The position numbers and the translations under genes are program-made. Positions 1-32,838 of a stretch of DNA of 32,838 nucleotides are shown in pieces (the stretch's first letter is position 1; every line of letters starts with the position of its first letter). Location of the stretch: assembly GCF_012515855.1 (NCBI RefSeq), contig NZ_JAAYXO010000077.1, positions 1 through 32,838 on the forward strand, given 5' to 3'. The notes beneath the pieces were generated by a model. It did no database searches and was not told the DNA's origin. It saw nothing but the letters and a program-made list of their open reading frames with translations. This DNA comes from Gordonia sp. (in: high G+C Gram-positive bacteria) (GTDB lineage: Bacteria; Actinomycetota; Actinomycetes; Mycobacteriales; Mycobacteriaceae).

Positions 1-2076
1 CGCGAGGAGACGCCGCCGCCGACCACCGCGATCCTGGTGCGCCGCAACGAGGACTCCGCGCCGCTGGCCGCCGAACTCGAACGACGCGGCATTCCCGCGG
101 AGGTGGTCGGCATCGGCGGTCTGCTACACGTCCCGGAGATCACCGACATCGTCGCGACCCTGCGGCTGATGGCCGACCCGATGGCCGGGACGGCGGCCAT
201 GCGCCTTCTGACCGGCGCCCGCTGGCAACTCGGCGCCGCCGATCTCGCAGCACTGTGGCGGCGGGCCCGGGAACTCGCGGCGGGCACCGGGACGCCGACC
301 ACCGGCGCGGTCACCAGCAGGGAGGCGCTCGACGACGCCCTCGACGCGGCGCTGCCGGGGGAGGCCGTCGATTCCGCGGGACTGTGCGACGCCCTCGCCG
401 ATCCGGGCGACGCCGCCCGCTACAGCGCGGCGGGCTTCGAGCGGATCTCCACGTTCGGGTCGCAGCTCGAAGGTCTGCGGCGGCGGATCGGGCAGCCGTT
501 GCCCGAACTCGTCGCCGACGTCGAGCAGACCATCGGCGTGGCGGTCGAAGCGCAGATCCGGGCGAGGCGCATGCGCGGCGAAGTGACCGGGCGCGAGCAC
601 CTGGACGCCTTCGCCGAGTACGTGACCCACTACGCCGAACGGTCCGGAGCCACGCTGCCCGGCCTGCTCGCCTTCCTCGAGACCGCCGAGGTGGTGGAGA
701 AGGGCCTCGAGGCCGGGCAGGTGGAGGTGGCCCAGCAGCGCGTGCAGATCCTCACCGTGCACGCCGCGAAGGGCCTGGAATGGGACGTCGTCGCGCTCCC
801 ACACGTAGCCGATCGGATCTTCCCGAGCGGCAAGGCGGAGACCACCTGGCTCGGCTCGGCGCGGGAACTGCCCGCCGAACTGCGCGGCGATCTGGCCCAC
901 GACGGCGACGAAGGCTTCCCCCCGCTCGACCTGACCGACGTCGCCGACCGCAAGGAGCTCGAGACGGCGATCGACGAGCACAAGGCGGCCATCGCCGAAC
1001 GCCGCCTGGAAGAAGACCGGCGACTGCTCTACGTCGCGCTCACCCGCGCCAAGCACACATTGCTGGTGTCGGCGCACCACTGGTCGGAGACCGGCGACAA
1101 ACCGCGCGGCGGTTCGGAGTTCTACACCGAACTCGCAGCTCTCGTCGCCGACGGCGCCTCCGGTGCCGCGGTCGACGCGGGCGTGGAGGTGGACCCGAGC
1201 GGACTCCTCATCGACGTCGACGCCTTGCCGCCCGATCCGGACGCCACCAACCCGCTGACCGAACAGCAGGTCAGCGTCGCGTGGCCGGTCGACCTCCTCG
1301 GCGACCGTCGCGCCCCGATGGTGGCGGCCGCAGAACTCGTCGACGCCGCCCGCGCCGAGCGGGCCCTGTTCGCCGTCGCCGACGCCGAGCCGCTCGACAG
1401 CGACGCGCGCGAGTGGCAGCGCGAGGTGGCAGTCCTGCTCGACGAGAAGGCACAGGCGGGCGATCCGATGGTCGAGGTGGAGCTCCCCGGCCACCTGTCG
1501 GTGAGCCAGCTCGTCGAACTCGACACCGACGACGAGGCCTTCGCGGCCCGGCTGCGTCGTCCGGTTCCGTACCGCCCCAACCCGATGGCGCGTCGCGGCA
1601 CCGCCTTCCACGCGTGGGTGGAACGACGCTTCGGCGCCACCCGGCTCCTCGACGTCGACGAACTGCCCGGTGCCGCCGACGCCGCCGCCGGTGCCGTCGA
1701 GGACGACCTCGACCTGCTGCGGAGCAAGTTCCTGGCATCCGAATGGGCCGACCGCACTCCGCGCGAGGTGGAGGTGGGCTTCGAGACGGTGATCGGCTCC
1801 ACGGTGGTGCGCGGACGGATGGATGCGGTCTTCGCCGACGGCGACGGCGCGCTGGTGGTCGACTGGAAGACCGGCGCGGTGCCGGAACCGGCCAAACGCA
1901 AACCGCTGTTCGTTCAGCTCGCCGCCTATCGCGTCGCGTGGTCGCAGCTGTCGGGCATCCCGCTGGAGAAGGTGCGTGCGGCGTTCGTCTACGTGCGGCA
2001 CGACTACACGCTCGAACCGGTCGACCTGCCGGGTCCGGAGGCGCTTGCGCAGATGCTCGCCGACCGCATGCAGTAG
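1..2076 (+). CDS. adnB: AdnB-like helicase-nuclease subunit, 5' partial
   Basis: The frame is open from base 1, so the gene begins upstream; 691 codons remain. It encodes the C-terminal part of a UvrD-type (SF1A) helicase fused to a RecB-family nuclease, matching the AdnB subunit of the mycobacterial AdnAB double-strand-break resection motor. Helicase motif V (TVHAAKGLEWD, about 757-786) and motif VI (LLYVALTRAKH, about 1024-1056) are visible. The nuclease follows with GTAFHAWVE (about 1597-1623), GRMDAVF (about 1813), VDWKTG (about 1858) and QLAAYR (about 1915), the metal-binding and catalytic motifs of the RecB nuclease. The Walker A half lies outside the window. It sits 10 bp upstream of the potassium channel gene, as in the M. 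tuberculosis Rv3201c-Rv3200c order. Confidence 0.9.
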   Translation, partial: REETPPPTTAILVRRNEDSAPLAAELERRGIPAEVVGIGGLLHVPEITDIVATLRLMADPMAGTAAMRLLTGARWQLGAADLAALWRRARELAAGTGTPTTGAVTSREALDDALDAALPGEAVDSAGLCDALADPGDAARYSAAGFERISTFGSQLEGLRRRIGQPLPELVADVEQTIGVAVEAQIRARRMRGEVTGREHLDAFAEYVTHYAERSGATLPGLLAFLETAEVVEKGLEAGQVEVAQQRVQILTVHAAKGLEWDVVALPHVADRIFPSGKAETTWLGSARELPAELRGDLAHDGDEGFPPLDLTDVADRKELETAIDEHKAAIAERRLEEDRRLLYVALTRAKHTLLVSAHHWSETGDKPRGGSEFYTELAALVADGASGAAVDAGVEVDPSGLLIDVDALPPDPDATNPLTEQQVSVAWPVDLLGDRRAPMVAAAELVDAARAERALFAVADAEPLDSDAREWQREVAVLLDEKAQAGDPMVEVELPGHLSVSQLVELDTDDEAFAARLRRPVPYRPNPMARRGTAFHAWVERRFGATRLLDVDELPGAADAAAGAVEDDLDLLRSKFLASEWADRTPREVEVGFETVIGSTVVRGRMDAVFADGDGALVVDWKTGAVPEPAKRKPLFVQLAAYRVAWSQLSGIPLEKVRAAFVYVRHDYTLEPVDLPGPEALAQMLADRMQ

Positions 2077-2086
2077 CCTCCAATTC

Positions 2087-3148
2087 GTGCGTAAGCGATT
2101 GCGCCGCAGACGCGGCGGGCTGGTAGACGAGCCGGATTACGCCCTCGTCGGCGTCGTCCGGATCCCGGAGTCGGAGAAGAGTCCGGCGCGGGCCATCGGC
2201 CGACGCGTGCTGTGGGCGCTGACCGCGCTGTTCATCTGCTCCATCGTCGTCTACCTCGATCGCAGCGGCTATCGCGACGCCAAGGGCGATGAGATGACCT
2301 ACATCGACGCGCTCTACTACACGTCGGTGACGCTCTCGACCACCGGCTACGGCGACATCACGCCGATCACCGAATCGGCTCGCCTGGTGAACATCATCTT
2401 CATCACGCCGTTGCGCGTCCTCTTCCTGATCGTGCTCATCGGTACGACCCTCGAAGTGCTGACCGAACGCTCACGGCAGGCGATGAAGATCCAGAACTGG
2501 AGGAACCGGGTGCGTAACCACACCATCGTCATCGGATACGGAACCAAGGGCCGTACCGCGGTCGACGCCGTCCTCGCCGACGGAGGCAAGGCCGCCGAGA
2601 TCGTCGTCGTCGACAAGGACCAAACGGCGCTCGACTCGGCCAACGCCCACGGACTGGTCACCGTTCGCGGTGATGCGACCAAGTCGGACGTGTTGCGCCT
2701 GGCCGGGGTGCAGCACGCGGCCGCCATCGTCGTCGCCGCCAACCGCGACGACACCGCGGTGCTCGCAACGCTCACCGCCCGCGAGATCAACTCCCGCGCC
2801 AAGATCGTCGCCGCGATCAACGAGTCCGAGAACACCCACCTGATGCGACAGTCCGGCGCCAACTCGGTGGTCGTCTCCTCGGAGACCGCGGGCCGGCTCC
2901 TCGGCATCGCGACCATCACCCCGTCGGTGGTGGAGGTGGTCGAGGACCTGCTGAGCCCCGAAGAGGGTTACGCCATCGCCGAGCGCGAGGTGGAGCCCTC
3001 GGAGACTGGCGGCTCGCCCGCCCACACCAAGGACCTCGTCCTCGGCGTGGTGCGCGAAGGCAAGCTGTACCGGGTCGGCGACGAGGAGGTCGAAGCCATC
3101 GAAGCCGGGGACCGCCTGCTGTACGTGCGTCAGGGCGGACCGGCCTGA
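2087..3148 (+). CDS. RCK (TrkA-N)-domain potassium channel, Rv3200c-like
   Basis: The 353-residue protein resembles MthK-type two-TM channels. A basic, Arg-rich N-terminus is followed by TM1 (about 42-57), a pore helix with selectivity filter TTGYGD (85-90), TM2 (about 98-120) and a cytoplasmic RCK/TrkA-N Rossmann domain beginning VIGYGTKGR, then a TrkA-C-like tail. It probably gates K+ (or another monovalent cation) in response to a nucleotide or ion. The frame is open back to 1823 inside adnB, but GTG 2087 gives a protein with the usual N-terminus and length (Rv3200c is about 355 aa). No strong Shine-Dalgarno is seen, so coupling to adnB is likely. Its stop overlaps the nudC start (TGATG). 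Confidence 0.88.
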   Translation: MRKRLRRRRGGLVDEPDYALVGVVRIPESEKSPARAIGRRVLWALTALFICSIVVYLDRSGYRDAKGDEMTYIDALYYTSVTLSTTGYGDITPITESARLVNIIFITPLRVLFLIVLIGTTLEVLTERSRQAMKIQNWRNRVRNHTIVIGYGTKGRTAVDAVLADGGKAAEIVVVDKDQTALDSANAHGLVTVRGDATKSDVLRLAGVQHAAAIVVAANRDDTAVLATLTAREINSRAKIVAAINESENTHLMRQSGANSVVVSSETAGRLLGIATITPSVVEVVEDLLSPEEGYAIAEREVEPSETGGSPAHTKDLVLGVVREGKLYRVGDEEVEAIEAGDRLLYVRQGGPA

Positions 3149-4062
3149 TGGCGTCGTTCGACTTCATCGAACCGCCCGTCCTCTCGCGGGCGGAGTTCGA
3201 CCGTGCCGACCTCATCCGCAAAGACCCCGAACGACTCGCGGCGGGCTGGCCTGCCGCCCGCGTCCTCCTCGTCGATCACCGTGGTCAGTACCCGATCACC
3301 GAGCAGGGCTCCCTGCGCTGGACACCGGCCGTCGACCTCGGGGTCGAGCCGGCAGCGGGCGCCGTCTTCCTCGGCGTCGGCGACACCGATCTCTGGGCGC
3401 TGCGCGTCGAGGAGGCTCCCGCACCCAGCGCCGAGCCGCGCTCCGGCGCCGACCGACTGACCGGTGACGAGGCCGGTCTGCTGGCCACCGCCATCGGTGT
3501 CCTCAACTGGCATCGCACCACCGGATTCTCGCCGGTCGACGGCAAACCGCTCGACCTGGTCCAGGGCGGCTGGCTGCGACGCGACCCGGACACCGGGGCC
3601 GAGGAGTATCCGCGCACCGACCCGGCCGTGATCATGGTGGTGCACGACGGCGCCGACCAGGTGTTGCTGGGCCGCCAGGTGGTGTGGCCCGATCGCTGGT
3701 TCTCCACCCTCGCCGGATTCGTCGAGCCGGGGGAGTCGCTCGAACAGTGCGTCCGCCGCGAGGTCTTGGAGGAAGCGGGCATCACCGTGCACTCGCCGCA
3801 GTACCTCGGCTCGCAGCCCTGGCCGTTCCCGCGGTCACTGATGCTCGGGTTCGAAGCCGTCGGCGATCCCTCCGAACCGCTGACCTTCCGCGACGGCGAG
3901 CTCGGCGACGCCCGGTGGTTCCACCGCGACGAAGTGCTTCAGGCGCTCGAACGCGAGGACGACTGGGGTGCGGAGAACCCCGACTCGCGGTTGATGCTGC
4001 CCGGATCCATCTCCATCGCGCGCAGTCTCATCACCGGCTGGGCTCGCGCCCCGAAACCCTGA
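3148..4062 (+). CDS. nudC: NAD(+)/NADH pyrophosphatase NudC
   Basis: This 304-aa Nudix hydrolase cleaves NAD(H) to NMN(H) and AMP; the mycobacterial enzyme also cleaves isoniazid-NAD and ethionamide-NAD adducts. The Nudix box runs from GFVEPGE (190) to REVLEEAGI (about 212). The NudC family signature SQPWPFPRS begins at Ser222. The zinc-ribbon region (around HRTTGFSPVDG) has no cysteines, unlike the E. coli enzyme; as I recall, M. tuberculosis NudC also lacks them. Pro224 in SQPWPFP corresponds to the position known as 237 in M. tuberculosis, where Gln impairs activity, so this protein looks active. ATG 3148 overlaps the upstream stop by one base, implying translational coupling with the channel. 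Confidence 0.92.
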   Translation: MASFDFIEPPVLSRAEFDRADLIRKDPERLAAGWPAARVLLVDHRGQYPITEQGSLRWTPAVDLGVEPAAGAVFLGVGDTDLWALRVEEAPAPSAEPRSGADRLTGDEAGLLATAIGVLNWHRTTGFSPVDGKPLDLVQGGWLRRDPDTGAEEYPRTDPAVIMVVHDGADQVLLGRQVVWPDRWFSTLAGFVEPGESLEQCVRREVLEEAGITVHSPQYLGSQPWPFPRSLMLGFEAVGDPSEPLTFRDGELGDARWFHRDEVLQALEREDDWGAENPDSRLMLPGSISIARSLITGWARAPKP

Positions 4063-4091
4063 ACCGCGTCCGGATGTGCTGAAATGGCGGC

Positions 4092-4352
4092 ATGAGTGAA
4101 GCGGCAGCGAACCCCGAACTGACCCTGTACACCACCTCCTGGTGCCCGTTCTGCAACCGGCTCAAGGCCGGGCTGGAGCGCAACGGCCTCGAGTGGACCG
4201 AGATCGACATCGAAGCCAACCCGGAGGCGGCCGAGTTCGTCGGCAGCGTCAACGGCGGAAATCACGTGGTGCCGACGGCGCTGTACGCCGACGGATCGAC
4301 GGCCACCAATCCGTCGGTCGGCGAGGTGATGAGCAAGCTCGGCAAGTTGTAA
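4092..4352 (+). CDS. mrx1: Mycoredoxin-1-like glutaredoxin-fold protein
   Basis: An 86-aa single-domain glutaredoxin/thioredoxin-fold protein with redox motif Cys18-Pro-Phe-Cys21 near the N-terminus and the cis-proline region VVPTALY. Mycoredoxin reduces mycothiol mixed disulfides in actinobacteria, which use mycothiol rather than glutathione. The position between nudC and uvrD2 matches Rv3198A. Known mycoredoxins often have CGYC; CPFC here is a common variant. ATG 4092 is used; the Shine-Dalgarno is weak (GGCGG just upstream). Confidence 0.87.
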   Translation: MSEAAANPELTLYTTSWCPFCNRLKAGLERNGLEWTEIDIEANPEAAEFVGSVNGGNHVVPTALYADGSTATNPSVGEVMSKLGKL

Positions 4353-4407
4353 GCTGCTGACCAGCGCGTTGTCACCCGATGTCGGAGGTGCGTGAGAACG
4401 TGGAGGC

Positions 4408-6432
4408 ATGACGACGGTGGTTGGGAGCGCAGCGACGGCAGGGCTCGATCCGGAGCAGCTCGAGGCCGTGCTGGCGCCGCGGGGACCGGTCTGTGTGCTC
4501 GCCGGCGCCGGGACCGGCAAGACCCGCACCATCACCCGGCGGATCGCGCATCTCGTCGACTCCGGGCAGGTCAACCCCGGACAGGTGTTGGCGGTGACGT
4601 TCACCGCGCGCGCGGCGGCGGAGATGCGCGAGCGGCTCGCGACCCTCGGCGTCGCGGGGCCCGGCAACGTCGTCGCCGCGCAGACCTTCCACGCCGCGGC
4701 CATGCGGCAGCTTCGTTACTTCTGGCCGATGGCCTTCGGCGACATGCGATGGGAACTGCTCGACCATAAGTTCCGCATGGTGGGCCGCGTGGTCCGTGAT
4801 CTCGGGCTCGACGCCTCCGACCGCGACTTGCTGCGAGACCTCGCGTCCGAGATCGAGTGGGCGAAGTCGTCCGCGGTGGGCCCGGAGCAGTACGCCGCCG
4901 AGGCCCTGCGCGTGCACCGCGACGTGCCGACCGACCCGCAGACGGTGATGCGGGTCTTCGCGGCATACGAGGACGCGAAGGTCGCGCCCAACGGCGACCG
5001 ACTCCTGGACTTCGAAGACCTCCTGATCTACACGACGATGATCCTGCAGTCCGATCCGTCGATCGCCGAGGAGTTCCGCTCGCGGTACCGCAGTTTCGTG
5101 GTCGACGAGTACCAGGACGTCACGCCGATCCAACAGAATCTGCTGGAGGCCTGGCTCGGCGGCCGCGACGATCTCACCGTGGTCGGCGACGCCAATCAGA
5201 CCATCTACAGCTTCACCGGGGCCACCCCCTCCTATTTGCTCGACTTCACTCGCAAGTACGAGAACGCGACCCTGGTGCGGTTGCAGCGCGACTACCGCTC
5301 GACGCCCCAGGTAGTCCACCTGGCCAACGAGGCCATCGGCAAGGCACGCGGCCGGATCGCGGGCACCCGCCTCAAGCTGGTGGGGCAACGCCCCGCCGGG
5401 CCCGAACCGATCTTCGCCGGATTCGACGACGAGATCTCCGAGGTCGTCGGTGTGGTGGCCCAGATCCGCAAGCTGATCCGAGCCGGCGTCCAGCCCGCCG
5501 AGATCGCCGTGCTGTACCGCGTCAACGCCCAGTCGGAGGCATACGAAGAAGCGCTGTCCGAGGCCGGGATCGACTACCAGGTGCGCGGAGCGCAGAGCTT
5601 CTTCGAGCGGCCCGAGATCGTCGCAGCCCTGCGGCGCCTGGTGTCCCTCGCCGGTGGCCCGCCGCCGCCGATGCAACCGGTCGACGCCGTCCGCCACGCC
5701 CTGCACCAGGTCGGCCTCACCGAGTCCGAGCCGAAGGGCGCCAACGCGCGGTCGCGCTGGCAGCAGTTGCTGCGGCTGGTCGAGATCGTCGAGGCGATCG
5801 CTGCCGAAGGGCCGCAGCTCGACTTCGCCGGGGTGGTCGCGAAGCTGGAGGAGCGTTCCAAGATGCGGCACGCGCCCGTGGGCGCGGGCATCACCCTGTC
5901 GTCGATGCACGCCGCGAAGGGGCTCGAGTGGGACGCCGTCTTCCTCACCGGACTGCACGAGGGCTCGATGCCGCTCGGGCGGGCGTCGAAGTCGACCGAC
6001 GACGTCGAGGAGGAACGCCGCCTGTTCTACGTCGGCATCACCCGCGCCCGCGAGCATCTGCACTTGTCGTGGAGCCTGTCGCGAGGGGAGGGGAGGGGCG
6101 CCAAGCGTCGTCGCTCGCGTTTCCTCGAGGCCCTGGTCCCGGTGTCGAAGTCCGCGATGGACTTCGAACCGCTTCCCGAGCGCACCGAGCCCGACCCCGA
6201 CGTCCTCGCCGCGCTGACCGCCTGGCGCACCCGGTTCGCCGAGTCCGAGGGCATCATGGAGTCGAATGTGATGAGCAAGTCGATGGTCCGCGCCATCGCG
6301 ACCGCGGTGCCGACGTCGATCGAGGAGTTGGCCAAAGTCCGCGGTTTCGGCGCCGAGCGCGCCGACGTCATCGGACGGGCGATCATCGAGGTCGTCGATG
6401 CCGCACTTCCGGGTAAGAACGCAAAGACCTAA
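4408..6432 (+). CDS. uvrD2: UvrD2-like DNA helicase with HRDC domain
   Basis: A 674-aa SF1A 3'-5' helicase matching Rv3198c. It shows a Q-motif (LDPEQLEAV), Walker A AGAGTGKT (32-39), Walker B DEYQD, motif III VVGDANQTIYSF, motif V SSMHAAKGLEWD and motif VI RLFYVGITRARE. A C-terminal HRDC-like domain starts near LTAWRTRF (about 600-670) and contains the ELAKVRGFGAERADVIG core. The mycobacterial UvrD2 linker is described as carrying a CxxC-N14-CxxC tetracysteine; here the linker (about 567-600) is short and has no cysteine. ATG 4408 is chosen by alignment of the N-terminus; GGAGG lies too close (4402-4406) to be an ideal ribosome site. A long antisense frame across this gene is a GC artefact. 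Confidence 0.9.
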   Translation: MTTVVGSAATAGLDPEQLEAVLAPRGPVCVLAGAGTGKTRTITRRIAHLVDSGQVNPGQVLAVTFTARAAAEMRERLATLGVAGPGNVVAAQTFHAAAMRQLRYFWPMAFGDMRWELLDHKFRMVGRVVRDLGLDASDRDLLRDLASEIEWAKSSAVGPEQYAAEALRVHRDVPTDPQTVMRVFAAYEDAKVAPNGDRLLDFEDLLIYTTMILQSDPSIAEEFRSRYRSFVVDEYQDVTPIQQNLLEAWLGGRDDLTVVGDANQTIYSFTGATPSYLLDFTRKYENATLVRLQRDYRSTPQVVHLANEAIGKARGRIAGTRLKLVGQRPAGPEPIFAGFDDEISEVVGVVAQIRKLIRAGVQPAEIAVLYRVNAQSEAYEEALSEAGIDYQVRGAQSFFERPEIVAALRRLVSLAGGPPPPMQPVDAVRHALHQVGLTESEPKGANARSRWQQLLRLVEIVEAIAAEGPQLDFAGVVAKLEERSKMRHAPVGAGITLSSMHAAKGLEWDAVFLTGLHEGSMPLGRASKSTDDVEEERRLFYVGITRAREHLHLSWSLSRGEGRGAKRRRSRFLEALVPVSKSAMDFEPLPERTEPDPDVLAALTAWRTRFAESEGIMESNVMSKSMVRAIATAVPTSIEELAKVRGFGAERADVIGRAIIEVVDAALPGKNAKT

Positions 6433-6677
6433 CGCTGCCCAAGCTCCATTTGGACTGATCGCCGCGCGAGTAATAGCGAGGGGAGGACAGCGTATGCGTA
6501 TGCAGTCCCCTGTGATCTGTGCACACCGCGCGTATTCCACGTCGGATGGTGATACTGCGCGGACAATCAAGCAGCGATCCAACGCGGGTTCGTAAAGCTC
6601 GAGCGTTCCGTGCGTCGTGACCACACGAACGCTAGTTCTGTCGTGCCTTCTCTCGAGCTACCTGCGATACTTGGACG
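6433..6677 (+). promoter_or_regulatory. Intergenic region with leaderless-type promoter for the HEPN-like gene
   Basis: This 245-bp gap is visibly less GC-rich than its surroundings. A GATACT -10-like hexamer at 6666-6671 ends 6 bp before GTG 6678, the spacing expected for a leaderless transcript, and no Shine-Dalgarno precedes that GTG. No clear -35 was found. An imperfect hairpin (GGGGA/TCCCC arms around a GCGTATGCGTATGC repeat, about 6480-6510) could act as a terminator after uvrD2. This is pattern reading only. Confidence 0.4.
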
Positions 6678-7415
6678 GTGACCGAAAATGATGGCATCGG
6701 GTCGGCACGATCCGAGGCGGTTGCGTTTGCTCCCCTGGTGTCAGTTCGGAACTACATGGCGCCAGAGCATCTCTGGTCTGCGAGGTATGCAGCTCGGATG
6801 TGTGGCGAGATCGAGGGAAGGCTGAAGGGGACCGGCGAGCTGCACCGGCCTCACCGGTCGTACGTTATCAGCGCGGTGCTGTCGTCTGTCGCGTTCATGG
6901 AGACCTACATCAACGAGGTCCTCCAGGATCTCGCTGACTCTGAGCCCGGCGAGATCGATTCCCGCTGTGCGGGTATCGCCGAGCAATCGGCGGCGATCCT
7001 TCGAGAGATGTGGAATCCACCCGGAGAACGCATCGGTTGGCTTGAGCGAGCGAGCATCTTGGACAAGTATCGGGTTTCGCTGGCAGCATGCGGTGCGGAA
7101 CCCTTTGAGAAGGGCGCTTGGCCCTATCAAAGTGCCAAGAAGCTGATCGACTTACGGAACGCGCTCGTGCACTTCAAGCCCGAGACTCAAGTATCTGGCG
7201 AAGCACACAAACTGGAGAAGGCTCTCAAGTCTGAGTTCGCGTCGAATCAGATCTTCTCTGAACCGTTGAGTCCCTGGTACACCATCGGGTGCCTCGGGTA
7301 CGGCTGCGCTGAGTGGTCCCACACGACTGCAGCTGCGTTCATTGACGAATGGCAGGCGCGAATAGGTCTGGAGAAAGACTACAAGGACGAGATGGGGCAG
7401 TATGACTCTCCGTAG
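6678..7415 (+). CDS. HEPN-like hypothetical protein (RX4H motif)
   Basis: The gene encodes 245 aa and I do not recognise a named family. It is mainly alpha-helical, with SYVISAVLSSVAFMETYINEV (about 62-82) resembling the first helices of HEPN proteins. It also has Arg160-Asn-Ala-Leu-Val-His165, the RX4-6H motif that forms the HEPN ribonuclease active site, in the context LIDLRNALVHFKPE. HEPN proteins are commonly RNases of toxin-antitoxin, abortive infection or CRISPR systems; others are non-catalytic. GTG 6678 is chosen because it is first in frame and sits at leaderless distance from a -10-like box. Third codon positions are less GC-rich than in neighbours. The gene interrupts the uvrD2-whiB7 adjacency seen in mycobacteria, which suggests horizontal acquisition. 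The function is inference. Confidence 0.7.
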   Translation: MTENDGIGSARSEAVAFAPLVSVRNYMAPEHLWSARYAARMCGEIEGRLKGTGELHRPHRSYVISAVLSSVAFMETYINEVLQDLADSEPGEIDSRCAGIAEQSAAILREMWNPPGERIGWLERASILDKYRVSLAACGAEPFEKGAWPYQSAKKLIDLRNALVHFKPETQVSGEAHKLEKALKSEFASNQIFSEPLSPWYTIGCLGYGCAEWSHTTAAAFIDEWQARIGLEKDYKDEMGQYDSP

Positions 7416-7464
7416 AAGTAGCAGTGGGCGTCGCTGATGCTGGATTTGAGGTATGACAGACCTC

Positions 7465-7486
7465 GCTCGACGCACCATCGTCGAGC
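7465..7486 (+). terminator. Hairpin downstream of the HEPN-like gene
   Basis: GCTCGACG (7465-7472) pairs perfectly with CGTCGAGC (7479-7486) around a 6-base loop. It is preceded directly by a second short dyad, GAGGT (7448-7452) with ACCTC (7460-7464). There is no U-tract, so it would be a non-canonical actinobacterial terminator for the gene ending at 7415. The rest of 7416-7609 shows no convincing gene. Confidence 0.4.
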
Positions 7487-7609
7487 GCTGGTTCGCGAAG
7501 ACCTGTGGTGTGCGCCCTGCCGCTGGGGTTTCGCGGGTCTGCGTCGTGCGCGGCAGACTAGCGTGCATCGAGGTCCCGAGGCGAACGCCGGACCGATAAC
7601 CGCAGGTAG

Positions 7610-7646
7610 AAAATAAGTTGTGCAGGTTTCCTCGTCCGCCTAGAGT
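7610..7646 (+). promoter_or_regulatory. whiB7 promoter with WhiB7-type AT-rich activator box
   Basis: A -35 TTGTGC (7618-7623) and a -10 TAGAGT (7641-7646) are separated by exactly 17 bp. AAAAT (7610-7614) lies three bases upstream of the -35. WhiB7 is known to bind SigA and, through its AT-hook, an AT-rich element just upstream of the -35 of its own promoter; this arrangement fits autoactivation. Transcription would start near 7653, giving a leader of about 335 nt. Confidence 0.75.
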
Positions 7647-7722
7647 ACGAGGAGTACTTACGCGGAACCGGGGCTAGCCCTGTGCCGCGAAGCGAGCCGA
7701 ACGAAAGAAAGGGAGTCGACCG

Positions 7723-7842
7723 ATGAACTGGCAAGCCGTACATATCGCTGCAGCAGCAGCACCGTTGGCGCGAGCGCGCCGGCGATTCCCCGTGGCCCGC
7801 CCGGACGTACCCATGACGTCCCCGAGAAGGTCTCTCACTTAG
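7723..7842 (+). CDS. whiB7 leader upstream ORF (39 aa)
   Basis: A short ORF with ATG 7723, TAG 7840-7842 and a good ribosome site (AAGGGAG, ending 7 nt before the ATG). The peptide starts MNWQAVHI, has five consecutive Ala codons (7747-7761), an Arg-rich centre and ends RRSLT. whiB7/wblC leaders in actinobacteria carry translated upstream ORFs that sense ribosome-targeting antibiotics; position and architecture match. Its codons 23-25 region (7788-7797) contains CCCCGTGGCC, identical to the 3' arm of the downstream terminator, so ribosome position on this ORF can decide RNA folding. The stop lies inside a 7-bp hairpin. The peptide itself is probably less important than its translation. Confidence 0.72.
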   Translation: MNWQAVHIAAAAAPLARARRRFPVARPDVPMTSPRRSLT

Positions 7843-7847
7843 AGACC
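7829..7847 (+). promoter_or_regulatory. Leader hairpin overlapping the upstream ORF stop
   Basis: GGTCTCT (7829-7835) pairs perfectly with AGAGACC (7841-7847) around the loop CACTT; the TAG of the upstream ORF lies at the loop/3'-arm junction. A ribosome terminating here would melt this hairpin. It may act as a timing or pause hairpin in the whiB7 attenuator. Confidence 0.6.
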
Positions 7848-7861
7848 AGCGGAACCATTCA

Positions 7862-7900
7862 GGCCACGGCGAATCGCGATAGCGAACCCCGTGGCCTTTT
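7862..7900 (+). terminator. whiB7 attenuator terminator
   Basis: GGCCACGG (7862-7869) pairs with CCGTGGCC (7889-7896), followed directly by TTTT (7897-7900). An inner TCGC/GCGA stem may also form. This is an intrinsic terminator placed between the upstream ORF and whiB7, about 90 nt before the whiB7 start. The same 5' arm can pair with CCGTGGCC at 7790-7797 in the upstream ORF, forming a mutually exclusive antiterminator. Confidence 0.75.
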
Positions 7901-7988
7901 GCCTTCCGGACGGAAGTCATCTCCGTCGAAAGCGCAGTCGGCCCGGGGCTCACCCCGAAATCATCTGCGAAGAGAAAGCCGACTTGTT

Positions 7989-8255
7989 TTGACCATCTTG
8001 ACCGTCCCTCGAATAGAACTCCCGTGCCAGAGTGTCGAGAACGACGCCGACCTGTGGTTCGCCGACCAGCCGAACCTGCTGGAAGAGGCGAAGAACCTCT
8101 GCCAGGCCTGCCCGCTACAGCTTCAGTGCCTCGAGGCCGCCCTCGAGCGCGAGGAGCCGTGGGGCGTCTGGGGAGGAGAGATCCTCGACCGCGGCATCGT
8201 CATCGCACGCAAGAGGCCACGCGGGCGGCCGCGTAAGAACGCGGCGCTCGCGTGA
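7989..8255 (+). CDS. whiB7: WhiB7 transcriptional regulator
   Basis: An 88-aa WhiB-family Fe-S protein and master activator of intrinsic antibiotic resistance. From TTG 7989 the [4Fe-4S] ligands are Cys13, Cys38, Cys41 and Cys47. The SigA-binding turn EPWGVWGG is at 56-63 and the C-terminal AT-hook KRPRGRPRK at 75-83, which distinguishes WhiB7 from other Wbl proteins. TTG 7989 gives an N-terminus (MTILTVP) like that of M. tuberculosis WhiB7 (MSVLTVP) and the right length; the frame is open further upstream only into the terminator. An AGAGAAAG stretch (7971-7978) is a modest ribosome site. TTG 7998 is an alternative. It is regulated by autoactivation and leader attenuation. Confidence 0.92.
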   Translation: MTILTVPRIELPCQSVENDADLWFADQPNLLEEAKNLCQACPLQLQCLEAALEREEPWGVWGGEILDRGIVIARKRPRGRPRKNAALA

Positions 8256-8271
8256 GCCGACTGCTCGCCGC

Positions 8272-9588
8272 TCAGCCTTCGAGGCCGGGCACCCACTCGT
8301 TCAGAATCGCACGATACGGGGCCTCGGCGTCGAGCTGAGCGGCGATGCCGACGCAGCCGATCAACACGCGGAAGACCATCACGTACTCGCGCGGAACATT
8401 CAGATTCCGCGACGTCTTGTACACGTCACCGCTCAGATCGGTGGCCTTTCCCGCAGCGCGCTGCAGCCACTTGCGGGTGAAGTGGAAGGTGTCCGCGTAC
8501 AGCGGATCCACATACGGCTGCAGATAATTCGCCAGGTCCTCCGGGCTCACGCGCTTGGCGTGCGAGGCCTGAATGAAATTGGCCTCCACCATGGTCTCGC
8601 GGAGCTCGTCGTACCGCTTGTCGCGCGCCAGGGCGAGGATCGGTCCGGTCTTGTCGGGCAGCCCGTCCGGGTAATGTCCGACGGCGCCGAAGTCGAGGAT
8701 GCCGAAGCGTCCGTCGTCGAGCACATAGAAGTTCCCCGGGTGCGGATCACCGTGCAACAGGCCCACCCGCGCGGGTGAGCTGATCTCGAACGTCGTCATC
8801 TTCGCCGCGGCGTCGTTCCGTTGCTCCTGCGTGCCGTCGGTGATGAGCTTCGACAATCGGATGCCGTCGATCCACTCCGACACCATCACCTTCGGAGCAC
8901 TGGCCACCACCTTCGGGACCAGGAAATCCGGGTCGCCGGTGAAGGCACGAGCGAAGGCGCGCTGGTTGTCGGCTTCGGCGAGGTAGTCGAGCTCGTCCTC
9001 GGTCCGGTCGATCAGCTCGTCGACCATCGCTTTGACGTCGGTGCCGGGAGAGATCTTCTGAAGCAGACCGGACATTCGACTGAGCGTCTTGAGATCGGCT
9101 TTCAGCGCATGATCGGCACCGGGGTACTGCACCTTGACGGCCACCTCGCGCCCGTCGGACCAGACGGCCCGGTGGACCTGACCGATGCTGGCCGACGCCG
9201 CGGGCTGGTCGTCGAACTCGCGGAACCGTTCGTGCCAGCGGGTGCCGAGCTGCTGGTCGAGCACTTTGTGGACGGCGGCCGCCGACAGCGGCGGGGCCTC
9301 CGCCTGGAGTTTGGTCAGTGCCTCGCGGAAGGGCTCACCGAACTCCTCGGGAATCGCGGCTTCCATGATCGAGAGGGCTTGCCCCACCTTCATGGCGCCG
9401 CCCTTGAGCTCGCCGAGCACTGCGAACAGCTGCTCGGCGGTCTTGTTCATCAGGTCGGCGCTGACTTCTTCTTTGCTCGCGCCGGTGATGCGCCTGCCGA
9501 AACCCGCGGCCGCGCGACCTGCCATGCCTATGGGGAGGGACGCCAGCTTTGCGTTGCGACGTCCTTGACCCCGGGTGATCTCGCTCAA
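8272..9588 (-). CDS. ABC1/UbiB-family atypical kinase, Rv3197-like
   Basis: A 438-aa atypical kinase of the ABC1/ADCK/UbiB family. It has the family KxGQ region (GGAMKVGQALS), Ala-rich loop (ASASIGQVHRA), the VAVKVQYPG lysine, catalytic HGDPHPGNF and metal-binding ILDFGAVG. The M. tuberculosis orthologue Rv3197 lies beside whiB7 and has been described as a macrolide-binding ATPase that influences macrolide tolerance; the substrate is unknown. TTG 9588 is chosen because it aligns with the MSEI start of Rv3197, has AAAGGAC (9594-9600) at good spacing and overlaps the upstream stop as TTGA, a translational-coupling geometry. The frame stays open upstream to 9939 only as a shadow of the neighbouring gene. 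Confidence 0.88.
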   Translation of the reverse strand: MSEITRGQGRRNAKLASLPIGMAGRAAAGFGRRITGASKEEVSADLMNKTAEQLFAVLGELKGGAMKVGQALSIMEAAIPEEFGEPFREALTKLQAEAPPLSAAAVHKVLDQQLGTRWHERFREFDDQPAASASIGQVHRAVWSDGREVAVKVQYPGADHALKADLKTLSRMSGLLQKISPGTDVKAMVDELIDRTEDELDYLAEADNQRAFARAFTGDPDFLVPKVVASAPKVMVSEWIDGIRLSKLITDGTQEQRNDAAAKMTTFEISSPARVGLLHGDPHPGNFYVLDDGRFGILDFGAVGHYPDGLPDKTGPILALARDKRYDELRETMVEANFIQASHAKRVSPEDLANYLQPYVDPLYADTFHFTRKWLQRAAGKATDLSGDVYKTSRNLNVPREYVMVFRVLIGCVGIAAQLDAEAPYRAILNEWVPGLEG

Positions 9589-10517
9589 TTTTGTCCTTTC
9601 GCCGCCTGTTCGAGGATAGTGGACGCCGCGCTTTCGGGGGTACTGCCGTACGTCAGTCGACTGCCGTACCGCTGCTGACACCGACAACGCGGGTGGACCG
9701 GCATCGCCGTCGACCGGAGGGTGCTGGGGATCGGGCGAAACTCCAGCGACCGACCCACCAGGGACGGGGCCTGCGTGCGGTGTGCTCGGAGCCGCTCGAC
9801 GATCTCGGCGATCTGGGCCTGTGCGACGGCGGCCGTCGCGAGGCAGGTGCTCGCGCTGGCGCCTCCGGCGACGCCGTAGAGCGTCGCAGCGACCACCGGC
9901 CACAGGGGGTCGAGGTCGGCGCGGTGCAGATCGACGCACCGCAGGCAGCTCGACCGACCCGGCAGAACCAGCGGTCCGACCGTCCCGACGTCGTCGCCCA
10001 CGTGTGCGGGCAGGTGCGGTGTCGCAGTGCCCATCAGCGGTTCCCAGACGGCCGGGTCGGGGACGGGCTGGTCGGCGATCACCACCAGCTGCGGTCGTCG
10101 CCGACCGACGACGTCCAGCTCGCGCGGATCGTACGGTGCCGCCGCGTGGCCGTCGCGGGCGAGCCCGGTCAGCAGTAGCTCGGCGATCTCGCCGTGCCCG
10201 ACCACCCCGACGCTGAACGGAGCCAGACCGACGGTGGGCGGCGCAGTGGCCTTGCCCGCGGCGACGATCCGGTCGAGCATCGACCAGAAGCCCGAGGCGG
10301 TCAACCCGGACGACCGTACGTCGCGTCGCAGCTGACGGTAGCGCTGCGGTGTGCGCAGGCGTTGCAGGATCGCAACGATCTTGGCGCTGGTGACCCCTGG
10401 GTCCACGTCGAGGACCAGCGCGGTGCGCGGATCAGACCCGATGTGCACCCGACGATCGGCCCGGAGCAGGACTGGAGTGCCGGGCGTGAGAACCGGAAGC
10501 GCGTCGCGAGCGGCCAT
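9585..10517 (-). CDS. Cyclodehydratase-like protein, Rv3196-like
   Basis: The protein has 310 aa. It resembles the E1-like/cyclodehydratase partner proteins of azole-type peptide modification (TOMM) systems. The N-terminal part could be a leader-peptide-binding winged-helix fold (TSAKIVAILQRLRTPQRY), the middle has a Rossmann-like strand (VGVVGHGEIAELLL), and CLRCVDLHRADLDP with CRC near the C-terminus supplies the Cys4 zinc site. No precursor peptide or dehydrogenase is nearby, so a modification role is not established; it may be a domesticated relative. The product of Rv3196 occupies the same place in M. tuberculosis. Its stop overlaps the start of the ABC1 kinase by 4 bases. ATG 10517 lacks a clear ribosome site. 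Confidence 0.7.
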   Translation of the reverse strand: MAARDALPVLTPGTPVLLRADRRVHIGSDPRTALVLDVDPGVTSAKIVAILQRLRTPQRYRQLRRDVRSSGLTASGFWSMLDRIVAAGKATAPPTVGLAPFSVGVVGHGEIAELLLTGLARDGHAAAPYDPRELDVVGRRRPQLVVIADQPVPDPAVWEPLMGTATPHLPAHVGDDVGTVGPLVLPGRSSCLRCVDLHRADLDPLWPVVAATLYGVAGGASASTCLATAAVAQAQIAEIVERLRAHRTQAPSLVGRSLEFRPIPSTLRSTAMPVHPRCRCQQRYGSRLTYGSTPESAASTILEQAAKGQN

Positions 10518-10586
10518 GTCTCACAGGCTGGCAGCGTGCCGCCGCGGTGGCGAACCGGTTGTCCACAGGTTTGCGGACGCCGACGA

Positions 10587-12020
10587 TCAGGCCTGCTCGG
10601 GGCCCTTCTCGCCGGTGTCCTTGTTGTCGCTGTCCTTGTTGTCCCCAGCGTTGTTGTCTTGTGCGTCGGTGTCGTTCGCAGCGAACTGGCGCTCGAGTTC
10701 GGCGATCGCATCGTCGATGCCGGAGACGTCGCCGCCGATCACCCCGTCGATGAAGCCCGCCGGATTGTCGAGATCGTCGGCGTCGGGAAGCAGGTCCGGG
10801 TGATCCCACACGCCGTCCCGCACGGTGATGTCGGACGCCTCGGTCAACGACCGCCACAGTGTGGCCGCCTCGCGCAGCTTGCGCGGGCGCAGGTCCATGC
10901 CGATGAGGGTGGCAAAGGTCTGTTCGGCCGGTCCACCGGATGCGCGCCGACGGCGCATGGTCTCGGTGAGGGCCGCGGTGCTCGGAATCCGATCGCCGAG
11001 CGCGTTCGACACGACGAGTTCCACCCAGCCCTCGATCAATGCGAGCAAGGTCTCGAGTCGACTGAGCGCAGCCTGTTGCGCAGGCGTGGTCTGCGGCTCG
11101 AACGACGCCGCCGACCCCATCAGCTCTTCGAGCTTGCCGGGGTTGGTGAACAACTCCTGCGGGTCGATGTCGGTCGCCAGGTTCTGTAGGCCGCCGAGGT
11201 CCACGCGGATGCCGCGCGCGTACTCCTCGACAGTGGCCAGGACCCGCTGCTTGAGCCACGGGACATGGCTGAACAGGCGGATGTGGGCGGCTTCACGCGC
11301 GGCGAGGAAGACGACGATCTCCTGCGCGGGCAGGTCGAGCCCTTCGGCGAACTTCGCGATCGCCTCGGGCAGCAGCACGCCCATGCGATCGGGTGCCAGG
11401 GGAAGTCCGATGTCGGTGGAGGTCAGGACCCCGCCGGCGAGCTGACCGAGGCCTTGCCCCAGTTGCGTGCCGTACATGGTGCCGCTGAGCTGACCGATCA
11501 TCGCCATCATCGGGCCGGCCAGTGCTTTGGCCTCCTCCGGGAGGCCTGCGTCCATCGTCTTCGACATCTGCTCGGCGATCGGGTCGCACAGGGTGCGCCA
11601 GGTCGGCAGGGTGTTCTCCAGCCAGTCGACGGGAGTCCACGCGGCGGTGCTGCTGATGCCCGCGGGCAGGGTGGTCTGCTCGTCGAGCCACACCTCGGCC
11701 AGACGGACGGCGTCGGCCACCGCCTGATCCTCCTTGGCGAGCATCGGGGTGAAGGCGCCGATCTGCTGGCGCGCGAGATTGGCGGCGACCTCGTAGTTCA
11801 CCGGGCCGGATCCGCCCGCGGACATGCCCGAGCCCATGCCGCTGAACATGTTGCCCAACTGACTGAACAACTGACCGAGCTGCGACGGGTCGATGGGGCC
11901 GTCGCCCATCGCGAACCCGAAGGGGTTGTTCGCGCTGTTGCTCGCGTCGTCGTTGTCCCTTTTTCGGTCGTCTTTGTTGTCGTCGTTCGAGGACGAGAAT
12001 CCGAAGGGCAGATCATTCAT
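10587..12020 (-). CDS. Zincin-like (DUF2342-type) protein, Rv3195-like
   Basis: 477 aa, of the actinobacterial 'putative hydrolase / zinc-dependent metalloprotease' family. The N-terminus MNDLPFGFS is typical, followed by an Asn/Asp-rich, Gly/Met-rich low-complexity stretch. The central region has AAREAAHIRLFSHVPWL and the later LIEGWVELVVSNALG segment. No HExxH is present and the second segment has Trp-Val where some relatives have His, so protease activity is doubtful. The C-terminus is acidic and Asn/Lys-rich (AGDNKDSDNKD). It is first gene of a minus-strand operon, 69 bp upstream of the cyclodehydratase-like gene, and diverges from the PDZ protease with only 71 bp between starts. Confidence 0.78.
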   Translation of the reverse strand: MNDLPFGFSSSNDDNKDDRKRDNDDASNSANNPFGFAMGDGPIDPSQLGQLFSQLGNMFSGMGSGMSAGGSGPVNYEVAANLARQQIGAFTPMLAKEDQAVADAVRLAEVWLDEQTTLPAGISSTAAWTPVDWLENTLPTWRTLCDPIAEQMSKTMDAGLPEEAKALAGPMMAMIGQLSGTMYGTQLGQGLGQLAGGVLTSTDIGLPLAPDRMGVLLPEAIAKFAEGLDLPAQEIVVFLAAREAAHIRLFSHVPWLKQRVLATVEEYARGIRVDLGGLQNLATDIDPQELFTNPGKLEELMGSAASFEPQTTPAQQAALSRLETLLALIEGWVELVVSNALGDRIPSTAALTETMRRRRASGGPAEQTFATLIGMDLRPRKLREAATLWRSLTEASDITVRDGVWDHPDLLPDADDLDNPAGFIDGVIGGDVSGIDDAIAELERQFAANDTDAQDNNAGDNKDSDNKDTGEKGPEQA

Positions 12021-12091
12021 GTCCTCAACGGTACCGGCATCCGGCCTCCGCGTGCGGGCTCCGCGAAGGCTGCTGCATTACCCTGGGCCGG

Positions 12092-13132
12092 GTGACCTTC
12101 AAGCCAGCCCACCGCCGCATCATCACGCTCTCCGTGGGCGTCGTGCTGCTCGTCGCGTTCATCGTCGCCGGATCCACCCTGCGCGTGCCGTACATCGCGC
12201 TCGGGCCGGGCGTGACGGTCAACACCCTCGGCGACTTCGAGGGCAAGCGCGTGGTGAAGGTGTCCGATGCGGTGGATCCGAACCCGAAGGGCAACCTGAA
12301 CCTGACGACGGTGTCGCTGTACGACGGGCTGACGCTGTTCGACGCGCTCGGCATGTGGATCTCCGGGTCGTACGAGCTCGCGCCCCGTGACCTGTACTAC
12401 CCGCCGGACCAGACCGTCGAGCAAGTCCAGGAGCAGAACACCGCGCAAATGGCCGGCTCGGAGGCCAACGCGACAATGGCTGCGATGCAGTACCTGAACA
12501 AGCCGGTGGCGCTGGGCGTCGGCGACGTCGCGAAGAAGGGGCCGTCGGCGGGCAAGCTGCTGCCGTCGGACCGGGTGATCAGTGTCGACGGGACGCCGAT
12601 CAACGGTCCGCAAGCCCTGTTCGACGTCCTCGCGAAGAAGAAGCCGGGCGACGAGATCGCGGTGGTGGTGCAACGCCGCGCCGAGCGACTCACCCAGCAG
12701 GTGACCCTCGGTGCGCGCCCCGACGACGCCGAGCGGCCCTACCTCGGAATCACGCCGCAGATGGTTCCGGCGGACCCGAACACCAACATCGTTTACAGCG
12801 TCGGCGCCATCGGCGGTCCGTCCGCGGGCCTGATGCTGACGCTGTCGGTGATCGACCAGATGACCCCCGGCAATCTCACGCACGGCAAGTTCGTCGCCGG
12901 CACCGGAACCATCGACCCGAGCGGCAAGGTCGGACCCATCGGCGGGATCGAGCACAAGATCAAGGCGGCGCGTGACGCCGGGGCGACGGTCTTCCTGGTC
13001 CCGGCCGACAACTGCGCAGCGGCGACGTCGGACACGCCGGACGGTGTCGAGCTGGTCAAGGTGGAGAACCTGACCGGTGCGATGGACGCCCTCGCCACGC
13101 TCGACACCGACAAGTCGCGCCCGAGCTGCTAG
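12092..13132 (+). CDS. Membrane-anchored PDZ/Lon-like serine protease (YlbL family), Rv3194c-like
   Basis: 346 aa. An N-terminal TM anchor (about 11-30) is followed by an extracytoplasmic region, a PDZ domain (KKGPSAGKLLPSDRVISVDGTPI, about 150-210) and a C-terminal Lon-type (S16) protease domain. The catalytic dyad is Ser244 in GGPSAG and Lys289 in IEHKIKAA, with the Lon signature GKVGPIGGI between them. The substrate is unknown. GTG 12092 is used; the ORF starts in the short divergent promoter shared with the zincin-like gene. The stop TAG lies at the first base of a 17-bp tandem duplication. Confidence 0.9.
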   Translation: MTFKPAHRRIITLSVGVVLLVAFIVAGSTLRVPYIALGPGVTVNTLGDFEGKRVVKVSDAVDPNPKGNLNLTTVSLYDGLTLFDALGMWISGSYELAPRDLYYPPDQTVEQVQEQNTAQMAGSEANATMAAMQYLNKPVALGVGDVAKKGPSAGKLLPSDRVISVDGTPINGPQALFDVLAKKKPGDEIAVVVQRRAERLTQQVTLGARPDDAERPYLGITPQMVPADPNTNIVYSVGAIGGPSAGLMLTLSVIDQMTPGNLTHGKFVAGTGTIDPSGKVGPIGGIEHKIKAARDAGATVFLVPADNCAAATSDTPDGVELVKVENLTGAMDALATLDTDKSRPSC

Positions 13133-13164
13133 CGCTGCCTACGAATCAGCGCTGCCTACGAATC
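13131..13164. repeat. 17-bp perfect tandem duplication at convergent stops
   Basis: AGCGCTGCCTACGAATC occurs twice without mismatch (13131-13147, 13148-13164). The array starts inside the stop of the PDZ protease gene and ends inside the stop of the convergent PPA1309-type gene (13163-13165), so it fills the whole intergenic space. Confidence 0.9.
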
Positions 13165-13732
13165 AGTGCTGCAGTGTCTGGGCCAGCGCGTCGAGCAGAT
13201 TCGGCGCCAGATCGGGGTGGGTCTGCAGATCACCGGACTGCGACCCGTCGTCGTTCTTGAGGGCCAGCAGTGCCACGCGCTTGCCGTTGCGCAGAACTCC
13301 GGCGGCCAGGCGGGCGGTCTGCCTGCCGGGATGGGTCGCCGCCGCCTGTCGTGCCGCCTCGTCGGCCGCGGTGGGGTCGGCCAGCAGCGGTTCCAGGGCG
13401 GCGTCCAGATCGGCCTCGGCGTCCGGCGGCAGCAGGGTGATCTCCGTGACCAGCGCGCATCCGACCACCGGCCGGGGCCACGAGAGGGTGGTCAAGAGTT
13501 CCTCGAGATCGGCGGCGTGGGTCTCCTGAACCACCGGACTCAGCGAGGAGTCGTCGTCCGGATCCACCAGACCGGGCGCTTGGGCGGCCAGGATCTGGGT
13601 CGGGACCAGACCGAACAGCGTCGGGGCCGACCCCCACGGGAGATCGGCGGTGTAGGCGAGGCACTGGGCGAGCGCGTTGCCGAGGTCGGCCTGCGAGTAA
13701 CCGGCGGCTCCAGAATCAGCTGAGGACGTCAC
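13163..13732 (-). CDS. PPA1309-family conserved protein
   Basis: A 189-aa soluble protein with no enzymatic motif recognised, Asp/Ala-rich. It includes LPWGSAPTLFGLVPT and SWPRPVVGCALVTEITLLPPDAE, which resemble the actinobacterial PPA1309-like family usually found next to the UPF0182 gene. GTG 13732 (MTSSADSGAAGYSQ) is chosen as the first plausible start at the right length; the frame is open further upstream but runs into the promoter of the divergent UPF0182 gene. No good ribosome site is seen. Function unknown. Confidence 0.72.
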   Translation of the reverse strand: MTSSADSGAAGYSQADLGNALAQCLAYTADLPWGSAPTLFGLVPTQILAAQAPGLVDPDDDSSLSPVVQETHAADLEELLTTLSWPRPVVGCALVTEITLLPPDAEADLDAALEPLLADPTAADEAARQAAATHPGRQTARLAAGVLRNGKRVALLALKNDDGSQSGDLQTHPDLAPNLLDALAQTLQH

Positions 13733-13851
13733 GGGTCTATTGTGCAGGCCACTCCGGTCGGCGTCGCGAGCGGCCGAACTGCGCGAATCGGTAAGGTGGT
13801 CGACATTGCTGTCGCACGCGTGTGGGCAGAGACGAATCAGGAGCTTAGCTA

Positions 13852-16839
13852 GTGGTGAGTATGACCGGATCGACCGGTAGGCCGACCTTGTCGCGCCGAG
13901 GAAAGATCCTCCTCGGGATCGGTGTCGCAATCCTGCTTCTGATATTGATCGGCCCGCAGGTGGTGACACTGACGACGGACTGGCTCTGGTACTCCGACGT
14001 GGGCTATTCGACCGTGATGTCCACGATGATCACCACCAGGCTCGTGGTCTTCGCGGTGGTCGCGGTGGTGGTCGCGGCCATCATCTACGGTGCGGTCTAC
14101 GCGGCCTACCGGGTGCGACCCGACTTCGTGATGCTGAGCAGCCCCAACGACCCGCTGGCGCGCTACCGCACCGCGATCGGCGTCCGCCCCAAGGTGTCGT
14201 TCATTCTCCCCGCTGCGTTCATCGGCGTCATGGCCGGGCTCATCGCGCAGAGTTCGTGGTCCACGGTCCTGACGTTTCTGAACGGTGAGGCGTTCGGCAC
14301 CAAGGACCCGGAGTTCGGACTCGACATCGGTTTCTACGCGTTCACCCTGCCGTTCGTGCGCATGGTGCTCGACATCGTGTTCATCGCGCTGGTCATCGCC
14401 TTCATCGGAAGCTTGATCACGCACTACGTCTTCGGCGGGCTGCGTCTCGGCGGAGGCGGCCGACAGGGTTCGCTGACCCGCGCCGCCCGCATCCAGCTCG
14501 CGGTGATTGCGGGACTGTTCATGCTGGCCAAGGCCGTCGGTTACTGGCTCGATCGCTACGAACTGCTCAGCAACGGGCGTCGCGGCGACATCTTCACCGG
14601 CGCAAGCTACACGGACATCAACTTCGTGCTGCCGTCCAAGCTGATCCTGATGGCGATCGCGATCGTGTGCGCCGTGGCGTTCTTCGCGGCGATCGTGCTG
14701 CGCGACCTCCGCATCCCGGCCCTGGCCGCGGTGCTGATGCTGCTCTCCGCCCTGGTGATCGGCGTCGTCTGGCCCGCCGCGATGGAACAGTTCTCGGTGA
14801 AGCCGAGCGCGGACGTCAAGGAAGCCGAGTACATCGAGCGGAACATCGCCGCAACCACCGAGGCCTACCGGATCCGTCCGGGCAGGGACGTCACCTACGA
14901 CAACGACTGGGCTCGCAAGGAGGCCAACCCGGCCACGGTGAACTCCGACACGGCGACGCTCTCGAACATCCGCCTGCTCGATCCGGCCGTGATGTCGACC
15001 GCCTTCTTCCAGCGCCAGGCGCTGAAGAACGTGTACGGGTTCCCCGCGCAGCTGGCGGTCGACCGCTACGAGGTCAAGGAGGACGGGAAGAGCGTCTCCC
15101 GCGACTTCATCGTCGCCGCGCGTGAACTCGATCCGTCGCGCCTGAGCGGCAACCAGACCAACTGGCTCAACAAGCACACCGTGTTCACCCACGGCAACGG
15201 CTTCATCGCGGCCCAGGCCAACAAGGTCGACGAGGCCCCGAACGGCGACACCAACTCCGATTCCGGCGGCCTCCCGGTGTTCCTCGTGTCGGACGTCGCC
15301 AACGTCAACACACCCGAATACAAGGCCACCGCGCCGATCAAGGTGACCCAGCCGCGCATCTACTTCGGCGAGATGATCGCCAAGGTGAACCCCGACTACG
15401 CCATCGTCGGGACCGGCGACGGCACCACCGGACGCGAGTACGACGGCGACAACGAGAACTATCGGTACTCGGCCGACTCGGGCGTCAAGCTGAGCAACTT
15501 CGGCGTGCGCATGCTGTACGCACTGAAGTACGGCGAACGGAACTTCGTCCTGTCGAGTGCTGTCACCGACAATTCGCGAATCCTCTACGACCGCGATCCG
15601 CGTGACCGCGTCAAGAAGGTCGCGCCGTGGCTGACCACCGACTCCAAGACGTACCCGGCGGTCATGGCCGACGGTTCGATCAAGTGGATCGTCGACGGGT
15701 ACACCACCCTGAAGACCTACCCGTACGCGCAGCGGATGGCGCTCGACGCCGCGACCGCCGACTCCCGCCAGTCGCAGGCCGGCCCCACGGGTCGTTCACA
15801 GGCTGAGCAGGAGGTCTCGTACGTCCGGAACTCGGTGAAGGCCACCGTCGACGCCTACACCGGCGACGTTGAGCTGTACCAGGCCGACGACACCGATCCG
15901 GTGCTCAAGACCTGGATGAAGGCGTTCCCCGGAACGGTGAAGCCGAAGGCCGAGCTCGACAAGCGGCCCGACCTGCGCGCGCACCTGCGGTACCCGGAGG
16001 ACATCTTCAAGATCCAGCGCGAACTGCTCACCAAGTACCACGTCGAGGACGGTTCCACGTTCTTCAAGTCGAGCAACTTCTGGACGGTGCCCGACGACCC
16101 GACGGTCGACAAGACGACGGCGCCGCAGCCGCCGTACTACTTCACCGCGTCGTCGCCGAGCGATGAGGCGAAGGCGCAGTTCCAGCTGACGTCGGTGATG
16201 ACGGCGCTGGCTCGGCCGAACCTCGCCGCCTACATGACCGCGGACTCGGATCCGGAAGGATTCGGTCGGATCACGGTCAAGACGCTGCCGACATCGTCGC
16301 AGTCGGTGGGTCCGCAGCAGGCCACCGAGGCGATGAAGAACAGCCCGTCCAGTACGCGTGACCGCCAGCTGGTCGAGAACTCGAGCAAGGTGACCTACGG
16401 AAACCTGCTGGCCCTGCCTGTGGGCGACAACGGGATCCTGTACGTGCAGCCGATGTACAACCAGGCCAAGGGCGGCGACTCCGCCATCCCGAAGCTGTAC
16501 CGGGTGCTGACGTACTACAACGCCGCCGCGGGTGAGAAGAAGGCCAACGCAGGGTACGCGCCGACCATCGGTGAGGCGCTGCGTCAGGTCGGTATCGACC
16601 CGGCGGCAGCCACCGAACCGGACGCGGGAGCTCCGCCGAGCAACAGCGGCCAGCCGTCGCCGAAGCCCGCCGAGCCCGCGCCGAGCGGCGACGCGAGCCG
16701 CGATGCGGTCGTGAGCGAGCTGGGTGACGCACTCGAAGAGGTCCGCAAGGCGCAGACCAGCGGCGACTTCAAGGCCTACGGCGAGGCGCTCGATCGACTC
16801 GACAAGGCGATCAAGAAGTACGAGGCGATGGGCGGCTAG
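13852..16839 (+). CDS. UPF0182 (COG1615) large membrane protein, Rv3193c-like
   Basis: 995 aa. About seven hydrophobic TM segments occupy the first ~310 residues (for example LLGIGVAILLLILIGPQVV, FAVVAVVVAAIIYGAVYA and LAAVLMLLSALVIGVVWPA). A long extracytoplasmic region rich in charged and aromatic residues follows, then a Pro/Ser-rich linker (GAPPSNSGQPSPKPAEP) and a C-terminal helical segment. The family is near-universal in actinobacteria and of unknown function. GTG 13852 is the first start; the in-frame ATG 13861 (GTG GTG AGT ATG) is an alternative. A large hairpin 13 bp after the stop ends transcription. Confidence 0.9.
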   Translation: MVSMTGSTGRPTLSRRGKILLGIGVAILLLILIGPQVVTLTTDWLWYSDVGYSTVMSTMITTRLVVFAVVAVVVAAIIYGAVYAAYRVRPDFVMLSSPNDPLARYRTAIGVRPKVSFILPAAFIGVMAGLIAQSSWSTVLTFLNGEAFGTKDPEFGLDIGFYAFTLPFVRMVLDIVFIALVIAFIGSLITHYVFGGLRLGGGGRQGSLTRAARIQLAVIAGLFMLAKAVGYWLDRYELLSNGRRGDIFTGASYTDINFVLPSKLILMAIAIVCAVAFFAAIVLRDLRIPALAAVLMLLSALVIGVVWPAAMEQFSVKPSADVKEAEYIERNIAATTEAYRIRPGRDVTYDNDWARKEANPATVNSDTATLSNIRLLDPAVMSTAFFQRQALKNVYGFPAQLAVDRYEVKEDGKSVSRDFIVAARELDPSRLSGNQTNWLNKHTVFTHGNGFIAAQANKVDEAPNGDTNSDSGGLPVFLVSDVANVNTPEYKATAPIKVTQPRIYFGEMIAKVNPDYAIVGTGDGTTGREYDGDNENYRYSADSGVKLSNFGVRMLYALKYGERNFVLSSAVTDNSRILYDRDPRDRVKKVAPWLTTDSKTYPAVMADGSIKWIVDGYTTLKTYPYAQRMALDAATADSRQSQAGPTGRSQAEQEVSYVRNSVKATVDAYTGDVELYQADDTDPVLKTWMKAFPGTVKPKAELDKRPDLRAHLRYPEDIFKIQRELLTKYHVEDGSTFFKSSNFWTVPDDPTVDKTTAPQPPYYFTASSPSDEAKAQFQLTSVMTALARPNLAAYMTADSDPEGFGRITVKTLPTSSQSVGPQQATEAMKNSPSSTRDRQLVENSSKVTYGNLLALPVGDNGILYVQPMYNQAKGGDSAIPKLYRVLTYYNAAAGEKKANAGYAPTIGEALRQVGIDPAAATEPDAGAPPSNSGQPSPKPAEPAPSGDASRDAVVSELGDALEEVRKAQTSGDFKAYGEALDRLDKAIKKYEAMGG

Positions 16840-16851
16840 AGCCGACTGTCA

Positions 16852-16902
16852 CAACAGAGAACGCCGGCCGAGCGAACTTCGCTCGGCCGGCATTCTCTGT
16901 TG
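16852..16902. terminator. Bidirectional terminator, 25-bp stem
   Basis: The arms 16852-16876 and 16878-16902 are complementary over 25 positions with one C-A mismatch, around a one-base centre (functional loop GAACTTC). It lies between the convergent UPF0182 gene and the small membrane gene, so it can serve both strands. No strong U-tract. Confidence 0.85.
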
Positions 16903-16951
16903 AGTGCTTCGCCCTGATGTCGCGTCTCGGCGCGGCTTCAAGCACGCGACT

Positions 16952-17245
16952 CTACGACGGGCGCACCTTGCTGAGATAGCGGTCGATCTCGGCGGGGGTG
17001 TTGTCCGGCATCACGGGGGAGTGCCGGAGCTGCTTGACCAGGTAGCCGAAGATCATGGATGCGCCGACCAGTCCACCCAGCGCTAGAACGCCGTACGTGA
17101 TGTTCAGCGGCTTGTCGGTGGGCAGGTCGGCCAGCGTGGCGAGCCACAGTGCCGAGAACACCCCTCCGAGTAGTAACAGCACGAAGGCGACCATGCTCAT
17201 CCAATGGTTGCCGTGACCTTCGTGTGCGACGGTCTTGTTCGTCAT
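16952..17245 (-). CDS. Small two-TM membrane protein
   Basis: 97 aa. Two hydrophobic segments (MVAFVLLLLGGVFSALWLATL, and ITYGVLALGGLVGASMIFGYLV) follow a His-containing cytoplasmic N-terminus (HEGHGNHW), with a charged C-terminal tail. I do not recognise a specific family; short two-TM proteins of this kind are common in Gordonia/Mycobacterium. ATG 17245 has a strong ribosome site (GAGGAG, 2-3 bases upstream plus CCGAGG). A CRP-like site lies about 55 bp upstream. Confidence 0.75.
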   Translation of the reverse strand: MTNKTVAHEGHGNHWMSMVAFVLLLLGGVFSALWLATLADLPTDKPLNITYGVLALGGLVGASMIFGYLVKQLRHSPVMPDNTPAEIDRYLSKVRPS

Positions 17246-17650
17246 GACTCCTCCTCGGGACTTCGGTGACCTCGGCGTACCTTCACCGTACGCCAGATCG
17301 TGACAAATCTCACAAGGGGTATCTGCGTAATCCTTTTGTCACTTATCCCCGTGCGGGTAAGGGTCGCTGCGGTTCGTCGAATCCTGTCCGATGGACCGCG
17401 CGCAGCGTCGGCGCTGTCGGAGTTCTTGCGGGACTACGCCTGCACGGTGCCGACCGGCAACCCGACGTCGGTTCGCGGCGGTGCGCGCGCATCGCTGGGC
17501 AACCCGGCCAGCCGTGGGACACCGACGCCAAGAAGATCCGGACAAGCTGAACCTCAATCCGCTCGCGAGCCGGCCGGCACAGCTCATGGGTGTGCGCTCG
17601 CGCTGACCGCGGCATCGACGTGTCCTCGATCTCGTTGGCGGCTAATCGAT
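17246..17650. other. Gene-free stretch between small membrane gene and first tRNA
   Basis: About 400 bp with several short overlapping frames but none with a recognisable protein or ribosome site. Visible content is a CRP-like site (17300-17313), a spaced dyad GTGACAA (17300-17306)/TTGTCAC (17336-17342), and an imperfect hairpin CTTATCCCCG/CGGGTAAG near 17342-17361. Nothing else is supported. Confidence 0.6.
17300..17313. promoter_or_regulatory. CRP/GlxR-like binding site
   Basis: GTGACAAATCTCAC is a perfect GTGA-N6-TCAC dyad, the core recognition site of CRP/GlxR-type regulators of actinobacteria. It lies 55 bp upstream of the small membrane gene. The position relative to a weak TACGGT -10 suggests overlap with the promoter; whether it activates or represses is unknown. 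Confidence 0.5.
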
Positions 17651-17679
17651 TTGCACGCCGGTTCACCCGTGCGTAACGT
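17651..17679 (+). promoter_or_regulatory. Promoter of first initiator tRNA gene
   Basis: -35 TTGCAC (17651-17656) and -10 TAACGT (17674-17679) with exactly 17 bp between. The predicted start, near 17686, is a few bases before the mature tRNA 5' end at 17691. Confidence 0.6.
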
Positions 17680-17690
17680 AGTGGGTGCAA

Positions 17691-17767
17691 CGCGGGGTGG
17701 AGCAGCTCGGTAGCTCGCTGGGCTCATAACCCAGAGGTCGTAGGTTCGAATCCTGCCCCCGCTACCA
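17691..17767 (+). tRNA. Initiator tRNA-fMet (CAT), copy 1
   Basis: 77 nt with encoded CCA. The 7-bp acceptor stem has a mismatched first pair (C1-T72), the anticodon is CAT in loop CTCATAA, and the anticodon stem ends with three consecutive G-C pairs. Both are hallmarks of initiator tRNA. The T-arm is GTAGG-TTCGAAT-CCTGC. It is identical in all 77 bases to the copy at 18688. Confidence 0.97.
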
Positions 17768-17770
17768 CTG

Positions 17771-17804
17771 CAGGAAGACCCGGACTTCGGTCCGGGTCTT
17801 CCTG
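17771..17804 (+). terminator. Terminator of first initiator tRNA
   Basis: A 15-bp perfect stem (17771-17785 with 17790-17804) closed by a TTCG tetraloop and followed by TATTT. It also faces the convergent hydrolase remnant. Confidence 0.88.
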
Positions 17805-17827
17805 TATTTCGAGATCGGTGCGCGGGA

Positions 17828-18444
17828 TCAGCGTACTGTCGGCTCGCGTACTGTCGGCTCCCTTTCTGTGGCTTCGGCCAAGAAGCGCTCGGTGATGGCC
17901 AAGAACTTGTCGGTCACCTCGATCTGCGCCATGTGTCCGACTGCCGGGAGCACCGCCAGGTCGGCGTGCGGTAGCGCGGCCCGCACCGTGGCGGCGTGGG
18001 TGCTCGGCAGGATTCGGTCCTTGGCGCCCCAGATCGCCAGGGTGGGCACCGGAGACGCCGCCGCTGCGGACAGCAACTCGGCGCGCCACTCCGGACGCAC
18101 ACCGCGCCACGTGCACAGCTCCACCGCGACGCGGCGCGAGAACTCACCGGCGTCGGTCTCCTGCGCGATGGCCATCGAGTGGCCGATGCGACAGCGGTCG
18201 GCCGCCCAGTGAATTGCCGATCCATTGACCGGAGCGCGCCTCGCCGAGTGCGTCGAGCACCCCGATCGCGGAGTCGGGCAGAGCGTTCACCGAATGCCCC
18301 GACCCGGAGTCCTCCGAGTACCCGAAGCCGGGCACATCCATGGGTGTTGATGCCGTGGACGAGAGCCCGCAGTGGAGCCGCCGGGCCGCACGCCACGTTG
18401 ACGCGGGTGCGTCGACCGTTCACGTCGATGTGCGAGATGATCAT
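17828..18444 (-). pseudogene. Alpha/beta-hydrolase remnant with deletions and frameshifts
   Basis: Three minus-strand pieces in different frames form one decayed hydrolase. The N-terminus starts at ATG 18444 (HIDVNGRRTRVNV...LVHGI); the fragment MDVPGFGYSEDSG...WIGNSLGG, with the nucleophile elbow, lies at about 18340-18205. The C-terminal part runs CRIGHSMAIAQETDAG...LAIWGAKDRILP...VLPAVGHMAQIE (about 18195-17828), with the catalytic Asp and His. At least two internal segments are missing: between the oxyanion HG strand and DVPGFGYS, and just after GNSLGG. The total is about 205 codons against 260-300 for intact relatives. It lies between two identical initiator tRNA genes. The C-terminus carries a 15-bp tandem duplication. 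Confidence 0.8.
17831..17860. repeat. 15-bp perfect tandem duplication
   Basis: GCGTACTGTCGGCTC occurs twice (17831-17845, 17846-17860), directly adjoining the stop of the hydrolase remnant and encoding a doubled REPTV. Confidence 0.9.
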
Positions 18445-18687
18445 GCCGACACCGCCGATGCCGGGACTGTGTGCGGCGCGGGCTGCGCCGCGTGGACCGA
18501 GAAGTGCAGGTCCGGATCTTCCGCCGGCTCGTCGATCAGTCGGCCCTTGTCTGCGGCGAAGTCGGTGTCGGGCGGGTGCGATCGGGACTGGACGGCGGGC
18601 CCTGCGGTTGCACGTGGCCACCTGAGAGCGACACGGTCGGCGTGATTTCGCTGTCGCCGCAGTGCCGTGTAGTGTTACCTCTTGCAA
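18445..18687. other. Spacer between hydrolase remnant and second tRNA
   Basis: No recognisable gene. A weak promoter for the tRNA may be TTTCGC (18647-18652), 17 bp, TAGTGT (18670-18675). Five bases (TGCAA) immediately before the tRNA are shared with copy 1; further upstream the two tRNA loci are unlike. Confidence 0.45.
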
Positions 18688-18764
18688 CGCGGGGTGGAGC
18701 AGCTCGGTAGCTCGCTGGGCTCATAACCCAGAGGTCGTAGGTTCGAATCCTGCCCCCGCTACCA
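18688..18764 (+). tRNA. Initiator tRNA-fMet (CAT), copy 2
   Basis: 77 nt with encoded CCA, identical to the copy at 17691: CAT anticodon, three G-C pairs in the anticodon stem and a mismatched 1-72 pair. It is followed at once by its own terminator hairpin. Confidence 0.97.
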
Positions 18765-18766
18765 AT

Positions 18767-18801
18767 AAGAAGACCCGCACCGTCACGGTGCGGGTCTTCT
18801 T
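18767..18801 (+). terminator. Terminator of second initiator tRNA
   Basis: A 16-bp perfect stem (18767-18782 with 18786-18801) and a TCA loop. The stem contains GAAGACCCG, also present in the terminator of tRNA copy 1, which suggests the two transcription units share ancestry up to the terminator. Confidence 0.88.
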
Positions 18802-18829
18802 GCATTCGTCATACAATCGAATCGAACTC

Positions 18830-18858
18830 TTGTTCTATTGAGGTGAGCCACGTAACAT
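18830..18858 (+). promoter_or_regulatory. Promoter of the Abi leader RNA
   Basis: TTGTTC (18830-18835) and TAACAT (18853-18858) are spaced by exactly 17 bp, one of the best SigA-type promoters in the window. The predicted start is about 18865, leaving a 130-nt leader before the abi gene. Confidence 0.6.
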
Positions 18859-18864
18859 AGTCGG

Positions 18865-18994
18865 CATCGGATTCGGTCGGCGGGGAGGCGATGTGGGGGC
18901 TCCCTCTCCGGAAACGACGTAACCCCGGCGATATGGCTGGTGCCAGGGATCGTTCCGGGGTCTTCCGACAGTAAGGATACGGGGGTGATGGCTG
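18865..18994 (+). ncRNA. Structured leader RNA of the Abi-type gene (candidate antitoxin RNA)
   Basis: A 40-nt hairpin at 18922-18961 has nested helices: ACCCCGG (18922-18928) with CCGGGGT (18955-18961), CGAT (18929-18932) with ATCG (18949-18952), and TGGC (18934-18937) with GCCA (18942-18945), closed by TGGT. An upstream helix GGGAG (18883-18887)/CTCCC (18900-18904) can also form. Conserved 'Abi-F' RNA motifs have been reported upstream of Abi_2 genes and act with HEPN toxins. I cannot test membership in that RNA family from sequence alone. The ends given are the predicted start and the base before the gene. It may instead be an ordinary structured 5' UTR. Confidence 0.5.
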
Positions 18995-19654
18995 ATGTCA
19001 ACGACGGGAGATCCGGCGCTGATGGCCAAGCTGCTGACGAGTACGCGGCTTCGGTCCTATGTCGATGCCACGCGCGGCGACCTTCCGGCGGCATTGCGGT
19101 TGTACGACTGGAACACCGTGGTATCGGCGGCCGTACTCGCGACGGTGGCGATGGTCGAGGTGATCGTCCGCAACTCGATGGACACCCAACTGACGCGCTG
19201 GGCGTCGGCGCGTGGTGAGCGATCGTGGCTTGACGCGTTGCCGTTGGAACCGCGGGGCGTCGACGACCTCGACCGCGCGCAGCGAGCGGTGGAGGCGCGC
19301 GGGGTGTGCGTCGATTACCACGACCATGTGGTGGCCGAACTGAACCTCGGTTTCTGGCGGTACCTCGCGGCGCAGCGGTACCTGACGTCGTTGTGGGTGC
19401 CGGCCCTCGGCAAGGCGTTCCCACACGGATATCGGGACGTCAGGGAGCGGAGGCGGGCCGTAGAACGACATCTGACGTCGCTTGCGATCGTCCGCAATCG
19501 CGTCGCACACCACGAACCGGTGCACCGAAGGGACCTGTGCGGCGATCTCCGGGCCGGAGTCGAGCTCGCGACGTGGGTTCATCCCGAAGCGGGCGCATGG
19601 GTGGCGAGCAGATCGCCGCTCGAGGCGGTCATCGCACGACGGCCGCACTGCTGA
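18995..19654 (+). CDS. Abi_2/AbiF-type HEPN abortive infection protein
   Basis: 219 aa of the Abi-like (AbiD/AbiF, Pfam Abi_2) family. Typical segments are LRLYDWNTVVSAAVLATVAMVE followed by VIVRNSMD, the central GFWRYLAAQRYLTSLWVPAL, and Arg167-Asn-Arg-Val-Ala-His172 followed by His-Glu-Pro. The RX4H motif is the HEPN ribonuclease site. Members abort phage infection in lactococci, and HEPN Abi proteins paired with a non-coding RNA have been linked to the ancestry of Cas13. ATG 18995 has GGGGGTG (18981-18987) upstream; ATG 19022 is an alternative. It sits immediately downstream of a tRNA gene, a common landing place for acquired defence genes. Codon use is similar to the host, so acquisition is not recent or the donor was a relative. 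Confidence 0.85.
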   Translation: MSTTGDPALMAKLLTSTRLRSYVDATRGDLPAALRLYDWNTVVSAAVLATVAMVEVIVRNSMDTQLTRWASARGERSWLDALPLEPRGVDDLDRAQRAVEARGVCVDYHDHVVAELNLGFWRYLAAQRYLTSLWVPALGKAFPHGYRDVRERRRAVERHLTSLAIVRNRVAHHEPVHRRDLCGDLRAGVELATWVHPEAGAWVASRSPLEAVIARRPHC

Positions 19655-19703
19655 CCGAGCCGCGCTGCTGCCAGTTCTCTGCCGTCCGTTCCCTGCTCCG
19701 CCG

Positions 19704-20414
19704 TCACTTCCCCGCGGCCGCGAGCATGCCGTCGATCTTCTCGACGAAGACCTCGGTCGGCTGCGCCCCGAGAATCGGTTGGCCGCCGAGAATGAAAGCG
19801 GGAGTCGAGTAGGTGCCTGCCGTGACTCCATCGCTCGCTCGGCTGCGTACCGCGGTCACCACGGCGGGCGAAGCGTAGTCGGTCCGGAACTTGGGGACGT
19901 CGAGCTTCAACTCGGCGGCGAGCGCCGCGAGGGCCTCCGCGGACAACTGCTCCTTGGGGCGCGGACGACCGTCCGCGAACAGTGCGGCCTGGTACTCGCT
20001 CAGCTTGCCCTGCAGACCTGCGGCGTACGCGGCACGCGCCGCCTGCTCGGACTCGTCGCCGAAGATGTTCATGTCGCGGAACTCGATCCGCATCTTGCCT
20101 GCCTCCACGTACGACATCAGGTCGGGGAGCGTGTTGTGCGTCCACTTGGCGCAGTACTGGCACTGGAAGTCGGTGAAGACGACCATGCCGAGCGGCGCGT
20201 CCACCGGTCCGACAGCCATCGGGTCGTCAGGATCGCGGTACTCCCACTCGGACTGCTGCGGCTTCACGGTGGCTGCGTCGGCTCGGTCGTCGGACGATCC
20301 GTCGTCGCGTCCGGCGGCTTGCACCAGGACGAAGACGATCGCGATGATTCCGACCAGAACTGCGGCGGCCGGAATGAGCCACGACCGCCGCTCCGGCTTC
20401 GATTGATCGGGCAT
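19704..20414 (-). CDS. Membrane-anchored DsbA-like thiol-disulfide oxidoreductase
   Basis: 236 aa. A cytoplasmic N-terminus and one TM helix (about 12-34) are followed by an Asp-rich linker and an extracytoplasmic DsbA/thioredoxin-like domain. The active site is Cys85-Gln-Tyr-Cys88 after VVFTDFQ, the helical insertion follows, and the cis-proline loop is TYSTPAFILGG. It probably catalyses disulfide formation or isomerisation in exported proteins. ATG 20414 (MPDQSKPERR) lacks a clear ribosome site. It converges with the abi gene 49 bp away, and its start is 72 bp from the divergent membrane gene. Confidence 0.88.
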   Translation of the reverse strand: MPDQSKPERRSWLIPAAAVLVGIIAIVFVLVQAAGRDDGSSDDRADAATVKPQQSEWEYRDPDDPMAVGPVDAPLGMVVFTDFQCQYCAKWTHNTLPDLMSYVEAGKMRIEFRDMNIFGDESEQAARAAYAAGLQGKLSEYQAALFADGRPRPKEQLSAEALAALAAELKLDVPKFRTDYASPAVVTAVRSRASDGVTAGTYSTPAFILGGQPILGAQPTEVFVEKIDGMLAAAGK

Positions 20415-20486
20415 GACTGCACGATATCAACCCGTCGCGGGCGGACTCGTGGTCGAGCACGCGACCGCGTCTGCGAGAGTTGGACC

Positions 20487-20921
20487 ATGGAACTCACCCT
20501 GGCGACACAGATCGCGCTGATCGCCGCAGGCGTCATCTTCGTCTGGGCGCTACTGCTCGGCGTGTGGAAGTACGTGCAGATCATGCGCAGTCCGGACGGT
20601 CAGGCGCACGTCTACGTCGACATCGCGCATCGCGCCGCGTTGATGTACTCCTTCGCTACCGCGATGCTGGCGGCCTTCACTCAGTTCAGCGCGTGGTCGA
20701 CGACGGTGAACGTGATCGCCCTGGCGATCGTCGTCGCGTTCTTCGTCGGGGCGATCGCGTCGTACTGCCTGCACGGCTTCGCGCGCGACACCACCAACCA
20801 GTTCCACCCGGCTACCGGGGCCCTCACCGCTGCGATGGTCGCGTTGATCATCGGCGAAGTGGGCGGCAGTGCGGTGATCATCGCGGGCTTCATTGTGGAA
20901 CAGGCCGGGACCTGGGGCTGA
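20487..20921 (+). CDS. Four-TM small membrane protein
   Basis: 144 aa with hydrophobic segments at about 7-28, 50-68, 72-95 and 115-138 and a conserved-looking loop (YVDIAHRAALMYSFA, HGFARDTTNQFHP). I do not recognise a functional family; similar proteins occur in Mycobacteriales. ATG 20487 is chosen because MELTLATQIALIAAG gives a clean TM1 and GAGAG (20474-20478) lies upstream; the frame is open far upstream only as antisense of the DsbA gene. Confidence 0.72.
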   Translation: MELTLATQIALIAAGVIFVWALLLGVWKYVQIMRSPDGQAHVYVDIAHRAALMYSFATAMLAAFTQFSAWSTTVNVIALAIVVAFFVGAIASYCLHGFARDTTNQFHPATGALTAAMVALIIGEVGGSAVIIAGFIVEQAGTWG

Positions 20922-20945
20922 CGGGTGGCTGATGGCGAGGCGCAG

Positions 20946-22313
20946 TTAGGTGAGCTCGAACGTCTGATGCTGCTTCGGCACCACGGCCCGCCAGCCCAGG
21001 TCGTGATCGAGGCGATGGCGCAGCGCCTCGGTGGCGTTCGGTTCGCCGTGCACCAGAAAGGTGCGACGCGGCGCCCGTTCGAAACCGCCCATCCAGCGGA
21101 CCAGTTCGTCGGCGTCGGCGTGCGCCGACATCATGTGGAGGTCTTCGATCCGCGCCCTCATCGGAATCCACTCGCCGTACAGCTTGAGGTAGCGCGCGCC
21201 GTCGGCCAGTGACCGTCCGCGGGTGCCGACGGCCTGATACCCGACCAGCACGACGGTGTTCTGCGATCCCGGCCCGAACGCCGCCAGATGGTGCAGCACG
21301 CGCCCGCCGGTGGCCATCCCGCTCGCGGAGAGGATGATCTTCGGTTTGCGGTCGGCGGAGATGGCCTTCGAGGCCTCGGGGTCGCGCACGTACTCGGCGA
21401 TGGCGAACATCTCGTTGGTGTGCGCGGCGTCGAGGCGATGCGCCGCCGGGTGCGACCGCATCAGTTCGCCCGCGTTGATCGCCATCGGGCTGTCGACGTA
21501 GATCGGCACCTCGGGAAGCAACCCGTCGCGGCGGAGCATCCACAGGTAGTAGAGGATCATCTGGGTGCGGCCCACCGCGAACGCCGGAATCACTATGGTG
21601 CCGCCGCGCGCGACCGTCTCGGTGACCACGCGAAGCAGTTCGGCGGCGGGGTCGAGATCGTCCCGGAGTCGGTCTCCGTAAGTGGACTCGCACACCAGGT
21701 AGTCGGCTCGGGGGATCGGCTCGGGGTCGTACATCAGCGGGTCGTCGTACCGACCGAGGTCGCCGGAGAAGGCGACGGTGACTCCGCCCCATTCGATCTC
21801 GACGGTCGCGGCGCCGAGGATGTGGCCTGCGCCTCGGTAGCGGGCCGCGGCGTCGAGCACCGGAGCGAACCGCTTGTGGGCCGGCTTGGTACGAAACTGC
21901 TCGAGGGTCTGTTCCACGTCGTGGACGTCGTAGAGCGGGCGCGCCGGATCGTGGCGAGTGGAACGGTGCTTGTTCGAGAGGGCGGCCTCGCGCTCCTGAA
22001 GATGTGCGGAGTCGCGCAGGATGATCTCGGCGACGTCGCGTGTCGCCGGGGTGGCATAGATCGGCCCGCGGAAGCCGTCCCGGATCAGGCGCGGCAGATA
22101 TCCGGTGTGGTCGAGGTGCGCGTGGGTGATGACGACGGCGTCCAGGGCTGCGGCATCGATCGGGAGGGGGCGCCAGTTGGCCTCGCGCAGGTTCTTGATG
22201 CCCTGAAAGAGTCCGCAGTCCACCAGGAGTGAGCGGCCGTCGTGCTGGAGCAGGTGCTTGGACCCGGTGACCGTCCCCGCGGCGCCCAGGCTCGTGAACG
22301 ACAGACTCGCCAT
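20946..22313 (-). CDS. Metallo-beta-lactamase/beta-CASP RNase-like protein
   Basis: 455 aa of the beta-CASP family (CPSF/Ysh1-like bacterial branch). The zinc motif HAHLDH is at 64-69, with a further metal ligand region GHILGA and GDLGRYDDPL. The beta-CASP domain includes PAFAVGRTQMILY and DSPMA, and the late motifs are SASGMATGGRVLHH, SAHADADEL and LVHGEPNA. These support a zinc-dependent endo/exoribonuclease; the RNA target is unknown. ATG 22313 has AGGAGG at ideal spacing. Three 20-bp tandem repeats lie immediately upstream. Confidence 0.87.
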   Translation of the reverse strand: MASLSFTSLGAAGTVTGSKHLLQHDGRSLLVDCGLFQGIKNLREANWRPLPIDAAALDAVVITHAHLDHTGYLPRLIRDGFRGPIYATPATRDVAEIILRDSAHLQEREAALSNKHRSTRHDPARPLYDVHDVEQTLEQFRTKPAHKRFAPVLDAAARYRGAGHILGAATVEIEWGGVTVAFSGDLGRYDDPLMYDPEPIPRADYLVCESTYGDRLRDDLDPAAELLRVVTETVARGGTIVIPAFAVGRTQMILYYLWMLRRDGLLPEVPIYVDSPMAINAGELMRSHPAAHRLDAAHTNEMFAIAEYVRDPEASKAISADRKPKIILSASGMATGGRVLHHLAAFGPGSQNTVVLVGYQAVGTRGRSLADGARYLKLYGEWIPMRARIEDLHMMSAHADADELVRWMGGFERAPRRTFLVHGEPNATEALRHRLDHDLGWRAVVPKQHQTFELT

Positions 22314-22341
22314 GCTCGGTCCTCCTGTGTCGGTACACCTT

Positions 22342-22401
22342 CGACACTAGGACCAATCGTGCGAGACCAGGACCAATCGCTCGACACCAGGCCCGGTCCT
22401 C
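22342..22401. repeat. Three 20-bp tandem repeats upstream of the beta-CASP gene
   Basis: Units 22342-22361, 22362-22381 and 22382-22401 follow the pattern CGA(C/G)ACYAGGACCAATCG; the third is diverged (GGCCCGGTCC). The exact 20-bp period within the promoter region of the minus-strand gene suggests either a micro-duplication or an array of protein sites on alternate helical turns. Confidence 0.7.
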
Positions 22402-22431
22402 GACAGCGGAGTGCCGGGGCCTAGATGCAGC

Positions 22432-22463
22432 GAGGCCGGTCGCTGACGTCAGCGACCGGCCTC
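22432..22463. terminator. Terminator downstream of rpf
   Basis: A perfect 32-bp palindrome (16-bp arms, centre GAC-GTC) 22 bp after the rpf stop on the minus strand. No U-tract; actinobacterial I-shaped terminator type. Confidence 0.75.
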
Positions 22464-22485
22464 AACCGGGAAGTGTGGGTGCGTC

Positions 22486-23080
<595 letters not shown>

Positions 23081-24958
23081 ATGTCTCCCTATTCGGATGC
23101 CTTCGCCCGCAGCATCGACGACCCCGACGGCTTCTGGCTCGACGCCGCCTCCTCGATCGACTGGATCACCGCGCCGACGCGCGCGCTCGACGACTCCGCG
23201 CCGCCGATCTACCGCTGGTTCCCGGACGGCACGCTGAACACCTCCGCCAATGCGCTCGACCGGCACGTGGCCGCCGGCCGCGGCGACCGGCCCGCCCTCA
23301 TCTGGGATTCGGCGATGGTCGGGTAGAAGCGCACCTACACCTACGCCGAACTGCTCGACGAGGTCGCGCGCTTCGCCGGGGTGCTCACCGCCCAGGGAGT
23401 CGTCAAGGGTGACCGCGTCATCGTCTACATGCCGATGATCCCGGAAGCGGCCATCGCCATGCTCGCGTGTGCCCGCATCGGCGCGGTCCACTCGGTGGTG
23501 TTCGGCGGCTTCGCGGCCCCCGAACTCGCCACGCGGATCGACGACGCGCAGCCCGTCGCACTCGTGACGGCATCGGGCGGGCTGGAGCCGGGCCGGACCG
23601 TCGAGTATCTGCCGATGGTCCGGGACGCCTTGGCGCAATCGGAGTCCGCCCCGGCCACGGTGATCGTCAAGGACCGCGCGCAGGTCCCGGGCGCGGCCGC
23701 CGACTTCGGCTGGCTGGACTGGGACGAGCAGACCTCGACCGCGGAGGCCGTCGGTCCGGTCGAAGTGGCCGCGACCGATCCGCTCTACATCCTCTACACC
23801 TCGGGAACCACCGGAAAGCCGAAGGGCGTGGTCCGCGACAACGGCGGCCACGCGGTGGCGCTGGCGTGGTCGATGCGCAACATCTACGACGTCACCCCGG
23901 ACGAGGTGTGGTGGACGGCGTCCGACGTCGGCTGGGTGGTCGGACACTCCTACATCGTCTACGGCCCGCTCCTCCTCGGCGCCACCACCGTGATGTACGA
24001 GGGCAAGCCGGTAGGCACGCCGGATGCGGGCGCGTTCTGGCGGGTCATCGCCGAGCACGGGGTGTCGGCGCTGTTCACCGCACCGACTGCGATCCGCGCG
24101 ATCCGCAAGGCCGACCCGGAGGCGGCCGAGCTGGCCAAGTACGACCTCTCGCGTTTCAAGACCTTGTTCGCCGCGGGTGAGCGACTGGACCCGGACACGT
24201 TCGCATGGGCCTCGGAGAAGCTCGGCGTGCCGGTGGTCGACCACTGGTGGCAGACCGAGACCGGCTGGGCCATCGTCGCGAACCTGCGCGGCCTGGAACC
24301 CATGCCGCTGAAGCCGGGCACCGCGACCGTCGCGGTGCCGGGCTACGACGTGCAGGTGGTGGACGCCGAGGGCGCACAGGTGCCTGCCAACGCCGAGGGG
24401 AACATCGTCGTCAAGCTGCCGATGCCGCCCGGCACGCTCGCCGGGCTCTGGCGAGACGAGGACCGGTTCCGGTCGTCGTATCTGAGCGCCTTCCCCGGCT
24501 ACTACCTGACCGGCGATTCGGGCTACATCGACGACGACGGATACGTCTTCGTCCTCGGGCGGTCGGACGACGTCATCAACGTCGCGGGCCACCGCCTGTC
24601 GACGGGCAGCATCGAAGCGGTGGTCGCGGCGCATCCGGCGGTCGCCGAATGCGCGGTGGTCGGAATCCACGACGACCTCAAGGGCCAGCGCCCCAGCGGC
24701 TACGTGGTCCTCAAGTCGGGCGTGGGCATCAGCGAGGACGAGCTGCGAGCCGAGTTGGTCGCGATGGTCCGTGAGACCATCGGTGCCGTCGCGACCTTCC
24801 GCGACGTCACCGTCGTGGACGGACTGCCGAAGACGCGGTCCGGCAAGATCCTCCGCAAGACGATGCGGCAGATCGTCGACGGCGAGGAGTACTCGGTGCC
24901 GTCGACGATCGAGGACATGGCCGTTCTGGAAGCGCTGGTGGAGCAGCTCGGCCACTGA
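23081..24958 (+). pseudogene. prpE: Propionyl-CoA synthetase interrupted by an in-frame TAG
   Basis: The reading frame is continuous from ATG 23081 to the stop at 24958 (625 codons, normal length for PrpE) except for TAG at 23324-23326, codon 82. The 81-residue N-terminus (ending DSAMVG) and the rest (KRTYTYAELLDEV...) fit end to end with no missing residues, so a single base change from CAG, GAG or AAG is enough. Downstream are the AMP-binding motif YTSGTTGKPKG, the PrpE hallmark GVVRDNGGHAVALAWSM, the adenylation core GDSGYIDDDGYVFVLGR, and the acylatable lysine in KTRSGKILRK. Without the stop it would activate propionate to propionyl-CoA. The rest is undecayed, so the mutation is recent, a sequence error, or read through. 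A restart at an internal site would lack the N-terminal domain. Confidence 0.88.
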
Positions 24959-24968
24959 CCGCGCACGA

Positions 24969-24991
24969 CTGATCGGGACCCGCCCGATCAG
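24969..24991. terminator. Bidirectional terminator between prpE and lipase genes
   Basis: CTGATCGGG (24969-24977) pairs perfectly with CCCGATCAG (24983-24991), 5-base loop. It sits between convergent genes; the lipase stop (24988-24990) lies inside its arm. Confidence 0.7.
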
Positions 24992-26655
24992 TCCAGCAGG
25001 CCGTGCGTCCAGGCCATCAGTTCGATGGTCGCGGGGGAGTCGGCCGCGACGAGGGTGTCGTGGTCGCGTCGTGGAAAGGTGCGATAGGCCAGATCGGCGC
25101 CCAGCGCGCGGCGTCGGTCCACGTACCCGGCCTGCACGGCGGACGGGATGAGTTGGTCGTCATCGCCGTGCAGGATCAGCAGGGGCGTCGTCGTCGCACC
25201 GATCGGCGTGTTCTCCGACAGTCGTCGTCCCAGCGCGCCGCGGTCGAGCGAGTCGACGTACGGTGCGGCGCCGACCGCCAAGGCGCGCGTCAGGCTGCGA
25301 CCGAGATTCGGTTCGGCGGTCGCGCAGCTCTGCGCCAACTGCTGCATCGGCAGTCGGGCCTGCAGTCGGAGGTACTCGTCGGCGTCGACGTCGTCGTAGG
25401 TCTGTTCGTAGGCGCTGAGGAGGTAGGCCCCGTAGATGTCGTTGCCGGTGGAGGCGGCGAGGGTCTGTCCCAGCGCTCGCAGGTCGGCGATCGGGGCGGC
25501 CGCGGCGACGCCCGCGAGCGGCACGTCGGGGGCGTAGGCTGCGGCGATCTGGTCGGTCCACAGTGCGGCGTGACCGCCCTGCGAGTAGCCCCAGACGACG
25601 GTCTTGTCGGCGAGGGTCAAGGTGTCGATGGACCGTGCGGCGCGAACGGCATCGAGCACCGATCGGGCCTCGCTGTGCCCGATCAGGTAGGGGTGCGGGC
25701 CCTGCGTGCCGAGGCCGAGGTAGTCGGTGGCGACCACGGTCCATCCCGCGTCGACGGCACTGGCCAGCGTGGGCAGGCGCTCCGCAGCGAAGGGATTGCT
25801 GGTCAGCGACGGCGCGCAGCCGCGGGCGACGCCGGTGGTCGCGTGCGCCCACGCGACCACCGGGCTCGGTGACGTCGGCTGCTCGACGGCGCCGACGACG
25901 ATGCCACTGGCCACCGCGGGACGGCCCGCCTCGTTCTGGGTCGTGTAGAGGATCCGCCAACCACTCGTGCCGTCGGGGAGCCCGCCGTTGAACGGTTCCG
26001 CTTTGAGCAGCGAGCCGTGCGGGCCGTCGGCCGCCGAGTAGTAGAAGTCGTCGGGTGTCGGAACGTTCTCCCATGCCTGGCCGGTGAGGACCGCGAGCGG
26101 GACCGTCACCACGACCGCGACCACGCCGCCGACCACGCGCGGCGCCTGGGGACGGACGATCCCGGCGCGACGGCCGAACGAGTAGTACAGCCCCGCAAGT
26201 CCGGACCACACCAGAGCCACGCCGAGGACCAACGCCACGGTGAAGAGAGTCAGTCCGGGCGCGACGGCAGCCACCACGGCGAGACTCAGTCCCGCGATGC
26301 CGAGAAGGGCGTCCGCGACTCGGTTCGCGCTGGTCTTGCGGACGGCGTCGGTGAGGCGCGACAGTCCGTAGACGCCGAGGCCGACGGCGACGGCGGCGCC
26401 GACTCCGGTGACCGGCAGGCCGGGCCAGGCCGCGGTCACCATCGCCGCGCCGAGGATCAGGCACCCGGCGGCACCGGACGTGGGACTGGAGTGCTCGCGC
26501 CCGCGCATGATCTCGCCGACGCCGATGATCGCCAGCGCGATGCCGAGAGTGACGGCCAGCGCAGTGAGTGAACCGAACGGTCGGAGAAAGAGAATCACGC
26601 CGACGATGACCGCGCCTGCCGCGAGTATTGCGCGGCTCAGGCGAAATGATGACAT
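24988..26655 (-). CDS. DUF308-like membrane domain fused to LIP-family lipase/esterase
   Basis: 555 aa. The first ~195 residues hold about six TM segments arranged as an HdeD/DUF308-like repeat (ILAAGAVIVGVILFLRP, GIALAIIGVGEIMRG, VALVLGVALVWSGLAGLYY). A secretory lipase-type alpha/beta-hydrolase domain follows: GYSQGG with nucleophile Ser358, acid in LHGDDDQLIP and His in FPRRDHDTL. The family cleaves lipid esters outside the cytoplasm; fusion to a membrane domain would tether it to the envelope. A TAATAT -10 box (26662-26667, minus strand) lies 6 bp before ATG 26655, pointing to a leaderless transcript. Confidence 0.83.
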   Translation of the reverse strand: MSSFRLSRAILAAGAVIVGVILFLRPFGSLTALAVTLGIALAIIGVGEIMRGREHSSPTSGAAGCLILGAAMVTAAWPGLPVTGVGAAVAVGLGVYGLSRLTDAVRKTSANRVADALLGIAGLSLAVVAAVAPGLTLFTVALVLGVALVWSGLAGLYYSFGRRAGIVRPQAPRVVGGVVAVVVTVPLAVLTGQAWENVPTPDDFYYSAADGPHGSLLKAEPFNGGLPDGTSGWRILYTTQNEAGRPAVASGIVVGAVEQPTSPSPVVAWAHATTGVARGCAPSLTSNPFAAERLPTLASAVDAGWTVVATDYLGLGTQGPHPYLIGHSEARSVLDAVRAARSIDTLTLADKTVVWGYSQGGHAALWTDQIAAAYAPDVPLAGVAAAAPIADLRALGQTLAASTGNDIYGAYLLSAYEQTYDDVDADEYLRLQARLPMQQLAQSCATAEPNLGRSLTRALAVGAAPYVDSLDRGALGRRLSENTPIGATTTPLLILHGDDDQLIPSAVQAGYVDRRRALGADLAYRTFPRRDHDTLVAADSPATIELMAWTHGLLD

Positions 26656-26758
26656 TCGCCGATATTAGGTGTTCGTCGAATGGTCGGGCGCTCAACTCGC
26701 CCGAACGTGACCCGCCGTTGACCGTGCGCGCATCCGGTGCTCGCGCAGCGTCGTCCGG

Positions 26759-27382
26759 TCAGCCGAGCACGCCGCGACGCAGCATCGCCCGCATCACGCG
26801 CAGGGTGTCCTCAGCAGTCAGGTCGGGCGAATTCATCTGCTCGACGATGACCGCGTTCACCGCACCGATGAAGCCGGTCCACAGCAGCGCGTCGACGCCT
26901 CCGGACAGGACCCCGCGTTCGATCCCGGTGTCCGCGATCGCGGCCAGCGACTCGCCCCACTGCGACCGTCGCGTCGCGCGATGCTCCTCGAACTCGGGGC
27001 TGACGCCCACGGCCTCGATGAAGCAGATGCGCGTGAGACGAGGGTCGGCGCTGAAGTAGTCGATGAACGCGCCGACACCGGCGTCGAGCACCGCATCGAG
27101 GCTGCTGTCGTCGGTGAACGCAGCTTGGACCGCGGCCACCACGGCAGCGCTCGCGGCGTCTTCGGTCTGGTCGTACACGGTGCGGAGCAGATGCTCGCGA
27201 TCGTTGAACTCCTCGTAGAACTGCCGCGAGGAGAGGACGGCGTGTCGACAGACCGCGGCAACGGAGGTGACCGCGTAGCCCTGCGTCCCGAAGAGTTCGA
27301 TGGCCGAATCGAGGAAACGTCGGCGTCGATCGCGGCGTCTGTCCTGCATCGACAGGCCGCGATACAGTCTCGGTTCCGTCAT
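26759..27382 (-). CDS. TetR-family transcriptional regulator
   Basis: 207 aa. The N-terminal HTH is typical (RRRFLDSAIELFGTQGYAVTSVAAVCRHAVLSSRQFYEEFNDREHLLRTVY, about 21-72), followed by a variable all-helical ligand domain. It starts 23 bp after the stop of the secreted lipase on the same strand, so the two are likely cotranscribed; control of one or both flanking lipases is a reasonable guess. The ligand is unknown. Confidence 0.9.
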   Translation of the reverse strand: MTEPRLYRGLSMQDRRRDRRRRFLDSAIELFGTQGYAVTSVAAVCRHAVLSSRQFYEEFNDREHLLRTVYDQTEDAASAAVVAAVQAAFTDDSSLDAVLDAGVGAFIDYFSADPRLTRICFIEAVGVSPEFEEHRATRRSQWGESLAAIADTGIERGVLSGGVDALLWTGFIGAVNAVIVEQMNSPDLTAEDTLRVMRAMLRRGVLG

Positions 27383-27405
27383 CGGTCCAGGCTAGCCGCT
27401 GACGA

Positions 27406-28803
27406 TCACCGATTCGCGCCGAGTGCCTTTCCGAACAGCGCTGCGAGGTCGGCCCCGACGGTCTGCGAGAACGTCGGCCACCAGCGGGCGTCCGAGGTCA
27501 TGGTCAGCTGATCGCTGGTGCGGCAGCCCCGCGCGGCAGGTTTTCCGTCGAGTCGGTCCTTGAGCCACAGGAGTGCCATCGGTGCGCCCGCGACCTCGCC
27601 GATGCCGTGTTCGGACAGGTGGTCGCGCGTGTAGGTGATCTGCGCGCCCGGCATGCGGCAGTACTTCGTCACCAGCGCGTCGACCTGACGGACCGGGATG
27701 ATCTCGTCGAGCGCGGAGTTCCACATGTACATCGGCATGTCGGGCAGTTCGCGGCCCATGCGAGTGTCGTTGAAGACGCGCTTGACCGCGGGTGCGCGCA
27801 TGGCGCCGCCCGGCCAGTCGATCATTCCGGTGTTGTTCAGGAAGGGGAAGGTCATCGCCTGGTACTGCACGCACAGTGGGCCTTTGAGGGCCATCAACGC
27901 CTTGCCGGTCGGGTTCATGCGGCGATCGAGGAATTCCCGGAAGTAGTCGTACTCGCGAGACAGGCCCAGCACCGCGCCGAGAATCAGGCCGCTGGTGATG
28001 TTGTTCTGCGCGGCCTGCAGGACCACCTGGAGGTCGGCGGGGATGCCGCCCTCCGCGGCGCCGACGATGTTGAGCTCCGGAGCGTAAGACTTCTTGAGTT
28101 CGGCGGTGTGGCCGGTGACGATGGCGCCGCCCGAGTAGCCGTACAGACCGATCGGCGACTCGGCGGTGATCGTCGACGGCGCGAACTGCTTGGCCGCGCG
28201 CAGGCTGTCGAGGGTGATGCGGGCGCCCAGCGGGCCGGCCGCGTAGGCGTGGTTGGGGCCCTCATGGTCGGGCAGCACCACCGCGTAGCCCTGCTCCAGA
28301 AAGCCCTGTGCGATCAGCAGTTCCGCGGGCGCGACCGCTTGGCCCAGGAGCGTGCTCGCGTTGAACTGTTGGACGGCGTACGACGTCGCGCAGTAGCCGG
28401 CGGTGGAGTCCTCGGCCAGCTGCATGGAGATCACTTTGCGAGGGCCCCGGGTGGTGCCGCGTGGCTTGAGGACGGTGGTGACCGCCGGGATGGCTCGACC
28501 GCTGGTGTCGGTGGAACGGAACGAGAGTTGCCAGGCGTCGACGTTGATCGGCACCAGCCCGAAGTTCGCGGGGGTGATCCGCCGCGCCCCGAGAATCTGT
28601 CCCGGTGCCGCCGCGGTGACTGCGGCGGGCGACGGGCGGTAGAACGACGGATCGAGTTCCTGAGGCAGCGGCAGCAGCGGTGCCTGCTTCACGGTCACGC
28701 CGGGCTCGGCGTGCGCGGGTGCGACCGCCGATGTCGGGGCGGCCACGACGGTCAGGGCCGTCAGGGCGGCCAGGCCCGCGGTGGCTACGGTGCGGAATCT
28801 CAT
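27406..28803 (-). CDS. Secreted LIP-family lipase
   Basis: 465 aa. A signal peptide (1-32, cleavage near AHA-EPG) is followed by a secretory lipase (Pfam LIP) alpha/beta-hydrolase. The nucleophile elbow is GYSGGA with Ser224, the probable acid is in NSALDEIIPV and the His in DHLSEHGIGE. It probably hydrolyses triacylglycerols or long-chain esters outside the cell. ATG 28803 has GGGGGAAG upstream. It is first gene of an operon with the TetR regulator. Confidence 0.88.
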   Translation of the reverse strand: MRFRTVATAGLAALTALTVVAAPTSAVAPAHAEPGVTVKQAPLLPLPQELDPSFYRPSPAAVTAAAPGQILGARRITPANFGLVPINVDAWQLSFRSTDTSGRAIPAVTTVLKPRGTTRGPRKVISMQLAEDSTAGYCATSYAVQQFNASTLLGQAVAPAELLIAQGFLEQGYAVVLPDHEGPNHAYAAGPLGARITLDSLRAAKQFAPSTITAESPIGLYGYSGGAIVTGHTAELKKSYAPELNIVGAAEGGIPADLQVVLQAAQNNITSGLILGAVLGLSREYDYFREFLDRRMNPTGKALMALKGPLCVQYQAMTFPFLNNTGMIDWPGGAMRAPAVKRVFNDTRMGRELPDMPMYMWNSALDEIIPVRQVDALVTKYCRMPGAQITYTRDHLSEHGIGEVAGAPMALLWLKDRLDGKPAARGCRTSDQLTMTSDARWWPTFSQTVGADLAALFGKALGANR

Positions 28804-28936
28804 TCTTCCCCCAGTTGAAACAGAGTCATTTCACAAAGTTGGTCGAAGCCTACACAGGGGTTGCGCAGATCACAAACAGCCGGGTCGAATGGCCGTCGGT
28901 GCCGGTCATCAGCACGTGTGCCGGGAACCACAGCGT

Positions 28937-28978
28937 GCAGCGACCCCGGTCCGAACGGAGTCGGACCGGGGTCGCTGC
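28937..28978. terminator. Terminator downstream of fadE23
   Basis: An 18-bp perfect stem (28937-28954 with 28961-28978) and 6-base loop, 33 bp past the fadE23 stop on the minus strand. The remaining intergenic DNA to 28803 holds only the lipase promoter region, with no clear boxes. Confidence 0.82.
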
Positions 28979-29010
28979 GGTGTTACTGCTGTGCTGTTAC
29001 TGCGGTGCGG

Positions 29011-30231
29011 CTACTTCAGCTCAGCGCTGCTCTTGCCCAGAATGCGGCGGGCGATGATCAGCTGCTGAATCTGCTGGGTGCCCTCGAAGATGTCGAGGAT
29101 CTTGGAGTCGCGAGCCCATTTCTCGAGCAGCGACCGCTCCGAGTAGCCGTACGTCGAGGCGAGCTCGACGGCCTTGTTCGTGACATCGGTGCCGGTGCGA
29201 CCGGCCTTGGCCTTCGACATCGACGCCTCGAGTGAGTTCGGCATCTTGTTGTCGGCCATCCATGCGGCGCGGATCGACAACAGGTACGCCGCCTCGTAGT
29301 CGGCCTCCATGCGGATGAACTCGGCGACGGCTGCCGGCTGGTCGGCTGCGGGGCGGTCGTAGTCGATCTCCAGGCCCGCGTCTTCGAGCAGCTTGCGCAG
29401 TTCTTCGAGTGCGGCGAGGGAGACGCCGACGGCCATGGCGGCCACCATCGGGCGCGTGTTGTCGAAGGTCTGCATGACCCCGCCGAAGCCCTTCTTGACG
29501 TCGACCTCGGGTGAGCCGAGCAGGAACGACGCCGGGATGCGGCAGTCCTCGAAGCGGATCACCGCGGTGTCCGAGGCCTTGATGCCCAGCTTGTGCTCGA
29601 GGCGGGCGACGGTGACGCCGGGATGGTCGCGGGGGACCACGAAGCTCTTGATCGCGGCGCGGCCGAGGCTGCGGTCCACCGATGCCCACACCACGATGTG
29701 GCTCGCGCGCGAGCCCGCCGTCACGAAGATCTTCTCGCCGTTGATGACGTACTCGTCACCGTCGCGGATCGCGGTGGTGGTGACGGCCGCCGAGTCCGAG
29801 CCGAAGCCCGGCTCGGTGATCGCCATCGCGGCCCAGACCTCACCGCCCATCTCCTCGATCTGGTCGTCCGTGGCGACGGCGGCGATGGCTGCGTTGCCGA
29901 GTCCCTGGTAGGGGATCGACAGCATCAGGCCGACGTCGCCGTACGAGGCCCACATCGCGTTGAGGACGGACTGCATGTTGCCGCCGTTGGCGTTGTAGCC
30001 CTCCGGGCGCTCCTTGTTCGCGTCACCGCGACCGCCGGATGCGCCTGCGCCGGCCTGGCCTGCTGCGGCGAGGCCGTTGTACAGGGAGGCGAGGGTGTCG
30101 AGCTCGACCGGGTAGGCATGCTCGGCGAGGTCGTACTTGCGCGAGATCGGACGGAAGATCTGGAGCGCCGCGTCGCGGGCCTGATCGATGGTCGTGTGCA
30201 GCTTGCGGGGCAGTTCGAGATTGATAGCCAT
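29011..30231 (-). CDS. fadE23: Acyl-CoA dehydrogenase, FadE23-like
   Basis: 406 aa FAD-dependent acyl-CoA dehydrogenase. It shows MAITEPGFGSDSAAVTT (FAD/substrate loop), the GEKIFVTAGSRA strand and the C-terminal DIFEGTQQIQQL, whose Glu aligns with the catalytic base of the family. The N-terminus MAINLELPRKLH closely resembles M. tuberculosis FadE23 (Rv3140). It catalyses alpha-beta dehydrogenation in fatty acid or related acyl-CoA degradation. ATG 30231 has AGGAG upstream; the gene starts 29 bp after fadE24. A loose repeat of TTACTGC-type units follows its stop. Confidence 0.85.
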   Translation of the reverse strand: MAINLELPRKLHTTIDQARDAALQIFRPISRKYDLAEHAYPVELDTLASLYNGLAAAGQAGAGASGGRGDANKERPEGYNANGGNMQSVLNAMWASYGDVGLMLSIPYQGLGNAAIAAVATDDQIEEMGGEVWAAMAITEPGFGSDSAAVTTTAIRDGDEYVINGEKIFVTAGSRASHIVVWASVDRSLGRAAIKSFVVPRDHPGVTVARLEHKLGIKASDTAVIRFEDCRIPASFLLGSPEVDVKKGFGGVMQTFDNTRPMVAAMAVGVSLAALEELRKLLEDAGLEIDYDRPAADQPAAVAEFIRMEADYEAAYLLSIRAAWMADNKMPNSLEASMSKAKAGRTGTDVTNKAVELASTYGYSERSLLEKWARDSKILDIFEGTQQIQQLIIARRILGKSSAELK

Positions 30232-30260
30232 GGAACTCTCCTGAAACTCCTTCTTCGCCG

Positions 30261-31628
30261 TCAGAGAACGACGATGCCCTCGCCGATGCCTGCACCGCGC
30301 AGGTCGCGGTACCAGCGCTCCACCGGGTGCTCCTTGGTGAAGCCGTGGCCGCCGAGGAGCTGCACGCCGTCGAGGCCGATCTGCAGGCCCTTGTCGATGG
30401 TCAGCTTGCGGGCCAGGGCGGCCTCGCGGGCGAACGACAGGCCCTGCTCGGCGCGCGATGCGCCGCGGAGGGTCACCAGACGCAGGCCGTCGAGCTCGGT
30501 GGCCATGTTGGCGACCATGAAGGCCACCGCCTGACGGTTCGAGATCGGCTCGCCGAAGGCCTCGCGCTCGTTGACGTAGGGGATCACGTAGTCCAGGACC
30601 GACTTCGCGGTACCGGCGGCGAGCGCCGACCAGCCCAGGCGCGACAGGCGCACCACGTTGCGGTAGGCGGCCGCGGCCTCGTCGCCCTCGACCTCGCCGA
30701 GAAGCGCCGATGCGGGAACGGCGACGTCATTGAGGAGCAGTCGGCCCATGCCGGCCGCGCGCAGGCCCATACCCGGATCGGCTTCGACGACGACTCCCTG
30801 CGAGCCGGACTCGACGATGAACAGTGCCGGGCGGCCGTCGAGCTGGGCACCGACGATGAACAGCTCGGAGCTGCCTGCCATCGGGACGAAGGACTTGACG
30901 CCCGAGAGGCGGAAGCCGCTCGGCACGCGGCGGGCCTTGGTCTGCAGGTCGAAGGCGTCGAACAGCGGTCGCGGCTCGGCGATGACGACCGAGGAGGTCG
31001 GGACGCTCTCTCCGGCGTAGTCGGGCAGGTAGGTGCGCTGCTGGGCGTCGCTGCCGAAGTTGGTCAGCGTGGTGGCCACGCCGCTCGGGGCCAGCAGCGG
31101 CAGGGCCAGGCCCATGTCGCCGTAGGCCATGGCCTCGGCGACCAGCGCGTTCGTCACCACGCCGCGGTCGGAGGCGGCGCCGTCGAAGGCCTCGGGCACG
31201 TTGATCATCGTGATGCCGAGCTCGGCCGAACGCTTCAGGATGTCTTCGGGGGTGGTGGCGGCGTTGTCGGCGTCGTAGGCCGCGGGGCGCAGGATCTCCG
31301 TCGAGAAGTCGCGCACGGTCTCCGCGATCATCTCCTGCTCGTCGTCGGGCGTGAGATTGAAGAAGCCCTTGGAGGGAGTGGCCGGGCGCTGGGGGCTGCC
31401 GCCGCCTGCTGCTTGAGCGAACGCGCGGTTGGCGGTGCCGAGGGTCTTGAATCCGGTCTTGGTGGCCTCGTAGGCGACGCGGTTGATCGGCTCGCGGAGC
31501 TTGTACTTCGCGGCGAGGTCGGAGCCGGTGATGGTGCTCAGCGCACGCATCGCGGCACCGATCGGGCTGAGCTTGTGCGGCTGCGCCCCAATGGAAGACG
31601 TATCGCGGGGTTCGGTGTTCGTCGTCAT
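30261..31628 (-). CDS. fadE24: Acyl-CoA dehydrogenase, FadE24-like
   Basis: 455 aa. An N-terminal extension of about 100 residues, partly low-complexity (AQAAGGGSPQRPATPSKG), precedes an acyl-CoA dehydrogenase fold (VIAEPRPLFDAFDLQTKA, GVKSFVPMAGSSELF, RQAVAFMVANMATELDGLRL, LGGHGFTKEHPVERWYRDLRG). The C-terminus GAGIGEGIVVL lacks the YEGT-type catalytic motif found in the partner. Order and sequence match fadE24-fadE23 of M. tuberculosis (Rv3139-Rv3140). Pairing of a complete and an incomplete subunit suggests a heteromeric enzyme. ATG 31628 follows GAGGAA; the frame is open to 32390 only as antisense of the MBL gene. The promoter carries two CTTACT palindromes. Confidence 0.83.
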   Translation of the reverse strand: MTTNTEPRDTSSIGAQPHKLSPIGAAMRALSTITGSDLAAKYKLREPINRVAYEATKTGFKTLGTANRAFAQAAGGGSPQRPATPSKGFFNLTPDDEQEMIAETVRDFSTEILRPAAYDADNAATTPEDILKRSAELGITMINVPEAFDGAASDRGVVTNALVAEAMAYGDMGLALPLLAPSGVATTLTNFGSDAQQRTYLPDYAGESVPTSSVVIAEPRPLFDAFDLQTKARRVPSGFRLSGVKSFVPMAGSSELFIVGAQLDGRPALFIVESGSQGVVVEADPGMGLRAAGMGRLLLNDVAVPASALLGEVEGDEAAAAYRNVVRLSRLGWSALAAGTAKSVLDYVIPYVNEREAFGEPISNRQAVAFMVANMATELDGLRLVTLRGASRAEQGLSFAREAALARKLTIDKGLQIGLDGVQLLGGHGFTKEHPVERWYRDLRGAGIGEGIVVL

Positions 31629-31674
31629 TTCCTCACCAGGTTCTCGAAGCGAATGTGTTCTCGGAGCGTCCGTT

Positions 31675-31713
31675 CTTACTCCGTAGTAAGTCAGAACCTT
31701 ACTCTGCGGTAAG
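31675..31713. promoter_or_regulatory. Two palindromic operators in the fadE24/MBL divergent promoter
   Basis: CTTACTCCGTAGTAAG (31675-31690) is a perfect 6+6 dyad with a 4-bp centre; CTTACTCTGCGGTAAG (31698-31713) has one mismatch. The starts are 23 bp apart. An outer dyad GTTCTTAC (31672-31679)/GTAAGAAC (31709-31716) frames both. The form is that of a TetR-family dimer pair; the cognate regulator is not known, and the TetR gene at 26759 is only one candidate. Confidence 0.8.
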
Positions 31714-31717
31714 AACC

Positions 31718-31744
31718 TTGTCACGCGCGAGCGTCGACTAAGTT
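31718..31744 (+). promoter_or_regulatory. Leaderless-type promoter of the MBL-fold gene
   Basis: -35 TTGTCA (31718-31723) and -10-like TAAGTT (31739-31744, 15-bp spacer) put the start at about 31751-31752, the A of the ATG. No Shine-Dalgarno precedes the gene. The -35 begins four bases after the second palindromic operator. Confidence 0.5.
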
Positions 31745-31751
31745 GTTTGTC

Positions 31752-32411
31752 ATGCTCGTCACACACTTCGGCCACTCCTGCGTCCTGATCGAGAGCGGCG
31801 GAACCCGGGTGCTCTTCGACCCCGGCAATCTGTCCTCGGGCTTCGACTCGTTGACCGGGCTGGACGCGATCCTCATCACCCATCAGCATCCGGATCACGC
31901 CGATCCGGCGACCCTTCCCGCGCTGGTCGCGGCCAACCCGTCGGCGGTGCGCTACGCCGACCCGCAGACGGTGGCGCAGCTCGCCGAGCGCGGCGACGCC
32001 GGTGAGTGGTCGGTGATCGGCCCAGGGGAGAAGGTGGCGATCGGGTCGTTCCTGATCCGGGGGACCGGCGGACGGCACGCGGTGATCCACCCGGAGCTCC
32101 CGGTGGTCGACAACATCTCGTACGTGGTCGACACGACGGAGCGCCCGGGGGCCTTCATGCACCCGGGTGACAGTCTCTACATTCCGTTCGAGCGGATCGA
32201 TGTGTTGGCGCTGCCCGCTGCCGCGCCGTGGCTCAAGCTGAGCGAACCGGTCGACTACCTGCGCGGCGTGGCGCCCCGGATCGCCTTCCCGATCCACCAG
32301 GGTGTCCAGTCGGACGCCGGCCGCGCGATCCACAATGCGCGGATCGACGAGATGAAGCCCGAGGGAACGGCGTTCACGGTGCTGGAGCACCGGACGCCGA
32401 CCGAACTCTGA
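31752..32411 (+). CDS. Metallo-beta-lactamase-fold hydrolase (UPF0173-like)
   Basis: 219 aa compact MBL protein. It starts LVTHFGHSCVLIE, has FDPG, and zinc motif His44-Gln-His46-Pro-Asp48-His49, later MHPGDSLY and a C-terminal FPIHQG. It lacks extra domains, like L-ascorbate-6-phosphate-lactonase/UPF0173-type proteins; the substrate is unknown. TTG 31743 is in frame, but ATG 31752 matches the family start and the leaderless promoter geometry. It is divergent from fadE24 and probably shares its operators. Confidence 0.82.
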   Translation: MLVTHFGHSCVLIESGGTRVLFDPGNLSSGFDSLTGLDAILITHQHPDHADPATLPALVAANPSAVRYADPQTVAQLAERGDAGEWSVIGPGEKVAIGSFLIRGTGGRHAVIHPELPVVDNISYVVDTTERPGAFMHPGDSLYIPFERIDVLALPAAAPWLKLSEPVDYLRGVAPRIAFPIHQGVQSDAGRAIHNARIDEMKPEGTAFTVLEHRTPTEL

Positions 32412-32430
32412 GTCCGGCCGGGGCCGGCCC

Positions 32431-32460
32431 CGCTACTGCTCGGCTCGCTACTGCTTGGGC
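32431..32460. repeat. Imperfect 15-bp tandem duplication at the VOC gene stop
   Basis: CGCTACTGCT occurs at 32431 and 32446, 15 bp apart, each containing CTA, which is TAG on the minus strand. The second is the stop of the VOC gene; the first would be an in-frame backup stop 15 bp downstream. Confidence 0.75.
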
Positions 32461-32798
32461 AGTGGGCTGTAGAGCACCAGGCCATTGCCCTTGTTGTCGT
32501 AGACCACGGCGCGACGCTCGTGCGCGTCGTTGTACGGCTGGGTGACGATGCCGCCGCCCGCTGCTTCGACGGCCTTCGCCGTCGCGTCGACGTCGGTGGT
32601 CTTGACGCCGACCACCACCTGTCCGTGAATCGGGTGGTCGACCGACGTCGCCAGCGCGACGGTGATGGCGCCTCCGTCGAGTGCGGCGAAGTGGGCGCCG
32701 TCGCGGAACTTCAACGGCATCCCGAGCGACTCGTAGAACTCGATCGATCCGTCGAGGTCGTCGGTCGACAGGACGATCATCTTGACTTCGTTGCTCAT
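32448..32798 (-). CDS. VOC-family (glyoxalase/bleomycin-resistance-like) protein
   Basis: 116 aa, one vicinal oxygen chelate domain of two beta-alpha-beta-beta-beta modules (KMIVLSTDDLDGSIEFYESLGMPL; VGVKTTDVDATAKAVEAAGGGIVTQP; RRAVVYDNKGNGLVLYS). The function is not predictable from sequence: candidates are a dioxygenase-like enzyme, an isomerase or an antibiotic-binding protein. ATG 32798 has GGAGG five bases upstream. It converges with the MBL-fold gene 36 bp away. Confidence 0.88.
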   Translation of the reverse strand: MSNEVKMIVLSTDDLDGSIEFYESLGMPLKFRDGAHFAALDGGAITVALATSVDHPIHGQVVVGVKTTDVDATAKAVEAAGGGIVTQPYNDAHERRAVVYDNKGNGLVLYSPLPKQ

Positions 32799-32838
32799 GG
32801 CGCCTCCGCGTCCGCTGCCCGAGGACCGGCGATGACCG

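Follow-up and report, generated by a model that had tools for sequence, protein, structure and literature searches.

The window analysed here is one whole contig of 32,838 nucleotides from a 3.80-Mb draft genome of Gordonia. Its subject is a stand-alone gene of predicted HEPN type (6678–7415, forward strand; ORF call with GTG start, 245 aa), which lies behind uvrD2 (4408–6432, forward strand, 674 aa) and ahead of the antibiotic-resistance regulator gene whiB7 (7989–8255, forward strand). Both flanking genes belong to the common stock of the genus, with uvrD2 matched in 59/59 Gordonia genomes and whiB7 in 58/59 at E ≤ 1e-20. The class assignment rests on an AlphaFold2 model, on structure comparison by VIA-align and on residue conservation across 38 aligned homologues.

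An inserted gene between uvrD2 and whiB7

The HEPN-type gene has a G + C content of 0.587 and a GC3 of 0.70, compared with 0.694 and 0.91 for uvrD2 and 0.667 and 0.84 for whiB7, and its G + C content was the lowest among 15 ORFs measured (0.657–0.714 in the others). This bears out an earlier note, made from the sequence alone, which had described a lower-GC 245-aa gene inserted between the two. The same note had proposed a leaderless start and an own hairpin. The former is plausible, as no Shine-Dalgarno sequence was seen by eye before the GTG and a GATACT lies 6 nt upstream; the promoter scan returned no site, and this proposal stays unproven. The hairpin is real as a structure (7464–7487, forward strand, 3' of the gene), with a perfect 9-bp stem and a 6-nt loop. 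It is non-canonical as a terminator, having no T run, and the terminator scan reported none.

The uvrD2–whiB7 interval measures 1559 nt in the window versus 359–416 nt in the four genomes nearest by UvrD2 (G049, G056, G051 and G013), which lack the gene, confirming the insertion. Alignment with the G049, G056 and G051 intervals, together with border comparison and interval lengths, delimited an inserted segment of approximately 1.18 kb with one gene (6422–7597, borders approximate). The extra DNA starts at the 3' end of uvrD2, the insertion border, and ends immediately before an intact conserved block in the promoter region of whiB7 (7598–7621, forward strand), which is identical to the G056 interval at 24/24 nt. 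In G056, the uvrD2 reading frame extends into this conserved block (window counterpart 6403–6432), so that an insertion there must part two overlapping features.

A survey of this interval across Gordonia, as the earlier note had suggested, found intervals longer than 1 kb in five genomes (the window genome, G004, G021, G010 and G007) among the 58 with both genes, with the HEPN-type gene in the window genome only; G041 was left out for want of a whiB7 match at the cut-off, and interval ends were extrapolated from protein matches. Inspection by eye of the four long intervals without the gene found IS-type transposase and integrase genes in the 8-kb interval of G007. The G010 interval has a large gene for a HelR/HelD-like helicase, and no gene was recognisable with confidence in those of G004 and G021.

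Three candidate marks of the insertion event were evaluated and rejected. A degenerate trace of the pre-whiB7 block behind uvrD2 in the window had a score reached by 2 of 5000 shuffles when the shared coding part was included and by 4838 of 5000 when it was left out, which is not significant. A 10-nt exact repeat (6384–6393 and 7566–7575), whose score was attained in 32 of 2000 shuffles (in 46 under softer scoring), has a spacing of 1182 nt, in agreement with the insert size; it was not counted because the general repeat scan left it unranked and the region holds other repeats of 10 to 11 nt. Lastly, uvrD2 found no support as a repeat-flanked hotspot of the ychF kind (see below), with one of 32 loci below E 1e-3, another at about 1e-3 and none below 1e-5 (G004 counted twice, window absent). 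As the weak 10-nt repeat stands alone in the window, the route of entry into this interval is one that we infer.

Predicted fold and conserved motif

The AlphaFold2 model of the window protein (27 sequences) had a pLDDT of 91.5 and a pTM of 0.87. Its main helices span residues 28–49, 57–87, 150–164 and 208–229, with a helical insert at 88–149, and R160 lies near the end of the third helix with H165 just past it. HEPN domains are described in PMC3710099 as having the motif where helix 3 ends and helices 2 and 3 separated by a variable insert; the window model follows this order, as does a model of an archaeal homologue (pLDDT 84.1), built from eight of the same 27 homologues with the window row excluded. 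VIA-align placed HEPN/HepT structures in rows 1–8 for the window model (Z 8.3–6.6 over 116–130 residues), followed by MtlR-type, Roquin and Csm6 chains and, from about Z 5.2, by clearly unrelated helical proteins. For the archaeal model, rows 1–16 were HEPN-type (Z 9.3–6.7). These rows include TT1696, ranked first for the window model, and, for the archaeal model, TT1696, HI0074 and Csm6, which we take to be HEPN-type. Structure comparison thus points to a HEPN fold in both models, with best Z values of 8.3 and 9.3 that are modest for a helical bundle, Foldseek alone giving no match at E ≤ 0.001 for either. The earlier note had named a structure without the four-helix HEPN core as evidence against its reading; the core is present in the model, and HEPN structures lead the list.

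Sequence profiles placed the protein in no named family, in keeping with the note's failure to recognise one. No curated cut-off of Pfam or NCBIfam was reached; the nearest Pfam family was PF18735 (HEPN_RiboL-PSP), with 14.1 bits against a cut-off of 28.4, and it was matched at E ≤ 1 by 8 of 27 members (best E 0.045). Among the PADLOC profiles, RTasHEPN (labelled DRT) was the sole match of the window protein at E ≤ 1, covering residues 66–165 including the motif (E 0.0016, 16.6 bits). PDB sequence searches gave weak matches to unrelated proteins only (best E 0.15 and 0.8). The viral structure library gave no significant match, a phage HEPN protein of MAE-28990 type appearing at rank 16 with E 2.2.

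The predicted active-site motif is R160-N161-A-L-V-H165 (7155–7172, forward strand), formed by the end of helix 150–164 plus the next residue, and is the sole RX4H in the 245-aa protein. R160 is conserved in 38/38 rows and H165 in 37/38, at the positions that the earlier note had given; the one row without H165 is L027, whose open frame has only 192 codons. According to PMC3710099, HEPN proteins carry an Rx4-6H motif, in which the arginine is usually followed by a polar residue (N, D or H), and a conserved acidic residue in helix 2, often as Ex3[KR]. In the 38-row alignment, the residue after R160 is N in 34 rows, H in two, D in one and S in one, so that N, H or D occurs in 37/38. The place of the helix-2 acidic residue is taken by E75 of an invariant E75-x3-N79 (6900–6914, forward strand, helix 57–87; both 38/38), the second position being N79, not K or R. 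The alignment left out L024 (broken frame), L032 (frame ending before the motif) and L011 (no start codon before the match), and it excluded L084, L087 and L096, which duplicate L013, L011 and L025; in 11 extra rows the sequence was trimmed to begin about 25 residues ahead of the match and not at a start codon.

An RX4H by itself is common, occurring in 42 of 108 control ORF products of 200–300 aa (R[NDH]x3H in 12/108). Being weak alone, the motif counts here through its conservation across the 38 homologues. For the same reason no weight attaches to the observation in the earlier note that this was the second RX4H protein in the window, as RX4H was found in 8 of the 21 other ORFs picked there. 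By motif conservation and predicted fold, the assignment of the gene product as a HEPN-fold protein, HEPN-like in the words of the note, is well supported.

Distribution, neighbours and insertion sites

Homologues were found in 5/59 Gordonia genomes, 13/401 genomes drawn from the family (one a fragment with stops) and 7/396 drawn from the phylum (two by short weak matches only), the window's own genome being included each time. The earlier note had said that presence in all relatives with normal composition would speak against its reading; the gene is sparse in its genus, and its composition is deviant. A genome contig search with a query alignment of Gordonia sequences only, which favours near relatives, yielded 29 loci, most of them actinobacterial and several from MAGs. 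They include Nocardia, Mycobacterium, Pseudonocardia, Blastococcus, Streptacidiphilus and Pseudomonas as well as a deltaproteobacterium, Anabaena, an acidobacterium, Methanocellaceae and Methanoregula. Homologues also occur in six of 72,556 plasmid records, two of them haloarchaeal, and all six are annotated as hypothetical protein. A search for a phage origin gave no match, neither among 50,697 phage records nor in a scan of viral contigs that can find close relatives only.

In the tree of the 38 rows, the window row grouped with two Gordonia and two Nocardia rows, and G. lacunae grouped with Mycobacteriaceae. Because the distribution is patchy and the tree conflicts with taxonomy, the pattern, as read from sequences, is that of a gene spread horizontally among bacteria and archaea. 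An old actinobacterial gene inherited vertically and lost in most lineages would fit the actinobacterial majority of the 29 loci, though the query alignment held Gordonia only. Against such descent stand the low counts in the genus and the family draw, neighbours that differ between Gordonia species, the conflict of the tree with taxonomy and the two empty sites given below, and we regard it as barely credible.

No neighbour family was common to more than 4 of the 29 loci, and an MNT gene as a recurrent neighbour was not seen among them, with an ORF picker that was rough and had missed ychF in L017 and L033, where tblastn later found it. Some neighbours are of defence type: Mrr adjoins the HEPN-type gene in L005 and L020 (profile match), a DUF6602/NucC-like protein lies beside it in L003 and L009, L011 has a PD-T4-5-like protein, L033 an AriA/GajA-like ATPase, and an Achromobacter plasmid an Mrr-type nuclease near the homologue. 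These were chosen neighbours that were scanned, and no enrichment is claimed. In two phyla, a second RX4H protein adjoins the HEPN-type gene (L006:7106–7903 and L028:3460–4242). These two proteins share 22% identity (E 4e-10), with no Pfam match for either; the gene was rejected as a general partner, as tblastn found relatives in L006 and L028 only among 33 loci.

Direct repeats (blastn E < 1e-5) surround the gene in 5 of 41 loci scanned (34 + 7; L017, L018, L020, L033 and L086) compared with 1 of 124 control genes. As L017 and L033 share one site, these represent four sites (Fisher p 0.004; 0.013 if the shared site counts as one); the other 36 loci, the window included, have no significant flanking repeat. 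The L017 repeat, in G. lacunae, consists of the 3' end of ychF with its stop codon, and three relatives have a single copy with the next gene directly after it. In L086, the gained unit is about 850 nt long with the HEPN gene alone; a single 30-nt copy is present in the relative G385 (L143), where it forms the final codons of an ORF on the opposite strand. At these two sites with an empty-site comparison, the HEPN-type gene has been inserted alone between direct repeats of the 3' end of a neighbouring gene. The L020 repeat overlaps the mrr stop codon (by eye), and an empty site for it was not found in Gordonia. The gene also lies behind ychF, with diverged repeat copies, in L030 and L033, which belong to two other genera.

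Copies of the ychF 3' end bracket other genes as well. Among the 30 best of 59 ychF matches in Gordonia, it recurs about 600–1440 nt downstream at seven loci, that of L017 being one of them, at E < 1e-3 (L112, L117, L123, L125, L127, L137 and L140) and at four at E < 1e-5, the repeats of L125, L127 and L140 being the weaker ones. Apart from the HEPN gene itself, genes between the stronger repeats match PIN and DUF1801, and those between weaker ones (E 8e-5 to 3e-4) match Fic/Doc, HigB together with an HTH protein, and TetR; the insert of L123 could not be assigned to a class. This suggests that the ychF 3' end in Gordonia is a recurrent insertion site for small cassettes. In Nocardia neocaledoniensis (L011:5925–8532), a full ychF is followed by the PD-T4-5-like gene and then by an incomplete repeat of its 3' end (91% over 323 nt), and the HEPN gene lies further downstream of this second copy.

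Proposed role and alternatives

We consider it probable, with moderate confidence, that the gene encodes a mobile single-gene HEPN endoribonuclease for abortive defence and that its position beside whiB7 is fortuitous. Two chains would bring their Rx4H motifs together (R160, N161 and H165, with E75), and the paired motifs would cut RNA without metal; the trigger would probably be phage infection or a similar stress, upon which growth of the affected cell would stop. As mobile cargo, the single gene would have moved horizontally, entering the window directly after uvrD2 and other genomes at 3' ends of host genes. Dimer, RNase activity, target, trigger and defence role are what we infer by analogy with the family: metal-independent RNase activity of HEPN proteins is described in PMC3710099, and their action as dimers in PMC13092281.

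The earlier note had left open whether a ribonuclease beside the ribosome-stress regulator whiB7 is fortuitous or functionally linked. A co-regulated partnership would be in line with the arrangement, in which the HEPN-type gene is adjacent, on the same strand and upstream of the whiB7 promoter. Yet neither WhiB7 nor UvrD2 occurs at the other homologue loci (33 loci with flanks of up to 10 kb and 20 loci with 1.5-kb flanks, one of these being the window itself), so that adjacency to whiB7 is confined to the window genome among the loci examined. The pre-whiB7 block is intact and lies behind the hairpin, and in four other Gordonia genomes the interval is long without the HEPN-type gene. A functional link thus drew no support and appears very unlikely; the position beside whiB7 is most likely fortuitous.

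The most serious competitor is a toxin of a toxin–antitoxin pair whose antitoxin is unlinked, an RNA or lost, serving addiction and not defence. In its favour, the top structure matches include HepT toxins of MNT-HEPN pairs, and the ychF-site inserts of other Gordonia carry Fic/Doc, PIN and HigB-type genes. The loci themselves speak against it: with the rough ORF picker no neighbour family exceeded 4 of 29, and the second RX4H gene has relatives in just 2 of 33. An upstream RNA antitoxin, of the kind known for AbiF, was also sought and rejected, with a fold z of -1.1, no Rfam match and only short dispersed repeats. We therefore hold a toxin of this kind to be rather unlikely. A HEPN domain without catalysis, which would instead bind nucleotides or a partner protein, has a precedent in HEPN families that lost the Rx4-6H motif (PMC3710099). 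In the present alignment, which spans several phyla and two domains of life, the motif and the acidic residue of helix 2 hardly vary, and the only row without H165 is the short frame of L027, which makes silence improbable. We thus retain the defence endoribonuclease as the preferred reading.

Among known systems, PF18735, the nearest Pfam family, is itself HEPN and is listed in PMC10952713 for the phage-defence systems PD-T4-2, PD-T4-5, PD-T7-3 and ApeA; the window protein differs in falling short of its cut-off and in matching no PADLOC profile except RTasHEPN at E ≤ 1. To RTasHEPN it is similar in residues 66–165 including the motif, at a low score of 16.6 bits. HepT of MntA-HepT (e.g., SO_3166) would share the HEPN fold, standing high in both structure lists, whereas the window protein is longer, at 245 aa versus 128–133 in the listed HepT chains, has an insert of about 60 residues between helices 2 and 3, and has no recurrent MNT neighbour that was seen. 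DS-11, a one-protein CBS-HEPN defence (PMC13092281), is likewise a single-gene HEPN system, but the window protein has no CBS match. Among the open-licence papers listed, no title or abstract beginning describes this gene.

The gene would add an unnamed HEPN family, common to bacteria and archaea, to the likely RNases of prokaryotic conflict, and the clean one-gene insertions at gene 3' ends raise a testable question, namely how lone genes for defence or toxins can move when no recombinase is visible. A more far-reaching proposal, which we put forward tentatively and as doubtful, is that this would be an undescribed HEPN family that acts alone without an antitoxin and, with no recombinase of its own, travels as a cassette of one gene by recombination at the 3' end of host genes, leaving that end on both sides, and that the ychF 3' end of Gordonia might be an integron-like trading post without an integrase for HEPN, toxin–antitoxin and other small genes. 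Minimal mobile elements and integron gene cassettes are small cargo without a recombinase of their own in a conserved slot. The insertions described here resemble them in this respect and differ in that the repeats at ychF and in L086 copy the 3' end of a host gene.
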